Of a stretch of DNA of 64,000 nucleotides, positions 1-64,000 are shown piece after piece. The notes beneath the pieces were generated by a model. It ran no database searches. It was not told the origin of the DNA and saw only the letters and a program-made list of their open reading frames with translations. Location of the stretch: contig NZ_JXSL01000030.1 in NCBI RefSeq assembly GCF_000829825.1, positions 1,185,501 to 1,249,500 of the forward strand, read 5' to 3'. This DNA comes from Paramagnetospirillum magnetotacticum MS-1. Its GTDB lineage: Bacteria; Pseudomonadota; Alphaproteobacteria; Rhodospirillales; Magnetospirillaceae. How positions within the stretch are numbered: position 1 is the stretch's first letter; each line of letters starts with the position of its first letter. A program made the translations under genes and the position numbers.

Positions 1-1124
1 GCCGACTTCACGCCCATGCGGTTGGCCATGGCGCCCAGGCCCATGACCAGAACGAAGATGCCTGCCCAGTTGTGGTTGAACTCGGACCACATCTTGTCGG
101 CCACTTCCGTGGCGCCCGACCGTTCCATGCCCACCTGGGTGAGGGTGGCCGAATCCGGGCTGACCAGGCGCGGCGGCCGGGTGGGCGCCATGCGCTCGAC
201 GATCTCCATGATGGTCGCCTGATGCCGGGTCTGGTCGGCGGCGGGCGGCTGCGAGGCCATGGAAGCGGCGATCATCAGCACGGTGATGCCGATGCCGATT
301 TCCACCTCGGCAAAGCGGCGCAGGCGGAACTGCCCCTTGTCCTCGGCCTCGGAACGGGTGGACTTGCGGTTCAGGGCGGCCAACAGCAGCAGGACCAGAA
401 GCAAGGTGATCTTGGCCCCGGTCATGATGCCGTAGGCGGTGCCGATCAGGGCGCCCGGCGTGGCGATATAGCCCCAGGCCAGCATGGCGGCGCCCAAAAG
501 CAACAGGCCCACGGCTCCGGTGAACAGATGCGAGAAGCGCATTCCCACCATCAGGCGGTCCTTGGACTCGCTCACACGGGCGAGAGCCAGCAGCATGAAG
601 GGAATGCCGCCGATCCAGAACGAGGCCCCGGCCTGATGCAGGGCATCGGCCAGGATATAGTAATCGCGCTCCTCCACGCGGGCGAAGGCGTGGCTGGACA
701 TCACCGACGCGCCCAGGATCACCACCGCCAGCAAGGCCATGCACGGCACCTGGGCGGGATTGGCGCCCATATGCGCCGTCGCCGCCAGGGCCAGAGCGGC
801 TATGGCCATGATCATGGTCCACTGCACGAAGTCGGCGCCCAGGGCCTCCATGGGATGAATTTCCAGCCCCGCCACCAGTTGGGCCAGGGTGGCGAAAATG
901 GCCAGGCCCGCCACCACGGCCAGGGCAAGGCCCGCCTTGGCGGTCCAATCGAGGCCGGTGCGCTCGAGGCTAGCGGCGCGGCTGCCCAGTTTCATGGCCA
1001 TGGGCCGGGTGAAGCCCAGGGTGAAGAGCACGCCGCCCAGGATGATCGACTGGGCGGTCAGTTGAAGACCGCGCAGGATGACCGCGAAGAAGGCAAGGAT
1101 GTCGGGAGGCAGAGTGGTCAGCAT
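1..1124 (-). CDS. copD: CopD-family copper resistance membrane protein (partial, 3' end beyond left edge)
   Basis: The reverse strand is open from the ATG at 1124 to the window edge, giving 374 codons without a stop. The translation is strongly hydrophobic with about eight membrane spans, starts with a leucine-rich helix and has His residues in membrane context (for example the stretch around DALHQAG). This fits the CopD family of inner-membrane proteins that work with CopC in copper import or resistance. It lies 12 bp downstream of copC on the same strand, so the two are very likely one operon. The C-terminus is missing, so the full length cannot be compared with the family. Function in copper handling is inferred from family and neighbour. 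Confidence 0.8.
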   Translation of the reverse strand, partial: MLTTLPPDILAFFAVILRGLQLTAQSIILGGVLFTLGFTRPMAMKLGSRAASLERTGLDWTAKAGLALAVVAGLAIFATLAQLVAGLEIHPMEALGADFVQWTMIMAIAALALAATAHMGANPAQVPCMALLAVVILGASVMSSHAFARVEERDYYILADALHQAGASFWIGGIPFMLLALARVSESKDRLMVGMRFSHLFTGAVGLLLLGAAMLAWGYIATPGALIGTAYGIMTGAKITLLLVLLLLAALNRKSTRSEAEDKGQFRLRRFAEVEIGIGITVLMIAASMASQPPAADQTRHQATIMEIVERMAPTRPPRLVSPDSATLTQVGMERSGATEVADKMWSEFNHNWAGIFVLVMGLGAMANRMGVKS

Positions 1125-1136
1125 GAAAGGCCTCCC

Positions 1137-1496
1137 TTACGGCGCGATGGCGAGAAAGGGAACCTGGCCCCGGCTGACATGGCCGTCCACTGACAGCACG
1201 TCCCAGAACAAGGTATAACGGCCAGGGGCCAGACCCTCGACGCGGGCGACCAGTTCGGCCTCGTTACCGCCTTGCCGCGGGGCGATGGTCCTGTCCCCAC
1301 CGGGTCCCTTGAGGGACAGGCGGGACCGCCGGGCATCGATGCGGCTGTTGTATTTCAGGTGGAACTCCACCTTGTCGCCCACCACCTCGGCCTCGGCGGG
1401 CGGGGTGGATTCCAGCAACACGGCATGGGCGCGCGCCTCGGAGGCGGCAAGCAGCCCAAAGGCCACCATCAGCGGCAACAGCACGGACTTGATCAT
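1137..1496 (-). CDS. copC: CopC periplasmic copper-binding protein
   Basis: The 119-residue product has a signal peptide (residues 1-23, ending ARA) so that the mature chain begins with His24, as in CopC proteins where the N-terminal His binds Cu(II). The HAVLLESTPP start and the C-terminal DGHVSRG motif, which carries another copper ligand, are the family hallmarks, and the size is normal for CopC. A longer reading from 1544 is possible, but its extra 16 residues carry no signal-like features and the ATG at 1496 directly precedes the hydrophobic core. It is followed by copD, so copper delivery from periplasm to inner membrane is the likely role. Confidence 0.88.
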   Translation of the reverse strand: MIKSVLLPLMVAFGLLAASEARAHAVLLESTPPAEAEVVGDKVEFHLKYNSRIDARRSRLSLKGPGGDRTIAPRQGGNEAELVARVEGLAPGRYTLFWDVLSVDGHVSRGQVPFLAIAP

Positions 1497-1656
1497 CGGA
1501 CGAAGGTCCCGGAGCGGTCGAGAATGTGGAACGGACCCTGCCACGGACCAGCTTTGCGGGCAAGTCCGCAGAGCCTGGAATTACTGCAAAGCTGCGTTGC
1601 CCGAACCGGTCCATGGTGCCATGCTTACAGGCGTCGATCACACCGGACGGATATCC

Positions 1657-2622
1657 ATGACCGCGGTTTCCAGCCAGCTTAGCCTTCCCACCCTGTCGGT
1701 GGTCATTCCCTGTTACAACGAAGGGGACAATATCGCCCTGCTGTTCGGCCGGCTTCTGCCCGTGCTGAACGGGCTGGACGTGTCCTTCGAGGTGATCTGC
1801 ATCAATGACGGGTCCAAGGACGACACGCTTGGCCGCCTGCTGGATGTGCAAAAAGGCGAGCCGTGCCTTCGGGTCATCGACCTGTCACGCAATTTCGGCA
1901 AGGAAAAGGCGCTGTCGGCCGGGCTGTTCCACAGCCGGGGCCAAGCGGTGGTACCCATGGATGCCGATCTGCAGCACCCGCCCGAGGCCATCGCCGACAT
2001 GATCGCCAAGTGGCGCGAAGGTTTCGAGGTGGTCTTCGCCCGGCGCGACGCCCGTACGGGGCAGACCCTGTCGGAAAAGCTGTTCGCCAGGGCCTTTTAC
2101 TGGGTGTTCGACCATCTGTCCGACGTGCATTTGCCGCGCGAAGTGGGCGATTTCCGTCTGATGGACCGCAAGGTGGTCGATACCATCAACCAGATGCCCG
2201 AACGTTCGCGCTTCATGAAGGGCATCTTCGCCTGGGTGGGTTACCGCCATGCCGAGATCGTCTATCGCCAGGGCGAGCGGGCGGCGGGGACCACCAAGTT
2301 CAATTCCTGGAAACTCCTGCGCTTCGCCTTCGACGGCCTGACCTCGTTTTCCAACTTTCCCCTGCGGGTCTGGAGCTGGGTCGGGGCTACGGTTTCGTCG
2401 CTGGCCTTCCTTTACATCGTCTTCCGTCTGATCCGCACCATGATCTGGGGCATCGACGTGCCCGGCTACGAATCGACCCTGATGTCGGTCCTGTTTCTGG
2501 GCGGCATCCAATTGCTGACGCTGGGCATCATCGGCGACTATCTCGGCCGGGTCTTCGACGAGGTCAAGGGCCGCCCGCTGTTCATCATCCGCCAGCTTTA
2601 CGAGCCGGACGGGAAGGGCTGA
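1657..2622 (+). CDS. Family 2 glycosyltransferase, polyisoprenyl-phosphate type (DPM1/GtrB/ArnC-like)
   Basis: The 321-residue protein has a GT-A nucleotide-sugar fold: SVVIPCYNEGDN near residue 15, the metal-binding MDADLQHPPE and the DFRLMDRKV segment. Two hydrophobic helices follow near residues 235-255 and 270-290, and the tail is short and basic. This is the layout of membrane-bound GtrB/CsbB/ArnC enzymes, which move a sugar from a nucleotide onto undecaprenyl phosphate at the cytoplasmic face. The sugar cannot be told from sequence. An upstream ATG at 1621 is in frame, but 1657 places the conserved beta strand at the usual distance. The gene stands alone, divergent from copC and convergent with the haemerythrin gene. 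Confidence 0.85.
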   Translation: MTAVSSQLSLPTLSVVIPCYNEGDNIALLFGRLLPVLNGLDVSFEVICINDGSKDDTLGRLLDVQKGEPCLRVIDLSRNFGKEKALSAGLFHSRGQAVVPMDADLQHPPEAIADMIAKWREGFEVVFARRDARTGQTLSEKLFARAFYWVFDHLSDVHLPREVGDFRLMDRKVVDTINQMPERSRFMKGIFAWVGYRHAEIVYRQGERAAGTTKFNSWKLLRFAFDGLTSFSNFPLRVWSWVGATVSSLAFLYIVFRLIRTMIWGIDVPGYESTLMSVLFLGGIQLLTLGIIGDYLGRVFDEVKGRPLFIIRQLYEPDGKG

Positions 2623-2635
2623 TCGTCCCTAGCCC

Positions 2636-3043
2636 TCAGATGGCGGAGTGGTTCTCGGCGAAGGGCCGGTAGCGCAGATCCTTGCCGATGATGTGGCGCA
2701 TCAGCCATTTGGACAGGAAGTCCAGGGTTTCCGAGGCGGTCACCGAGGCGGGATCGGCAAGGTGGCGGCTGCGCATCTCCATCACTTCCTTGACCATGGA
2801 GCGGTGCACCGCCTGGTGCTCCTCCAGGTCGGGAAAGGCGCAGGCGGCCAGCAGCTTTTCTTCCTCGGCGAAGTGATAGCGGGTGTAATCCAGCAGATCG
2901 GCCAGAACGCTGTCCACTGCGGCGGAGGCATCGCCGCTCATGGCGTCAAAGACCTGATTGATCAGATCGACCAGCTTCTTGTGATGCTCGTCCATGCGCG
3001 CGATTCCGACGCTCAAGTTTTCCGTCCACTGCAGATAGGCCAT
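2636..3043 (-). CDS. Bacteriohaemerythrin
   Basis: A 135-residue single-domain haemerythrin. The di-iron ligand set is complete in order: the His of DEHHKK, the HxxxE of HFAEEE, the HxxxH of HQAVH, and the C-terminal HxxxxD of HIIGKD. The length is typical of stand-alone bacterial haemerythrins, which bind O2 reversibly in the cytoplasm as oxygen carriers or sensors. The start at 3043 (MAYLQW) matches the usual N-terminus and has a GGGGAT ribosome-binding site; the longer open frame to 3385 reads antisense to the dioxygenase gene and is rejected. No obvious operon partner. Compare the haemerythrin domain fused to the chemoreceptor near 11 kb. Confidence 0.92.
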   Translation of the reverse strand: MAYLQWTENLSVGIARMDEHHKKLVDLINQVFDAMSGDASAAVDSVLADLLDYTRYHFAEEEKLLAACAFPDLEEHQAVHRSMVKEVMEMRSRHLADPASVTASETLDFLSKWLMRHIIGKDLRYRPFAENHSAI

Positions 3044-3092
3044 GCCGAGATCCCCTGTTTGACTTCGGTCAAGCCTAGCATGAATCAGGTCT

Positions 3093-3860
3093 TTACCGGA
3101 ACCCATAGGCATCCATGGCCAGGATGCCGGAATCCACGTCGTGGTGCAGCCGCCGGGCCTCGCCGTGGGCGGCGGCGCCGAGCGCGGTGAAGAGGGGCAG
3201 GAGATGCTCCTCGGTCGGGTGGTTGTGTTCCGCATGGGGCGCGCGGGCGCGGTAGTCCAAAAGTGCCGCCACATCGCCCCGCTCCGCCGTTTCGGCCAGC
3301 CAGGAGGTGAACTCCGCCACTTCGGGTTCGACGGCCTCGGCCACTTTGCGGCGGAAATAATCCCCCAGGTTATGGGTGGCGGCACCCGAACCGATCACCA
3401 GGATTCCGTCCGCCACCAGCGGGGCCAGCCTGCGCCCCAGAAAATAGTGATGCGCCGCGCCAGCCTGGGGCTGCACCGACAGGGGCACCACCGGCACATC
3501 GGCCTCGGGCCATATCAGGCTCATCACCGACCAGATGGAATGGTCGATGCCCGCGCCGGGATCGCGGCGGCAGGTGGCGCCCAGGCGGTCGGCTGCCCAG
3601 GCCGCCACATCGGGTGCGCCGGGCGGCGCATAATCCAACTGGTAAAGCTCGGGCGGGAAACCGTAGATGTCGTTGATCTTGTCAGGCCAGGCGGCGAAGC
3701 CCAGCACCGGATCGGCCGTCTGCCAGTGGGCCGATACGCAGATCACGGCGCGCGGACGGGGCATGGTCCGCCCCAAATCCATCAGGAACCGCCGGGTCGG
3801 CGTATCCTCCAGCACCATCATGGGTGAGCCGTGGGACAGGAACAGAGTGGTGAAGTCCAT
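3093..3860 (-). CDS. DODA-type extradiol aromatic ring-opening dioxygenase (YgiD/LigB-like)
   Basis: The 255-residue protein belongs to the LigB superfamily, close to E. coli YgiD and plant DOPA dioxygenase. The metal site is visible as His10 in LSHGSPM, His45 in SAHW, the His in GAATHNLG and the His in EEHLLPL. Such enzymes cleave catechol-type rings next to the hydroxyls; the natural substrate of YgiD-like proteins is uncertain. The start follows a strong AAAGGAG ribosome-binding site. It is transcribed divergently from a LysR-type regulator across a 93-bp gap that contains a perfect inverted repeat, which suggests the LysR protein controls it. Confidence 0.88.
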   Translation of the reverse strand: MDFTTLFLSHGSPMMVLEDTPTRRFLMDLGRTMPRPRAVICVSAHWQTADPVLGFAAWPDKINDIYGFPPELYQLDYAPPGAPDVAAWAADRLGATCRRDPGAGIDHSIWSVMSLIWPEADVPVVPLSVQPQAGAAHHYFLGRRLAPLVADGILVIGSGAATHNLGDYFRRKVAEAVEPEVAEFTSWLAETAERGDVAALLDYRARAPHAEHNHPTEEHLLPLFTALGAAAHGEARRLHHDVDSGILAMDAYGFR

Positions 3861-3907
3861 GATCTCTCCTTTGGATGGGGGAAAGAATACGCTTTCCGGC
3901 GCGGCCG

Positions 3908-3939
3908 CAACAATGCAGGATGATCGCAACACATTGTTG
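3908..3939. promoter_or_regulatory. Inverted repeat, candidate LysR operator
   Basis: CAACAATG at 3908-3915 is mirrored exactly by CATTGTTG at 3932-3939. The right half also forms a tighter palindrome, CAACA-CAT-TGTTG (3927-3939). It lies in the short gap between the divergent dioxygenase and LysR genes, the standard place for a LysR binding site that serves both autoregulation and target control. No footprint is implied; the assignment rests on symmetry and position. Confidence 0.5.
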
Positions 3940-3953
3940 TCTGTGAGGTATCG

Positions 3954-4883
3954 ATGAATCCGCGTTTCGATACGATCATCGCCTTCGTCCGGGTGGCGGA
4001 GACCGGCAGCTTCTCCGAAGCGGCGCGGCGTTTGAACCTGTCGAAATCCATGATCAGCCGTCAGGTCTCGGCGCTGGAGGCCGATCTGGGGGTCCGCCTT
4101 TTGCACCGGACCACGCGGTCGCTGTCGCCCACCGAGGCCGGGCGCGCCTATCTCGAGCGCTGCCAGCGCATCCTGGCCGATCTGGACGAGGCCAATCTTC
4201 TGGTCAGCCACCTGCAGGCGGTGCCGCGCGGGCGGCTGCGGGTCAGCGCGCCGCTGTCCTTCGGCATCGGCCATCTGGCGGAAAGCCTGCCCGGCTTTCT
4301 GGCGCGCTATCCCGAGATCGAACTGGAGATGGGCTTCACCGACCGGCATGTGGATCTGGTGGAAGAGGGATGGGATCTGGCGGTGCGCATCGGGCGGCTG
4401 GCGGATTCCTCCCTGATCGTTCGCCGCCTGGCGCCCATCCGGCGGCTGGCGGCGGCGTCGCCCGACTATGTGGCGCGGCGCGGCACCCCCGTTCATCCCA
4501 GCGAGTTGTCAGGTCATGACTGCCTGACCCATGGTGGCCGGGTTCATTCGGAATGGCGCTTCACCGGTGAGGACGGCAAGCCGATTCAGGTGGAGGTGAA
4601 GGGGCGCTTCGATTCCGATAACGGCGATGTGCTGCGCGATATGGCCATGGCCGGGTTGGGCATCGTGCTGCTGCCCAGTTTTTTTCTCGGAGACGGCATC
4701 CGGGCCGGTCGTCTGGTGCCCTTGCTGGAGAAATACGTTCCGCTGGATTCCTCCCTCAACGTGGTTTACCCCCACGGACGCCACCTGTCGCCCAAGGTCC
4801 GCGCCTTCGTGGACCATCTGGCGGCCACGTTCGGTCCGGAACCCTATTGGGACCGGGGACTGACCGAGCAGGCCGTCCGGTGA
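3954..4883 (+). CDS. LysR-family transcriptional regulator
   Basis: The 309-residue length and layout are typical of LysR proteins: an N-terminal winged helix-turn-helix (residues 1-62, with GSFSEAARRLNLSKS and the recognition helix ISRQVSALEADLG) followed by a periplasmic-binding-like effector domain from about residue 90. It resembles the common AaeR/DmlR-like branch. The ATG follows a GAGG ribosome-binding site. Its divergence from the DODA-type dioxygenase suggests that gene as target. The effector is unknown. Confidence 0.92.
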   Translation: MNPRFDTIIAFVRVAETGSFSEAARRLNLSKSMISRQVSALEADLGVRLLHRTTRSLSPTEAGRAYLERCQRILADLDEANLLVSHLQAVPRGRLRVSAPLSFGIGHLAESLPGFLARYPEIELEMGFTDRHVDLVEEGWDLAVRIGRLADSSLIVRRLAPIRRLAAASPDYVARRGTPVHPSELSGHDCLTHGGRVHSEWRFTGEDGKPIQVEVKGRFDSDNGDVLRDMAMAGLGIVLLPSFFLGDGIRAGRLVPLLEKYVPLDSSLNVVYPHGRHLSPKVRAFVDHLAATFGPEPYWDRGLTEQAVR

Positions 4884-5032
4884 GTGGGGGGCGGGGGCAT
4901 GAAGGAGACGACCCGGAGGTTCTCGCCCGCGCGGGGGTGCGCCGCCGCCAGAACGGACAGGGGCGGAAACGGAGCCTTGATCCCGTCGAGAACTTCCAAC
5001 AACGTCGCCCAATCGGTAAGGTCTAGTGGCAT
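4844..5032 (-). CDS. Possible small hypothetical protein
   Basis: A 62-codon frame fills the gap between the LysR gene and the Sel1/SPOR gene. Its N-terminal half (DLTDWATLLEVLDGIKAP) looks like a real amphipathic helix, but the last 13 codons overlap the LysR 3' end, the C-terminus is low-complexity and no clear ribosome-binding site precedes it. I do not recognise a family. It may be chance. Confidence 0.25.
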   Translation of the reverse strand: MPLDLTDWATLLEVLDGIKAPFPPLSVLAAAHPRAGENLRVVSFMPPPPTHRTACSVSPRSQ

Positions 5033-5100
5033 TGCCGCATCCTAGGAACTCGTTCGAAGGTCCCAAAGGGCCCTCAATTACAGGTTATTCCTTTCAACGG

Positions 5101-5886
5101 ATGGCATCTGTGAATCCTTGCACACAACGCAGACATGTTCTCTCCATGGTGTCCGTGATCGTCCTCGGCCTCTTGGCCGCTTGCTCGGCGACGCCTCCCG
5201 CCGAGCAGACCATCCGCGATCACTATTTCTATGGCGGTCTGGCGGCGTTCCACGAGGACATGCATGCCGAGGCGGCCCGTCAATGGCAACGCGCCGCCGA
5301 ATTGGGCGATGGCGAGGCGGCCCGTAATCTGGGCCATCTCTACCGCCAGGGATTGGGCGTCGAAGCCGACGGTCATATCGCCGCCGCCTGGTATCAGGTG
5401 GCCGCCGATGCGGGGGTGATCAGCGCCGACTACAATCTGGGCATGCTCTATATGAGGGGCGGCCCCGGCCTGCCTCCCGACCCCGATGAAGGGCTGAAGC
5501 GGCTGGGCAAGGCGGCCCAGGCGGGCTTCCCGCCTGCCAAGGCGGAACTGGAGCGTCTGGCCGCCGCGCCGGCTCCGCCCGTCGCCACCCCCGCGCCCAC
5601 CGTGGCCGAGACCGCTCCTGCGCCCCCGCCCGCACCTGCGCCTCCCGCCGTTTCGGAACCCTCGCCCCTGCGCATGCAGATCGGTTCCTACCGCACCCGG
5701 GCCGCCGCCGAACAGGAGTGGAAACGGCTTCGCCTGAAAGGGCTGACACCCGAGATCATCGCCAACCGGGTGGAAGGCAAGGGTCTGTGGTACCGGCTGG
5801 TGGCGGTGGGACCGGCCCAGGCGGTGGAGGCCTTCTGCGCCTCGGCCCAGGCCAAGGGCATGTCGTGCTGGTCCCGGACCCGCTGA
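5101..5886 (+). CDS. Lipoprotein with Sel1-like repeats and SPOR domain
   Basis: The 261-residue product starts with a lipoprotein signal: basic QRRH, a hydrophobic stretch and the lipobox LLAAC near residue 28. Two to three Sel1-like helical repeats follow (A-x-Q-W-x-x-A-A-E-L-G-D and YNLGMLYMRG motifs, residues about 50-150), then a Pro/Ala-rich linker, then a C-terminal SPOR domain (from about residue 190, beginning RMQIGSYRT). SPOR domains bind denuded septal peptidoglycan, so a role in envelope or division-site maintenance is likely. An in-frame GTG at 5026 would give a longer N-terminus that buries the signal, so 5101 is preferred, though its ribosome-binding site is poor. Monocistronic. 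Confidence 0.78.
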   Translation: MASVNPCTQRRHVLSMVSVIVLGLLAACSATPPAEQTIRDHYFYGGLAAFHEDMHAEAARQWQRAAELGDGEAARNLGHLYRQGLGVEADGHIAAAWYQVAADAGVISADYNLGMLYMRGGPGLPPDPDEGLKRLGKAAQAGFPPAKAELERLAAAPAPPVATPAPTVAETAPAPPPAPAPPAVSEPSPLRMQIGSYRTRAAAEQEWKRLRLKGLTPEIIANRVEGKGLWYRLVAVGPAQAVEAFCASAQAKGMSCWSRTR

Positions 5887-5903
5887 GGCCATTCGATTTT
5901 TAA

Positions 5904-7964
<2,061 letters not shown>

Positions 7965-7972
7965 TCCGGGAC

Positions 7973-8001
7973 GGAGCGGCGGTGAATTCGCCCGCCGCTC
8001 C
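7973..8001 (+). terminator. Hairpin after thiC
   Basis: GGAGCGGCGG (7973-7982) pairs perfectly with CCGCCGCTCC (7992-8001) around a 9-nt loop, 9 bp after the thiC stop. There is no T-run after the stem, so it may protect the 3' end or act with Rho rather than as a classical intrinsic terminator. Confidence 0.5.
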
Positions 8002-8116
8002 GGTCTCGCCCCTTGTGCCCCGCCACCGCCATGGCGGCGCTTGTCCCGGCCACCGGCTGGGCGCGGTCTGACCATCCTCGGAAGCGATGAGTTCGGTGGA
8101 TGCCCGGATCAAGTCT

Positions 8117-8396
8117 ACGGCTGTCCGATTTAATTTGAGGCGGCAGACGTGGAGTCATGAGACACGGATATCACGGATGCGGTGCATCGCACCGCTCACG
8201 GATTAATACGGAAACGTTCTTGTTTCCGGCCATTTCCCCGACCTTGGCCCCAGGATGACCATATGGGATTTTGATAATCCGTGATCATTCGTGGCCGCGA
8301 AGCGGCATCCGTGTCCATCCGTGTTCCATGACCAGATGAAACCCGCATTGGCTTTGCCATTCGGGGCTCTCATGGAATTTTAAACAGGACAGCCGT
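8117..8396. mobile_element. Probable miniature inverted-repeat element (MITE-like), about 280 bp, no gene
   Basis: The ends are exact inverted copies: ACGGCTGTCC at 8117-8126 and GGACAGCCGT at 8387-8396. They are followed inwards by TTTAA on both sides. Directly outside lie near-identical 11-mers in the same orientation, GGATCAAGTCT (8106-8116) and GGATCAGGTCC (8397-8407), which look like a decayed target duplication. Inside, three CACGGAT motifs on the left (8163, 8172, 8197) are mirrored by three ATCCGTG motifs on the right (8277, 8307, 8317). Each arm also holds a small hairpin (8179-8195 and 8294-8306). No open frame of note occurs. A MITE or a structured DNA site are both possible. Confidence 0.55.
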
Positions 8397-8733
8397 GGAT
8401 CAGGTCCGGTCATGACGGCATACGGGAACGTTCTCGTGGTCTCCTTGGTGTCTCAACGGGTCGGCCCGACATCCGAGAATAGTCTCGGCTGCCAATAGCG
8501 GCCAAGGCCCCCCCCCTCCTCGATCGCTTGAAGCACACCCGGTCCCGGGGATGGCGTTTAGCGGCGCCTTGAAGTGAAAATGGTCGGAATATCCATTTTT
8601 ACAAAATTAGAATAATCAAAAACTATGCAGTTGTACGGATTACACTCTCGCCCCTTAAGGTTAATACTGAAGTCCTAGGTTTCATTTGGCGCGCATATGC
8701 AATTCGGCAGGCGCGCCCGCTTGGGGGTCGATC
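8397..8733. other. Gene-free region upstream of the haemerythrin chemoreceptor
   Basis: No credible gene. An 18-bp segment at 8420-8437 (core AACGTTCT) repeats, with two differences, a segment inside the MITE-like element at 8206-8223. The stretch 8575-8640 is much more AT-rich than its surroundings and probably holds the promoter of the chemoreceptor, but I cannot define -35 and -10 boxes with confidence. Confidence 0.5.
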
Positions 8734-11157
8734 ATGTTCAATCTCAACGTCTCTGGACGAATTTATGCCGGGTTCGGCTTGATCGTCGCGCTGCTGCTGG
8801 TGCTCGCCGGGCAGTCCATCCTTACCCTGGGGACATCGAAGCACCAGATCGACAAATATGCCGGAGTTTCTGACAACGCCCAGCGGGTGCTGAGCCTGAA
8901 GGGCGATTTCGCCAATATCCGCCGCAATGTCATCATCTTCACCGACAGTGCCGATCCCAAGGCGCTGGAGCAGATCCGCAAGATTCAGCCCCGCATCGCC
9001 AAGGTCCTTCCCGAGGCTGTCGCCGCCACCACCGACCCTACCCGTAAGGCCAACCTGACCAAGATGCAGGATCTGTTCACCGCCTATATGGCCGGATTCG
9101 ACAAGGTTGCCGAGTTGCGCAAGACCAAGATGGAGCTGGTCGAAAAGCGTATGAACGTGTTGGGTGTTGGTGCCCGCAAGGCGATTTCGTCCATCATGGA
9201 GACGGCCAAGGCCGACGGTGACTTCGAGGCTTCCGCCCAGGCGGGCGACGCCATGGAAAACCTGATGCTGGCCCGCCTCAATGCCGTCAAGTTTCTCGCC
9301 GATCCCTCGGACGACTTCACCAAGGAAACAGAAAACAATATCAAGCAATTCGTCGCCGAGTCCGAGGCCCTGACCAAGCGTCTGCGCAATCCCGAGCGCA
9401 AGCGCCTGGCGCTCGAGGCCGAGGGCAATGCCAAAGCCTATGCCGATGCCTTCGCCCAGGTCGCCGCCGCGACCCATGCCCTCGACAAGCTGGTCTTCAA
9501 GGATATGGCCGCCCAGGCCGCCCAGTTCGCCGATCTGGCTGACCAGACCGTCCACTCCCAGGATCAGGCCATGGACCAGCAAAAGACCGATACGGAAGCC
9601 GGAATGGAGCGCAGCAGCGCCGCGACCTGGACCGGTGCCATCGTCGCTCTGGGCCTGGCCGTTCTGCTGTCCTGGCTGATCGCGCGCTCCATCGTCACGC
9701 CGCTTTCGGCCATGACCGGGGCTATGACCGAACTGTCCAAGGGCAACAAGACCGTGGACATTCCGGCGCGCGACCGCACCGACGAGATCGGCGCAATGGC
9801 AAAGGCCATGGAGATCTTCAAGGAAAACACCCTGAAGATGGACAAGCTGCAGGCCGAGCAGGAAGCCCAGAAGCTTCGTGCCGAGGCCGACCGCAAGGCG
9901 GCGCTGCACCATATGGCCGACACTTTCGAGGAAAGCGTCGGCAAGGTGGTCCAGACCGTCACCTCGGCGGCCACCGAATTGCAGGGCGCGTCCAGCCAGA
10001 TGGCCAGCACCGCGCACGAGACCAGCGCCCAGGCCACCACCGTCGCCTCGGCGGCGACCCAGGCCTCGGCCAATGTGGAGACCGTGGCCGCCGCCACCGA
10101 GGAACTGGCCGCCTCCATTTCCGAGATCGCCAAGCAGGTGGAACGCTCGCAGGTGGTGGCCAACCGCGCCGAGGAGGAGGCCGAAAACACCACCAATCAA
10201 GTGCGCGCCCTGTCCGAGAATGTGGGCCGCATCGGGGAGGTGGTGGTGCTGATCAATGACATCGCCGCCCAGACCAATCTTCTGGCCTTGAACGCCACCA
10301 TCGAGGCGGCGCGGGCCGGTGATGCGGGCAAGGGCTTCGCCGTGGTGGCCAACGAGGTCAAGAATCTCGCCAACCAGACCGCCAAGGCCACCGATGAAAT
10401 CGCCAGCCAGATCAAGGCGGTGCAGGAAGGCACCGGCAATGCGGTGAAGGCCATCGACACCATCTCCAAGGTCATCTCGGAAATGGGCGAGATCAGCGCC
10501 TCGGTCGCCTCCGCTGTGCAGGAACAGACCGCCGCCACCGGCGAAATCGCCCGCAATGTGGAACAGGCCGCCGCAGGCACCGCCGAGGTTTCCAGCAACA
10601 TCAATTCGGTGGAGCAGGCGGCCCGCGAAACCGGCCATGCCGCCGAGCAGATCAGCGAATCGGCCACCGACCTGTCTCGCCAAGCGGAATATCTGCGCGC
10701 CGAGGTCAGCCGTTTCCTCCATCAGGTGCGTGCCGACAAGAACGATATGAAGATCCTGGTATGGGACAACGCTTTGAACACCGGCGAGTCGTCCATCGAC
10801 CGGCATCACCGTGAAATGTTCGATCAGGTCAACCGCTATTACGGCGAGATGATGAGCGGCAATGGCGATGTCGCCGTCCAGGGCATCCTATCGCTGGTTC
10901 CCACCACCTTCGTTCCCCATTTCAAGGAGGAGGAGGATCTGATGTCCCGCCGTGGCTATCCCGGCATCGACGAACATCGCGGACGTCACCGCGAATTCCT
11001 CGACGCCTTCGAGAGTCACAAGCGGGCGGTGGAAGCCGGAAAAGATGGGGCGAGCGGAGCGTTGTTCCAGTTCGCCGCCACTTGGCTGAAGGATCATATC
11101 CACTACGAGGACGGCAAGATCGCGGCCTTCCTGAAGGACAAGAAGAGCGTCGCCTGA
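8734..11157 (+). CDS. Methyl-accepting chemotaxis protein with C-terminal haemerythrin domain
   Basis: The 807-residue receptor has a first membrane helix (about 8-32), a helical periplasmic ligand domain, a second membrane helix (about 296-317), a HAMP linker, a full cytoplasmic signalling domain with the conserved hairpin tip (around [21 protein letters not shown]), and from residue 672 a haemerythrin domain. The latter keeps the di-iron ligands: DRHH, HFKEEE, HRGRH and HIHYED. DcrH of Desulfovibrio is the known precedent, where such a domain senses O2. The start at 8734 follows GGGGGT; an upstream frame to 8686 lacks support. Its neighbour at 11.5 kb is a close paralogue without the extra domain. 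No C-terminal CheR-docking pentapeptide is seen. Confidence 0.95.
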
Positions 11158-11164
11158 CGCTGAC

Positions 11165-11192
11165 GGGGCGGAAGGCCGGTCCCTTCCGCCCC
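11165..11192 (+). terminator. Hairpin immediately after first chemoreceptor
   Basis: GGGGCGGAAGG (11165-11175) pairs with CCTTCCGCCCC (11182-11192) across a 6-nt loop. It starts 7 bp after the stop codon. No T-run follows, so it may act together with the second hairpin at 11242. Confidence 0.5.
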
Positions 11193-11241
11193 CTGGCCTT
11201 GCGATCTTCCCCGCATAGTCACGTTCGAACACCACCATGTG

Positions 11242-11270
11242 AAAAGGCGCCGATGAAACCGGCGCCTTTT
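11242..11270 (+). terminator. Intrinsic terminator of the first chemoreceptor gene
   Basis: AAAAGGCGCC (11242-11251) pairs with GGCGCCTTTT (11261-11270) around a 9-nt loop. The A and T runs at both ends make it look like a bidirectional Rho-independent terminator. Confidence 0.75.
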
Positions 11271-11397
11271 CACATTGACCTGCCTGCCTCGCTTTGACGG
11301 GCCCTCGCGGGTCATCAGGGGGGGATGCGCCACAAACTTCATCGCAATAGGTCATACACAATTACAAATTGAATGGCTCCCTATGACATTAGATCAA

Positions 11398-11457
11398 TGA
11401 GTCTAGTGCATGATACTTGGTATAATCATATGCGTTACTAAGTATAAGTACTACCAA
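11398..11457 (+). promoter_or_regulatory. AT-rich promoter region of the second chemoreceptor
   Basis: A consensus TATAAT lies at 11421-11426, about 70 bp before the start codon. The matching -35 position (11398-11403, TGAGTC) is weak. TTGGTA (11417-11422) is mirrored by TACCAA (11452-11457), so a regulator could bind across the promoter. The whole stretch 11340-11460 is markedly AT-rich against a GC-rich background. Confidence 0.45.
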
Positions 11458-11494
11458 ATCATTGGTGGCTCATATGCCGGAAAGGAGCCTCATC

Positions 11495-13513
11495 ATGCTC
11501 GCTTTAGGCGTCTCAACGAGAATTTATGTGGGATTCGGGCTGGTTCTGCTGCTGCTTGTGGCGTTGGCCGGGTTGTCGATCAGCACGTTGGGCAGTTCCG
11601 GCGCGCGCATGGAGAGTTATGCCGATGTTTCCGATAACGCCCAGCGGGTGCTTCGGATCAATGGCGGCTTTTCCGAAATCCGTCGCAATGTGGTGATCTT
11701 TGCCGAAATGGGCGATCACAAGGCCCTGGAAGCGGTAAAGGCGGCGGAGACCCGTCTGCGCAAGGATCTGTCCGAAGCGGCTGCCCACACGACCCATCCG
11801 GGCCGCAAGGCGTCCCTTGCCCAGATGCAGACGTTGTTCGATGCCTATATGAGCGGCTTCAACAAGGTCGCCGCCCTACGCGATTCCAAGGAAGATTTGG
11901 TCGAGAAACGCCTGAATGTGGCCGGTGTCTCGGCTCGCAGGGAATTGAGCGAAGTGGTGCAGGGCGCCATGGCGGATGGCGATTTCGAAGCCGCCGCCCT
12001 GGCCGGAATCGCCGAGGAAGCCCTGATGCTGACCCGGATCAACGCCCTGAAATTCCTGGCCGAGCCTAACGAGAACCTGGCCCAGCAAGCTCTGGCCAAT
12101 GCCGCGAAATTCGTCGAGGAGGCCGAGGCGCTGGTCAAGCGCCTGCGGAGCCCCGAGCGCAAGCGTTTGGCCGCCGATGCGGAGAAAGGCGCCAAGGAAT
12201 ATCGCGACGCCTTCGTCTCGGTCGTGGCGGTAAGCCAGGATCTGGCCAAACTGGTCTTCAAGGACATGGCGGGCATCGCCGCTCAATTCGCCGATCTCGC
12301 CGCCCAGACCGTCCATTCCCAGGACGAGACCATGGATCAACAGAAGGCGGAAACCGAGGCTGGCATGGCGCGCAGCAATACCGCAACCTGGAGCGGTTCC
12401 GCGGTCGCCCTGGTCCTGGGGGTGATCCTGTCCTGGCTGATCGCGCGCTCCATCGTCGGGCCGCTCTCGGGCATGACGCTTGCCATGACCGAGTTGTCAA
12501 AGGGCAACAAATCCATCGAAATTCCGGCGCGCGAGCGCCAGGACGAGATCGGCGCCATGGCCGCCGCCATGGAGATTTTTTTGCAAAACACCCTGAAGAT
12601 GGACCGGATGCAGGCCGAGCAGGAGGCGCAGAAGGTCAAGGCCGACGCCGAGCGCAAGGCGGCCTTGCGCCTGATGGCGGACACCTTCGAATCCAGCGTC
12701 GGCAAGGTGGTGCAGACCGTGACCTCGGCGGCGACCCAGCTGCAGGGCGCGTCGAGTCAGATGGCGGGCACCGCCCATGAAACCGCCGCCCAGGCGACCA
12801 CCGTGGCTTCCGCCGCGCAACAGGCCTCGGCCAATGTGGAAACCGTGGCCGCCGCCACCGAGGAATTGTCGTCCTCCATCTCCGAGATCGCCCGTCAGGT
12901 GGAGCGCTCGCGCGAGGTTTCCACCCGGGCGGAGCAGGAGGCGCAGTTCACCACCGATCAGGTCCGCACCCTGTCCGAAAATGTCGGCCGGATCGGCGAC
13001 GTGCTGGGCCTGATCACCGATATTGCGTCCCAGACTAATTTGCTGGCCTTGAACGCCACCATCGAGGCGGCGCGGGCCGGTGAAGCGGGCAAGGGCTTCG
13101 CCGTGGTGGCCAACGAGGTCAAGAACCTCGCCAACCAGACCGCCAAGGCCACCGACGAGATCGCCCAGCAGATCAAGGCGGTGCAGGAAGGCACCAGCAA
13201 TGCGGTGAACGCCATCAGCGCCATCACCAAGGTGATCACCGAAATGGGTGAGATCAGCGCCTCGGTCGCCTCCGCCGTCCAGGAGCAGACCTCGGCCACC
13301 AGCGAGATCGCCCGCAATGTGGAACAGGCGGCGGCCGGAACTTCGGAAGTATCCAGCAATATCGTGTCCGTGGAACAGGCCGCCCGCGAAACCGGCGGCG
13401 CCGCAGAGCAGATCCACGAATCCGCCGATGACTTGTCCCGGCAGGCGGAATATCTGCGGGCCGAGGTCGGGCGTTTCCTGTCCGAGGTGCGCGACGATAA
13501 GGCTGTCGCCTGA
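11495..13513 (+). CDS. Methyl-accepting chemotaxis protein (paralogue of the upstream receptor)
   Basis: The 672-residue receptor has the same architecture as its neighbour up to the end of the signalling domain: membrane helix 1 (about 8-30), helical periplasmic domain, membrane helix 2 (about 296-316), HAMP and signalling hairpin. It ends at [10 protein letters not shown] without the haemerythrin domain. The two genes are near-identical at DNA level over the signalling tip, while the periplasmic parts differ more, as expected after tandem duplication with conserved signalling. The start at 11495 has an AAGGAG ribosome-binding site 7 bp upstream, better than the frame start at 11462. Ligand unknown. 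Confidence 0.94.
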
Positions 13514-13520
13514 TGTCAAG

Positions 13521-13548
13521 CGGGGCGGAGGAATGATCCTCCGCCCCG
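13521..13548. terminator. Terminator between chemoreceptor and beta-glucosidase genes
   Basis: CGGGGCGGAGGA (13521-13532) pairs with TCCTCCGCCCCG (13537-13548), a perfect 12-bp stem with a 4-nt ATGA loop. It is followed by a T-rich stretch (TTGCTTTC). It sits between convergent genes and can serve both. Confidence 0.75.
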
Positions 13549-13555
13549 TTGCTTT

Positions 13556-14959
13556 CTAATCCACCCGGCCGGACTTGATGACCTCGGCGAACCATTTGTA
13601 GCTGTCCTTGGGCGTGCGCTTCAGGGTGTCGTAATCGACGCGCACCAGGCCGAAACGCTTGGACAGGCCATAGGCCCATTCGAAATTGTCCAACAGCGAC
13701 CAGGCCAGATAGCCCTTGACGTTGCAGCCGTCCTTGACGGCGCGGGCCACCTCGGAGACGTGGTCTTTCAGGAAGGCGACGCGCTCGGCATCGTGAACTT
13801 GGCCGTCAGGCGCAACCACGTCGTCATAGGCGGCGCCGTTCTCGGCGATGAACACCGCCGGATTGCCGTAAAGCTCCTTGAACTCGCGCAGCAGATCGTA
13901 AAGCCCGTCGGGCTGCACCGGCCAGGCCATGGCCGTCCAGCGGTCGCAATGGGCGTCGCCCCAGAAGACGTCGAAGGGGTGGCCTTCCTCGTGCTTCATG
14001 GTCATGCGGGAATAGTAATTGATGCCCAGCATGTCGATGGGGAACTTGATGGTCTCCAGATCGCCGGGCTTGACGATATGCTTCATCTTCTCGGCCAGCA
14101 CATCGGGAATGGCGCCCCTCATGACGCCGTCCAGCGGCACCCGGTTCCACACCGCGTCCCAGCGGATGGCCGCCGCCCGGTTCTTGGGGTCGTCATCTTC
14201 GGAGCGGCAGGGCTGCAGGTTGATCACCGTGCCTAGCACCGCGTCGGAATGCTCGGCCCGAATGGCGCGCAGCGCGGTGCCCTGGGCCAGGTTCTGGTGG
14301 TGCAGCGCCTTGAGGATGCCGTCCTCGCCCAGTTTATAGCCGGGCGCGTGCTCGCCGATGCCGTAGCCGATGATGGCCACCACATTGGGCTCGTTCAGCA
14401 TGTACCAGTCCTTGACCCGGTCGCCCAACCGCTTGGTGGCGATGCGGGCGTATTCGGCGAAGGGGCCGACGATGTCGCGGCCCTGCCAGCCGCCCTTGTC
14501 CTCCAAGGGCTGGGGAAGGTCCCAGTGGTAGAGACAGGCCATGGGCTTGATGCCAGCCTCGAGGATCTTGTCCACCAGCCGGTCATAGAAATCCAGGCCC
14601 TTGGGATTGATCGCCCCGGTGCCTGCCGGAATGATGCGCGGCCAGGCCAGCGAAAAGCGGTAGGCGTTGAATCCCGCCGCCTTCATCAGGGCGATGTCTT
14701 CGGGGTAGCGGTGGTAATGATCGCAGGCCACCTTGGCGCTGGATCCGTCCATGATCTTGCCGTCGGCGGTGAACTTGTCCCAGATGGTCATGCCGCGCCC
14801 GTCGGTGTCATAGGCGCCTTCGATCTGGTAGGCGGCGGTCGACGCCCCCCAGAAGAAATCCTTGGGGAACTGGCGGCCGCCCTTGGGGGCGGCATCGGCT
14901 GCTTTGGCGATGGTCATGGCGGCGGCTCCGGCTAGGATTTGGCGGCGGGAAAGTTTCAT
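13556..14959 (-). CDS. Family 1 glycoside hydrolase (beta-glucosidase), Tat-exported
   Basis: The 467-residue protein begins with a twin-arginine signal (SRRQILAG, residues 4-11) and a hydrophobic stretch ending near residue 23, so folded export to the periplasm is likely. The GH1 fold follows with FFWGASTAAYQIEGA, the acid/base motif LNEPN, and the nucleophile motif in FIAENGAAY. Family members hydrolyse beta-linked glucosides or related sugars by a retaining mechanism. A Tat signal is unusual, as most bacterial GH1 enzymes are cytoplasmic. Two bp separate it from the upstream acylphosphatase gene, so they are probably cotranscribed. Confidence 0.93.
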   Translation of the reverse strand: MKLSRRQILAGAAAMTIAKAADAAPKGGRQFPKDFFWGASTAAYQIEGAYDTDGRGMTIWDKFTADGKIMDGSSAKVACDHYHRYPEDIALMKAAGFNAYRFSLAWPRIIPAGTGAINPKGLDFYDRLVDKILEAGIKPMACLYHWDLPQPLEDKGGWQGRDIVGPFAEYARIATKRLGDRVKDWYMLNEPNVVAIIGYGIGEHAPGYKLGEDGILKALHHQNLAQGTALRAIRAEHSDAVLGTVINLQPCRSEDDDPKNRAAAIRWDAVWNRVPLDGVMRGAIPDVLAEKMKHIVKPGDLETIKFPIDMLGINYYSRMTMKHEEGHPFDVFWGDAHCDRWTAMAWPVQPDGLYDLLREFKELYGNPAVFIAENGAAYDDVVAPDGQVHDAERVAFLKDHVSEVARAVKDGCNVKGYLAWSLLDNFEWAYGLSKRFGLVRVDYDTLKRTPKDSYKWFAEVIKSGRVD

Positions 14960-14961
14960 GA

Positions 14962-15246
14962 TCAGGCGGTGGGACGTTGGTGAAAGCCCGGCGAAGGATG
15001 TTCCGACGAAGCTTCGGTCTCCACCCTGGTGACCAGGGCGGCGGGCGGGCCCTTGTGGCAGGCCTCGACCATGTCACGGACCAGATGCGAGGGGCCGTGG
15101 AACAGAGCCTCGACGCGGCCATCCACCAGATTGCGCACCCAGCCCGACAGCTTGCGGCTCGTGGCCTGCTCGACGGTCCAGCCGCGGAACCAGACACCCT
15201 GGACCCGGCCTTCGATCAGGACACGAATGCTGGTTTCACCTGTCAT
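14962..15246 (-). CDS. acyP: Acylphosphatase
   Basis: A 94-residue acylphosphatase, which hydrolyses carboxyl-phosphate bonds such as those in acetyl or 1,3-bisphosphoglycerate phosphates. The phosphate-binding loop GRVQGVWFRGW with its catalytic Arg and the GWVRNLVDG segment with the catalytic Asn are intact. The ATG at 15246 gives the normal family length; the frame start at 15276 adds ten unlikely residues. Probably in one transcript with the downstream beta-glucosidase gene, with no known functional link. Confidence 0.92.
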   Translation of the reverse strand: MTGETSIRVLIEGRVQGVWFRGWTVEQATSRKLSGWVRNLVDGRVEALFHGPSHLVRDMVEACHKGPPAALVTRVETEASSEHPSPGFHQRPTA

Positions 15247-15375
15247 GGACGACACTCCATGGGAATATTTAACCACGGTTGCAGGAGGGCCGGAAGGGGG
15301 GATGCTTGACCGGGCTCAATGTGGCGGGTGGCGCAAAGCTGCTTTTTATGAACCCTTCGCCCAAGGAGCCTCGCC

Positions 15376-15771
15376 ATGAATGTGATCACCCCCGCCCTGG
15401 ATGCCCAGATTGAAATGCTGAGCCTGCTGGAAAACGCCGTTGCCGCCCATGCCAATGTGGTACAGGTGCGGATCGAAGGGGATGGGGCGGTGATCGAGAC
15501 CCTGGCCACGGGTACGGTGGTCGATGCCCACCGGCTCTCGCTGTCGGCCTGCGCCGAACTGCTGCCCGCCGCCTTCCGCCTGTGCGATGAATCCGACGAC
15601 TATCACTACGGTTCGTCGCGCTCGGCGCGCATGACCGGTCTGAAGGCACCGCTGCCCAAGGGCCTTGCCATGGTGTTCATGCATTTCTTTCCCGCCCGCG
15701 ACGGACATCGCCATCTGGTGGCGCGCCTCACCTATGACAGCGACACCTGCTGCGGCACCTGCGGCGGCTAG
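15376..15771 (+). CDS. Hypothetical protein with C-terminal CCGTCGG motif
   Basis: A 131-residue soluble protein with a strong AAGGAG ribosome-binding site. I do not recognise the family. The N-terminal part is helical, the middle holds a DESDDYHYGSSRSARM stretch, and the chain ends in three Cys residues in CCGTCGG, which could bind metal or form disulfides. There is no signal peptide. It is divergent from acyP and is followed by a palindromic repeat, so it is probably monocistronic. Confidence 0.7.
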   Translation: MNVITPALDAQIEMLSLLENAVAAHANVVQVRIEGDGAVIETLATGTVVDAHRLSLSACAELLPAAFRLCDESDDYHYGSSRSARMTGLKAPLPKGLAMVFMHFFPARDGHRHLVARLTYDSDTCCGTCGG

Positions 15772-15808
15772 AACTTGTCTGGACCAAGCTGGATCAACAC
15801 CATTCCAT

Positions 15809-15900
15809 CGTCATCCCGGCCTTGAGCCGGGACCCAGGAGTCACAAGCGTTGACGCTAGATGTGGCTCCCCCTGGATCCCGGCTCAAGGCCGGGATGACG
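15809..15900. repeat. 92-bp near-perfect palindromic extragenic element
   Basis: The outer 24 bases (15809-15832, starting CGTCATCCCGGCC) are the exact reverse complement of 15877-15900. The symmetry continues inwards with single mismatches (GGAGTCACA against TGTGGCTCC) down to an AGCGT-TG-ACGCT core. Elements with the outer sequence 'cgtcatcccggcc..gagccggga' are dispersed between genes in many alphaproteobacteria. It lies between the CCGTCGG hypothetical and the ribbon-helix-helix gene, where it could also stop transcription from either side. Confidence 0.85.
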
Positions 15901-15946
15901 AGGCAAAGTGTTTCAGCCTAAGTCGGACAGACTCCAGAATTTTCTC

Positions 15947-16141
15947 TCAATCGCCCCAGCCATCGTCTCTGCCCCAGGTGTCGCCGCCGCCGCCCAGGCG
16001 GGCGCGCAAGGTTGCGGCATCCTCGCAATCCTTCACGAAAGCCAGGATGGCCGAACGGGCGCATTCGGCCGGGTCGCGGCCCAATTGCCGCGCCACCTGA
16101 TAGAGGCGGGACGCCAGATCGAGATCGAGGTCGATGCGCAT
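15947..16141 (-). CDS. Small ribbon-helix-helix-like protein
   Basis: A 64-residue protein whose N-terminus (MRIDLDLDLASRLYQVARQLGR, beta strand followed by a helix, then a second helix ending at KDCEDA) has the pattern of ribbon-helix-helix DNA-binding proteins of the CopG/antitoxin type. The C-terminus is Gly/Asp/Trp-rich. No toxin-like gene is next to it: prfC runs divergently upstream and a repeat lies downstream. It may be an orphan antitoxin or a small autonomous regulator. Confidence 0.6.
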   Translation of the reverse strand: MRIDLDLDLASRLYQVARQLGRDPAECARSAILAFVKDCEDAATLRARLGGGGDTWGRDDGWGD

Positions 16142-16203
16142 TGGGAGGGACTCCGTTCCAAACCTCTTGATTCTTGCATCAAGGGAGGCGAAAACCCAGC
16201 CCC

Positions 16204-17790
16204 ATGAGCATACTCTCCGACGCCATCGCGCTGCGGCGCACTTTCGCCATCATCTCCCACCCCGACGCCGGCAAGACCACGCTGACGGAGAAGCTGCTGA
16301 TGTTCGGCGGCGCTATCCAGATGGCGGGTGCCGTGCGCGCCAGGGGTGAGCAGCGTCGCACCCGTTCGGACTGGATGGCCATCGAGAAGGAGCGCGGCAT
16401 CTCGGTCAGCGCCTCGGTGATGAGCTTCGAATATGGCGGCCTGTCCTTCAACCTGCTGGACACGCCTGGCCACGAGGACTTTTCCGAAGATACCTACCGC
16501 ACGCTCACCGCCGTTGATTCGGCCGTCATGGTTCTGGACGCCGCCAAGGGCATCGAGACCCAGACCTTGAAGCTGTTCGAGGTCTGCCGGTTGCGCGACG
16601 TGCCCATCATCACCTTCGTCAACAAGGTGGACCGCGAGGGCCGCGAGACCTTCGACCTGCTGCACGAAGTGGAAAAGACCCTGGCGCTGGACGTTTCGCC
16701 CGTGACCTGGCCCATCGGCATGGGCCGGGACTTAAAGGGCGTCTACGATCTGGTCAATGACCGCGTCATCATGTTCGATCCCGGCCGGGGCGATCATATC
16801 GCCGAGATCAGCGTCGACGCCTCGCTGGACAGCCCCAAGCTGGACGAAGCGGTGGGCAAGGCCGCCGCCGACCGTCTGCGTGAAGAGGTGGAGCTGGTCC
16901 GTGGCGGCTATCCCGAATTCGACCTGGAAAGCTTTCTGGCCGGTCACCTGACGCCGGTGTTCTTTGGCAGCGCCTTGAAGACCTTCGGCGTGGCGGAATT
17001 GCTGAAAGGCATCGGCCGTCTGGCGCCGCCGCCCATCTCGCGCAAGGCCGACACCCGCACCGTCGAACCCGAGGAGACCAAGGTCAGCGGCTTCGTCTTC
17101 AAGGTCCAGGCCAATATGGACCCCAACCACCGTGACCGCATCGCCTTCTTCCGCATCTGTTCGGGCCGCTTCAAGCGCGGCATGAAGCTGAAACATGTGC
17201 GTTCGGGCAAGGTGATGGCCCTGGTCAATCCGGTGTTCTTTCTGGCCCGCGACCGCGAACTGGCGGAAGAGGCCTTCCCCGGCGACATCATGGGCATTCC
17301 CAATCACGGCCAGTTGCGCATCGGCGACACGCTGTCTGAATCCGAGGACATGAACTTCCTCGGCATTCCCACCTTCGCGCCGGAAGTGCTGCGCCGGGTG
17401 CGGCTCGACGATCCCATGAAGGCCAAGCAGTTGAAGAAGGCCCTGGAAGATCTGGCCGAGGAAGGCGTCTCCCAGGTGTTCAAGCCGCTCGACGGTTCCA
17501 CCTGGATCGTCGGCGTGGTGGGCCCGTTGCAGTTCGACGTGCTGACCACCCGCATCGAGTCCGAATACAACATCAAGGCCGGATTTGAAGACGGCGGCTT
17601 CGTCACCGCCCGCTGGGTGGCCGCCGAGACCGAGGCCGAGATGAAGCGCTTCATGGATGGCAACAAGTCCAACATGGCCGAGGACCGCGACGGCGCCATG
17701 GTCTATCTGGCGCGTAATTCCTGGCAGTTGAACCGCGCCCAGCAGGATTTCGAGAAGATCCGCTTCACCGCCACGCGCGAGCAGCACTGA
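16204..17790 (+). CDS. prfC: Peptide chain release factor 3
   Basis: The 528-residue GTPase has the translational GTPase motifs SHPDAGKTT (P-loop, residues about 16-24), the switch II DTPGHEDF, NKVD and the RF3-typical EKERGISVS. Length and the order of the G domain and two beta-barrel/alpha-beta domains are normal for RF3, which recycles RF1 and RF2 from the ribosome after peptide release. The ATG at 16204 matches the conserved N-terminus; the longer frame from 16174 is not supported. Monocistronic, convergent with a methyltransferase gene. Confidence 0.96.
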   Translation: MSILSDAIALRRTFAIISHPDAGKTTLTEKLLMFGGAIQMAGAVRARGEQRRTRSDWMAIEKERGISVSASVMSFEYGGLSFNLLDTPGHEDFSEDTYRTLTAVDSAVMVLDAAKGIETQTLKLFEVCRLRDVPIITFVNKVDREGRETFDLLHEVEKTLALDVSPVTWPIGMGRDLKGVYDLVNDRVIMFDPGRGDHIAEISVDASLDSPKLDEAVGKAAADRLREEVELVRGGYPEFDLESFLAGHLTPVFFGSALKTFGVAELLKGIGRLAPPPISRKADTRTVEPEETKVSGFVFKVQANMDPNHRDRIAFFRICSGRFKRGMKLKHVRSGKVMALVNPVFFLARDRELAEEAFPGDIMGIPNHGQLRIGDTLSESEDMNFLGIPTFAPEVLRRVRLDDPMKAKQLKKALEDLAEEGVSQVFKPLDGSTWIVGVVGPLQFDVLTTRIESEYNIKAGFEDGGFVTARWVAAETEAEMKRFMDGNKSNMAEDRDGAMVYLARNSWQLNRAQQDFEKIRFTATREQH

Positions 17791-17864
17791 ACGACGTCCG
17801 GAAGCGCGCCTTCGTGGTTCAACAGCCATTTACGCCTCTTCGAACCGGCGCAACGTGGTCAAGC

Positions 17865-18626
17865 CTACTTCATCACCCGCGAGAATCCTTCCGCCACCGG
17901 CAGATAGGAACGGCGCTTGCCCTTGGCCTCGCGCACCGCGCTGCCCGCATAGATCTGCTTGGCAGCCTCGACCATGACGACGCCGCCGAAGGTCTCGAAC
18001 CAGCGCTGGCCGATCTGCTCCACCGCCGGGGCGGAACGCAGCAGCATCCGGGATGTGGTGGGCGGCAGGAACAGGGCCGAGGCCTTGTTGACGGGGGTGA
18101 ACATGTTGTCGCGCAGCAGGCGGTTCAACTGCCCCATTGTGTAAGGCCTGCCATTGCCGAAGGGGGTGCGTTCCAGCCGGGCCCAGATGCCTCTTCGGTT
18201 GGGCGCCACCACCACCAGACGCCCGCCATCGGCTAGCACCCGCCAGGCTTCGCGCATCATGGCGCGTACCTGTTCGGTGGATTCCAGGGCATGGACCAGC
18301 AGCATGCGGTCGATGGAGCGGTCAGGCAGCGGCAGGTCGGTCTCGTCCACCAAGGTGGTGAGGCCGGGGCCTTCCGATGGCCAGGGCAGCACGCCCTGGC
18401 TGGCGGGCATGGCGGCGATCACCCGTTCGGCCTCGGCCAGGAAGATGCGCAGATAAGGGGTGGCGAAGCCCAGGCCCAGAACCCGCTGGCCGGTGACATC
18501 GGGCCACAGGGCGCGCAACTGCCGGCGGATCAGCCGCTGGGCCGTCTGGCCCAGGCTGCCGCTGTAGAAGTCGCGCAGATCGACCACATCGGTCCACATG
18601 GCGGGATAGGACAAGTCTCCGTTCAT
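17865..18626 (-). CDS. SAM-dependent methyltransferase (class I, type 11-like)
   Basis: The 253-residue protein has a Rossmann-like methyltransferase domain: motif I region VLGLGFATPY (about residue 46, less Gly-rich than usual), the acidic stretch DETDLPLPDRSIDRML and the helix EAWRVLADGGRLVVVAPN typical of methyltransferase type 11 proteins. The C-terminal 80 residues are basic. Genes of this type commonly sit next to gloB in alphaproteobacteria, as here, where they diverge across 68 bp. The substrate is unknown. Start chosen at 18626 (MNGDLSYP). Confidence 0.8.
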   Translation of the reverse strand: MNGDLSYPAMWTDVVDLRDFYSGSLGQTAQRLIRRQLRALWPDVTGQRVLGLGFATPYLRIFLAEAERVIAAMPASQGVLPWPSEGPGLTTLVDETDLPLPDRSIDRMLLVHALESTEQVRAMMREAWRVLADGGRLVVVAPNRRGIWARLERTPFGNGRPYTMGQLNRLLRDNMFTPVNKASALFLPPTTSRMLLRSAPAVEQIGQRWFETFGGVVMVEAAKQIYAGSAVREAKGKRRSYLPVAEGFSRVMK

Positions 18627-18694
18627 GGCTCGAGGATAGGCGTTTTGGGCGGTTGGTGCTACAACCGGAGCAACAGAAAAAGGGCGAGACGGCA

Positions 18695-19468
18695 ATGGCC
18701 AAGATTATCGTCGAGCAGATTCCGGTGCTGTCGGACAATTACGTCTATCTGGCCCATGAGCCGCTGGGCGGCGTCACGGCGGCCATTGATCCGGCGGTGT
18801 CCGAGCCGGTGCTGGAACGTCTGGCCGCGCGGGGCTGGACGCTCACCCATATCCTCAACACCCATCATCACGGCGACCACACCGGGGCCAATCTCGATCT
18901 GGCGCGGCGCACGGGTTGCGCGGTGGTGGGGGCTGCGCGCGATTCCGGGCGAATTCCCGGCATCACTTTGGAGGTCTCCGACGGTGAGACCTTCATGCTG
19001 GGACATGCCGCCGTCACGGTGCTGGACGTTCCCGGTCACACATCGGGGCATGTGGCCTATTGGTTCGCCGACAGCCATGTGCTGTTTTGTGGCGATACCC
19101 TGTTCTCGTTGGGCTGCGGGCGTCTGTTCGAGGGTTCGGCCGAGGAGATGTGGGCCAGCTTGAAGAAGCTGCGCGACCTGCCGTCCGACACCATGGCCTA
19201 TCCCGCCCATGAATACACCGCCGCCAATGGCCGCTTCGCCAAATTGGTGGAGCGCGACAATCAGGCGCTGAAAGCCCGGCTGGACGAGGTGGAACGTCTG
19301 CGGGCGGGCAACCGCCCCACCGTGCCGGTCCGTCTGGCCGAGGAGCGTGCCGTCAACCCCTTCCTGCGCGCCGACACGGCCAGTGTGGCCCGCGCCGTGG
19401 GGATGGAACCGGGCGCCGACCCCGCCCAGGTTTTCGCGGAACTCCGGCGGCGCAAGGACGTGTTCTGA
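18695..19468 (+). CDS. gloB: Hydroxyacylglutathione hydrolase (glyoxalase II)
   Basis: The 257-residue metallo-beta-lactamase-fold enzyme carries the THHHGDHTG metal motif (about residues 54-62), GHTSGH, the FCGDTLF metal bridge and the AHEYT motif. The C-terminal region with substrate-binding basic residues and the ending FAELRRRKD are typical of GloB. It hydrolyses S-lactoylglutathione to lactate and glutathione in methylglyoxal detoxification. The ATG at 18695 gives the canonical MAKIIVEQIPVLSDNYVYL start. A long hairpin follows the stop. Confidence 0.95.
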   Translation: MAKIIVEQIPVLSDNYVYLAHEPLGGVTAAIDPAVSEPVLERLAARGWTLTHILNTHHHGDHTGANLDLARRTGCAVVGAARDSGRIPGITLEVSDGETFMLGHAAVTVLDVPGHTSGHVAYWFADSHVLFCGDTLFSLGCGRLFEGSAEEMWASLKKLRDLPSDTMAYPAHEYTAANGRFAKLVERDNQALKARLDEVERLRAGNRPTVPVRLAEERAVNPFLRADTASVARAVGMEPGADPAQVFAELRRRKDVF

Positions 19469-19470
19469 TG

Positions 19471-19505
19471 CCAAATCCCGATGAGCCGGACTCATCGGGA
19501 TTTGG
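19471..19505 (+). terminator. Strong hairpin after gloB
   Basis: CCAAATCCCGATGAG (19471-19485) pairs perfectly over 15 bp with CTCATCGGGATTTGG (19491-19505), loop CCGGA. It begins 2 bp after the stop codon. The 3' arm contributes TTT but there is no long T-run. Confidence 0.7.
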
Positions 19506-19522
19506 TTAGGCCCAAGGGGCCG

Positions 19523-19576
19523 CGCCGCTTATGCGGCGGGAGCCAAGCCGCCACGGCGGCGCCCGGCGATTGAGGG
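19523..19576 (+). repeat. Two-hairpin intergenic repeat, copy 1
   Basis: The order is: CGCCGC-TTAT-GCGGCG hairpin (19523-19538), the linker GGAGCCAA (19539-19546), a second hairpin GCCGC-CACG-GCGGC (19547-19560 with its outer pair), and the tail GCCCGGCGATTGAGGG (19561-19576). The same order, loop TTAT, linker and 16-nt tail recur at 32068-32123, while both stems differ in sequence but still pair. It lies between gloB and the convergent ccoG. Confidence 0.75.
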
Positions 19577-19581
19577 CGATC

Positions 19582-19605
19582 CCGATGATCGGTTGCGATC
19601 ATCGG
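19582..19605. terminator. Hairpin downstream of ccoG
   Basis: CCGATGATCG (19582-19591) pairs exactly with CGATCATCGG (19596-19605) around GTTG. It lies 22 bp beyond the ccoG stop, on the side where ccoG transcription should end. No T-run is present in either direction. Confidence 0.45.
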
Positions 19606-19626
19606 TAACGGGTAAGACGCCTCGTC

Positions 19627-21072
19627 CTACTTTTCCGGCCCGGCGAAGATGGTGGGCGTGCGCACCTGACGGCTGGACCCGTCGAGGACGAAGGTTACCG
19701 GCATGCTCTTGGATGCCGCCTTGGCCGCCGGAACCGTGACATAGAGCCGGAACGTGCCCACTGAATCGCGGGGCACGCGCAATTCGGCGGTGGCCGCGCC
19801 GCTTTCTCCGCCCACCACGTCGATGACCGCGCCCTCGGCGCCTTCCAGGCGCAGACCGAAGCTGCGGTCTTCGGCCTTCATGTTCAGCACCTTGTAGACA
19901 TAGCCGTTGCGGATGGAGCCGTCCGACATCTGCACGAAGAGCGGTGCGCGCTCGTGCAGAACGTTGACGTCCACATCGGGCCGCGTGGTCAGGCGGAACA
20001 GCATCACCGAGGCGGCCAGGGCCATGATGCCGCCATAGATCAGGGTGCGCGGCCGGATGATGCGCAGGCTGGTGGGGGCGCCGCATTTGCGGGCCTCGAT
20101 ATTGTGGCTGGAATCGTAGCGGATCAGGCCGCGGGGCAGGCCGTAGCGGTCCATCACCTGATTGCAGGCATCGATGCACAGCGCGCAGCCGATACAGGCC
20201 AGTTGGTTGCCCCGACGGATATCGATGCCAGTGGGGCAGGCCTGGACGCAGGACCGGCAATCGACGCAATGGCCGCGTCCTTCGAAGCTTTGCCCCTTGC
20301 GGGCCGCGCCGCCGGGTTCGCCTCGCCATGCTTCGTAGGTGACGATCAGGGAATGCTCGTCGAACATGGCCGACTGAAAGCGCGAATAGGGGCAGAGATA
20401 GACGCAGACCCGTTCGCGTGCATAGCCCGCCAGCAAGAAGCAGAAGCCGCCCAGGATGGCGATGAACACATAGGTGGGCGGACTGGCCTCAAGGGTGAAG
20501 ATATCCTTCAACTGCTGAAAGGCGTCGCCAAACCACAGGGTGAAGCCGATGCCGCAGGCCGCCGAGATGACCAGCCAGATCAGGTTGACCGCCGCCTTGC
20601 GGGCCAGCTTTTCGACCGAGAAGGGCTGGCGCTCGAAGGCGATGCGCTGGCTGCGGTCGCCGATCACCAGGCGTTCCACCGTCACGAACAGGTCGGTATA
20701 GACCGTCTGCCAGCAGATGAAGCCGCACCACACGCGCCCGGCCACCGCGCTCATCAGAAACAGCAAGATGGCCGAGAGCAGCAGAATACCGGTCAGGTAG
20801 TAGATTTCCTGCGGCCAGATCTCCAGGAACAGGAAATAGGCCCGCCGGCCGGGCATGTCGATGAGGATGGCCTGATCGGGCGCCCCCGGTCCCCGGTCCC
20901 AGCGCAAGAACGGTCCCAGATGCCACCAGGCCAGGGTGATCACCATGGCCCACCATTTCCACGAGCGGAACGTGCCGCTCACCGCGCGGGGCTGGGCCTT
21001 GCCGGTCTCCATGTAGACCGGCACCTCGCCTTTGTGCAGCGGCAAGGCCGGTACGGCGGGCTTGGTGTCCAT
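19627..21072 (-). CDS. ccoG: Cytochrome c oxidase accessory protein CcoG (FixG/RdxA)
   Basis: The 481-residue membrane ferredoxin has about five membrane helices, the conserved CGFICWQTVYTDLF motif near residue 117, two 4Fe-4S cluster motifs (CVDCRSCVQACP and CIGCALCIDAC) near residues 270-310, and a C-terminal immunoglobulin-like domain. CcoG is known to reduce Cu(II) for delivery to the cbb3-type oxidase. The usual partners ccoNOPQ and ccoHIS are not next to it here; a single gene with its own promoter region is seen. Start at 21072 is consistent with the family. Confidence 0.95.
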   Translation of the reverse strand: MDTKPAVPALPLHKGEVPVYMETGKAQPRAVSGTFRSWKWWAMVITLAWWHLGPFLRWDRGPGAPDQAILIDMPGRRAYFLFLEIWPQEIYYLTGILLLSAILLFLMSAVAGRVWCGFICWQTVYTDLFVTVERLVIGDRSQRIAFERQPFSVEKLARKAAVNLIWLVISAACGIGFTLWFGDAFQQLKDIFTLEASPPTYVFIAILGGFCFLLAGYARERVCVYLCPYSRFQSAMFDEHSLIVTYEAWRGEPGGAARKGQSFEGRGHCVDCRSCVQACPTGIDIRRGNQLACIGCALCIDACNQVMDRYGLPRGLIRYDSSHNIEARKCGAPTSLRIIRPRTLIYGGIMALAASVMLFRLTTRPDVDVNVLHERAPLFVQMSDGSIRNGYVYKVLNMKAEDRSFGLRLEGAEGAVIDVVGGESGAATAELRVPRDSVGTFRLYVTVPAAKAASKSMPVTFVLDGSSRQVRTPTIFAGPEK

Positions 21073-21087
21073 GGCTTCGGTCTCCGG

Positions 21088-21148
21088 GAATTTATATTAG
21101 GCGGACACTATATTAAATGCCCGCCGCGATGTCTTGTGACTAAGTCAC
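21088..21148 (-). promoter_or_regulatory. ccoG upstream region: palindrome and repeated TAATATA boxes
   Basis: GTGAC-TAA-GTCAC (21136-21148) is a perfect palindrome within TTGTGACTAAGTCACC, which recalls CRP/FNR-family sites but with one base less between the half-sites than TGTGA-N6-TCACA. Two copies of the AT-rich motif TAATATA (reverse strand) lie between it and ccoG and could hold the -10 element. The exact boxes are not certain. Confidence 0.4.
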
Positions 21149-21264
21149 CAAAGGGCGGAGATAGCTGGCATTGGTGGGGGGGTCGGTAGCTGAACCACAA
21201 AATATGGTTTGCTCCCGGACTCGGCTTTTGACAGAATCCCTCGTTCTCGGGGGATAGAGGGTTC

Positions 21265-21981
21265 ATGGACGTTCAACGACTCGCCAAAGTGCTGGCGCTC
21301 GCCGCTTCGGACAACGATTCCGAGGCGCTGCACGCGCTACGCACAGCCGGGCGCCTGCTGGAAGGCGCCGGGCTGGACTTCGTCGCCCTGGCCTCCCGGC
21401 TGGCCGAAAGCGGGCCGGTGGTCAGTTCCACCCGGCTGGAGGATCTGGAGGACACCGTCTTCGATCTTCGCAACGAAATCCGTCATCTGCGGTCCGAAAA
21501 CGAGAAGCTGCGCCAGACCGGCCCCGGCGCGGCGGGAGGGCTGGCAAATGCCGCCCAGGACGTGGCGCAAACCATTCGCCTGAAAGCCGAGCTTGACGAT
21601 CTGCGCGAGACACTGGGCGCCGAGAAGCGCCGCGCCGATGCCGCCCAGGCGGCCGAACAGGCCCTGCACGCCGATCTGACCCAGGCTTTCGAGATGGTCG
21701 AGCATTTGACCACCCAGTTCGAAAACCTGAAGGGCCGCGCCGACCGGCTGGAGGCCGAGAATCGCCGCCTCAGTCTGGTGGCCGCCGCCTTGAAGGGTGA
21801 ACTGGACGAGCGTCTGGCCGACCGCAACCATCCCCTGCCACCGGTGGCAGCGCCTCCGGCCCCGGCGCCAGTGCTGCGCGCCGACCCGGCCCCCCGCCGC
21901 ACCAGCGCTCCGCCGCCGCCCACTGTTGGCACAAGGCGGAGCAAGGCCGGACTTCCGGTCAACCAGTACGCCCTGTTCTAG
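21265..21981 (+). CDS. Coiled-coil protein with DUF2786-like N-terminus
   Basis: The 238-residue cytoplasmic protein starts with a helix (DVQRLAKVLALAASDNDSEALHALRTAGRLL) that resembles the short DUF2786/phage-protein helix. A long coiled coil follows from about residue 60 to 180 with regular Leu/Ala heptads, then a Pro/Ala-rich stretch and the ending NQYALF. Function unknown; the shape suggests a scaffold. Its stop codon shares the palindrome CTAG with the stop of the convergent transporter gene, so the two frames overlap by 4 bp. Confidence 0.75.
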   Translation: MDVQRLAKVLALAASDNDSEALHALRTAGRLLEGAGLDFVALASRLAESGPVVSSTRLEDLEDTVFDLRNEIRHLRSENEKLRQTGPGAAGGLANAAQDVAQTIRLKAELDDLRETLGAEKRRADAAQAAEQALHADLTQAFEMVEHLTTQFENLKGRADRLEAENRRLSLVAAALKGELDERLADRNHPLPPVAAPPAPAPVLRADPAPRRTSAPPPPTVGTRRSKAGLPVNQYALF

Positions 21982-23360
21982 ATCCAGCCCAGCAAGCGCC
22001 ACCACAAAAAGTCCAGCGGCAGCAGGACAAGGATGGTGATGCCCGCCAGCCACAGGCACAGCGTCTGGGCGGGGCCCAAACGCTCGCCGCCCAACTGCAT
22101 GGCCACCACCATGGGGGCCGACTGGTAGGGCATGATGGGGTTGGAAAAGCCCAGGACCTGACTCATCAGCACCGCTTCCACCGACATTCCCGAGGCCTCG
22201 GCCATCTGACCGGCCATGGGGGTCAGCACCGCCGGAGCGCCGGGCAGGGTGGTCAGCAGGCTGACCAGGGTGGACAGCACCGACAAGGAGGCGAAATTGG
22301 TGGCCGCATGGCCGGGCGACAGCGGCAGCACATCCAGAACCGCATGGGCCAGCCTTGCGCCCAGTCCCGACTGGTCCACGATGGCGCCCAATCCCATGAT
22401 GGCGGCCACATAGAACATGGAGCCGTAATTGATCTGCTCGTTGAAGGCCTTGCGGTCCACCAGCCCGATGCCGGGCAGCAGCAGCAGGGCGCCCGCCGCC
22501 ATGCTGATCCAGGCCGGGCTGACATGGTGGAGGAAATCGGTGGCCCACAGCACCAGGGCGCAGGCCAGCAGCAGGGCGAGCTGCCCCTCCTGGCGCTTCA
22601 TGGGGCCGAGGGGACGGGTGGCGGCTTCCGGCTGGGGGGTGTCGGGCCACAGCCAGACGATCAGCGGAATCATGATGGCGGTCTTGAGAAAGCCCAGGAT
22701 GGGGAAATGCAGCAGGAAATACTCGCCGTAATGGGGCGTGTAGTGCCATAGCGTCTCGGCCGCGCCCACCAGCACCAGATTGGGCAGATTGGCGGGCAGG
22801 ATGGAGAAGGTGGGGACGTGGCAGCCGAAGGCGGCGGCCAGCACCACCCCGATCCGGCCGTTGGTGCCCGGCGCGAAGCCATAGCGCTCGGCCAATCCCA
22901 CGGCGATGGGCATCAGCATGATGGCGCGGCCCATTGAGGACGGCATCAGGAAACCCAGGGCCAGACCGACCAGGGTCACTCCGCTGATCACCCCCCAATA
23001 GCTGGAGCCGAAGGCGTGGCTGAGGCGTGCCCCCAGTCGCTCGCCCAACCCGGTGGAGCGGAACGCGATGCCCATGATCAGCCCGCCGAAGATCAGCCAC
23101 AGGGCCGCCGAGGAGAAGCCACCGAACACGGTGCCCGCCGGCGCCGCCTTCAACAGCATGGCCGTGGTGAAGAAGAACACGGCGGTCATGGGCTCGGGGA
23201 TCACCGCCGTGGCCCATAATCCGATGAAGGCCACCGCCAGCCCTAAGACGCGCCCTTCCGTCCCCGGCAGGGGGTCGATAACGACGATGGCGGCGCCGAT
23301 GATCAAGGCCGCCCAGGCCAGGGCGCGGGGCAGCGGCATACGGAACAGGGACAGGCTCAT
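21978..23360 (-). CDS. SLC13/DASS-type anion or dicarboxylate permease
   Basis: The 460-residue protein has 11-13 hydrophobic segments and looks like a divalent anion:sodium symporter of the ArsB/NhaD superfamily: the conserved GFLMPSSMGRAIMLMPIA region (about residue 130) and the C-terminal SNPIMPYQSAPM motif correspond to the two substrate-binding Ser-Asn-Thr/Ser-Asn-Pro loops. Substrates in the family are C4-dicarboxylates, citrate or sulfate; which one applies is not visible. ATG at 23360 follows GAGG. It diverges from a GntR regulator over 97 bp with a palindromic site between them, so local control is likely. Confidence 0.82.
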   Translation of the reverse strand: MSLSLFRMPLPRALAWAALIIGAAIVVIDPLPGTEGRVLGLAVAFIGLWATAVIPEPMTAVFFFTTAMLLKAAPAGTVFGGFSSAALWLIFGGLIMGIAFRSTGLGERLGARLSHAFGSSYWGVISGVTLVGLALGFLMPSSMGRAIMLMPIAVGLAERYGFAPGTNGRIGVVLAAAFGCHVPTFSILPANLPNLVLVGAAETLWHYTPHYGEYFLLHFPILGFLKTAIMIPLIVWLWPDTPQPEAATRPLGPMKRQEGQLALLLACALVLWATDFLHHVSPAWISMAAGALLLLPGIGLVDRKAFNEQINYGSMFYVAAIMGLGAIVDQSGLGARLAHAVLDVLPLSPGHAATNFASLSVLSTLVSLLTTLPGAPAVLTPMAGQMAEASGMSVEAVLMSQVLGFSNPIMPYQSAPMVVAMQLGGERLGPAQTLCLWLAGITILVLLPLDFLWWRLLGWI

Positions 23361-23378
23361 CACGCCACCTCGTGTTTC

Positions 23379-23394
23379 ATGTTACGTGATACAT
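23379..23394. promoter_or_regulatory. Candidate GntR operator
   Basis: ATGT at 23379-23382 is mirrored by ACAT at 23391-23394 with a partly symmetric centre (TACGTGAT), in the divergent gap between the permease and the GntR gene. FadR-type regulators bind short imperfect palindromes of this size. Position and symmetry are the only evidence. Confidence 0.4.
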
Positions 23395-23457
23395 TATTCG
23401 TATTTGCCCCCAGAGTCCAGTTGGTGCATCATCGGAATTAGAGATGGGAGGGCGGGT

Positions 23458-24099
23458 GTGAAGCTGCAAAAGACCAATCTGGCGGATCAGGCCTATACGG
23501 CGCTGCACGAGATGCTGCTGGCGGGCAAGCACTTCATGCCCGGCGACAAGATCAGCGTCGAGGATCTGGCGCGGCAGCTTGGCGTCAGCCGCTCGCCGGT
23601 GTGGAACGCCATCGCCCGGCTGGAGGCCGACGGCATCGTCGAGGTCTGGCCGCGCCATGGCGTGTTCTTCGTGGGCTTCGACAAGGCGCGGCTGATGGAC
23701 ATCTTGCAGACCCGCGAGGTGCTGGAAGGTGCCGCCGCCCGTCTGGCCGCCGAGAAGATTTCGCCCGAAGAGGTGCAGGATCTGCGCGCCTCCATCGCCG
23801 CCCAGCGCGCCGCGGTGGCGGGCAATGCCCGCGAGGCCTATGCCGCCGAGGTGGCCCGCTTTCACAAGATGATGGCCGAGGCCTCGGGCAATAAGGTGAT
23901 GGTCGAGATCATCGAACGGCTGTGGGCGCGCACCACCGCCATGTGCATCCGCCCCGATCTTCGCCCTGCTCTGATGGACGAGCGGGTGGACGAGCACGCC
24001 CGCATGGTCGAGGCGGTGGCCCGGGGCGACGGTGATACCGCCGAACGCGAAATCCGCGCCCATATCCGCCGCATCGCCCAAAGCCTGACGGGGGCGTAA
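23458..24099 (+). CDS. GntR-family regulator (FadR/FCD subfamily)
   Basis: The 213-residue protein has an N-terminal winged helix (residues 5-75, with ISVEDLARQLGVSRSPVWNAIARLEADGIVE) and an all-helical FCD effector domain. The metal/ligand His residues lie in ARFHKMM, DEHARM and HIRR. It starts with GTG after a GGGAGG ribosome-binding site, since upstream in-frame codons run through the intergenic region. Divergence from the SLC13-type permease suggests that it represses that gene until a carboxylic acid binds. Confidence 0.9.
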   Translation: MKLQKTNLADQAYTALHEMLLAGKHFMPGDKISVEDLARQLGVSRSPVWNAIARLEADGIVEVWPRHGVFFVGFDKARLMDILQTREVLEGAAARLAAEKISPEEVQDLRASIAAQRAAVAGNAREAYAAEVARFHKMMAEASGNKVMVEIIERLWARTTAMCIRPDLRPALMDERVDEHARMVEAVARGDGDTAEREIRAHIRRIAQSLTGA

Positions 24100-24104
24100 G
24101 GGGC

Positions 24105-24119
24105 GTGGGCGGAGCCCAC
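24105..24119. terminator. Short hairpin between convergent genes
   Basis: GTGGGC (24105-24110) pairs with GCCCAC (24114-24119) over a GGA loop, just after the GntR stop and before the end of the convergent lipoprotein gene. No T-run, so termination is only a possibility. Confidence 0.35.
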
Positions 24120-24131
24120 AACACAAATGAC

Positions 24132-24551
24132 CTAGCTGGTCGGCGTGCCGTCGCGGCGCGCCAGGACTTCATCCAGACAGGCGGCATCGCCCATGGAGGT
24201 GCCGCCTGGAGTCCGCACCGCGTAATGGGACACGGTCATGCGGCCGTCCTCGTCATACAGAAACAGGTCCAGGGTGCAGACCTTGACCCGGTACTGCCAG
24301 ATCTCGGCGGGCGGATCGCGGCGCACGAAGGCGGGCTTGCCCAGGGCGCGCTCCGCATTGGCGGCGCTCAGGCCCTTCAGCGCCGAGGGCGCCATGGTGC
24401 CAGGGGCGGGAGGGGCCATCAGGGCCGTCTGCTCGTCCTTGCCCCGGCTGGACGGGCCAGTCGCCACGCCGCCGCTGGTGGCCGAGTTCCCCGCCCCATT
24501 GCAGGCGGCCAGCAGGAGCAGGAGTGAAGCCGAGGCGAGGCGCTTGATCAT
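24132..24551 (-). CDS. Small lipoprotein, BamE/SmpA-like C-terminus
   Basis: The 139-residue protein has a lipoprotein signal with the lipobox LLLAAC at residues 13-18, a Gly/Ser/Pro linker, and from about residue 55 a domain (LSAANAERALGKPAFVRRDPPAEIWQY, then VCTLDLFLY) that resembles the alpha-alpha-beta-beta fold of SmpA/BamE-like proteins. Its ATG overlaps the stop of the upstream EI24 gene by 4 bp (ATGA), so translation is coupled. A role in the outer envelope is inferred from the signal only. Confidence 0.75.
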   Translation of the reverse strand: MIKRLASASLLLLLAACNGAGNSATSGGVATGPSSRGKDEQTALMAPPAPGTMAPSALKGLSAANAERALGKPAFVRRDPPAEIWQYRVKVCTLDLFLYDEDGRMTVSHYAVRTPGGTSMGDAACLDEVLARRDGTPTS

Positions 24552-25222
24552 TGGGTCCTCAGGGACTGGAAGATGTGGACCATGAAGGAGGTGGCCACCA
24601 CCGGGGCGGTGAGGTTCAGCAGCGGAATCTGAAACACGAGATTGATCACCGCGCCGCACAGCCACAGCCGCCCGAGATTGTTGCGGAACGTCAGGCGCAT
24701 GGCTTCGGGCTCCATCCTGCGCGCCGCCACCACCTCGAAATATTCCCGGCCCAGCAGATAGCCGTTGACCGCATAGTTGAGAATGATGCCGAAGCCCAGG
24801 AACAGGAGCGCCAGATAGAACGGTGCCGCCAAAGCGGTGATCAGCACCATGACCAGCAGGAAGCGGAGCGACCCTTTCAGGATCTCGGCCCAGCCCATGG
24901 AACGCGCCGGTCCCAGTTGGGGATAGTGCCGGGCCTCGACCACATCGGCCACGTCGTCCAACCAGAAGCTCATGACGAAGGTGGCCAGGGCCGAGAAGAA
25001 CAAGATGGGCAGCGCGATGGAGGTGACGCCCAGAATCACGCTTGTGCTGATATCGGCCAACTGGTTGTCGAACCAGTGGATCTGGCGCAGCAGCGCCGCG
25101 GCGCCCAGCGCCAGCCCGCCCCAGCAGGCCAGGGCCGCCGCGATGCCGATCAGCAGAATGCGGCGCAGGCCCGGATCGCTCAGTTGGGCGAAGGCCCTGA
25201 ACAGGGCTTTGGGGATGGTCAT
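24548..25222 (-). CDS. EI24 / CysZ-like membrane protein
   Basis: The 224-residue protein has four to six hydrophobic segments and the EI24-domain layout: an N-terminal AFRAFAQLSDPGLRRIL stretch, a loop with ADVVEARHYP, then LNYAVNGYLLGREYFEVVAARR, the best conserved part of this family. CysZ transports sulfate in E. coli, but EI24 proteins without cysteine genes nearby have no proven substrate. The start at 25222 is preferred over a longer frame from 25276. Coupled to the downstream lipoprotein gene. Confidence 0.85.
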   Translation of the reverse strand: MTIPKALFRAFAQLSDPGLRRILLIGIAAALACWGGLALGAAALLRQIHWFDNQLADISTSVILGVTSIALPILFFSALATFVMSFWLDDVADVVEARHYPQLGPARSMGWAEILKGSLRFLLVMVLITALAAPFYLALLFLGFGIILNYAVNGYLLGREYFEVVAARRMEPEAMRLTFRNNLGRLWLCGAVINLVFQIPLLNLTAPVVATSFMVHIFQSLRTQ

Positions 25223-25410
25223 GGGGCTCCATGGAGCATGTGGGGAAACCACGGATTCAAGCATGCTCCGCGCCATTCGCCAAGGCCAAAGGCGGTTTTT
25301 GTTGTTTATGGCGGCTTCCTGGCTATACTGCGCCGCAAAATGCCTCCGGATTAGGCGCAGGACGCACGCCGGGGCGCTGACTTTCCTTGCGAGAAGGCTC
25401 GTATTCGACC

Positions 25411-26427
25411 ATGGCGGACAAGACCATCCACGTCGCCGGTATCGGCAACGCGATCGTTGATGTGCTGGTGCATGCCGATGACCTGCTGCTGCATCGTCTC
25501 GGTCTCACCAAGGGCGTGATGACCTTGATCGATGCCGAGCAGGCCGAGTCCATCTATGCCCAGCTTCCTCCCGGCATCGAATGCTCGGGCGGTTCGGCGG
25601 CCAACACCATCGCCGGGATCGCCGCTCTGGGCGGCCGCGCCGCCTATGTGGGCAAGGTCAAGAGCGACCAGTTGGGCCAGGTCTTCCGCCATGACATCCG
25701 CAATATGGGCGTCCATTTCGAGACCGAAGCCGATGATGGCGGCCCGTCCACGGCGCGCTGTTTCGTCCTGGTCACTCCCGATGCCCAACGCACCATGCTC
25801 ACCTATCTGGGCGCCTGCGTGGAACTGGGGCCCGACGACGTGGATATCGGCCTGATCACCGGGGCCGAAATCACCTATCTCGAAGGCTATCTCTACGATC
25901 CGCCCGAGGCCAAGCGCGCCTTCCTCAAGGCCGCCACCGTGGCCCATGGCGCCGGACGTCTGGTTTCGCTGTCGCTGTCCGACCCCTTCTGCGTCGACCG
26001 TCACCGCGACGCCTTCCTGGATCTGGTCGCCGGTCATGTGGACATTCTGTTCGCCAACGAGTCCGAGCTGTGCTCGCTGTACAAGACCGAGTCCTTCGAT
26101 GAAGCGGTGCGGGCCGTGCGCGGTCATTGCCGCGTCGCCGCCGTGACGCGGGGCGACAAGGGTTCGGTGGTGGTGACCGAGGACGAGACCCAGGTGGTCG
26201 CCGCCGACGAAATCGAACAACTGGTGGACACCACCGGGGCTGGCGATCTTTATGCTGCCGGTTTCCTGTTCGGCTTTACCCAGGGGCGTGATCTCGCCAC
26301 CTGTGCCATGCTGGGCGGCATTGCCGCTGGCGAAGTCATCTCCCATTACGGCGCCCGGCCCGAGCGATCGCTCAAGGATCTGGTCCGCGCCAAACTGGGT
26401 CCCCATATCCTCGAAAATCTCCGGTAA
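25411..26427 (+). CDS. PfkB-family carbohydrate/nucleoside kinase (adenosine kinase-like)
   Basis: The 338-residue ribokinase-fold protein has the N-terminal GIGNAIVDVLV, the Gly-rich GGSAANTIAGIAALGG (PfkB signature 1) and the C-terminal DTTGAGDLYAAGFLFG (signature 2 with the catalytic Asp and anion hole). It is closest in look to the alphaproteobacterial 'adenosine kinase' group that precedes typA/bipA or ends with EVISHYGARP. It phosphorylates a sugar or nucleoside hydroxyl using ATP; substrate not certain. bipA starts 10 bp downstream, so the genes may be cotranscribed. Confidence 0.9.
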   Translation: MADKTIHVAGIGNAIVDVLVHADDLLLHRLGLTKGVMTLIDAEQAESIYAQLPPGIECSGGSAANTIAGIAALGGRAAYVGKVKSDQLGQVFRHDIRNMGVHFETEADDGGPSTARCFVLVTPDAQRTMLTYLGACVELGPDDVDIGLITGAEITYLEGYLYDPPEAKRAFLKAATVAHGAGRLVSLSLSDPFCVDRHRDAFLDLVAGHVDILFANESELCSLYKTESFDEAVRAVRGHCRVAAVTRGDKGSVVVTEDETQVVAADEIEQLVDTTGAGDLYAAGFLFGFTQGRDLATCAMLGGIAAGEVISHYGARPERSLKDLVRAKLGPHILENLR

Positions 26428-26437
26428 GACGAGTCCC

Positions 26438-28258
26438 ATGGAACTGCGCAACATCGCTATTATCGCCCACGTCGACCACGGCAAGACCACTTTGGTGGAT
26501 GCCATGCTGCGGCAATCCGGAACCTTCCGCGAAAATCAGCAGGTGGCTGAACGCGTGATGGATTCCAACGATCTGGAAAAAGAACGCGGCATCACCATTC
26601 TGGCCAAGTGCACCTCGGTCGAGTGGAAGGGCGTGCGCATCAATATCGTCGACACCCCCGGCCACGCCGATTTCGGCGGCGAGGTGGAGCGCATCTTGTC
26701 CATGGTGGACGGCGTCGTGGTTCTGGTGGACGCGGCCGAGGGCCCCATGCCCCAGACCAAGTTCGTCACCGGCAAGGCGCTGGGCCTGGGTCTGCGCCCC
26801 ATCGTGGTGGTCAACAAGGTGGATCGCGGCGACGCGCGGCCCCATGAAGTGCACGACGAATGCTTCGACCTGTTCGCCGCCCTGGATGCCGATGACGATC
26901 AGCTGGACTTCCCCACTCTGTTCGCCGTGGGCCGTGACGGCTGGGCCGACGATTCGTTGGAGGGTCCGCGCAAGGATCTGGCCGCGCTGTTCGACCTGAT
27001 CGTCGCCCATGTGCCGCCGCCCAAGCGCGACCTGGACGCTCCGTTCTCCATGCTGGCCACCACGCTGGAAGCCGATCCCTATCTGGGCCGCGTTCTGACG
27101 GGCCGCATCTATTCCGGTACCGCCAAGCTGAACATGCAGGTCAAGGGCCTGTCCCATGACGGCAAGGTGCTGGAACAGTTCCGCCTGTCCAAGCTGCTGG
27201 CCTTCCGTGGCATCGAGCGCATTCCGGTGGAAAGCGCCGAGGCGGGCGACATCATCGCCATCGCTGGCATGACCAAGCCCACCGTGGCCGACACCATCTG
27301 CGTGCCCGAGGTCACCGAGCCCTTGAAGGCCAATCCCATCGATCCGCCGACGCTGGCCATGACCTTCTCGGTCAATGACAGCCCGCTGGCGGGCCAGGAA
27401 GGCGACAAGGTCACGTCGCGCATGATCGGTGCCCGTCTGGCCCGTGAAGCCGAGTCCAACGTCGCCATCCATATCCGCGAGACCGCTGGCAAGGACGCTT
27501 TCGAGGTGTCGGGCCGTGGCGAGCTTCAGTTGGGCGTGCTCATCGAGCAGATGCGCCGCGAGGGCTTTGAACTCTCCATCTCGCGTCCCCGCGTTTTGTT
27601 CCAGACCGACGAACACGGCAAGCGCCTCGAGCCCATCGAGGAAGTGTTCATCGACGTGGACGACGAATATTCCGGCGTCGTGGTCGAGAAGATGAGCCTC
27701 AGGAAGGCTGAACTCACCGGCATGCGTCCCTCGGGCGGCGGCAAGACCCGCGTCACCTTCCTGGCGCCCGCCCGCGGCCTGATCGGCTATCACGGCGAAT
27801 TCCTCACCGATACGCGCGGCACCGGCCTGATGAACCGTATGTTCCATGGCTATGCCCCCTACAAGGGCGCCATCGAGGGCCGCCGCAACGGCGTTCTGAT
27901 CTCCAATGGTCAGGGCGATGCGGTCACCTATGCCCTGTGGAACCTGGAAGATCGCGGCTCCATGTTCATCACCGGCAACGTCAAGATCTACGAGGGCATG
28001 ATCATCGGCGAACACAACCGCCCCAATGATCTCGAGGTCAATGCCCTCAAGGCCAAGCAGCTCACCAATATCCGCGCCGCTGGCAAGGACGAGGCGGTCA
28101 AGCTGACCCCGCCGCGCAAGATGAGCCTGGAACAGGCCATCGCCTATATCGAGGACGATGAACTGGTGGAAGTGACGCCCAAGTCCATCCGCTTGCGCAA
28201 GCGCCTGCTCGATCCCAACGAGCGCAAGAAGGCCGACCGCGCCGCCAAGAACGACTAA
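26438..28258 (+). CDS. typA: Ribosome-binding GTPase BipA/TypA
   Basis: The 606-residue translational GTPase begins [18 protein letters not shown] and has [19 protein letters not shown] and the BipA-specific C-terminal region around [14 protein letters not shown] and the final [12 protein letters not shown]. BipA works on 50S subunit assembly and in stress and cold adaptation. The length is normal. It follows the PfkB kinase gene by 10 bp and is closed by a clear intrinsic terminator. Confidence 0.97.
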
Positions 28259-28263
28259 ACGAA

Positions 28264-28294
28264 AAGGGCGACCCTCGGGTCGCCCTTCTTGTTT
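28264..28294 (+). terminator. Intrinsic terminator after typA
   Basis: AAGGGCGACCC (28264-28274) pairs with GGGTCGCCCTT (28277-28287), followed by CTTGTTT. With AAAA on the other side it may also serve the convergent AsmA-like gene. Confidence 0.8.
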
Positions 28295-28305
28295 GTGGGT
28301 GTACC

Positions 28306-31293
28306 TTACAGCAGCAACTCGACCCTCGGCCCCTTCTCGGCCGTTTCCACCATGGGGCGGCAGCCGAACAGGCGGCCGGGGTCCACGCCGCCCTTGTCGG
28401 CCAGGAAGTCGCGCACCGCGTTGGTGCGGCGCTGGGCCAGGGCGGAGAGCAGGTTGTGGTCGGGCGGGCCGTAGAAATCGGCAGGGCGTTCGAAGCCGAC
28501 CAAAGATTCCAGCTTGGACAGCAGCGGCTTGTCGGCGCTGCGGCGCTTGGCGGCCACCACGGGCCAGTCGCTGTCATCGGCCTTGCCGCATAAGGTGAGC
28601 TTGAGCCCGGCGCGGGCTTTGACCAGTTCGGCGACGCTTCCCAGGGTTTTCTCCTGTTCGCCAGAGAGCGTGTCGGCGCCGGGGGCGAAGCTGAGCGGCG
28701 GCAGGGCCAGACGGGACTGGTCGTCGGCATCCATGGCCAGTTCGATCAGGGCCGCCACCGGGAAGGCCAGCTTCAATGTGGTGAAAAGGGTGGATTTGAG
28801 CGCACCCCCCACCGCCTGGGCCACCGCGTCGCTGATATCCACATCGGGATTGGCGGTGTCGCCCCGGATGGGCAGGGACAGGTGGATGAGGTCGTCGCCA
28901 TCGCGCAGCAGGTCGAGGACGGTGGCGATGGGCATGTCCACCTTGCCCGGCTTGGGCGGAACATTGGGGTCGGGCGGCGCGATGAACAGATTGGACAGCG
29001 CCACGTCCAGGGCGCCTGACAGTTTGCCCTTGTCGATGCCGATACCCAGCGTGCCGTCGAAATGCCCCGATTGCAGATTGACCCCCAGGGCCTCGGCCAG
29101 ATAAGGCGACAGCGGCGGCAGTTCAAAGGCGGTGATCTTGCCGTCGATGCGGCCGGAAATCTTTTCGGCGAAGGGACGGATACTGCCCGAGGCGACGATC
29201 AGGCCGCGCCCGGCCCCGGCCTTGATCTCGAAGGGGGAATCGCGGTCGGGGGTTTCGCTGTCCAGATTGGCGATGGAAAAATCCAGCGGCGTCACGTCGA
29301 TGCGCATGGTCTCGCTCATGGTGCGGTCGCGCAGATTGATGCGGCTGTCGCCGCCCACCACCAGACGCCCGATGCGGATATCGGGGGTGTCCTCGTCCTT
29401 AGGTTTGGCGGGCTTGGTCTCTTTGGGGGGCTTGTCCTCGGAGATGAAGCCGATGAACCCCTCGGGTGTGCGGTTGATGCGGGCCAGCATTCCGTCGATG
29501 CGCGCCTCGTCCACCGAGACATCGCCATCGGTCTCGCGGGCAGCGTGGTCAAGGCGAAGATGCTTGGTCTCCAGGCGCCAGGGATAGCCGGTCTGGCCCT
29601 CCTTCCTTAAGGCATTCACGCCCTCGGCATTGAGATGGGCGACCGAGACGCCACCATCGCGGGCCAGTTGCAGCGCTTCCGCATCCACGCGCTCCACGGC
29701 GGCCAGATCGCTCTTATGGGCCGCGTCCTGGACCGACAGGCCGTCGATGCGGGCCTTGGACAGGTCCACCTCCACCGCCTTGCCGAACGCCACCTTGCCC
29801 TGGGCCTCGGCGGCGCGAAGTGCGGTGCGGATGTCGCCGACGCCCAGGCGCAGCGGCCCCAACACCACCTTGCCCTCGGCCTTGCCCGCCAGATCGGCGG
29901 TGTCGAGGTCGAAGCGGCCCGACCAGTCCACGGCCTCGGGCGCTGCGTCATGGCCCGCCACGGCGACGCGGATGGCCGAACCCTTCAGCCCGCCCTGCCA
30001 GCCGATCCGGCGGCCGTCCCAGTCGAGGCGATCCATATCCAGGCCCAGCGCGGCGGCGGAACCTTCGCCGCCTTCACCCTTGCCCGCCAGGGTCGCGCCA
30101 TCGAAGCGGCCGGAAATACTGGCCTTGGCGCCATCCCAATTGAGGGTCTTAAGGTCCAGGGACAGCTTGCCCGCCGAGCCCTTGCCGCCCGGCGCGCTGA
30201 CCGCCAGAGCTTCCGTGGTGAATTTGACACCCGTCAGCCCGGCCTTGGCGCCGTCCCAGGCCAGGCTGCCCAGATCCAGGTCAAGACGCCCGGCGGTGGC
30301 CGACACTCCCGCGGCTTTCACCTCCAAGGCCTCGGTGTGGAGCGTGGAGGCCAGATCGAGATTGGTCCCGTCCCAGGCCAGACGGGCGATCTCCAGGTCC
30401 AGCTTCGCGGTCCTGGCGGCGATGAACCCGGTGAGACTGGGTGAATCGAAGGTGACGCGGCCGTTTGTCTTGATGGCCGGTCCCGTGCCAAGCAGCGATC
30501 CTTCCGCCGAAAGAGACAGATCGGCCCGTCCGCTCAATTCGGTAAGTCCGCCCCGTGCGGCCAGGACGGTGAAATCAGCCAGGGCCAGACTCTGCACATG
30601 GGCGGCGGCGGCAAAGGAGGGTTCGGCGGCGAAGGGGCGCATGGTCCCCGACAGGGCGATGGCGGCGCCGTTCAGGCTGCCCTTGAGGGTGAAGGAAACC
30701 GCCCGGCGTGGGTCGAGACTGTTGACGTTCTCCACCAGCAACCGCTCCACGGCGATATCGGCGATGAAATCGCCATCGGTGATGTGCAGGCGGGAATTGG
30801 TCAGTTCCAGCCCCGCCACGTCGATACCCCAGGGCGGCGAGGCGGAGGAATCCTTGGCCGAGGGCGGCGTGGCGGCCACGGCCAGGGGCAGGCCGTTGAG
30901 GACGAAGCCATCGCCTTCGCGCTTCAGCTCGATATCGATGCCCTCGACCGCGACCCGGTCCAGGACCAGACGGCGGTCCAGCAAAGGACGCCAGCGAAAT
31001 TTCAGGTCGAAATCCCCGATGCCCAGCGCCTTGCCCAGGGCGGGCTGCGCCAGCATCTTGCGCACTGTCAGCCGGCCGCCGAACAAGGAGATGTCGGTGT
31101 CGTCGATACTGACCTCGACCATGCCGAGCGAGCGCAGGGCCTTAGCGACACCCCAGCGGAAGCCCGCCTCGGGCAGAAGGTCCCAGGCGATGGTCAGGAC
31201 GAGGGCGACGGCACCCGCCGCCGCCATCACCACATGGCGCCGCCGGATCTCATGCCCCCAAAGCATCCTTCCGATCACTCTCATGCTCTCCAT
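28306..31293 (-). CDS. Large AsmA/DUF748-like envelope protein with OmpA-like C-terminus
   Basis: The 995-residue protein has one N-terminal membrane helix (about residues 20-42, VVMAAAGAVALVLTIAW) and a very long beta-rich region typical of AsmA/DUF748 proteins, which bridge inner and outer membranes in lipid transport. Between residues about 295 and 450 there are four tandem units of roughly 40 residues, each with L-x-W-D-G (W replaced context ARLAWDG, GSLAWDG, KTLNWDG, DRLDWDG). The last 130 residues (SFAPGADTLS..., RRTNAVRDFL) resemble an OmpA-like peptidoglycan-binding fold. The start may also be the ATG at 31284. The gene diverges from ccmA. Confidence 0.82.
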   Translation of the reverse strand: MESMRVIGRMLWGHEIRRRHVVMAAAGAVALVLTIAWDLLPEAGFRWGVAKALRSLGMVEVSIDDTDISLFGGRLTVRKMLAQPALGKALGIGDFDLKFRWRPLLDRRLVLDRVAVEGIDIELKREGDGFVLNGLPLAVAATPPSAKDSSASPPWGIDVAGLELTNSRLHITDGDFIADIAVERLLVENVNSLDPRRAVSFTLKGSLNGAAIALSGTMRPFAAEPSFAAAAHVQSLALADFTVLAARGGLTELSGRADLSLSAEGSLLGTGPAIKTNGRVTFDSPSLTGFIAARTAKLDLEIARLAWDGTNLDLASTLHTEALEVKAAGVSATAGRLDLDLGSLAWDGAKAGLTGVKFTTEALAVSAPGGKGSAGKLSLDLKTLNWDGAKASISGRFDGATLAGKGEGGEGSAAALGLDMDRLDWDGRRIGWQGGLKGSAIRVAVAGHDAAPEAVDWSGRFDLDTADLAGKAEGKVVLGPLRLGVGDIRTALRAAEAQGKVAFGKAVEVDLSKARIDGLSVQDAAHKSDLAAVERVDAEALQLARDGGVSVAHLNAEGVNALRKEGQTGYPWRLETKHLRLDHAARETDGDVSVDEARIDGMLARINRTPEGFIGFISEDKPPKETKPAKPKDEDTPDIRIGRLVVGGDSRINLRDRTMSETMRIDVTPLDFSIANLDSETPDRDSPFEIKAGAGRGLIVASGSIRPFAEKISGRIDGKITAFELPPLSPYLAEALGVNLQSGHFDGTLGIGIDKGKLSGALDVALSNLFIAPPDPNVPPKPGKVDMPIATVLDLLRDGDDLIHLSLPIRGDTANPDVDISDAVAQAVGGALKSTLFTTLKLAFPVAALIELAMDADDQSRLALPPLSFAPGADTLSGEQEKTLGSVAELVKARAGLKLTLCGKADDSDWPVVAAKRRSADKPLLSKLESLVGFERPADFYGPPDHNLLSALAQRRTNAVRDFLADKGGVDPGRLFGCRPMVETAEKGPRVELLL

Positions 31294-31369
31294 GATCGGT
31301 CGGCGGCAGGAAAAAACAAGGGGCAATCATCCCTCGTCAAGCGCGTCGATTTTTGCCATGGTGCGGGCC

Positions 31370-32062
31370 ATGAGCGATTCGACCTTCTTGGCAAAGGAAC
31401 TGGCCTGTGTGCGCGGCGGGCGCGTGGTGTTCGCCGGGCTGGGCTTTAGCCTGACCTCGGGCGGTGCCCTGGTCCTCTTGGGGCCCAACGGCTCGGGCAA
31501 GTCCTCGCTGCTGCGCGTTCTGGCCGGGCTGCTCAAGCCCGCCCATGGCCTGTTGGCCTGGAATGGCCAAGCCCTGGCCGAGGACCCCGAGGCCCATGCG
31601 GCGCGCACCCATTATCTCGGCCATCACGACGCGGTGAAGCCAGTGCTGTCGGTGGCCGAGAATTTGCGGTTCTGGGCCCATCTGCATGACCCCCATGCCG
31701 AGCGCGCCGGACGCGCCGTGGATTCGGCGCTTTCCCGCTTCGGTCTGGCCCGGCTGGCCAGCATTCCCGGCAAAATGCTGTCGGCGGGACAAAAGCGCCG
31801 CACCAATCTGGCCCGCCTGCTGGCGGCGCCCAGCCCGCTCTGGCTGCTGGACGAGCCCACCACCGCCCTGGACAAGGCCTCCATCAAGGTCCTCGAAGAC
31901 GTGCTGGCCGAGCATCGGGCAAATGGCGGCATGGTGGTGTTGTCCACCCATGCTGATATCAACATGCCCGGCGCCCAGGAACTGCATCTGGACCGCTTTT
32001 CGGTGGCCGAGGAATTCGACGAGCCAGCGGCCTTAGCCGATGGCTCGGAGGTGGCGCGTTGA
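31370..32062 (+). CDS. ccmA: Haem exporter ATP-binding protein CcmA
   Basis: The 230-residue ABC ATPase has a Walker A GPNGSGKSS (about residue 38), the CcmA-typical signature LSAGQKRRTNLARLL, Walker B LWLLDEPTTALD and the H-loop STHAD. With CcmB and CcmC it forms the ABC complex that releases holo-CcmE for cytochrome c haem attachment. An ATG four codons upstream (31358) is an equal start. The gene is followed by ccmB with a structured repeat filling the gap. Confidence 0.94.
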   Translation: MSDSTFLAKELACVRGGRVVFAGLGFSLTSGGALVLLGPNGSGKSSLLRVLAGLLKPAHGLLAWNGQALAEDPEAHAARTHYLGHHDAVKPVLSVAENLRFWAHLHDPHAERAGRAVDSALSRFGLARLASIPGKMLSAGQKRRTNLARLLAAPSPLWLLDEPTTALDKASIKVLEDVLAEHRANGGMVVLSTHADINMPGAQELHLDRFSVAEEFDEPAALADGSEVAR

Positions 32063-32067
32063 GCGCG

Positions 32068-32123
32068 CGCGCCTTATGGCGCGGGAGCCAAGCGGGCGGA
32101 GGCCCGCGCCCGGCGATTGAGGG
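32068..32123 (+). repeat. Two-hairpin intergenic repeat, copy 2 (between ccmA and ccmB)
   Basis: Order: CGCGCC-TTAT-GGCGCG hairpin (32068-32083), linker GGAGCCAA (32084-32091), GCGGGC-GGAG-GCCCGC hairpin (32092-32107), tail GCCCGGCGATTGAGGG (32108-32123). Loop, linker and tail match copy 1 at 19523 exactly, and both stems pair although their sequences differ from copy 1. It starts 5 bp after the ccmA stop and ends 9 bp before ccmB, and its GAGGGG end is the only good ribosome-binding site for ccmB. Confidence 0.8.
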
Positions 32124-32132
32124 GCAAAGAAT

Positions 32133-32798
32133 ATGAACCGTTTCCTGGAAGTGGTTCGCCGCGACCTGCGTCTGGCGCTGCGCCAAGGCTCGGACAGCGT
32201 CATGGTGGTGACCTTCTTCGTGCTGACCGTGGTGCTGTTTCCCTTCGGCATCGGGCCGGAAGCCAATGTGTTGGAGCGTGTCGCGGCGGGCGTACTGATG
32301 GTCACCGCGCTGCTGGCCTCCATGCTGTCGCTGGACCGTTTGTTCCAGGCCGATTACGAGGATGGTTCGCTGGAGCTGCTGGTGCTGACGCCCGCGCCCT
32401 TGGGCGTGGTGGTGGCCGCCAAGATGCTGGCCCACTGGCTGACCACCGGCTTGCCGCTGATGGTCGCGGCCCCTGTTCTGGCCGTACTGCTGCACATGCA
32501 CGAGGACGGATTCCTCACCCTGCTGGCCGCCATGGCGCTGGGCACGCCGGTCCTGTCCCTGGTGGGCGGAATCGGCGCTGCGCTGGTGCTGGGGGCAAGG
32601 CGGGGCGGCGTGCTGCTGTCGCTTCTGATCCTGCCGCTTTATGTGCCGGTGCTGATTTTCGGGGTGGGCGCCATCGACGCCGCCGTGCAGGGCATGTCGG
32701 CCAAGCCCCATTTGCTGATCCTCTCGGCCATGCTGGCCGCCGCCCTGGTGCTGGCACCCTGGGCCAGCGCCGCCGCGCTCAGGCAGGCGCTGGAGTAA
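32133..32798 (+). CDS. ccmB: Haem exporter membrane protein CcmB
   Basis: The 221-residue protein has six membrane helices and the CcmB features RRDLRLALRQGSD at the N-terminus and the DRLFQADYEDGSLELL motif near residue 70. It is the membrane partner of CcmA in the cytochrome c maturation system I. The C-terminal helix ends ALRQALE. Its stop codon is directly adjacent to the stop of the convergent ccmI, with no spacer. The ribosome-binding site is formed by the tail of the two-hairpin repeat. Confidence 0.94.
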   Translation: MNRFLEVVRRDLRLALRQGSDSVMVVTFFVLTVVLFPFGIGPEANVLERVAAGVLMVTALLASMLSLDRLFQADYEDGSLELLVLTPAPLGVVVAAKMLAHWLTTGLPLMVAAPVLAVLLHMHEDGFLTLLAAMALGTPVLSLVGGIGAALVLGARRGGVLLSLLILPLYVPVLIFGVGAIDAAVQGMSAKPHLLILSAMLAAALVLAPWASAAALRQALE

Positions 32799-33626
32799 TC
32801 ATCCCCCTAAGCGCGCCATGTCCTTTTCCACCTGAGCGCGGGCCGGAGACTCGGCGGGCAGGACCATCAGCAGGCGGTTCCAGCGGGCCTTGGCACGCGC
32901 GCTATCGCCCTTCATGGCCGCCGACAGCCCGGTGAAATACAGGGCGTCGGGCTGGTCGGGGGACAGGGCCAGAACCTCTTCCAAGCGGCTGATGGCTTCG
33001 TCGGGCAAGGAATCGCCCTCGGCCTCTTCCAGCAGCATGATCGCCAGTTCGAGGCGGGTCTGGGTGTCGGCGGGCAGCAGCGTGACGGCCTTGCGATAGG
33101 CCTCCTTGGCCTCCTCCGCCCGGCCCAGCGCCCGGTACGATCGGCCCAGCATGGCCCAGCCCTTGCCGTCGGACGGGTCTTGGCGGAGGCGTTCGGCCAG
33201 ACGGGTGACCATGGCCTGGATGGTGGCGGCCTTGTCCTGCATCTCGGCAATCTGGGCGGCACGGCCCGCATAGGGGCGATCGGGCAATTCCGGGGCGCCC
33301 AGCGGCAGATAAAGCATCACGGCCAAAAGCGGCAGCAGCACGGCGATGAGGATAGGGGCAAGCTTGCCCGACTTGGCGGCGACGGCTCCCTTGTCGCCAT
33401 CGCTTGCCGCCAGCATGCGACGTTGAATCTCGGTGCGCGCCGCCTCGGCCTGATCCTTGTTCACCAGTCCGCGCTCCACGTCGCGGGCCAGTTCCCCCAA
33501 CTGGTCCTTGTAGACCATCAGATCATAGTCCGAGCGGTCGGCGGCGGCTAAGGGGGCGGACAGCAGCGGACGCAGCAGCACCATCAGGGCCAAGGCCACC
33601 ATAGCGGCGAAAACGATCCAGATCAC
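32799..33626 (-). CDS. ccmI: Cytochrome c maturation protein CcmI
   Basis: The 275-residue protein starts with a GTG overlapping the ccmH stop (GTGA). It has two membrane helices (about residues 1-20 and 90-110) separated by a cytoplasmic loop (VYKDQLGELARDVERGL is the conserved part) and a periplasmic TPR domain (about 150-260). CcmI chaperones apocytochrome c to the CcmFH haem lyase. It is the last gene of the ccmCDEFGHI block. Confidence 0.92.
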   Translation of the reverse strand: MIWIVFAAMVALALMVLLRPLLSAPLAAADRSDYDLMVYKDQLGELARDVERGLVNKDQAEAARTEIQRRMLAASDGDKGAVAAKSGKLAPILIAVLLPLLAVMLYLPLGAPELPDRPYAGRAAQIAEMQDKAATIQAMVTRLAERLRQDPSDGKGWAMLGRSYRALGRAEEAKEAYRKAVTLLPADTQTRLELAIMLLEEAEGDSLPDEAISRLEEVLALSPDQPDALYFTGLSAAMKGDSARAKARWNRLLMVLPAESPARAQVEKDMARLGG

Positions 33627-34087
33627 CGCTCGGTCTCCTTCAACAGCTTGTCCAGCCTGCGGCTTTCCTCGGCCGACAGAGGTGGCGGGGGCGGCGCAGC
33701 CTTTTCCGCCGGGCGGCGGCGGTAAAAGGCCAGCACCGCCCACAGGGCTCCGGCGAACAGGGCCAGCGGCCCCAGCCACAGGGCCAGCGTGGTGGCCTTG
33801 AAGGGGGGCTTCAGTAGGACGTAATCGCCATAGCGATCGACCACGAAGGACTTGACCTGATCATCGCTGTCGCCCTTGGCGATGCGCTCGCGCACGATGA
33901 CGCGCAGATCCTTGGCCAGATCGGCGTCGGAATCGTCGATGGACTGATTCTGGCAGACCAGGCAGCGCAGATCCTTGCCCAGTTCGCGGGCGCGGTGTTC
34001 CTGGGCCGGGTCTTTCAGCATCTCGTCGGGATTGACCGCCAAGGCCGGGGTGGCGAGGACGAAGAGGAGAACGAGAAGCCGCTTCAT
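33623..34087 (-). CDS. ccmH: Cytochrome c maturation protein CcmH
   Basis: The 154-residue protein has a signal peptide (residues 1-17), the redox motif RCLVCQNQSI (Cys42 and Cys45) and a single C-terminal membrane helix (about 104-122) with a basic, proline-rich tail. CcmH keeps the apocytochrome haem-binding thiols reduced and works with CcmF. Its start overlaps the ccmG stop by 4 bp and its stop overlaps the ccmI start. Confidence 0.95.
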   Translation of the reverse strand: MKRLLVLLFVLATPALAVNPDEMLKDPAQEHRARELGKDLRCLVCQNQSIDDSDADLAKDLRVIVRERIAKGDSDDQVKSFVVDRYGDYVLLKPPFKATTLALWLGPLALFAGALWAVLAFYRRRPAEKAAPPPPPLSAEESRRLDKLLKETER

Positions 34088-34629
34088 CCCTGTTTCTCCA
34101 ACTCGCGGATGATGGGCAGCAGGGTCTTGGCCCAGATCTCCCTGGAAATGGGGCCCACATGCTTGTAGCGGATGATGCCGGCCTTATCGACGATGAAGCT
34201 TTCCGGCGCACCTGTGACGCCGAAATCAACGGCGGTACGGCCCGGCGGAGGGTCGATGCCGACGCGCTCGTAAGGATCGCCGTTCTTTTTCAGCCAGGCG
34301 GCGCCCAGGACCGGATCATCGCGCCAGTCCACGGCGTGGATGGGCGCGTCGCCGCGCTTCTTGATCTCCATCAGGATGGGATGCTCCTGCACGCAGGAGA
34401 TGCACCAAGAGCCGTAGATATTGACCAGGGAGACCCGGCCCTTGAGGTTCTCGGTGGCAAGCCCCGATGTGTCGCCGCGCCCCGGCAGGGGGGCAAGGCT
34501 CATCTCGGGCACTGGCCTGTTGATGAGAACCGAGGGAATGTCGCGGGGATTGAGCGTCAGCCCCTTGAGGAAGAACAGGGCCAGGATGGCGAAGACCGCG
34601 ACGGGAAGGACATAGAGGAAGCGGCGCAT
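34084..34629 (-). CDS. ccmG: Thiol:disulfide interchange protein CcmG/DsbE
   Basis: The 181-residue thioredoxin-fold protein is anchored by an N-terminal helix (residues 4-22). Its active site reads WCISC (Cys76, Cys79), and the GAPES cis-Pro region (VTGAPESFIVD) is in place. CcmG reduces the apocytochrome c or CcmH disulfide in the periplasm. It overlaps ccmH and lies 15 bp after ccmF. Confidence 0.95.
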   Translation of the reverse strand: MRRFLYVLPVAVFAILALFFLKGLTLNPRDIPSVLINRPVPEMSLAPLPGRGDTSGLATENLKGRVSLVNIYGSWCISCVQEHPILMEIKKRGDAPIHAVDWRDDPVLGAAWLKKNGDPYERVGIDPPPGRTAVDFGVTGAPESFIVDKAGIIRYKHVGPISREIWAKTLLPIIRELEKQG

Positions 34630-34644
34630 GATCGTCTCCTCGCC

Positions 34645-36624
34645 TCAAGCCTTGGCGGCGGATTGGGCGGCCCGCGCTGGCGCGCCAATGCGGTGGCGGC
34701 GGTCGGCCAAACTTATCAGCCCGCCCACCACCAGCAGCAACCCTCCGGCCCACAGCCAGGGAATGCAGGGATTGAAGTAAAGCCGGGTCACCCAGCCGCC
34801 CTTGTTGGGGTCGGGATCGCCGATCACCACGTAGAGGTCGCCGGTGAAGCCGGACCGGATGGCCGCCGTGGTGGTGGGGCGCGGCGGCTGGCGGTACATG
34901 CGCTTTTCCGGGGCCATCAGGCCGATGACCTCGCCCCCCTTGGAAATCTCGAACGTGGCCCTGGACGCGGTGTAATTGGGACCGGGAACCTCCTCGACGC
35001 TCTTCAGCGTGATGCCGTAACCGGCCACAATGACCGTCTCGCCCAGCTTCTGGGTCTGGATGCGCTCGGTGGTCCAGGCCGACGAGGCGGTGAGGCCGAC
35101 GATGAACACCGCCAGGCCGAAATGGGCCAGCACCATGCCCCAGGCCGAATTGGGCAGCTTGGCGGCGCGGGCCAAAGCCTGACTGGGCCGCGCGAACAGG
35201 CCGATGCGCTCGGCCAGATCCCACAGGGTTCCGAGTCCCAGCCACACGGCCAGCGCAAAACCGGCGGCGGTCCACCACGGACCGGCGGAACCACCTTGGA
35301 GGAACCACACCAGCATGGCCACGCCCAGCGCCAGGGCACCGATGAATTTCAACCGCCCCAGCACCCCGGCCAGATCGCCGCGCTTCCAGTTCATCATGGG
35401 CGCGGTGGCCATCACGAGGACCATGGGCGCCATCAGGGGCAGGAACACCGCGTTGAAGAAGGGCGGCCCCACCGAGACCTTGCCCAGATTGAGCGCATCG
35501 GCGATCAGGGGGTAAAGCGTGCCCAGCAGAACGGTGGCCGCTCCGGTGGCCATCAGCACGTTGTTGAGGAGAAGCGCGCCTTCGCGCGAGATGGGGGAGA
35601 ACAATCCGCCCATCTTCATGGAGGGCGCGCGGGCGGCGTACAGGGCCAGCGAACCGCCCACCGCGCCGCACAGCAACAGCAGAATGAAGACGCCCCTGGC
35701 CGGATCGGTGGCGAAGGCGTGCACGCTGGTCAGAACGCCCGAACGCACCAGGAAGGTGCCCAGCAGCGACAGGCCGAAGGTGACGATGGCCAGCAGGATG
35801 GTCCAGCTTTTCAGCGCGTCGCGCTTTTCCACCACGATGGCGGAATGCAGCAGCGCGGTGCCCGCCAGCCAGGGCATGAAGGAGGCGTTCTCCACCGGGT
35901 CCCAGTACCACCAGCCGCCCCAGCCGAGCGTGTAATAGGCCCACCACGAGCCCAGCACGATGCCACAGGTGAGGAACACCCAGGCGGCCAGGGTCCAGGG
36001 ACGCACCCAGCGGGCCCAGGCGGCGTCGACGCGGCCTTCCAGCAGGGCGGCGATGGCAAACGAGAAGGCCATGGAGAAGCCCACATAGCCCAGATAGAGG
36101 AAGGGCGGATGGAAGGCCAGGCCGGGGTCCTGCAGCATGGGATTGAGACCCTGGCCGTTGACCGGTGGCGGCTCGAGACGGGCGAAGGGATTGGAGGTCA
36201 GAAGGATGAAGGCCAGGAAGCCCACGGCAATCATGGACTGCACGGCCAGGGCGCGCGATTTGAGGCCCGGCGGCAGATTGCGCCCGAACAGGGTCACCGC
36301 GAAACCGAACAGCGACAAAATGGTGATCCACAAGAGCAGCGAGCCCTCGTGATTGCCCCAGACACCCGCCACCTTGTAGAGCATGGGCTTGTCGGTGTGA
36401 CTATTCTGGGCCACGTTCATGACCGAGAAATCGCTGGTCACATAGGCGTTGGTCAGCGCCCCGAAGGCCAGGGCGATGAACAGGAACTGCAAGGTGGCGG
36501 CGGGACCGGACAGGTTCATCCAGGCCATATTGCCGCGCTTTGCCCCGATCAGCGGGACAATCGCCTGCACCAGGGCGACGCACAGAGCCAGCACCAGGGC
36601 GAAATGGCCGATCTCGGCGATCAT
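34645..36624 (-). CDS. ccmF: Haem lyase subunit CcmF
   Basis: The 659-residue protein has about 14 membrane helices, the motif WGNHEGSLLLW near residue 85 and the WWD domain GWGGWWYWDPVENASFMPW near residue 225, which presents haem in the haem-handling proteins. CcmF with CcmH attaches haem to apocytochrome c. Length is normal. The ATG at 36624 (MIAEIGHFALVLALC) is preferred over a frame start 8 codons upstream. Confidence 0.97.
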   Translation of the reverse strand: MIAEIGHFALVLALCVALVQAIVPLIGAKRGNMAWMNLSGPAATLQFLFIALAFGALTNAYVTSDFSVMNVAQNSHTDKPMLYKVAGVWGNHEGSLLLWITILSLFGFAVTLFGRNLPPGLKSRALAVQSMIAVGFLAFILLTSNPFARLEPPPVNGQGLNPMLQDPGLAFHPPFLYLGYVGFSMAFSFAIAALLEGRVDAAWARWVRPWTLAAWVFLTCGIVLGSWWAYYTLGWGGWWYWDPVENASFMPWLAGTALLHSAIVVEKRDALKSWTILLAIVTFGLSLLGTFLVRSGVLTSVHAFATDPARGVFILLLLCGAVGGSLALYAARAPSMKMGGLFSPISREGALLLNNVLMATGAATVLLGTLYPLIADALNLGKVSVGPPFFNAVFLPLMAPMVLVMATAPMMNWKRGDLAGVLGRLKFIGALALGVAMLVWFLQGGSAGPWWTAAGFALAVWLGLGTLWDLAERIGLFARPSQALARAAKLPNSAWGMVLAHFGLAVFIVGLTASSAWTTERIQTQKLGETVIVAGYGITLKSVEEVPGPNYTASRATFEISKGGEVIGLMAPEKRMYRQPPRPTTTAAIRSGFTGDLYVVIGDPDPNKGGWVTRLYFNPCIPWLWAGGLLLVVGGLISLADRRHRIGAPARAAQSAAKA

Positions 36625-36676
36625 GGATGTGGTCCTTTTCCTCGTCATGCCGGGGCAAGACGCAAACCCAACAACG

Positions 36677-37117
36677 CTACTTCTTCTTGCCGTCGTTCCA
36701 CTGGCCGGATTTTTTCAGGGCCTCGGCCACTTCCTTGGGCATGTAGTTCTCGTCGTGCTTGGCCAGCACCTCGGAGGCCTTGAAATGGCCCGCCGCCTCC
36801 ATGCGGCCTTCCACCACCACGCCCTGGCCTTCGCGGAACAGGTCGGGCAGCACGCCGGTATAGACCACCGGGACGGTGTTGGTCACATCGGTGATCTTGA
36901 AGGTCACGGTCTTGCCGTCCTTGATCACGGAATCGTTTTCCACCAGACCGCCGATGCGCATGCGCCGCCCTTCCGGGATGCGCTGGCCGACGATGTCGGT
37001 GGGGGAATAGAAATAGACCAGACTGTCCGAGATGGCGGTCAGCACCAGCGCCACGGCGCCGCCCAGCGCCAGCATGCCGAGAAGGACGAAATACAGCCTG
37101 CGTTGCTTGCGGGTCAC
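36677..37117 (-). CDS. ccmE: Haem chaperone CcmE
   Basis: The 146-residue protein has an N-terminal membrane anchor and a periplasmic OB fold. The C-terminal LAKHDENYMP holds the His121 that binds haem covalently and the Tyr125 that is its axial ligand. Its ATG overlaps the ccmD stop by 4 bp. CcmE takes haem from CcmC and passes it to CcmF. Confidence 0.97.
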   Translation of the reverse strand: MTRKQRRLYFVLLGMLALGGAVALVLTAISDSLVYFYSPTDIVGQRIPEGRRMRIGGLVENDSVIKDGKTVTFKITDVTNTVPVVYTGVLPDLFREGQGVVVEGRMEAAGHFKASEVLAKHDENYMPKEVAEALKKSGQWNDGKKK

Positions 37118-37311
37118 TCTTGGCTCTCCGAGTCACGAGCGCGCCTCGCGCGCCGGGCCTGCTGCAGCACCTCCAACTCGGCCTCGGCCTTGTGGGCCGA
37201 CGACAGCGAGAGGATCAGCACCAGGGCCAGCACGACGACGCCGACGCCATAGGCGGGCCACACATAGCCGCCATAGCCGCCCATATGCAGCATTGCCTGG
37301 AAGGATTCCAT
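37114..37311 (-). CDS. ccmD: Small haem exporter subunit CcmD
   Basis: A 65-residue protein with one membrane helix (about residues 18-38) after the typical MGGYGGYVWPAYG sequence and a basic tail. CcmD is needed for release of holo-CcmE from CcmABC. It lies 8 bp after ccmC and overlaps ccmE. It is short enough to be missed by automatic gene callers. Confidence 0.92.
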   Translation of the reverse strand: MESFQAMLHMGGYGGYVWPAYGVGVVVLALVLILSLSSAHKAEAELEVLQQARRARRARDSESQE

Positions 37312-37319
37312 GACGTTGG

Positions 37320-38054
37320 TCACTCCCCTTGGGCCGCGGCGTGGATCTGCGCCATGCGGATGACGCGGATCTTCTGGGACGCGATCTCGGCGCGGCCCCG
37401 CAAAATCAGGATGGAGATCCAGTAGGCCTTGAAGCCCACCGCCATCAGCAGCAACGGGATCAGCATGGTCTTGTCGATGGCCGGACCGCCCATCTTCACC
37501 ACGCTGGCGGGCTGGTGCAGCGTGTTCCACCAATCCACCGACCATTTGATGACGGGGATGTTGACGGCACCCACCAGGGCCAGAATGGCGGCGGCCTTGT
37601 GGCCGCGCTCGGGGTCGTCGAAGGCGTTCACCAGGGCCATATAGCCAAGATAAAGGAACAGCAGGATCAGCATGCTGGTCAGCCGCGCGTCCCAGGCCCA
37701 CCACGTTCCCCACATGGGCTTGCCCCACAAGGATCCGGTCAGCAGGCACAAAAAGGTGAAGGCGGCGCCCACCGGCGCGGTGGCCTTGGCCAGGAGATCG
37801 GCCAGGGGATGCTTCCAGATCAGGGCCATGGCCGAGAGCGCCGCCATGGACACATAGCAGAACATGCCCATCCAGGCGGACGGCACGTGCACATACATGA
37901 TCCGCACGCTGTCGCCCTGCTGGTAATCGGCGGGCGAGCCGAGCAGGGCGAAGTAAAGACCTGCCCCCAGACAGAGGGCGGCGACGGCGTTGGACCAGGG
38001 CAGGATCACCTTGGCGAGACGCAGGAAGCGGGCGGGATTGGCGAAGCGATGCAT
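37320..38054 (-). CDS. ccmC: Haem-handling membrane protein CcmC
   Basis: The 244-residue protein has six membrane helices and the WWD motif in WGTWWAWDARLTSMLILLFLYLGY near residue 125. Conserved His residues in VHVPSAWM and elsewhere are haem axial ligands in the family. CcmC loads haem onto CcmE. It is the first gene of the minus-strand ccm block. Start at 38054 (MHRFANPARFLRL) is preferred over 38120. Confidence 0.96.
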   Translation of the reverse strand: MHRFANPARFLRLAKVILPWSNAVAALCLGAGLYFALLGSPADYQQGDSVRIMYVHVPSAWMGMFCYVSMAALSAMALIWKHPLADLLAKATAPVGAAFTFLCLLTGSLWGKPMWGTWWAWDARLTSMLILLFLYLGYMALVNAFDDPERGHKAAAILALVGAVNIPVIKWSVDWWNTLHQPASVVKMGGPAIDKTMLIPLLLMAVGFKAYWISILILRGRAEIASQKIRVIRMAQIHAAAQGE

Positions 38055-38129
38055 GGCGCCCCTTCTTACCGCCGTTCCCGCCGCTTTTCCAGCGGAGTCG
38101 AACGAAGGGACGGTGAACAAAAGTTCATG

Positions 38130-40250
38130 TCAAACAGCAACACGCTCCCCCATGGGCAACTTCCTGACCCGTTTGCCGGTCGCGGCGAAGATGGCGTTGG
38201 CTAGGGCGGGCGCCAGGGGCGGCACGCCGGGCTCGCCCACGCCGGTGGGGGGCGCAACAGACGGCACGATATGAACCTCGACCACCGGCATCTCGTTCAT
38301 GCGCAGGCAGCGGTAGTCGTGGAAGTTGGACTGTTCGGCCCGGCCGTCCTTCAGCGTGATCTCGCCGAACAGGGCGGCGGACAGGGCGAAGGCGATGCCG
38401 CCTTCCATCTGGGCCCTGACGATGTCGGGGGTGACGGCCACGCCGCAATCCACCGCGCACACCACGCGGTCCACCTTGATCTCGCCCTTGGGCCCGATGC
38501 TCACCTCCACCACCTGGGCGACGAAGGAGTGGAAGCTTTCATGCACGGCGATGCCTCTGCCTTTGCCAGGCGGCAGCGGGCTGCCCCAACCAGCCTTGGC
38601 GGCGGCCAGTTCGAGGACGGCCAGATGGCGGGGCTGGTCGGCCAGCAGGGTGCGGCGAAGCTCCAGCGGGTCCTTGGCGCCCGCCTGGGCCAGTTCGTCC
38701 AGGAAGCATTCCGTGGCGAAGGCGGTGTGGCTGGACCCCACCGAGCGCCACCACAGGACCGGCACCGGCACTTTGGGCGAATGCAGGTCCACGGCCAGAT
38801 GGGGGATGGCGTAGGGAAGATTGGCCGCACCCTCCACCGAGACCGGGTCGATGCCGTCCTTGACCATGGCGGCGAAGGGGCCGCCGTCCAAGATGGACTG
38901 GCAGACGATGCGGTGACGCCAGGCCAGGGGCATTCCCTTCTCGTCCAGCGCCGCTTCGAATCCGTGCAGCGCCATGGGGCGGTAATAGCCCCCCGCGATG
39001 TCGTCTTCGCGCGTCCACATCAGGCGTACCGGGGCATTGGCCTGCCGGGCCACCTCGACGCCCTCGACGATGTAGTCGGACGCGGGATTGGCGCGCCTGC
39101 CGAAACTGCCCCCGGCGGGCAAGGTGTGAATCTCCACCTGATCGGGCTTCAATCCCGCCGCCTTGGCGGCCATGGCCTGGTCATGGGTCTGGAACTGGCA
39201 GCCGGTCCAGATCTCGCATTTGGACGGAGTAAGACGCACCACGCAGTTGAGCGGCTCCATGGGCGCATGGGCCAGATAAGGCAGCTCATAGGTGGCGGCA
39301 AGGCGCTGCGGGGCGCGTCCCAGGGCGGACTCGGCATCGCCGCGCGCGGCAGCCGGTCGTCCCGCCTTGGCCAGAAGGGCGGTCCAGTCGCGCCGCAAAG
39401 ACTCGGTGGAGATCTTCTCGGCTGGCTCGGCCCAGCGGACATTCAGGGCTTCGCGGCCCTTGGCCGCCGCCCAGAAGGAACTGGCCGCCACGGCCAGCCC
39501 GGAAGAGATGGGAAACACCGCCGCCACCCCCGGCACGGCCAGGGCGGCCCTGCGGTCATAGGATTCGACGCGCGCCCCCCAGACGGGCGGGCGGGCCACC
39601 AGGGCGGTCAGCATGCCGGGCAGGCGGATATCGGCACCGTATTGGATGCTGCCGTCGCTTTTGGCGCGGGAATCGGTGCGTTTGATCCCGGTCTTGCCGA
39701 TCAGGCGGAACTCCGAGGCTGGCTTCAAGGCCGGTGCCTTTGGCGGCGTCAGCTTTGCCGCGGCGGTAACCAGTTCGCCATAGCCGACGCGCCGCCCGCT
39801 GGGCATGTGGACCACGCCGCCGTTCAACGCTACGAGCGTGGCGGCATCGACCCGCAGAATTCCAGCCGCCGCCGTGATCAGCATCTCGCGGGCCGCAGCG
39901 CCCGCCAGTCGTAACTGCTCCCAGGAATTGGCGGTGGCGGTCGAGCCGCCGGTTCCCTGACTGGGACCCCAGAGCAGATTGTTGTAGCGCTTGGCATCGG
40001 CGGGCGCGAAGGCCACGCTGATCTGGGCGGGGTCTACCTCCAATTCCTCGGCCACCAGTACCGGCAGGCCGGTGGCGACGCCCTGGCCCATTTCCAGATG
40101 CTTGACCGTCACGGTCACCTTGCCGTCGGTCCCGATGGCGACGAAGGCGTTGATGACCCCATCGCCTGTTTCGCTCTCGGCCCTGGATTCGCCCACGGCC
40201 AGAACCAGTCCGGTGCCCATGGCGGTCTTCAGGAAGGTCCGGCGCTTCAT
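38130..40250 (-). CDS. Xanthine dehydrogenase-family molybdenum hydroxylase large subunit (IorB-like), Tat-exported
   Basis: The 706-residue protein begins with a Tat signal (KRRTFLK) and a hydrophobic stretch, then shows the molybdopterin-cytosine-dinucleotide-binding repeats of isoquinoline 1-oxidoreductase beta: [18 protein letters not shown], and near the C-terminus the [16 protein letters not shown] motif with the active-site Glu. IorB-type enzymes oxidise aldehydes or N-heterocycles in the periplasm. It overlaps the 2Fe-2S subunit gene by 4 bp. No cytochrome or maturation (XdhC) gene follows. Substrate unknown. Confidence 0.9.
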
Positions 40251-40711
40251 GACGCCCCCCGCAGCCGCCTGGCGGCCAGATGGATGGCGGCGCGGATGCG
40301 CTGATAGGTGCCGCAGCGGCAGAGATTGCCGCTCATGGCGGCATCGATATCGGCGTCGGAAGGCTTGGGATTGCGGCGCAGCAGGGCGCCCGCGCTGATC
40401 AGCTGGCCCGACTGGCAATAGCCGCACTGGGGTACGTCCAATTCGATCCAGGCAGCGCGCAGTTGGGTGGAGACGGCGTCGTCCTGGCCGGTCAGCGTCA
40501 CGACGCGCCGCCCGCCCACCTCGGACACGGGAAGCTGGCAGGCCCGGACGGGCTCTGAGCCCACCAGGATGGAACAGGCGCCGCACAGGCCCTGGCCGCA
40601 GCCATAGCGGACGGCGGTAAGCCCCAACAGGTCGCGCAATACCCAAAGAAGCGGCGTATCGGGGGCGGCATCCACTTTGTGCCGCTCGCCGTTGATGATC
40701 AGTGAGAACAT
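40247..40711 (-). CDS. 2Fe-2S subunit of molybdenum hydroxylase (IorA-like)
   Basis: The 154-residue subunit has two 2Fe-2S clusters: the ferredoxin-type [11 protein letters not shown] (with a distal Cys at residue 58) and the helical CGYCQSGQ...NLCRCGTY motif. It moves electrons from the molybdenum centre to an acceptor and is probably co-exported with the Tat-tagged large subunit, since it has no signal itself. Translationally coupled to the large subunit gene. Confidence 0.95.
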
Positions 40712-40847
40712 CGGCCATCACCTCATCTTCCGCCTCTGGAAGGCTTCCAGGCTTACCCCCAATGGAAGGGGCGGGCAAGTATTAACAAAATCCTAACCAC
40801 GTTTGTGGTTGGAGTGGTGAAGGCACGGTTTCGCAAGGGAGTCCACG

Positions 40848-41516
40848 ATGCCGAGACTGATCACCATGGTTGTTGCGCTGTTGCTTATGGCGGGTGGCGC
40901 CGGGGCGCAGCAGGTCACCGACCAGACCATGATGGTGGGCAAGGCCGTCACCGTGGTGGAGCGGCTGCGCGCCGATCCCAATTTCAGTTCCCAGATGGCC
41001 AATCTGCTGGGTCGGGCGCGGGCGGTGCTGGTTGTGCCCGATCTGGTCAAGGGCGGGTTCATCCTGGGCGCCCAATATGGAACGGGCGTGCTGCTGGCGC
41101 GCGACGGCTCTGGGCGCTGGAGCGGACCGGCCTTCTACTCCATCGCGGCGGGCAGCGTCGGGCTGCAACTGGGCTTGCAGGATGCCGAGGCGGTCTATGT
41201 CATCATGAACGAGGGCGGCCTCAAGGCCGTGGTGGAAAACCAGTTCAAGGCCGGGGCCGAAGCGGGCGTGGCGGTGGCGGTGGTCGGCGCGGGCGCCTCG
41301 GCCAACACCACCACCAATGTGGGCGCCGATATCTACGCCTTCTCGCGCGCCGTGGGCCTGTATGGCGGCGCCACCCTGGACGGAGCAGGCATCCTGCCCC
41401 GCCATTCGTGGAATGCCGCCTACTACGGCGGCAATCCGACGCCCGAGGACATCTTGTTCAGCCGCAGCGTGGATTCGCGCCAGGCCGACAGGCTGAGGGA
41501 TATTCTGTCGCGGTGA
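40848..41516 (+). CDS. SYLF/Ysc84-domain lipid-binding protein, secreted
   Basis: The 222-residue protein has a signal peptide (residues 1-20, ending GGAGA) and a SYLF domain (lipid-binding, DUF500) from about residue 40. The AVLVVPDLVKGGFILGAQYGTGVL stretch and the YAFSRAVGLYGGATLDGA region are typical. Bacterial SYLF proteins are secreted or outer-membrane associated and have no settled function. Its stop is directly adjacent to the stop of the convergent charged-protein gene. Ribosome-binding site AAGGGAG. Confidence 0.88.
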   Translation: MPRLITMVVALLLMAGGAGAQQVTDQTMMVGKAVTVVERLRADPNFSSQMANLLGRARAVLVVPDLVKGGFILGAQYGTGVLLARDGSGRWSGPAFYSIAAGSVGLQLGLQDAEAVYVIMNEGGLKAVVENQFKAGAEAGVAVAVVGAGASANTTTNVGADIYAFSRAVGLYGGATLDGAGILPRHSWNAAYYGGNPTPEDILFSRSVDSRQADRLRDILSR

Positions 41517-41846
41517 TCAGCGGTCCCGGCGCTCCTCGTGGCGCTCCTTGCGGTCGTCATTAAGGTCCTTGCGATCGTGGCGGCGTTCGCGCTGATCGTC
41601 CTTCATCTCCTTGCGGTCCTTACGCAATTCGGCGCGGTCCTTGGCGACGGCGTCCTTGTCGCCAGCCTTTCGGTCTTCGCGCAGCTTCTCGCGGTCCTCA
41701 CGCATCTCGCGATGGTCCTTGCGGAGTTCGCGATTGTCCCGGTTGATCTCCTGGTGATCCTTGCGAATATCGCCTTGCTGGGCAGATGCAGGCAAAGCGG
41801 TCAGCATAGGCAGGGCGGCGATCAGGGCGATCAAGGTCTTGTTCAT
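41517..41846 (-). CDS. Highly charged periplasmic repeat protein
   Basis: The 109-residue protein has a clear signal peptide (residues 1-22, ending ASA). The rest is almost only Asp, Arg, Glu, Lys and His in a 7-residue pattern (RKDHREM, REDREKL, RKDRKEM, HDRKDLN), which would form a charged helix, single or paired. It is not a family I recognise by function; similar short proteins occur near envelope-stress or metal genes. It lies directly downstream of the ChvGI-like genes, but 77 bp separate it from the kinase stop. Confidence 0.75.
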   Translation of the reverse strand: MNKTLIALIAALPMLTALPASAQQGDIRKDHQEINRDNRELRKDHREMREDREKLREDRKAGDKDAVAKDRAELRKDRKEMKDDQRERRHDRKDLNDDRKERHEERRDR

Positions 41847-41923
41847 GACGGTGTACTCCCCAAGAAATCGGTTTTGTTATCTGGCCATGCCATTGCGGCG
41901 GAAAAAAGATCGAGGAGTGGCGA

Positions 41924-43540
41924 TCATGGGGCGGCGGGCAGATCGATGATGAAGCGCGCTCCGCCCTCGTCTCGGTTTTCGGCGCGGATGGTGCCGCCAT
42001 GGGCCTCGATGATCTGTCGCGAGATGGACAGGCCCAGGCCGGAATGGGTTCCGAACTTCTCTCCCTCGGGCCGCTCGGAATAGAAGCGCTCGAAGATGGC
42101 GTCCAGCTTGTTGGGCGGGATGCCCGGCCCCTGATCCTCGACAACCAGAGTGATGCGGGCGGCCTCGCGCCGGGCGGCAAGACGGATGAGCCCGCCCTGA
42201 GGGCTGAAAGACGCGGCATTGGCGATCAGATTGCGCAGAACCTGGACCAGACGGGATTCGATACCCTGGATGGTCAGGGTGTCGCCTTCGGGCCGCTCGA
42301 CCGCGAAGGCCAGACCTTGGGCCGCGCAGGTGCCGCGATAGATCTCGGCCAGGGTGTCGAGCATGGCGGCCAGGGCGACGGGTCCGGTTTCTGCCCGGCT
42401 CATCTCGGCATCGATGCGCGAGGCATCGGAAATGTCGCTGATCAGCCGGTCCAAGCGCCCCACATCGTCGAGGACGATGGCCATCAGGCGGGCGCGCTTT
42501 TCCGGGTCCTCGATACGCGCCGCGGTCTCGACGGCGGAACGCAGCGAGGTCAGCGGGTTCTTGATCTCATGGGCCACATCGGCGGCGAAGGCCTCGATGG
42601 CGTCCATGCGCCGCCACAGGGCCTCGGTCATTTCCTTCAAGGCCAGGGACAATTCGCCGATCTCGTCCTTGCGCGATGACAGGTCGGGAATGGCGTGGAC
42701 GCGGCCCTGGCCGTGACGCACCCGCTCGGCGGCCAGGGCCAGGCGGCGGATGGGCCGGGCGATGGTGCCCGCCATGTAGAGCGACACGCCGATGGTCAGC
42801 GCCAGGGAAATGGCGAAGGCTTCCAGGATGGCGACGCGCACCTGGAACAGCGAGCGGGCGATATTGGCGCCGTCGGCGGTGATCAACAGGGCGCCCACCA
42901 CCTGCTTGTAGCGCTGGACCGGCACGGCCACGGAGAGCATCAAGGTGCCGTTCAGGCGCGAGCGCACCGCCCAGGCGGTTCTTCCTGCCATGGCGCTCAT
43001 CACTTCCTCGAAATCATCGGCCCGCGCATTGGGGTGTTCGCGGTAGAGCGGCAGGGACTTGTCGCGGGGCATCCAGCGGGCCCAGCGGTCCCATTGACGC
43101 GCCAGACGGTCGGTCCATTGCGGCGGCGTGGGTGGTGGCAGTTCCTCGATATAGATGGAGCCTTTGGCGCCGCCTACCACGCGGGAATCGGCGGCCAGTT
43201 CGCCCACCGTACCGAACAGGCGGGCGCGGAACTTGGCGGGCTCGGACAGGCGGCGGACCATCTGCTGGGCCATGGCCGGGTTGATCTCGAAGAAGCCCGC
43301 ATCCTCTTCGAAGACGGCGCCTTCGCCGATGGCGCCCGCCACCATCTCGGCCTGGGTGCCCAGCCCGTCCAGTTCGGCGCGGATCAGGCCCTGTTTGTAG
43401 CGGTCGAGATACATCACGCCAGCCACCAGCACGACGGGGGCCAGCAGATTGACCGCCAGGATGCGCCGGGTCAGCGGCGAAGCCAGCAGCCGCCAGCGGG
43501 GCAGGCGCCGTCGCGACGGGGTGGCGGCCTCACTCGTCAC
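41924..43540 (-). CDS. chvG: Sensor histidine kinase, ChvG/ExoS-like
   Basis: The 538-residue kinase has two membrane helices (about 22-42 and 265-285) around a long periplasmic sensor domain of the ChvG/ExoS type, then HAMP, the DHp box [16 protein letters not shown] and the catalytic domain with [17 protein letters not shown] and [10 protein letters not shown]. The GTG start overlaps the regulator stop by 11 bp, so the two are coupled. In rhizobia this system answers to acid and envelope stress and controls exopolysaccharide and outer-membrane genes; the same role here is inferred. The usual neighbours hprK, ptsI and pckA are absent. Confidence 0.88.
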
Positions 43541-44225
43541 GATAACGGTAGCCGACGCCGTAAAGGGTTTCGATCTGGGCGAAGTCATCGTCCACTTCGC
43601 GGAATTTCTTGCGCAGCCGTTTGATGTGGCTGTCGATGGTGCGGTCGTCCACATAGATGGATTCGCCATAGGCGGCGTCGATCAACTGGTCGCGGTTCTT
43701 GACGTGGCCGGGGCGGAGCGCCAGGGATTTGAGCAGCAGGAACTCGGTGACGGTAAGGTCGACGGGCTTGCCCTTCCAGGTGCAGATATGGCGGCCGGGA
43801 TCAAGCACCAGCAGGCCGCGCACCAGGGTCTCTCCGCCGCCTTCCGCGCCTTCGGCGTTGGCTTCCAGGCGGCGGATCAGGGTGCGGATGCGCTCGATCA
43901 GCAGCTTTTGCGAAAAGGGCTTCTTGATGTAGTCGTCGGCGCCCATGCGCAGGCCCAGCAATTCGTCGATCTCGTCATCCTTGGAGGTGAGGAAGATCAC
44001 CGGAATGGCCGATTGCTTGCGCAGCCGCTGCAGCAGTTCCATGCCGTCCATGCGCGGCATCTTGATATCGAGCACGGCCAGGTCGGCGGGCTGATTGGTC
44101 AGGCCGCGCAGGGCCTCGGCCCCGTCGGTATAGGTGCGCACCTTGAAGCCCTCGGCCTCCAGCGCCATCGAGACCGAAGTCAGGATGTTGCGGTCGTCAT
44201 CGACCAGGGCGATGGTATGGGACAC
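43530..44225 (-). CDS. chvI: Response regulator, ChvI-like (OmpR family)
   Basis: The 231-residue regulator has a receiver domain with the acidic pair DDD at residues 9-11, the phosphorylated Asp53 in [11 protein letters not shown] and Lys in IKKPF, followed by a winged-helix DNA-binding domain ending [10 protein letters not shown]. The GTG at 44225 follows AAAGGGG and gives the ChvI N-terminus [11 protein letters not shown]. An ATG at 44255 is a less likely start. Coupled with the downstream sensor kinase gene. Confidence 0.9.
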
Positions 44226-44343
44226 GGCTGAACCCCTTTGCAAGTGACCTGTCATTCCTCGTCGCCATGCTCCTCGGGATGGCATCCGAAGACAAGTCCC
44301 GGAATGGATTGCATCCCAATCATGGCGAAATTATAGTGCCGGG

Positions 44344-44543
44344 TGATGGTTCCCCGCGTCCGCTTAGGGCAAGGGGTGAAAATGGGAACGTGGTGCGGCG
44401 CCCGAAAAGGGGGCCAATTCCGCGACTGCCCCCGCAACTGTAGGCGGAGAGGTTCCGGCCGTTAGAGACGCCACTGGCCCTGAAATGGGGCTGGGAAGGC
44501 TATGCCGGACCCAACGACCCGCGAGTCAGGAGACCTGCCATCA
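44344..44543 (+). promoter_or_regulatory. Cobalamin (adenosylcobalamin) riboswitch
   Basis: The conserved core appears in order: GCGACTGCCCCCGCAACTGT near 44422, GCCACTG at 44470, and the B12 box with GAGTCAGGAGACCTGCC at 44523-44539. The closing helix is visible as TGATGG (44344-44349) with CCATCA (44538-44543). It lies about 100 bp upstream of cbiM. Cobalamin switches usually shut down cobalt uptake when coenzyme B12 is plentiful. A stem that sequesters the cbiM ribosome-binding site is likely but not worked out here. Confidence 0.95.
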
Positions 44544-44646
44544 TCGAGAGTCGCTTGCGAGCCTGTTCGGCCGGGGTGTGCCGTCGGGTCAGTTTTCCGT
44601 TTCGCGGCGACGAGGAAAGTCTCTCGACGAACGGAGTCCGTTTATC

Positions 44647-45297
44647 ATGCATATCATGGAAGGTTTTCTTCCCGCCGGGCATGCCCTGGCCTGGACCTGC
44701 GTGTCCGCCCCCTTCGTGGTGCTGGGCGCCCGCTCGATGAAGCGGATCCTGGCCGAAAGGCCCGAGGCGCGCCTGAATATCGCGGCTTCGGCCGGGTTCA
44801 CCTTCGTGCTGTCGGCCCTGAAACTGCCCAGCGTCAGCGGTTCGTGCTCGCATCCCACCGGCACGGCCTTGGGCGCCATGCAGTTCGGCCCCGGCATCAT
44901 GGCGGTGATCGGCGCCATCGTGCTGTTGTTCCAGGCACTGTTGCTGGCCCATGGCGGCCTGTCCACACTGGGCGCCAATATCTTTTCCATGGCCATCGCC
45001 GGGCCTTGGGTGGCCTTCGGCGTGTGGAAGCTGGCCGGGCGGCTTGGCGCTCCGGCTGCCCTGGCGGTATTCCTGTCGGCCTTTCTCGGCGATCTTTCCA
45101 CCTATCTGGTGACGTCGTTCCAGTTGGCCCTGGCTTTCCCCGATGCCCAGAGCGGCTTTGGCGGCGCGTTCGCCAAGTTCGCGGGCATCTTCGCCATCAC
45201 CCAACTGCCCCTGGCCGTGGCCGAGGGGCTGGTCACCGTGGTGGTGATGAATGCCCTGCAAGCCCGCAACGTTCAGGTGGAAGGAGCCAAGGCATGA
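44647..45297 (+). CDS. cbiM: Cobalt ECF transporter substrate-binding membrane protein CbiM
   Basis: The 216-residue membrane protein begins [13 protein letters not shown], where the N-terminal His pair binds the metal in CbiM/NikM, and continues with the [18 protein letters not shown] motif near residue 60. It has about six helices. Together with CbiN, CbiQ and CbiO it imports Co(II) for cobalamin synthesis. It overlaps cbiN by 4 bp (ATGA) and is controlled by the cobalamin riboswitch. Confidence 0.96.
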
Positions 45298-45566
45298 GCG
45301 CGCGCGCCAATTCCCTGCTGCTGGGTCTGGCGGCGCTGATCATTGCCGCGCCGCTGATCCTCAATCCCACCGGCCAGTTCGGCGGCACCGATGACGCCGC
45401 CAGCGAGGTGGTGACCTCCAGCCATCCCGCCTATGAGAAGTGGACCGGGCCGCTGTGGCAGCCCTCCAAGGAGATGGAGGGGTTGCTCTTCGCGCTTCAG
45501 GCCGCCTTTGGGGCAGGGCTGCTGGGCTATGTCATCGGGCGTAGGCACGGTCGTTCCGGCAAATGA
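45294..45566 (+). CDS. cbiN: Cobalt transport protein CbiN
   Basis: The 90-residue protein has two membrane helices (about residues 7-24 and 64-82) with a periplasmic loop carrying FGGTDDAAS and [11 protein letters not shown], as expected for CbiN, which assists metal loading of CbiM. It is translationally coupled to cbiM. A palindromic repeat separates it from cbiQ. Confidence 0.94.
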
Positions 45567-45576
45567 GCCGCAATGT

Positions 45577-45682
45577 TGTCATTCCGAGCGGCAGCGAGGA
45601 ATCTCCGCTTGGACGGGTGATGCCGTACCGGCACCAATGGCCCAGGCGGAGATCCCTCCTCCCGATGGTCGTCGGGATGACA
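45577..45682. repeat. Palindromic extragenic element between cbiN and cbiQ
   Basis: The left end TGTCATTCCGAGCGG (45577-) and the right end CGTCGGGATGACA (-45682) are inverted relatives, and CTCCGC in the left arm is matched by GCGGAG in the right arm. The 'GTCATTCCGAGCG..GCGAGGAATCTC' sequence is a widespread dispersed palindrome of proteobacteria. It interrupts the cbi transcript, only 5 bp before the cbiQ start, and could shape RNA stability between cbiMN and cbiQO. Confidence 0.8.
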
Positions 45683-45687
45683 GGCCC

Positions 45688-46422
45688 ATGAGCCTTGCCA
45701 TCGATCGTTTGTCCCAGTCGGGGCCGTGGCGCGAGCGGGCCTTGGCCGAGAAGGCCGTGCTTGCCTTCGGGCTGCTGGCCCTGGCCCTGGTTCTGCCGCC
45801 CTGGCCGGGCGGGGCCCTGGTTCTGGTCGCCGCCTGGGCCTTGGCCCTGGGCGGGGCGCGGATTGCCTTGGTCGATTGGCTGAGGCTCAACGCGATGCCC
45901 TTGGGCTTCGTGCTGACCGGCGCCCTGACCCTGGCGGTGGATGTGGATGCCCAGGGTCTGCATCTGGCTGCCGACCAGGGTCTGCGGGCGGTTCAGGTGG
46001 TGCTGCGCGCCTCGGCCGCCGTCTCGGCCTTGCTGCTGCTGGCGGCCACCACGCCCGCGCCGGATCTGGTGCGGGGGCTGCGCCGTCTGGGTCTGTCGGC
46101 GGAGATTGCCGAGATCATGCTGCTGTCCTGGCATTTCCTGTTCCTGCTGCAAGACCAGGCCGCCGCCATCCACACCGCCCAGGAGGCGCGGCTCGGTTGG
46201 TTTGGGCACGGGCGGCAGATCCGGTCCTTAGGAATGCTGATCGCTCAATTGCTGCCGCGCGCCATGGAGCGGGCAAGACGGCTGGAGGTGGGGTTGGCGG
46301 CCAGGGGCTTTAACGGCTCCCTGCCCATGATGTCATTCGCCCGTCCGGCCTCGGGCAAGGTTCTGGCCCTGATCGTTGGGGCCGAGATTCTGCTGGCGGG
46401 GGTAAGCCTATGGCTGGCCTGA
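45688..46422 (+). CDS. cbiQ: Cobalt ECF transporter transmembrane component CbiQ
   Basis: The 244-residue T-component has four to five membrane helices and the two short cytoplasmic motifs that couple to the ATPase: ARRLEVGLAARGF (A-R-G) near residue 200 is clear. It links CbiM to CbiO. The start lies just after the palindromic element with a poor ribosome-binding site, which may lower its expression. It overlaps cbiO by 13 bp. Confidence 0.93.
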   Translation: MSLAIDRLSQSGPWRERALAEKAVLAFGLLALALVLPPWPGGALVLVAAWALALGGARIALVDWLRLNAMPLGFVLTGALTLAVDVDAQGLHLAADQGLRAVQVVLRASAAVSALLLLAATTPAPDLVRGLRRLGLSAEIAEIMLLSWHFLFLLQDQAAAIHTAQEARLGWFGHGRQIRSLGMLIAQLLPRAMERARRLEVGLAARGFNGSLPMMSFARPASGKVLALIVGAEILLAGVSLWLA

Positions 46423-47216
46423 TCCTCGAGGCGGTGGGCCTGAACTATTTCTATCCCGGCGGGGTCGCCGCGCTGGCCGGTCTCGACCTTGCCGTGGAGC
46501 GGGGGCGGCGTCTGGCGGTGCTGGGGCCCAATGGCGCGGGCAAGACCACCTTGCTGCTGCATCTGAACGGCACGTTGCGGCCTTCGGGCGGAGCCGTCCG
46601 CCTTGACGGCGAGGTCATGGGGTATTCGCGCGCCGCGCTCACCGGCTGGCGCAAGCGGGTCGGGCTGGTGCTGCAAGAGCCCGACGACCAGCTGTTCGCC
46701 GCCACGGTGGCCGAGGACGTGTCCTTCGGGCCGCTCAATCTTGGCCTGTCCGAGGCCGAGGCCCGGCAAAGGGTGGAGGCGGCGCTCGACGCGCTGGGAA
46801 TCTCCGATCTGGCAGGGCGGGCCACCCATATGCTGTCCTTCGGCCAGAAAAAGCGCGTCGCCATCGCCGGAGCCCTGGCCATGGAACCCGAGGTGCTGCT
46901 GCTGGACGAGCCGCTGGCCGGTCTCGACCATCAGGGCGCCAAGCGCCTTTTGGCGGCGCTGGACGCCCTGGCGCGGGCAGGGACCACCCTGGTCTTTACC
47001 ACCCATGACGTGGATCTGGCCTATGGCTTTGCCGAGAGGGTGGCGCTGTTTCAAAATGGTGCGGTTATCGCCCAGGGCGAGGCGGGGGCGGTGCTGTCCC
47101 AGCGTTCCGGCCTGGCCATGTGCGGACTGGAGCCGCCATTGCTGCTGGAACTGGGGGTGAAAACGCGCGAAGAGGCCCTGGCCCTGGTTGGACGAACGAA
47201 GGAAACGGCATTATGA
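46410..47216 (+). CDS. cbiO: Cobalt ECF transporter ATP-binding protein CbiO
   Basis: The 268-residue ABC ATPase has Walker A GPNGAGKTT, Q-loop VLQEPDDQLFAATVAEDVSFG (typical of ECF ATPases), signature LSFGQKKRVAIAGAL, Walker B VLLLDEPLAGLD and the H-loop TTHD. It powers cobalt uptake with CbiMNQ. It overlaps cbiQ by 13 bp and the rhodanese gene by 4 bp. Confidence 0.96.
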   Translation: MAGLILEAVGLNYFYPGGVAALAGLDLAVERGRRLAVLGPNGAGKTTLLLHLNGTLRPSGGAVRLDGEVMGYSRAALTGWRKRVGLVLQEPDDQLFAATVAEDVSFGPLNLGLSEAEARQRVEAALDALGISDLAGRATHMLSFGQKKRVAIAGALAMEPEVLLLDEPLAGLDHQGAKRLLAALDALARAGTTLVFTTHDVDLAYGFAERVALFQNGAVIAQGEAGAVLSQRSGLAMCGLEPPLLLELGVKTREEALALVGRTKETAL

Positions 47217-47647
47217 CGGCACGTCTGGTTGCCCTGGCCGCGATGATGATTCTGGCCTTTCCTGCCCTGGCGGGAGAGATCAAGACCATCTCGGCGCCCG
47301 AGGCCCTGCGGGCCGTGACGGCGGGCGAAGTGGTGCTGGTCGATATCCGTCAGCCCGAGGAATGGAAACAGACCGGGGTGCCGGACGGCGCCCGGCTCAT
47401 TCCCATGCGCCACCCCGAGGGTGGGGCCGGGTTCGTGCGCGATCTTCTGGCCGCCGCCAAGGGCGACCGCACAGCGCCCATCGCTCTGATCTGCCGCACT
47501 GGCAACCGCTCGGGCAGCACGGCCAGGGCTCTGTCGGATGCGGGCTTCACCCATATCCTCGATGTTTCGGAAGGAATGGCGGGATCGGGAGCCGGTCCGG
47601 GCTGGATCAAGCGCGATCTGCCCATGGTCCGCTGTCCGGTCTGTTGA
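47213..47647 (+). CDS. Periplasmic rhodanese-like sulfurtransferase, coupled to cbiO
   Basis: The 144-residue protein has a signal peptide (residues 1-20, ending ALA) and one rhodanese domain with the active-site loop CRTGNRS (Cys94) and the DIRQPEEW motif. Its ATGA overlap with cbiO places it in the cobalamin-controlled cobalt operon. It ends with a second Cys pair, MVRCPVC, unusual for a rhodanese. A link between periplasmic sulfur transfer and cobalt uptake is not established; sulfur-based metal handling is an inference. Confidence 0.88.
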   Translation: MTARLVALAAMMILAFPALAGEIKTISAPEALRAVTAGEVVLVDIRQPEEWKQTGVPDGARLIPMRHPEGGAGFVRDLLAAAKGDRTAPIALICRTGNRSGSTARALSDAGFTHILDVSEGMAGSGAGPGWIKRDLPMVRCPVC

Positions 47648-47755
47648 CCAAATTCATACAAACTCGACTCGCCGAATGTTTAGGCTTGGTCTAACCTGAG
47701 TCCACGGCTGCCCGGCCGATTGGTCGGATCTGGGGGCTCGATTAGGGAGAAAACC

Positions 47756-48019
47756 ATGAAGTTTACGATCGGTGCGGCCTGTATGGCTCTGTCCCTTCTG
47801 GTCAGCGGCGCTGCTTTCGCCGGGGCCGACGACACCAAGTGGGTCGCCAAGTGCGTCAGCGACAATTCCGACGCCAAGGTTTCCGTCGAGATCGTCGCCA
47901 AGTACTGCACCTGCATGAACAACAAGATGGACGACAACGAGACCCAGTCCATCAGCACCTGGGAAAAGACCCACAAGGCCGAGATGAATGCTTGCGAGAA
48001 GGAAGCCGGCTGGAAGTAA
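47756..48019 (+). CDS. Small secreted protein with four cysteines
   Basis: The 87-residue protein has a signal peptide (residues 1-22, ending AFA) and a short mature helical chain with four Cys: KCVSDN, KYCTCMNN and ACEKEAG. A C-(x)n-CxC-(x)n-C pattern suggests disulfides or metal binding. I do not recognise the family. Ribosome-binding site AGGGAG. It stands alone, with a strong hairpin directly after. Confidence 0.8.
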   Translation: MKFTIGAACMALSLLVSGAAFAGADDTKWVAKCVSDNSDAKVSVEIVAKYCTCMNNKMDDNETQSISTWEKTHKAEMNACEKEAGWK

Positions 48020-48030
48020 GCCGCGCTTGT

Positions 48031-48058
48031 CCCGGGCGGGGTTTCGGCCCCGCCCGGG
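48031..48058. terminator. GC-rich hairpin between convergent genes
   Basis: CCCGGGCGGGG (48031-48041) pairs exactly with CCCCGCCCGGG (48048-48058) across TTTCGG. It can serve the Cys protein gene and the convergent aldolase-dehydrogenase gene. Confidence 0.6.
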
Positions 48059-48061
48059 GGC

Positions 48062-50101
48062 CTATCTCAGGCTCGCCTCGATATTGCCGCCGTCCACGGT
48101 GACGGTGCAGGCGGTGACCTTGGAGGCCTTGGCCAGCCATAAGAAGGCGTCGGCCACATCCTCGGCCGTCACTTCCCGGCCCAAAAGATTGCCCCCCATA
48201 TAGTCCTGTTCGGTCAGGCCACGCGCCGTGGATCGGCTCTTGATCATGTCGTCGGTGAGCAGGCCGGAGCGGATGCGGTCGGCATTGACCGCGTTGGAGC
48301 GGATGCCGTCCTTGCCGTGATCCAGGGCGTATTGCTTCATCAGGAACAGGGTTGCCGCCTTCGGTAATCCATATGGGCCGAAATTCTTGCCCGGATTGAC
48401 GGCCTGCTTGGAGGCGTTGAACAGCAAAACGCCGCCGGTGTCCTGGGCCTTGAAGACGCGCACGGCATTTTGCGCCACGCATTGATGGCCGAAGAAGTTC
48501 AATTCGAACGAGGCGCGCAGTGTCGCGTCGTCGACCTCTCCCACCGCGCCCTGCCAGGCGGCCCCGGCATTGCTGACCACCACGTCGACACCGCCGAAGC
48601 GCTCGGCCACGCGGTTAAAGGCGGCCTGGACCGAAGCCGGGTCGGTGACGTCGCAGGCGACGCCGATGGCCTTGCCGCCGCAGGCCTTGGCGGATTTGAG
48701 GGCGGCGTCTTCGTCGCGGTCGAGCACGGCCACTTCGGCGCCATCCTTGGCAAAGGCCTTGGCGGTGGCGGCGCCGATGCCGGAGCCGCCGCCGGTGACA
48801 ACGACCACCTGGCGGGCCAGGGGCTTTTCCGATCCCTTGCCCAGCTTGGCCTGTTCCAAGGACCAGTATTCCAGATCGAACAGATCGGCTTCGCCCACCG
48901 GCTCGAAGCGGCCGATGGCCTCAGCATCACTGATGCTTTCCACCGTGTTGACGGCGATATCGGCGGCGATGGCCGCATCCTTGGCGCTGGCGCCGATACC
49001 GAACAGGCCCAGTCCGGGAACCAGGGCGACGCAGGGCTTGGGATCGAGCTCGGTCTTGATGCCGCCCAGGCGCTGGTTGTTGCGGCTGAAATAGGCGTGG
49101 TACTTGGCCTCGAAATTTTCGATGGCGGCGCGGGCGGCATCGGCCCACAAAAACATCTTCCCGGCCTCGGGCGCGGGCAGAACCACCGGCCAGTTCTTGG
49201 TGCGGATGGTGTGGTCCGGGGTCACCACGCCCTGCTGGGAATAGCGACCGACCTCGGCCCCGTCCACATAGGCGCGGATGGCCGCGCTGGTGCGGAAGTC
49301 GAGGATGCGGCGCTTACCCCCGCCGGCCAGCAGGCCGCGCAGGACGGGCGCCACCTCGGCCAGGGGGGCGGGGGTCTGGGCCAAGCCCTTGGCGGGCACC
49401 AGGGTCTTGCGGCCCTTCTCCAGGCGCTGCTCGGCCAAGGTGACCATCTCGATCATCAGCTCATAGGCGCTCCGCACGTCGGGGCCGAAGGTGAAGATGC
49501 CATGCTTGACCAGGATCAGGCCCTCCACCGAGGGGTCCTGTTCGTAAACCTCGGCCGCCTTCTTGGCCAGGGCGAAGCCGGGCATGATATAGGGCACATA
49601 GCCCATGCGGGTGCCGTAGATCTCGCGCGCCAGGGCCTCGCCATCGGGCTGGTCGACCACGGACAGCACGGCGGTGGAATGGGTGTGGTCGATGAATTTG
49701 TGCGGCAGGAAGGCGTGCAGCAGCGTTTCCACCGACGGATTGGGCGAGGCGGAGTTCATCAGATTGCCGCGCTGATAGTCCACCATGTCCTCGTCGGACA
49801 GGCGCTCCAGCGCTCTCAGCTTCAGCAGGGGGGCAAGGCGCACGGCGGGCAGGCCAGCGGGCTCGATATCGCCCATGTCCCAGCCCGAACCCTTGACGCA
49901 CAGCACATCGACCGCTTCGCCCAGCAGATCGGTGGTGGTGGTCTTGCACGATGTGTTGCCGCCGCCATGCAGCACCAGGCGGGGATCTCCGCCTAAAAGC
50001 CGGGTGGTGTAGACACGCAGGGCCAGGTCGCGGTTGACCCCTTGCGGCGCATAGCGCGCGATGAAGGATTCGGCATCTGAATCGGACCACAGGGACTTCA
50101 T
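48062..50101 (-). CDS. rhaD: Bifunctional rhamnulose-1-phosphate aldolase / lactaldehyde-type alcohol dehydrogenase
   Basis: The 679-residue protein fuses a class II aldolase domain (residues about 20-230, with LHGGGNTSCK, the Zn ligands HTHS and a distal His in VKHGIFTFG) to a short-chain dehydrogenase (from about 430: VVTGGGSGIGAAT for NAD binding and YGLPK as the catalytic Tyr-Lys). Such RhaD/RhaE fusions split rhamnulose-1-phosphate to DHAP and lactaldehyde and oxidise or reduce the latter. No rhamnose uptake, isomerase or kinase gene is adjacent, so another methylpentose or a different aldol substrate is possible. Confidence 0.88.
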   Translation of the reverse strand: MKSLWSDSDAESFIARYAPQGVNRDLALRVYTTRLLGGDPRLVLHGGGNTSCKTTTTDLLGEAVDVLCVKGSGWDMGDIEPAGLPAVRLAPLLKLRALERLSDEDMVDYQRGNLMNSASPNPSVETLLHAFLPHKFIDHTHSTAVLSVVDQPDGEALAREIYGTRMGYVPYIMPGFALAKKAAEVYEQDPSVEGLILVKHGIFTFGPDVRSAYELMIEMVTLAEQRLEKGRKTLVPAKGLAQTPAPLAEVAPVLRGLLAGGGKRRILDFRTSAAIRAYVDGAEVGRYSQQGVVTPDHTIRTKNWPVVLPAPEAGKMFLWADAARAAIENFEAKYHAYFSRNNQRLGGIKTELDPKPCVALVPGLGLFGIGASAKDAAIAADIAVNTVESISDAEAIGRFEPVGEADLFDLEYWSLEQAKLGKGSEKPLARQVVVVTGGGSGIGAATAKAFAKDGAEVAVLDRDEDAALKSAKACGGKAIGVACDVTDPASVQAAFNRVAERFGGVDVVVSNAGAAWQGAVGEVDDATLRASFELNFFGHQCVAQNAVRVFKAQDTGGVLLFNASKQAVNPGKNFGPYGLPKAATLFLMKQYALDHGKDGIRSNAVNADRIRSGLLTDDMIKSRSTARGLTEQDYMGGNLLGREVTAEDVADAFLWLAKASKVTACTVTVDGGNIEASLR

Positions 50102-50174
50102 GGCAACCTCGGAACGCGCGAAAGCGGGAGGCGGGATTATTACGCCATGTTCCGGGGGCAGGGAAGGGGAAGCC

Positions 50175-50378
50175 TCAGGCCATCTGTCCGATGGCGTCCG
50201 AAACCGGCCTCTCGCGGATGCGCCGGATGATCTCCAGCGTCTTGCGGGCCATGTTCACGGTGATGGCGGCGTGTTGCTCGGGATGCTCCAGGATCACCAG
50301 AGCCTCGCCCTCCAACTCGTCCACGATGTCCTCGTCAAAGGTGCCGTTTCCACCCATGACGGTATGCTGCATATGCAT
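50175..50378 (-). CDS. Small hypothetical protein
   Basis: The 67-residue acidic protein (MHMQHTVMGG, then DEDIVDELEGEALVILEHPEQ and a basic helix KTLEIIRRIRERP) reads like a real folded helix-rich domain. I do not recognise the family. Its 5' region has a palindrome and a TATAGT box (see 50405), which supports a real gene. No neighbour in the same direction is close enough to be an operon partner: the aldolase gene starts about 70 bp downstream. Confidence 0.6.
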   Translation of the reverse strand: MHMQHTVMGGNGTFDEDIVDELEGEALVILEHPEQHAAITVNMARKTLEIIRRIRERPVSDAIGQMA

Positions 50379-50404
50379 GACATCCCCACAGCACCTATCC
50401 TTGA

Positions 50405-50430
50405 GGTATGATTACCATACTATAGTGTAA
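50405..50430 (-). promoter_or_regulatory. Palindrome and promoter-like box before the small gene
   Basis: GTATG (50406-50410) and CATAC (50416-50420) flank ATTAC, and the overlapping ACTATAGT is self-complementary and contains a TATAGT -10-like box on the reverse strand. It lies 27 bp upstream of the small hypothetical gene and within an AT-rich island. A repressor site over a promoter is a reasonable guess. Confidence 0.4.
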
Positions 50431-50435
50431 TAAGT

Positions 50436-51299
50436 CTACTTCTGATTCTCCAATTCTATACCAAGGTATAAGTCTCGGAGCGAAATTTCCGCTCTCTCGG
50501 GGTCAAGGCGGACATCCAGCCACGACAGCCCCCAGTGCAGATGGGGGCCGGTCGCCAGTCCGGTGGCGCCGATGGCGCCGATCAGATCGCCTTTGCGGAT
50601 CTTGCTTCCGGCGGTGACGTCCTGGCGCGACAGATGGGCATAGCTGGAGATCAGGCCCAGGCCGTGATCGATCATCACCGTGCGCCCCGTGAGGAACAGA
50701 TCGGGCGCCGCCAGGACCACAATGCCGTCGGCACAGGCGCGGACCGGCGCGCCCGCGGGGGCGGCAATGTCCAGGCCGGAATGAGGCGCTCCGCCGTTGC
50801 CGTTATAGACTCGCTGGCTGCCGAACACGCCCGAGACAGGGCCTTCCGCCGGGCGCTGGAGTCCGTCCAGAAAATGGGGTTCCAGGCTGACGCGGTCGCG
50901 GATGGCGCGGATCATGGCCGTCTCGGCCTTCAGGCGGGCCAGGGACGCGGCGTCGGGCTCGGTCTTTTCGCGCGGCAGGCCTTCGATGCGCTGGATGGGC
51001 CAGTCCCTTCGGGATATGGCCAGGGCCCTGTTTTCCTCGGTTCCGTTGGCGCGGATGATGCGTAACGCGGCGGTGGGCGGGGCGTCGCGGCCGAAGCCCA
51101 GCAGAAATCGGCCAAGCTCATCGACCGGCACGGGGCGGTCATCGAGGCTGACCTTGGCGCCGGGCTCGGTGCGGCCCACCACCAGCCCGCCCTGTTCCAT
51201 ATGGCCGCCGAGAACGGTCTGGGCCTGGGCGGTCGCGATCCAGATGAGGGAAAACACAAAGGAGAGGAGGCTATTTCGGCGCCCACATGAGCGTGGCAT
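50436..51299 (-). CDS. Secreted M23 (LytM-type) metallopeptidase
   Basis: The 287-residue protein has a signal peptide (residues 1-26), a beta-rich N-terminal domain, a short helical linker (about 110-145) and an M23 domain with HSGLD (about residue 172, zinc ligands H and D) and HLHWG (the HxH motif). All four catalytic residues are intact, so it should cut peptidoglycan cross-links rather than act only as an activator. It overlaps the upstream gene by 29 bp and is coupled to it. Confidence 0.88.
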   Translation of the reverse strand: MPRSCGRRNSLLSFVFSLIWIATAQAQTVLGGHMEQGGLVVGRTEPGAKVSLDDRPVPVDELGRFLLGFGRDAPPTAALRIIRANGTEENRALAISRRDWPIQRIEGLPREKTEPDAASLARLKAETAMIRAIRDRVSLEPHFLDGLQRPAEGPVSGVFGSQRVYNGNGGAPHSGLDIAAPAGAPVRACADGIVVLAAPDLFLTGRTVMIDHGLGLISSYAHLSRQDVTAGSKIRKGDLIGAIGATGLATGPHLHWGLSWLDVRLDPERAEISLRDLYLGIELENQK

Positions 51300-52059
51300 C
51301 GCCGCCCCCTTCCTTGTTGCACAATTCGGTGATGATGGCCGAGGAGACGCGGGTGGGGGTATTGCCGTTGACGCTGAGCAGGCCCTTCTTCACCAGCTTC
51401 ATGCCCGATGCCGAGCAGATGCGCGGCGGAACCTGCTCGGCGATCACCACCGGCACGCCATTCATGGAGGTGACCCGGATGGGGCCGCCGAACAAGTGGG
51501 AGGGCGGCGGATTGCCCTGGGCGGAATCCACTATCTGGGCCACGAAGCGGTCGGCTTCGCTGCCGGTATTTTCCACGGGAGTCTGGGAGCGGGTCCACAG
51601 GATATAGCCGCCGACCGAAAGGGTCAGCAGCACCAGAACCGCCACGGCGATCTTCAGGCCGCGCCCTTCCTCCTTCTCCTCTTCGGTGACATGGTGGGGG
51701 GGCAAATGAAACTTGCCGTCCTTGTGCTGGGCCCAATTGTCGGTGACCGAGCGTGGCAGACGCTGTTCCTTGGCGGCGCGCAGCACCTCGATGCAGCCGC
51801 GTGCCGCCGAACGCATCTCGTTGCGCTGGACGTCGGAAGAATGCTCGGGCTTGACCTCGGCGATGACCTCGCCCACCCGGCGCCGGAGCGCGCCGCGAAG
51901 ATCCTGGTCGAAGGGGCGGCGCAGCATCAGGTCCAGCGCCAGCAGGGAAAGCTGCTCCAACTTGGCCGGGTTGGCGACGCTGGACATTTTCAGGATGATG
52001 GCCTGGAACAGGGCCTCCTGCTCCTCGGGTGTCGCTGGCGTCTCCACGGGAAGATCCAT
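51271..52059 (-). CDS. Single-pass membrane protein of unknown function, coupled to M23 peptidase
   Basis: The 262-residue protein has a cytoplasmic helical N-terminus (about 1-130), one membrane helix (about 137-157, KIAVAVLVLLTLSVGGYILW) and a periplasmic part with three Cys (PRICSASG and ELCNKEGG). No known domain is recognised. The overlap with the peptidase gene suggests a joint job in cell-wall metabolism. It ends DATLMWAPK. Confidence 0.78.
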   Translation of the reverse strand: MDLPVETPATPEEQEALFQAIILKMSSVANPAKLEQLSLLALDLMLRRPFDQDLRGALRRRVGEVIAEVKPEHSSDVQRNEMRSAARGCIEVLRAAKEQRLPRSVTDNWAQHKDGKFHLPPHHVTEEEKEEGRGLKIAVAVLVLLTLSVGGYILWTRSQTPVENTGSEADRFVAQIVDSAQGNPPPSHLFGGPIRVTSMNGVPVVIAEQVPPRICSASGMKLVKKGLLSVNGNTPTRVSSAIITELCNKEGGGDATLMWAPK

Positions 52060-52150
52060 CCTGTCCGTCCTGCAGCCCTTTACCCCGAATACAGGATATC
52101 AGCCGCATGTTAATGAGCGGTTACCCGGATTTCCCACAAAAAATTTGTCG

Positions 52151-52170
52151 TTGTGAATAATTCTACACAA
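52151..52170. promoter_or_regulatory. Candidate operator upstream of the Nfn-like flavoprotein
   Basis: TTGTG (52151-52155) is mirrored by CACAA (52166-52170), with 8 of 10 symmetric base pairs in the 20-bp site. It lies in an AT-rich gap between divergent genes, about 55 bp before the start of the flavoprotein. The regulator is unknown. Confidence 0.4.
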
Positions 52171-52225
52171 TGCCATATGAGGTTGACGAGTGGGGCTTTC
52201 CGGTGATCTCGAGGCTTTTCAGACA

Positions 52226-55200
52226 ATGAGTGTGGACATGACGCATCCGGCCCTTGGCCATGGCCTTTCCTTCAACGACCTGTATCAGCGTTCCGGCCTG
52301 GAGCGCGTGGACCGGGCTTTTCTGACCGCCCTGACCGAGGCCGATGGCGCCCTGGCCGCGCGTCTAGGCGCCGCCCGCGCCGCGCCCGATGCATTGTCTT
52401 CCAAGGATGAAGCCGCGCTACTGGTCGATCTGGCGCCCCATCTGGACGACTTTCTGGCCGAACTCTTCGCCATCCGAGCCGCCCAGTCCGAATTGCGAGC
52501 CCGCCAGGACGGCCTTGCGCCGCTCTATCAGGCCAAGCGCCTGTTCGTGCAGCGCCGGGCACTCAAGGCCATCAAGCCGGAAGAGGCGGCCACCCTGGAC
52601 GCCCACGGGCTGGAGATGGAATATGCGCTGAAGGTGGGCGAGCCCTTCTCGGAATTGGGCTTTGCCCGGCGCGTCCTGGCCTGGATGGACGATGAGGCCG
52701 CCCATGGCGAAGAACTGGCCCTGGTCACCCGTCTGGCCGCCGCCAAGGTGGCCGCCCATGACAGCGCCTATCATCCCGAAGGCGTGCTGTTCAAGGTTCC
52801 GGCCAAGCACGACCCCTTGCACGAGGTCCCGGTGGTCCCCACCGAACTGTGCGGCGTGCCCGCCCTGGAATTCGAAGCCGGACGCCTGCGCCGCCGCGAG
52901 GGTTTCAACCTCACCGATTCTGGCACCGACCTGAAGGGCGCGCTGGACGAGATCAATTACTGCATCCTCTGCCATCACCAGGGCCGGGATTCCTGCTCCA
53001 AGGGCATGAAGGACAAGAAGACCGGCGAGACCGCCAAGACCGCGCTGGGCGTGGTCATGGAAGGCTGCCCGCTGGAAGAGAAGATCTCCGAGATGCACGA
53101 GGTCAAGGCCGCCGGTCATGCCCTGGCGGCGCTGGCCATCATCGTGGTCGACAACCCCATGGCGGCGGGCACCGGGCATCGCATCTGCAACGACTGCATG
53201 ACGGCCTGCGTCTACCAGAACCAGAACCGTGACCCGGTCAACGTGCCCGAGGCCGAGACCCGCACCCTGAAGGATGTGCTGGAACTGCCCTGGGGCTTTG
53301 AGATCTATTCCCTGCTGACCCGCTGGAACCCGGCCAATATCCGCCGTCCGCTGCCCCGTCCCGATTCGGGGCGCAAGGTGCTGGTGGTGGGCATGGGCCC
53401 GGCAGGCTACACGCTCTCCCATCACCTGATGCAGGATGGCCACCATGTGGTGGCGGTGGACGGTTTGAAGATCGAGCCTCTGGCCGCCGATCTCTCGGGC
53501 ATCGACCCTCACGGCCAGCGTGTGGCCTTCCGTCCCGTCCGCGACATCCGCAGCCTGTGGCAGCCCCTGGGCGAGCGCATCATGGGCGGCTTTGGCGGCG
53601 TGGCCGAATACGGCATCACGGTTCGCTGGGACAAGAATTTCCTCGACGTCATCCGTCTGCTGCTGGAACGCAGAAGCGAATTCGCCCTGTTCGGCGGCGT
53701 GCGCTTCGGCGGCAATCTGACGCTCGACGAGGCGTTCGAGCTGGGCTTCGACCATGTGGCCCTGGCCACGGGGGCGGGCAAGCCCACCATCCTCGACATG
53801 CCGGGCAGCCTGGCGCGCGGCGTGCGCCAGGCCTCGGACTTCCTGATGGCCCTGCAACTGACCGGCGCGGCGCGCTCGGGCACCCTGGCCAATCTCCAGC
53901 TTCGCCTGCCGGTGGTGGTGATCGGCGGAGGGCTGACTGCCATCGACACCTGCACCGAGGCCATGGCCTATTACCCCATCCAGGTGGAAAAGTTCCTGTC
54001 GCGCTACGAGCTTCTGGTGGCCGAGCGGGGCGAGCATGCGGTGCGTGCCCACTGGTCCGAGGAAGACCACGCCATCGCCGACGAGTTCATCACCCATGCC
54101 CAGGCCATCCGCACCGAGCGTCGCGCCGCTGGGGCCGAGGGCAGGGCGCCGCGCATCCTCGAACTGCTGCAATCCTGGGGGGGCGCCACCGTGGCCTATC
54201 GCCGGGGCCTGACCGACAGCCCGGCTTACCGCAATCACGAGGAAATCTCCAAGGCCCTGGAGGAAGGCATCCGCTTTGTCGAAGGCGTCACTCCGGTGGC
54301 GGTGGAGACCGATGATTTCGGCTCGGCCAACGGCGTGCAGTTCAAGGACCGGGACGGCCAGCCCCACCGACTGCCCGCCCGCGCCGTGCTGGTGGCGGCG
54401 GGCACCGTGCCCAACACAACCTTGGCCCGCGAGCGCACGGATATCACCCTGGACGGCAAGTTCTTCCAGGCGGTGGACGAGGACGGCCAGCCGGTCAGTC
54501 CCGAACGCCTCGCCAAGCCCAACATTCCCCAGGTGCTGATGCATGTGGACGGTTTCGACCGCACCATCAGCTTCTTCGGCGACCTGCACCCGTCCTATGC
54601 GGGCAATGTGGTCTCGGCCATGGCCTCGGCCAAGCAGGGCCATCCGGTGGTGACGCGGGCCATGGAACGCCGCCCGGCCAATCCGGTTCCGGCGGCCAAG
54701 CTGTTCGAGACCCTGAACGACCGGCTGCGCGCCCGCGTCCATGCGGTCAACCGCCTGACGCCGACCATCATCGAGGTGGTGGTGAGGGCCCCTGCGGCGG
54801 CCCAGGCATTCCGCCCCGGCCAGTTCTTCCGCCTGCAGAATTTCGAGATGCTGGCGGCCAAGCTGGGCAACACCTCGCTGGCCATGGAAGGCTTGGCCCT
54901 GACCGGAGCCTGGGTGGACAAGGAGCAGGGGCTGGTCGGGCTGATCGTCCTGGAAATGGGCGGATCAAGCGATCTTTGCGCCCATCTCACGCCGGGCGAG
55001 CCGGTGGTCCTCATGGGGCCCACGGGCGCTCCCACCCATGTCTGCGGCTCGGAGACCGTCTTGCTGGCCGGTGGCGGCTTGGGCAATGCCGTGCTGTTCT
55101 CCATCGGCGGCGCCTTCCGAAGCGCGGGGTCCAAGGTGCTGTACTTCGCGGGCTACAAGAACGCCCATGACCGCTTCAAGGTGGCCGATATCGAGGCCGC

Positions 55201-55696
55201 CGCCGATGTGGTGGTGTGGTGCGTGGACGGCGGCGAGGGCTTTGCCCCCAACCGTCCCCAGGACCGGACCTTCGTCGGCAATATCGTCGAGGCCATGGTG
55301 GCCTATGGCGAGGGCCGCCTGGGCGAGCAGGTCATTCCCATCACCCATGTGGACCGCATCATCGCCATCGGCTCGGACCGCATGATGGCGGCGGTGGCCA
55401 AGGCCCGTCACGACCGCCTTGCCCCCTTCATCAAGCGCGAGCATCAGGGCATCGGCTCCATCAACTCGCCCATGCAATGCATGCTCAAAGAGGTTTGCGC
55501 CCAGTGCCTGCAAAAGCACAAGGACCCGGTTACCGGCGAGGAGAAGGTGGTGTTCACCTGCTTCGACCAGGATCAAGCCCTGGACAAGGTGGACTTCGCC
55601 AGTCTGGCCGAGCGCCTGGGCCAGAATTCGGCCTCGGAAAAGCTGTCCAAGGCCTGGATCGACCGCAGCCTACGCCAAGCGGGGTTAAGGGGCTAA
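52226..55696 (+). CDS. Nfn-like flavoprotein: GltD/NfnB-type plus PyrK/NfnA-type halves in one chain
   Basis: The 1156-residue protein begins with a helical N-terminal region (1-240) of unknown function. The GltD-like Fe-S domain holds Cys246, Cys249, Cys257, Cys281, Cys321, Cys324 and Cys328. The FAD-binding GMGPAG is at 389-394 and the NADPH-binding GGG at 567-569. The C-terminal half (from about 830) is a ferredoxin-NADP-reductase-like domain that ends with Cys1085, Cys1091, Cys1094 and Cys1112, the 2Fe-2S arrangement of PyrK/NfnA. In NfnAB these are two separate subunits doing electron bifurcation between ferredoxin, NADH and NADPH. The gene is monocistronic. Start could also be 52238; bifurcation is an inference from architecture. 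Confidence 0.85.
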   Translation: MSVDMTHPALGHGLSFNDLYQRSGLERVDRAFLTALTEADGALAARLGAARAAPDALSSKDEAALLVDLAPHLDDFLAELFAIRAAQSELRARQDGLAPLYQAKRLFVQRRALKAIKPEEAATLDAHGLEMEYALKVGEPFSELGFARRVLAWMDDEAAHGEELALVTRLAAAKVAAHDSAYHPEGVLFKVPAKHDPLHEVPVVPTELCGVPALEFEAGRLRRREGFNLTDSGTDLKGALDEINYCILCHHQGRDSCSKGMKDKKTGETAKTALGVVMEGCPLEEKISEMHEVKAAGHALAALAIIVVDNPMAAGTGHRICNDCMTACVYQNQNRDPVNVPEAETRTLKDVLELPWGFEIYSLLTRWNPANIRRPLPRPDSGRKVLVVGMGPAGYTLSHHLMQDGHHVVAVDGLKIEPLAADLSGIDPHGQRVAFRPVRDIRSLWQPLGERIMGGFGGVAEYGITVRWDKNFLDVIRLLLERRSEFALFGGVRFGGNLTLDEAFELGFDHVALATGAGKPTILDMPGSLARGVRQASDFLMALQLTGAARSGTLANLQLRLPVVVIGGGLTAIDTCTEAMAYYPIQVEKFLSRYELLVAERGEHAVRAHWSEEDHAIADEFITHAQAIRTERRAAGAEGRAPRILELLQSWGGATVAYRRGLTDSPAYRNHEEISKALEEGIRFVEGVTPVAVETDDFGSANGVQFKDRDGQPHRLPARAVLVAAGTVPNTTLARERTDITLDGKFFQAVDEDGQPVSPERLAKPNIPQVLMHVDGFDRTISFFGDLHPSYAGNVVSAMASAKQGHPVVTRAMERRPANPVPAAKLFETLNDRLRARVHAVNRLTPTIIEVVVRAPAAAQAFRPGQFFRLQNFEMLAAKLGNTSLAMEGLALTGAWVDKEQGLVGLIVLEMGGSSDLCAHLTPGEPVVLMGPTGAPTHVCGSETVLLAGGGLGNAVLFSIGGAFRSAGSKVLYFAGYKNAHDRFKVADIEAAADVVVWCVDGGEGFAPNRPQDRTFVGNIVEAMVAYGEGRLGEQVIPITHVDRIIAIGSDRMMAAVAKARHDRLAPFIKREHQGIGSINSPMQCMLKEVCAQCLQKHKDPVTGEEKVVFTCFDQDQALDKVDFASLAERLGQNSASEKLSKAWIDRSLRQAGLRG

Positions 55697-56613
55697 GCCA
55701 GCACCAGATGCAGCACGCTCCTTAACGCGATACCGGCCAGGGAACCCAGTACGGCGGGCCTCCACACTCTGGCCACCCGGGGACCGGCGGCCATCAGCAC
55801 CGCCACCCCCGGCAGGTCCAGGGGATGGATCAGCACCCCCGCCCAGGCATTGAGCTGGGGCGCGAGAAGCTGGCCGCTGCGAACCTGCTCGTCGACCACG
55901 CCCAGCATGGCGGTGCCGCCCGCCAGATATTTGGTGACGGCGGGCAGGATCAGGGCGGGATCGAGGAAGGGCAGGGCTTGCGTCAGCGCCTGGATGGCGC
56001 CGCCCTGGCGCAGCGCGGTAACCACGGTCAGCGCCAGGACCAGCATGGGAATGGTGCCGACGGCGATCTTGAAGGCCTCGGCCCCGGCCCGGTTGATGAC
56101 GTCGAGCACGCCCTTGGCGGTCTCGGCCACGGGATGGCGCAGCGTCTCGTCCACGTCGTGTTCGTCGGCCGATAGCGAGCGCCCGGCCAGATGATAGGCG
56201 GCCGCCGCCGCCACCAGCCCGCCCAGCAGCGAAATCCCCATCACCGGGGCCACATGCAGGCCGAGCGCGCCCATGGGAAAGACGGCATTGGCCTGGGCCA
56301 TGGCCAGCACCATGGCGAAGGTGGCGGCCAGATGGCGGTCCGAGGTGCCGCGCTGCTCCATCATGGCCAGCGTCGCCACCGGGGCGGCGAAGCTGACCAG
56401 ACTGACTTGCAGGGCGGCGAAGACCCCCAGCCCGGTCAGGCCGAAGGGGCGCAGGATGGGGGCAAGCTTGGCCACCACCCAGTCCAGGACGCCCCAGGCC
56501 TCCAGCAGTCGCATGATGGTCAGCATCACCACCATGACCGGCAACAGCACGAACAGCGACAGTTCGATGGCCGAGCGCCCGGCGGGCAGGATGATGGTGA
56601 TCAGGCTGTTCAC
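55693..56613 (-). CDS. Nucleoside-recognition (Gate) domain membrane protein
   Basis: The 306-residue protein has seven to eight hydrophobic helices and two copies of the Gate/nucleoside-recognition pattern (around [21 protein letters not shown] and [17 protein letters not shown]), as in SpmA/SpmB and concentrative nucleoside transporter-related proteins. Its substrate is unknown. The GTG start overlaps the mutS stop by 4 bp (GTGA), so it is translated after mutS. It also overlaps the convergent flavoprotein stop by 4 bp. Confidence 0.82.
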
Positions 56614-59261
56614 AACAATCGCTTCAGTTCATAGACCAGATCCAAGGCCTGGCGCGCCGAAAGATCGTCGGGATTGACCGCCTTCAAGGCCTCTTCCAGG
56701 GCCGATACCTGGGGCGCGGCACTGGCCGCTACCGGCTTGGGCTTGGCCAGGGCCGCGAAAAGCGGCAGATCATCGGCCAGACGCGCCATGCCCGACGCCT
56801 GATCCGATTTTTCCAAAATGCCCAGAACTTCCTCGGCGCGGGTCAGCACGGCGCCCGGCAGCCCGGCCAGACGCGCCACATGGATGCCATAGGAGCGGTC
56901 GGCGGCGCCTGCCCCCACTTCGTGCAGAAAGACCACGTCGCCCTGCCATTCCTTGACCCGCATCATGTGGCACGACAGGGCCGAAAGCCGCGAGGTCAGC
57001 CGCGTCAGCTCATGATAATGGGTGGCGAACAGGGCGCGGCAGCGGTTGACCTCGTGCAGATGCTCGACCACCGCCCAGGCGATGGACAGACCGTCGAAGG
57101 TGGCGGTGCCGCGTCCGATCTCGTCCAGGATCACCAGGGCCCGAGGTCCCGCCTGATTGAGGATGGCGGCGGTCTCCACCATCTCCACCATGAAGGTGGA
57201 CCGCCCGCGCGCCAGATCATCGGCGGCGCCGACGCGGGAAAACAGCCGGTCGACCACGCCCATATGCACGGATTCGGCAGGCACGAAGGACCCCATCTGG
57301 GCCAGGATGGCGATCACCGCGTTCTGGCGCAGGAAGGTGCTTTTACCCGCCATATTGGGGCCGGTAACCAGCCATAGCCGCTGCGCATCGGCCAGATCGC
57401 AGTCATTGGCGACGAAGGGGCCGGAATGCGCGGCCTCCAGCGCCGCTTCCACCACCGGGTGGCGTGCGCCCTTGATATCGAAGGCGGTGCTGTCATCCAC
57501 CCTGGGCCGCGACCAGCGTGCCGCGGACGCCATCTCGCCCAAGGCCGAGGCGCAGTCGAGACCGGCCAGGGCCGACGCCGCCAGGGCGATCTCGGCGGCT
57601 TTGGCCGTGACCTCGCCGATCAGCTCGGCCAGCAGTTCCATTTCCAGGGCCAGGGCCCGATCGTCCGCCCCGGTGATCTTGCCCGCCAGCTCGATCAGGT
57701 CGGTGGTGGTATAGCGCGCCGTATTCGCCATGGTCTGGCGGTGGATGAAGCCCTCGCCCAGCTTGTCGGCCTGCTTGGACGAGACCTCGATATGATAGCC
57801 GATGATGTTGTTGTGGCTGATTTTCAGCGCCGTGACGCCGGTTTCCTCGGCATAACGGACCTGAAGGCGCATCAGCGCGCCCTTGCCCTCGGTCTTTAGG
57901 GATTTCAGCTCGTCCAGGCCCTCGTGGAAGCCCTGGGCGATGAAGCCGCCGTCCCGCGCATTGAGCGGCAGGTCGGGGGCCAGCGCGCGGGTCAGCCGGT
58001 CCACCAGACCCGAATGTTCGCCCAATTCGCGGGCGCATTGGCCGATGCCGGGCGGCGTGTCCAGATGGGATTGGGTGACCAGGGTGCGAAGGCTGGGAAT
58101 CTCCTTCAGGGCATCCCTGACATTGGCCAGATCACGCGGGCCGCCACGCCCCAGGGACAGGCGCGACAGGGCGCGCTCCACATCGGGGCAACGCTTCAGC
58201 GTCTCGCGCAACTGATCCCGGATGCTTTCGTGCTCGACGAAGAAGCCCACCATGTCCAGGCGGTATTCGATGGCCTGGGGATCGGTCAACGGCGCCGCCA
58301 GTTGGGCGGCCAGCAGGCGCGCCCCCGCCCCGGTCACCGTGCGGTCGATGGTGGCCAGCAACGAGCCCCGGCGTTCGCCCGACAAGGTCTCGGTCAGTTC
58401 CAGATTGCGCCGCGTCGCCGCGTCGATCTCCATCACCGCGCCCTCGGCGAGGCGCTTAGGCAGTGACAGACGGGGCAGTCTTCCCTTCTGGGTCAGCTCG
58501 ACGTAATCCACCAAGGCGCCGCCAGCGGCCAGTTCGGCCCGCGTGAAGGCCCCGAACCCGTCCAGCGCGCCGACGCCGTACAGGGCTTCCAGGCGCCGCC
58601 TGGAATTCTCGGAATCAAAGCGGGCGGTGGGCAGCGGCGACACAACATTGCGCCACTCGGCCCAGACCTCATGAAACTCGGCATTGCCCAGCAGGCGGTC
58701 GGAGACCAGCAACTCGCCGGGCTCGAGGCGCGCCAGGGCGGCGGCCAGAGTCTTCGGGCTAATGGCCTGCATGGCGAAATCGCCGGTGGACACATCCACC
58801 CAGGCCAGACCCAGCGTGCCTTGCGCCTCGGCCACCGCCGCCAGGTAATTGTGGGACCGCGCGTCGAGAAGGGTGTCCTCGGTCAGCGTGCCCGCCGTGA
58901 TGACGCGCACCACATCGCGGGCCACCACGGATTTGGAGCCGCGCTTCTTGGCCTCGGCGGGGTCTTCCATCTGCTCGCCGATGGCCACCTTGAAGCCCGA
59001 GCGCACCAGCTTGGCGAGATAAGCCTCGTAGGCGCGCACGGGCACGCCGCACATGGGGATATCATCCCCCGCATGCTTGCCCCGCTTGGTCAGCGCGATG
59101 TCCAGCGCGGCGGAGGCCTTGACCGCGTCATCGAAGAACAGCTCGTAGAAATCGCCCATGCGATAGAACAGCAGGCAATCGGGATGGGCATGCTTGATGG
59201 CCAGATATTGAGCCATCATGGGCGTGGCGTCATCGGGAATGGCGGGCGTCGGGGCGGTCAC
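56610..59261 (-). CDS. mutS: DNA mismatch repair protein MutS
   Basis: The 883-residue protein has the mismatch-reading Phe-x-Glu motif in MGDFYELF near residue 37, the connector and lever domains, and the ABC ATPase with [10 protein letters not shown], the signature [11 protein letters not shown], Walker [11 protein letters not shown] and ATHYHEL. Length and order are normal. It starts with GTG at 59261. It recognises mispairs and recruits MutL. Coupled downstream to the Gate-domain protein gene. Confidence 0.97.
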
Positions 59262-59396
59262 GGCAGGTCAATCGCGGCAATGGGAAACCGTCGGCACAGT
59301 AGCACGGACGTCATCACGCGCAAATGCCAGCCCCCCTTTGCAGAGTCCCGCTTTCGGCGCACAATGGGATCATCAGGCCGACACGAGGAGAATCCC

Positions 59397-59924
59397 ATGA
59401 CAGCCGCCCTTCAAACCCGTCCCGGTGCCCTTCGCGAAGTGGTGGGCACCTTCGCTGACCGCAGCCATTTCGAGGCCGCGGTCTCCGCTCTGCTGGCCGA
59501 GGGATTCGGCCGCGACAAGCTGTCGGTTCTGACCTCCCACGATTCCCTGGACGCCGCCGAGGGGCCCGCGGGGGCCAAGGCGCGCAAATGGCGCGACGGT
59601 CTGATCGCCGTGATGGGCGAGCTGAAGTTCGAAGGTCCCCTGGTGGCGGCCGGTCTGATTGCGCTGGCCGCCGGTCCGGTGGGCGCGGTGATCGCGGGTC
59701 TGGTGGCCGCGGGTGTGGGCAGCGTGGCGGTCAAGGAGGTGCTGGACGAAGTGGCGGCCATTCCCGATTCCGACGGTTTCGTCCGGGCTTTGGCGGCGGG
59801 CAGCGTGATCTTGTGGGTCGCCACCGATTCCCAGGAGGAGGAGGCCAAGGTCCGCGCCCTGCTGGCCGATGCGGGCGGCGGCAATATCCATATTTTCGAA
59901 CGCGCCAAAGGCACCCGTCATTGA
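59397..59924 (+). CDS. General-stress-protein-17M-like protein
   Basis: The 175-residue protein has an N-terminal alpha/beta domain (VVGTFADRSHFEAAVSALLAEGFG) like that of YflT/GSP17M stress proteins, then a Gly/Ala-rich helix (LVAAGLIALAAGPVGAVIAGL) that could insert into or lie on the membrane, then a second beta region. Similar proteins are often stress-induced in alphaproteobacteria. Ribosome-binding site GAGGAG. A hairpin follows. It diverges from mutS across 135 bp. Confidence 0.72.
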   Translation: MTAALQTRPGALREVVGTFADRSHFEAAVSALLAEGFGRDKLSVLTSHDSLDAAEGPAGAKARKWRDGLIAVMGELKFEGPLVAAGLIALAAGPVGAVIAGLVAAGVGSVAVKEVLDEVAAIPDSDGFVRALAAGSVILWVATDSQEEEAKVRALLADAGGGNIHIFERAKGTRH

Positions 59925-59980
59925 CGGATATCCGGGGGCAGACGGTTCATACTTCTCGACGCTTTAATGCCAAGACGAGA

Positions 59981-59999
59981 CGGGGCGGCCAACGCCCCG
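59981..59999 (+). terminator. Hairpin between stress gene and maeB
   Basis: CGGGGCG (59981-59987) pairs with CGCCCCG (59993-59999) over GCCAA. It lies 57 bp after the stress gene and 33 bp before maeB, so it may end the first transcript or sit in the maeB leader. Confidence 0.4.
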
Positions 60000-60031
60000 C
60001 CATCCGGTGAGATCAGGGGAAACAACAAGAC

Positions 60032-62332
60032 ATGGCCAGCAATTTCCACTCCGAGGTATCGCGCAACGCCGATTCCAAGGGTACCGATGCCCTGGAACGC
60101 GACACCCTTCTGATGCATTCCTCGGGCCGCCCCGGCAAGATCGAGGTGGTCCCCACCAAGCCGCTGGCCACCCAGCGCGACCTGTCCCTGGCCTATTCGC
60201 CGGGCGTCGCCTTTCCCTGTCTGCATATCGCCCGCGATCCCTCGCTGGCCTATGACTATACCGCCAAGGGCAATCTGGTGGCGGTGATCTCCAATGGCAC
60301 CGCCGTGCTGGGTCTTGGTGATCTCGGCGCCCTGGCGTCCAAGCCGGTGATGGAAGGCAAGGCGGTGCTGTTCAAGCGCTTCGCCGATGTGGATTCCATC
60401 GATCTTGAAGTCGATACACGCGACGTGGAGGAATTCATCGCCGCCGTGCGCTATCTCGGCCCCAGCTTCGGCGGCATCAATCTGGAAGACATCAAGGCGC
60501 CGGAATGCTTCATCATCGAGCAGCGCCTGCGCGAGCTGATGCCCATTCCGGTGTTCCATGACGACCAGCACGGTACGGCGATCATTTCGGCGGCCGGTCT
60601 GATCAACGCGCTGGACCTTACGGGCCGTGACATCTCCACGGTCAAGGTGGTGGTCAATGGCGCGGGCGCAGCGGGCATCGCCTGTATCGAACTGGCCAAG
60701 GCCATGGGCGTGCGCCACGAGAATGTCACCTTGTGCGACACCAAGGGCACCATCTATCAGGGCCGGACCGAGGGCATGAACCAGTGGAAATCGGCCCATG
60801 CGGTTCCCACCAAGGCTCGCACCCTGGCCGAGGCCTTAGAGGGCGCCGACGTGTTCTACGGCCTGTCGGTCAAGGGAGCGGTAACGCCCGAGATGGTCGC
60901 CTCCATGGCGCCCCGGCCCATCATCTTCGCCATGGCCAATCCCGATCCCGAGATCACGCCGGAAGAGGTGAAGTCGGTGCGGTCCGACGCCATCGTCGCC
61001 ACCGGGCGCTCGGACTATCCCAATCAGATCAACAATGTCTTGGGCTTTCCCTATATCTTCCGGGGCGCGCTGGACGTGCGGGCCAGCACCATCAACGATT
61101 CCATGAAGATCGCCGCCGCCCGGGCCATCGCCGCCCTGGCCCGCGAGGATGTTCCCGACGAGGTGGATGCCGCCTATTCCGGACGCCGCCTGCGCTATGG
61201 CCCCGACTACATCATCCCGGTGCCCTTCGATCCGCGCCTGATCGCCTCCATCCCGCCCGCCGTGGCCAAGGCGGCCATGGATTCGGGCGTGGCGCGAAAG
61301 CCCATCATCGACATGGGCGCCTATAAGCGGGAATTGTCCGCCCGCCTGGATCCGGCCAGCGCTGGGATGCAGACCATCACCGAGGCGGTCAAGGCAAACC
61401 CGAAGCGGGTGGTCTTCGCCGAGGGCGAGGAGGAAAAGCAGATCCGCGCCGCCGTGGCCTTCGCCAATGCGGGCCTGGGTCACCCCATCTTGCTGGGGCG
61501 CGAGGACCGCATCCGCGAGACCATGAAGAATATCGGCCTGCCAGCGGCCGAATCGCTGGACATCATCAATTCGCGCATCTCGCCGCGCACCAAGGCCTAT
61601 ACGGATATGCTCTATGCGCGGCTGCAGCGCCGGGGGGCGCTGTATCGCGACGTCCAGCGTCTGGTCAACCAGGAGCGCAACATTTTCGGCTCGCTGATGG
61701 TGCAGTCGGGCGACGCCGACGCCATGGTGACTGGCCTCACCCGCAATTACTGGCAGGCCTTCGAGGAGATCAAGAAGGTCATCGACCCCACCCCGGGCGA
61801 ATTGCTGTTCGGCATGACGGTCTTCGTGGTCAAGGGCAAGCTGGTCTTCATGGCCGATACCACGGTGATGGAAACGCCCACGCCGCAGCAACTGGCCGAT
61901 ATCGCGGTGCAGACCGCCCACAAGGCGCGTCAGATGGGCCACGAACCCCGCGTCGCCATGATCAGCTATTCCAATTTCGGAAATCCCAGCAACGAGCGCG
62001 CCGACCGGGTGCGCGAGGCGGTGGGCATTCTGGACAGCCGCAAGGTGGACTTCGTCTATGACGGCGAAATGGCCGCCGATGTGGCGCTTGACCCGGATCT
62101 GCTCAGCCATTTCCCGTTCTGCCGCCTGAAGGAACCGGCCAATGTGCTGGTGATGCCGGGTCTTTACTCCGCCACCATCGCCTCCAAGCTGCTGCAGAAG
62201 CTGGGCGGGGTCAGCGTCATCGGCCCCATTCTGGTGGGCCTGTCCAAGCCGGTGCAGATCACCTCCATGGATGCCACCGCCAATGACATCGTCAACATGG
62301 CCGTCCTGGCCAGCTATGATGCCGTCCGCTGA
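60032..62332 (+). CDS. maeB: NADP-dependent malic enzyme (MaeB type, phosphotransacetylase-like C-terminus)
   Basis: The 766-residue protein has a malic enzyme part (about 1-430: [37 protein letters not shown] and the Rossmann motif [11 protein letters not shown]) followed by a phosphotransacetylase-like domain (about 440-766) that in MaeB serves regulation rather than acetyl transfer. It converts malate to pyruvate with NADP reduction. Length fits MaeB. It is followed 15 bp later by the PhoR-like kinase gene in the same direction. Confidence 0.96.
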
Positions 62333-62347
62333 TACTGAGCGGACGGA

Positions 62348-63784
62348 ATGATCAGAGGAACCGTCACCCCGCGCCGCGTCCTGCTGGTCGCCCTGTTCCT
62401 GTCCAGCCCCACCGCCATCATGCTGGTGGTGCTGGCCGGGGCGGGGCGTCTCGATATCTGGCCCGCCATCGGCACCTGGGTGATGGTGACCTCGCTGTTG
62501 CTGCCCTTGGTCCGCTCCCATCTGGGCGAGTTGTCGGGTCTGGCCAATTGGGTGCGCACCCTGGCCCATGGTGGCGACATCGCCACCGCTCCGGGCAAGG
62601 ACGGCATGGCTCTGGCCGAGATCGCGGCGGCGGTGGCGGCGCTGCGCCGCCTGTGGCAGCACCGTTCCGCCGAACTGGCCGAGACGGCGCGCTGGAATGC
62701 CAGCCTGCTGGAGAATCTTCCCGATCCCTTGCTCCTGCTGGATTCGGGCCGCCGGGTGGTCCGCGCCAACCGGGCCGCCACCCGCCTGTTCGGCCGTGAT
62801 CCGGCGGGCAGTGATCTGGCCGCCGTGCTGCGCGATCCCACCGTTACCGAGGCGGTGCAGGCGGTGGTGTCAGGCGCTGCGCCATTTCGCGAATGCGAGT
62901 TCACCCAGGCCATTCCGGTGGAGCGCTTTTTCGCGGCGCGCATCGAACGTCTGGACGGCCAGCCTGCCTTCGAGGCGGCCATCGCCCTGCTCACCTTGCA
63001 CGAACTGACCGCCATCCGACGCATGGAGCGCATGCGGGCCGATTTCGTCGCCAATGCCAGTCACGAATTGCGCACGCCGCTGGCGGCTCTCTCGGGCTTC
63101 ATCGAGACCTTGCAGGGCCCGGCCCGCGATGACGAAGAAGCGCGGGAAAAGTTCTTAGGCATCATGGCCGAGCAATCGGGCCGCATGAGTCGGCTGGTGG
63201 CCGATCTCCTGTCGCTGTCGCGCATCGAACTGGACGAACATTCGCAGCCCGGCGAAACGGTGGATCTGGCCCGGCTGGCGACCAGTGCCGCCGAGGCGCT
63301 GCGCCCCCTGGCCAGTCCGCGCGGCATGGAACTGGTTGTCGAGATCGCCGACGGTCTGCCTCCGGTGACCGGCCAGTCGGACCAACTGGCGCAGTTGCTT
63401 CAGAACTTGATGGAAAACGCGGTCAAGTATGGCAATGACGGCAGTGCCGTGGAAGTCAGCGTCGCCTTGGCCGACAGCGCGCCCTCGGGGGCGGGGACGG
63501 CGCTGCGTGCGGGTCCGGTGGTCCGGCTGGCGGTCAAGGATCACGGCGAGGGTATTCCGGCGGAGCATATTCCTCGCCTGACCGAGCGCTTCTACCGGGT
63601 GGACACGGCGCGCTCGCGCAAGATGGGCGGCACCGGTCTGGGTCTGGCCATCGTCAAGCACATCGTCAACCGCCATCGCGGCCTGCTGACCATCGATAGC
63701 CGCATGGGCGAAGGCTCGACCTTCACCGTGTGGCTGCCCGCCGCACCAGTCCGAGATAGACCAGCAGCGACATCAGCCCCATGA
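62348..63784 (+). CDS. phoR: PhoR-like sensor histidine kinase
   Basis: The 478-residue kinase has two N-terminal membrane helices with almost no periplasmic loop (residues 12-55), a PAS-like domain (about 125-215) starting at NLPDPLLLLDSG, the phosphoacceptor box NASHELRTPLAALSGF and the ATPase with ENAVKYGND, DHGEGIP and GGTGLGLAIVKHIV. This is the PhoR pattern, in which phosphate status is read through the Pst system rather than by a periplasmic sensor. No phoB or pst gene is in the window. Its 3' end overlaps the convergent MFS gene by 62 bp. Confidence 0.88.
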   Translation: MIRGTVTPRRVLLVALFLSSPTAIMLVVLAGAGRLDIWPAIGTWVMVTSLLLPLVRSHLGELSGLANWVRTLAHGGDIATAPGKDGMALAEIAAAVAALRRLWQHRSAELAETARWNASLLENLPDPLLLLDSGRRVVRANRAATRLFGRDPAGSDLAAVLRDPTVTEAVQAVVSGAAPFRECEFTQAIPVERFFAARIERLDGQPAFEAAIALLTLHELTAIRRMERMRADFVANASHELRTPLAALSGFIETLQGPARDDEEAREKFLGIMAEQSGRMSRLVADLLSLSRIELDEHSQPGETVDLARLATSAAEALRPLASPRGMELVVEIADGLPPVTGQSDQLAQLLQNLMENAVKYGNDGSAVEVSVALADSAPSGAGTALRAGPVVRLAVKDHGEGIPAEHIPRLTERFYRVDTARSRKMGGTGLGLAIVKHIVNRHRGLLTIDSRMGEGSTFTVWLPAAPVRDRPAATSAP

Positions 63785-64000
63785 CCGCCACCATGGTGGC
63801 CAGCGGCCGCGCCGAGCCATCATAAAGCCGTCCCACCAGCCAGCCCGCCACCGCGCCGCCGCTCATCTGGATGAAGCCCATGGCCGAGGAGGCGGCTCCG
63901 GCGGCGCGTGGGAAGGGCGCGATGGCGCCCGCCGTGGCATTGGGCATGATCAGGGCGCAGGAGGCGAAGAACGCCATCACCGGCCCCATGATCATGACGA
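63723..64000 (-). CDS. MFS/Bcr-CflA-type transporter (partial, 5' end beyond right edge)
   Basis: Only the C-terminal 91 residues are inside the window: two to three membrane helices with the sequence MPNATAGAIAPFPRAAGAASSAMGF near the front, a stretch typical of Bcr/CflA drug-resistance transporters of the major facilitator superfamily. The frame is open to the right edge. Its end overlaps the PhoR-like kinase gene on the other strand. Confidence 0.8.
   Translation of the reverse strand, partial: VMIMGPVMAFFASCALIMPNATAGAIAPFPRAAGAASSAMGFIQMSGGAVAGWLVGRLYDGSARPLATMVAVMGLMSLLVYLGLVRRAATR

Follow-up and report, generated by a model that had tools for sequence, protein, structure and literature searches.

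The two tandem chemoreceptor genes at positions 8734-13513 of the window (the whole 64,000-nucleotide stretch of DNA that was analysed) differ by one sensor module: the first gene, R1, encodes a C-terminal haemerythrin (Hr) domain that is absent from the second gene, R2. Most probably, R2 is an old paralogue that lost its Hr domain by an in-frame internal deletion, and R1 is a DcrH-like two-input chemoreceptor with a predicted O2/redox input. This reading builds on the observed architecture, diiron ligands, fold, phylogeny and locus collinearity that are described below.

Results

Architecture of the gene pair

Gene calls and profile matches identified R1 (8734-11157, 807 aa) and R2 (11495-13513, 672 aa) as two intact genes on the forward strand, where all the features given here are located. 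HAMP and MCPsignal domains were above the Pfam cut-offs in both, in agreement with the initial annotation of the locus as tandem chemoreceptors with a common architecture. The better start of R2 is the ATG at 11495, with GGAAAGGAG upstream of it; the R2 reading frame is intact, and dN/dS between R1 and R2 is about 0.2-0.3. In R1, hydropathy places TM1 at about residues 12-32 (8767-8829) and TM2 at about residues 303-321 (9640-9696), and the periplasmic domain between them (about residues 34-296; 8833-9621) was assigned a helical-bimodular (HBM) fold from the AlphaFold model and its match to the McpS fold. HAMP (residues 315-365; 9676-9828; Pfam PF00672), MCPsignal (residues 469-632; 10138-10629; Pfam PF00015) and Hr (residues 677-800; 10762-11133; TIGR02481, NF033749, PF01814, DcrH alignment and ligands) follow. 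In R2, the HAMP domain lies at 12437-12589 (Pfam) and MCPsignal at 12908-13390 (profile match).

Two strong hairpins (11165-11192 and 11237-11275; inverted repeat, fold z -5.0) between the genes probably constitute the terminator region of R1, and R2 is therefore probably transcribed alone. A pattern scan flagged neither hairpin as a terminator with a T-run and detected no sigma-70-like promoter between R1 and R2. Another hairpin follows R2 (13519-13550; fold z -5.75), and its position and letters are common to the flank after the single-copy gene of the related genome G006 (84% over 115 nt).

The haemerythrin and periplasmic domains

The Pfam Hemerythrin model matched R1 and not R2 (46.3 bits, cut-off 25.3), and the bacteriohemerythrin model NF033749 scored R1 at 88 bits (cut-off 84). 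Alignment with DcrH located seven of the seven expected diiron ligands (H692, H729, E733, H748, H752, H788 and D793), so that the earlier claim of a C-terminal Hr domain with complete iron ligands in the first gene only holds. The HHEHHHD ligand pattern was present in 20 of the 20 Hr rows examined, a count that stands apart from the 12 Hr rows added for the order-wide tree. In the full-length predicted model of R1, which is weak (pLDDT 75, pTM 0.39), the Hr domain adopts a four-helix fold that matches 2avk (rmsd 2.3, TM by target 0.86, Foldseek E 0.011). With HAMP, MCPsignal and then Hr in one frame, R1 is a member of the haemerythrin-domain chemoreceptors of the DcrH type; R2 is not, because Hr is absent from it.

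The AlphaFold model of the R1 periplasmic domain (pLDDT 86) contains six helices, and its best fold match was McpS (2yfa/2yfb; Z 19.8, rmsd 2.0, 229-230 aligned, about 16% identity); a profile match to 2yfa (E 3.4e-4) extended over parts of the domain. The model thus predicts the HBM (McpS) fold for R1, with two stacked helical bundles formed from six helices, and the same fold is predicted for R2 from its 59% identity to R1 in a gapless alignment of this domain. Both domains scored below the cut-off of the Pfam HBM model PF16591 (18.2 and 20.0 bits, cut-off 29.8), and for the R2 domain the 4HB_MCP model gave a score as well; the HBM assignment of R1 and R2 is a likeness at the level of the fold and not Pfam membership. 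R63, R64, R104 and R181 were invariant in 14 aligned periplasmic domains, which is only a hint of putative organic acid binding.

Similarity between R1 and R2

The signalling DNA of the two genes had been called near-identical, and gene conversion had been suggested to account for it. Nucleotide identity between R1 and R2 was 66.3% in the periplasmic part (residues 1-300), 79.8% over residues 301-440, 83.7% in the signalling part (441-665) and 88.1% at the tip (500-600), and the longest identical runs were 41 nt, which does not amount to near identity. The corresponding values for R1 and its G006 orthologue were 80.7, 92.6, 92.4 and 92.7%. The likeness of R1 and R2 is far above chance and is that of ordinary paralogues, concentrated in a conserved domain.

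It is very improbable that the pair arose by recent local tandem duplication and was kept alike by gene conversion, as first proposed. By nucleotide identity, each of the six orthologues was closer to R1 than R2 was, whichever of the four regions was compared, R2 shared longer runs with G006, G013, G009 and G001 (57 nt) than with R1, and run tests for conversion were not significant over the whole length (p = 0.06) or over the signalling part (p = 0.27). A clade of R1 and R2, which a recent local duplication would produce, was rejected over all shared columns (AU p = 7.7e-6). Some points are in favour of conversion: the tip identity is slightly above that of R2 to other copies (84.5-87.1%), identity over residues 510-570 reaches 92.2% compared with at most 90.6% for R2 and the other copies, and the run test restricted to the ingroup gave p = 0.05 in the signalling part, which is also not significant. 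The synonymous distance at the tip was 0.30 for R1 and R2, the level of the lowest distance of R1 to an orthologue (0.30-0.51), and over the whole signalling part the distances were hardly separated (0.48 compared with 0.31-0.50). Because the tip distances fail to separate R1-R2 from the orthologues, a short and old converted tract in the tip is possible. The gene-converted tandem pair itself was rejected, as sliding identity, run tests and trees gave no significant tract in which the paralogues are closer than the orthologues.

Orthologues and phylogeny

An R1 orthologue was found in 6 of the 16 other genomes of the genus (periplasmic-domain identity 63-81%), and all six carry Hr and have thiC upstream; thiC and GH1 (glycosidase) are names that we assign from our reading of the translations. 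Among the 55 family genomes searched, the pair occurs only in that of the window and the other 54 have no separate R2, so the two forms are not found together in all relatives.

R1 and R2 are not sisters. Third positions also rejected their clade, more weakly than the full data (AU p 0.036), and the HAMP-signalling part alone did not (AU p 0.085); this part by itself leaves the R2 branch point unsettled. In the family tree (58 rows of at least 600 residues, 38 of them scored as Hr-less), R2 belonged to a clade of eight rows with 100/100 support and was alone among them in having no Hr. Three of the 38 Hr-less rows are cut at contig ends, with their end state unseen, and none of these is in the R2 clade. 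R2 was again the sole Hr-less row in its clade in the order-wide tree (56 rows). This tree was built from rows of at least 640 residues that were not truncated by a contig end and did not terminate in AEF or EEF; for new rows, the match also had to start by residue 60. One receptor, G015_L132, formed a long branch in the order-wide tree and fell in the WAEF clade of the family tree; it was not scored as a loss.

Loss of the haemerythrin domain from R2

The absence of Hr from R2 appears to be a secondary loss rather than a domain never gained, because R2 is the sole Hr-less row in a fully supported clade and because its 3′ end matches the single-copy loci of G006 and P. caucaseum SO-1 before and after an Hr-sized gap. 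In blastn, the R2 end and flank aligned with the single-copy G006 locus in two collinear blocks (81% over 63 nt and 84% over 115 nt) with the Hr-sized gap between them. The single-copy locus of P. caucaseum SO-1 (G001) also gave two blocks (80% over 61 nt, and 79.5% over 44 nt running stop to stop with E 3.9e-5), which imply a 405-nt in-frame difference. The tail of R2, VRDDKAVA-stop (13487-13513), is a putative fusion point between the MCP-Hr linker and the final codons of the lost Hr, as suggested by the two-block alignments, the ranking of tails and the G105 pair described below. It matched the G001 Hr end at 19 of 24 nt and ranked first of 42 distinct Hr-less MCP tails lying no more than 60 residues from the signalling domain, R2 included; two unrelated tails reached 18 and 17, and the tail sequence by itself would not be decisive as proof of a lost Hr.

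A clean instance of Hr excision from a chemoreceptor was found in G105, a genome of another family. Like R1 and R2, this pair consists of an Hr-bearing receptor (L162) and an Hr-less paralogue (L163). The two G105 genes are on different contigs (C23 and C42), unlike R1 and R2, and they are less diverged, at 83.5% identity over 2024 nt. A single in-frame 411-nt deletion with two bases of overlap removes Hr from L163, where the last residues, the stop and roughly 195 nt of the 3′ flank are retained. The R2 ancestor would have carried the same Hr as R1, and an in-frame internal deletion, seen cleanly only in the G105 pair, would have brought the MCP-Hr linker up against the final few Hr codons without disturbing the stop codon or the 3′ flank.

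A direct repeat of eight bases round Hr (GACAAGAA) was seen in R1 only and is weak (p 0.02). It was rejected as the cause of deletion, since in the seven further Hr genes compared the shared bases number six or seven and differ in their letters. A pseudogene Hr after R2 or after the receptor of G021 was likewise rejected, as tblastn gave matches only at chance level; the absence of an Hr remnant downstream of R2 fits deletion, yet it gives no further trace. A candidate split MCP-Hr gene was noted at C27:250345, but the haemerythrin gene there stands alone.

Discussion

The initial annotation left open whether duplication had been followed by gain or loss of the Hr module. Duplication with a later change of module is upheld, and the trees and the G105 pair point to loss in R2 and not to gain in R1, a direction that follows from parsimony. 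Hr-less homologues are common, and outside the order six of seven matches stop at residues 667-668 (with the two best candidates scored in each genome; these homologue lists are lower bounds, as scoring was limited to the best few), as might be expected if Hr had been gained by R1 after the duplication and R2 were the older state. We consider such a gain highly doubtful: all seven other rows of the R2 clade carry Hr, other Hr-bearing clades place it identically behind a similar linker, and Hr divergence follows receptor divergence (Hr identity to R1 of 80, 67, 58 and 42% in G006, G001, G011 and G016).

Loss of Hr is compatible with more than one source for the gene, and R2 may derive from an ancient duplication with losses elsewhere or from lateral arrival. 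That R2 came, already Hr-less, from an unsampled relative by homologous recombination beside R1, and is not the relic of an ancient tandem duplication, is a real possibility towards which we do not quite lean. R2 branches outside R1, G006, G013, G009, G010 and G001, both in the DNA tree over the whole length (91/99, not starred) and in the protein trees (100/99 family, 99/94 order-wide). A separate R2 is missing from the other 54 family genomes, so several losses would have to be assumed under an ancient duplication. The row nearest to R2 by path in the family tree is G011, and in the last 200 columns of the downstream gene identity is 93.5% to G011, compared with 89.0% to G006 or G001. However, the R2+G011 grouping is unsupported (52/29), the remaining stretches of the downstream gene have no donor-like pattern, and the G+C content of R2 (63.9%; third-position 81.6%) matches that of R1 (62.5 and 82.1%). 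The 337 nt upstream of R2 had no match in any of the six loci of other copies that were compared. The third-position composition of R2 was flagged as unlike that of the alignment, despite the G+C match to R1.

In terms of function, the McpS-like periplasmic domain of R1 probably reads a small organic acid and signals through the membrane and HAMP. The cytoplasmic diiron Hr sits at the end of the signalling hairpin and probably informs that hairpin of O2 or redox state. R2 would retain the periplasmic input and the output and be blind to O2. The inputs of R1 are probably an organic acid and O2/redox, and that of R2 the periplasmic cue only, and it is plausible that two putative cues act through the similar tips of R1 and R2. 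In this scheme the chemical ligands, the sensing of O2, the sign of the response and a possible joint action of R1 and R2 are all predictions. A broader reading, in which Hr has been repeatedly and cleanly excised in-frame at the same linker across the order to give O2-blind twins whose ligand domain and tip are unchanged, and the twin in the window was kept beside R1 so that mixed receptor clusters compare one cue with and without O2 weighting, seems to us unlikely.

R1 and R2 provide a modest but clear case of a sensor module removed from a receptor. They are alike in the kind of periplasmic domain, align without gaps in the signalling part and differ in Hr, and in a group with strong aerotaxis this natural pair offers a ready-made control for Hr signalling; the G105 pair, one deletion apart, is the cleaner control. 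Literature searches found no paper joining hemerythrin with helical bimodular and, among the papers listed, nothing apt on chemoreceptor domain loss with gene conversion, which is not proof of absence from print.

In PMC9388753, DcrH of Desulfovibrio vulgaris has the same order as R1, of periplasmic domain, HAMP, MCP and C-terminal Hr, and the way in which Hr of a full-length receptor signals to its MCP hairpin is called unclear. DcrH and R1 have the same seven diiron ligands, and DcrH-Hr (2avk) is the best solved match of the R1 Hr domain, with about 26% identity in Hr. The likeness to DcrH is drawn from the order of parts and from Hr, and the R1 periplasmic domain has the McpS fold. R1 shares this fold with McpS, McpK and McpQ, HBM chemoreceptors for organic acids, for which, unlike R1, the part of PMC5126104 available mentions no Hr. 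Single MCP deletions in Magnetospirillum gryphiswaldense, including those of two Hr-MCPs, did not in any case severely impair swim halos, according to PMC12442639. The MCP-Hr1 and MCP-Hr2 proteins of this magnetotactic relative are, by their description there, Hr-bearing chemoreceptors like R1.

Results

The tandem chemoreceptor genes R1 (8734-11157, 807 aa) and R2 (11495-13513, 672 aa) are flanked by thiC on one side and a glycosidase-like gene on the other, identities that we take from reading the translations. The common architecture described in the initial annotation was found, as each protein contains two hydrophobic segments, a HAMP and an MCPsignal domain, and their alignment is gapless from the start to the linker. 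Only R1 carries a haemerythrin domain (Hr), as had also been stated, and its diiron ligands are complete (7/7). The model of the periplasmic part has six helices, and its best fold match was the McpS ligand domain (Z 19.8, rmsd 2.0, 229-230 residues), followed by PilJ (16.2, rmsd 5.6); both receptors fell below the cut-off of the Pfam HBM model. Strong hairpins 3′ of each gene and the 337-nt intergenic gap suggest that R1 and R2 are transcribed separately. A near-perfect long inverted repeat with a 16-pair stem lies between the genes (11237-11275).

The genome (4.52 Mb, 36 contigs) yielded 50 haemerythrin matches and 63 MCPsignal matches; of the latter, one scored below the cut-off and another is a second segment of a frame already matched. 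Comparison of the two lists placed Hr after MCPsignal in four frames (R1, C22:101k, C30:200k and C23:111k). One haemerythrin match lies in a 252-aa frame about 6 kb upstream of R1 (2672-3007, minus strand), and a small haemerythrin gene is near the corresponding locus in genomes G006 and G001 (P. caucaseum SO-1); with so many such matches in the genome, this nearness may be chance.

Among 17 genomes of the genus, R1 orthologues were found in six besides the window's own (periplasmic identity 63-81%), all six with Hr and with thiC upstream. The glycosidase gene lies downstream in G006, G001 and G011, and something other than it in G009 and G010; in the Phaeospirillum MAG G013 the contig ends directly past the orthologue. 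A separate R2 was found in 0 of 54 other family genomes, where the top matches were R1 orthologues. G016 has a tandem receptor pair with an R1-like signalling part and Hr in both members (L178, 208-2685 and 2790-5339, plus strand).

The signalling DNA of R1 and R2, which had been called near-identical, proved to be only 83.7% identical (88.1% in the tip, residues 500-600), with 79.8% in the HAMP-linker and 66.3% in the periplasmic part. The corresponding values for R1 and its G006 orthologue are 92.4%, 92.7%, 92.6% and 80.7%, and all six orthologues are closer in nucleotide identity to R1 than R2 is in every part. In the tip protein, R1 is 99-100% identical to each orthologue and 86% identical to R2. 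Synonymous distances tell less: 0.30 for R1-R2 against 0.30-0.51 for R1-orthologues in the tip, 0.48 against 0.31-0.50 in the signalling part and 1.06 against 0.56-0.98 in the periplasmic part. The suggested gene conversion was not borne out by the longest-run test of R1 and R2 (p 0.06 for the whole, 0.27 for the signalling part, 0.05 for the latter without outgroup). The periplasmic part (AU p 6.8e-8) and the full set of shared columns (7.7e-6) both reject an R1+R2 clade; third positions do so weakly (p 0.036), and the HAMP-signalling part alone does not (AU p 0.085).

The family tree (58 rows, 20 with Hr and 38 without, three of these cut) requires three changes of Hr state. R2 belongs to a 100/100 clade of eight rows, the other seven of which carry Hr. 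The order-wide tree (56 rows, 32 with Hr and 24 without) requires six, and starred branches force five of these. Three rows (R2, G105_L163 and G021_L131) each lack Hr inside a starred, otherwise Hr-bearing group, and by parsimony these changes are losses, not gains. Of the proposed duplication followed by gain or loss of an O2 module, loss in R2 is the probable event and gain in R1 is very unlikely.

The G105 pair, from another family, is plainly a clean example of Hr removal. L162 (637-3132, minus strand, with Hr) and L163 (604-2643, plus strand, without) are 83.5% identical over 2024 nt, and a single in-frame 411-nt deletion removes Hr, with two bases of overlap and the EVMAA-stop tail and about 195 nt of flank retained. 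Most Hr-less relatives stop at about V-R-small residue. The R2 tail goes further (VRDDKAVA-stop) and resembles a linker VRADKA fused to an Hr end such as LRDKKAVA-stop of G001. The end of R2 and its flank align with G006 as two collinear DNA blocks separated by an Hr-sized gap, and with G001 as two blocks with an implied in-frame difference of 405 nt, the second running stop to stop. The R2 tail ranked first of 42 tails, with two unrelated tails just one and two bases behind, and by itself is a weak sign of an Hr end. G021 L131 (1740-3770, plus strand) stops at FLHQVRAG without retaining an Hr end, and no remnant of Hr was found downstream; it is a further loss, different in kind. A separate 19-row clade without Hr (L110, L112, L127, L145 and others) has a WAEF or WEEF end in 15 of 17 uncut members. 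These endings resemble the CheR tether, and the C-terminus may carry either Hr or a tether.

Discussion

R1 would probably add up, on a single hairpin, an organic-acid signal from the periplasm and an O2/redox signal from inside the cell, and R2 would probably pass the periplasmic signal only. Organic acids are associated with HBM domains in the account of PMC5126104, which gives CtpL as an exception that binds a loaded binding protein instead. The DcrH Hr domain is described as binding O2 with a redox-dependent change in its N-terminal loop (PMC9388753), and the side of that loop is the side that joins the hairpin in R1. MCP with a C-terminal Hr is reported as the commonest among the Hr architectures whose partner domains were identified (33 sequences, and a further 14 that also have HAMP; PMC4919030), so R1 belongs to a known type from which R2 is derived. 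The clean removal of Hr on repeated occasions may be new, as may such pairs as natural controls.
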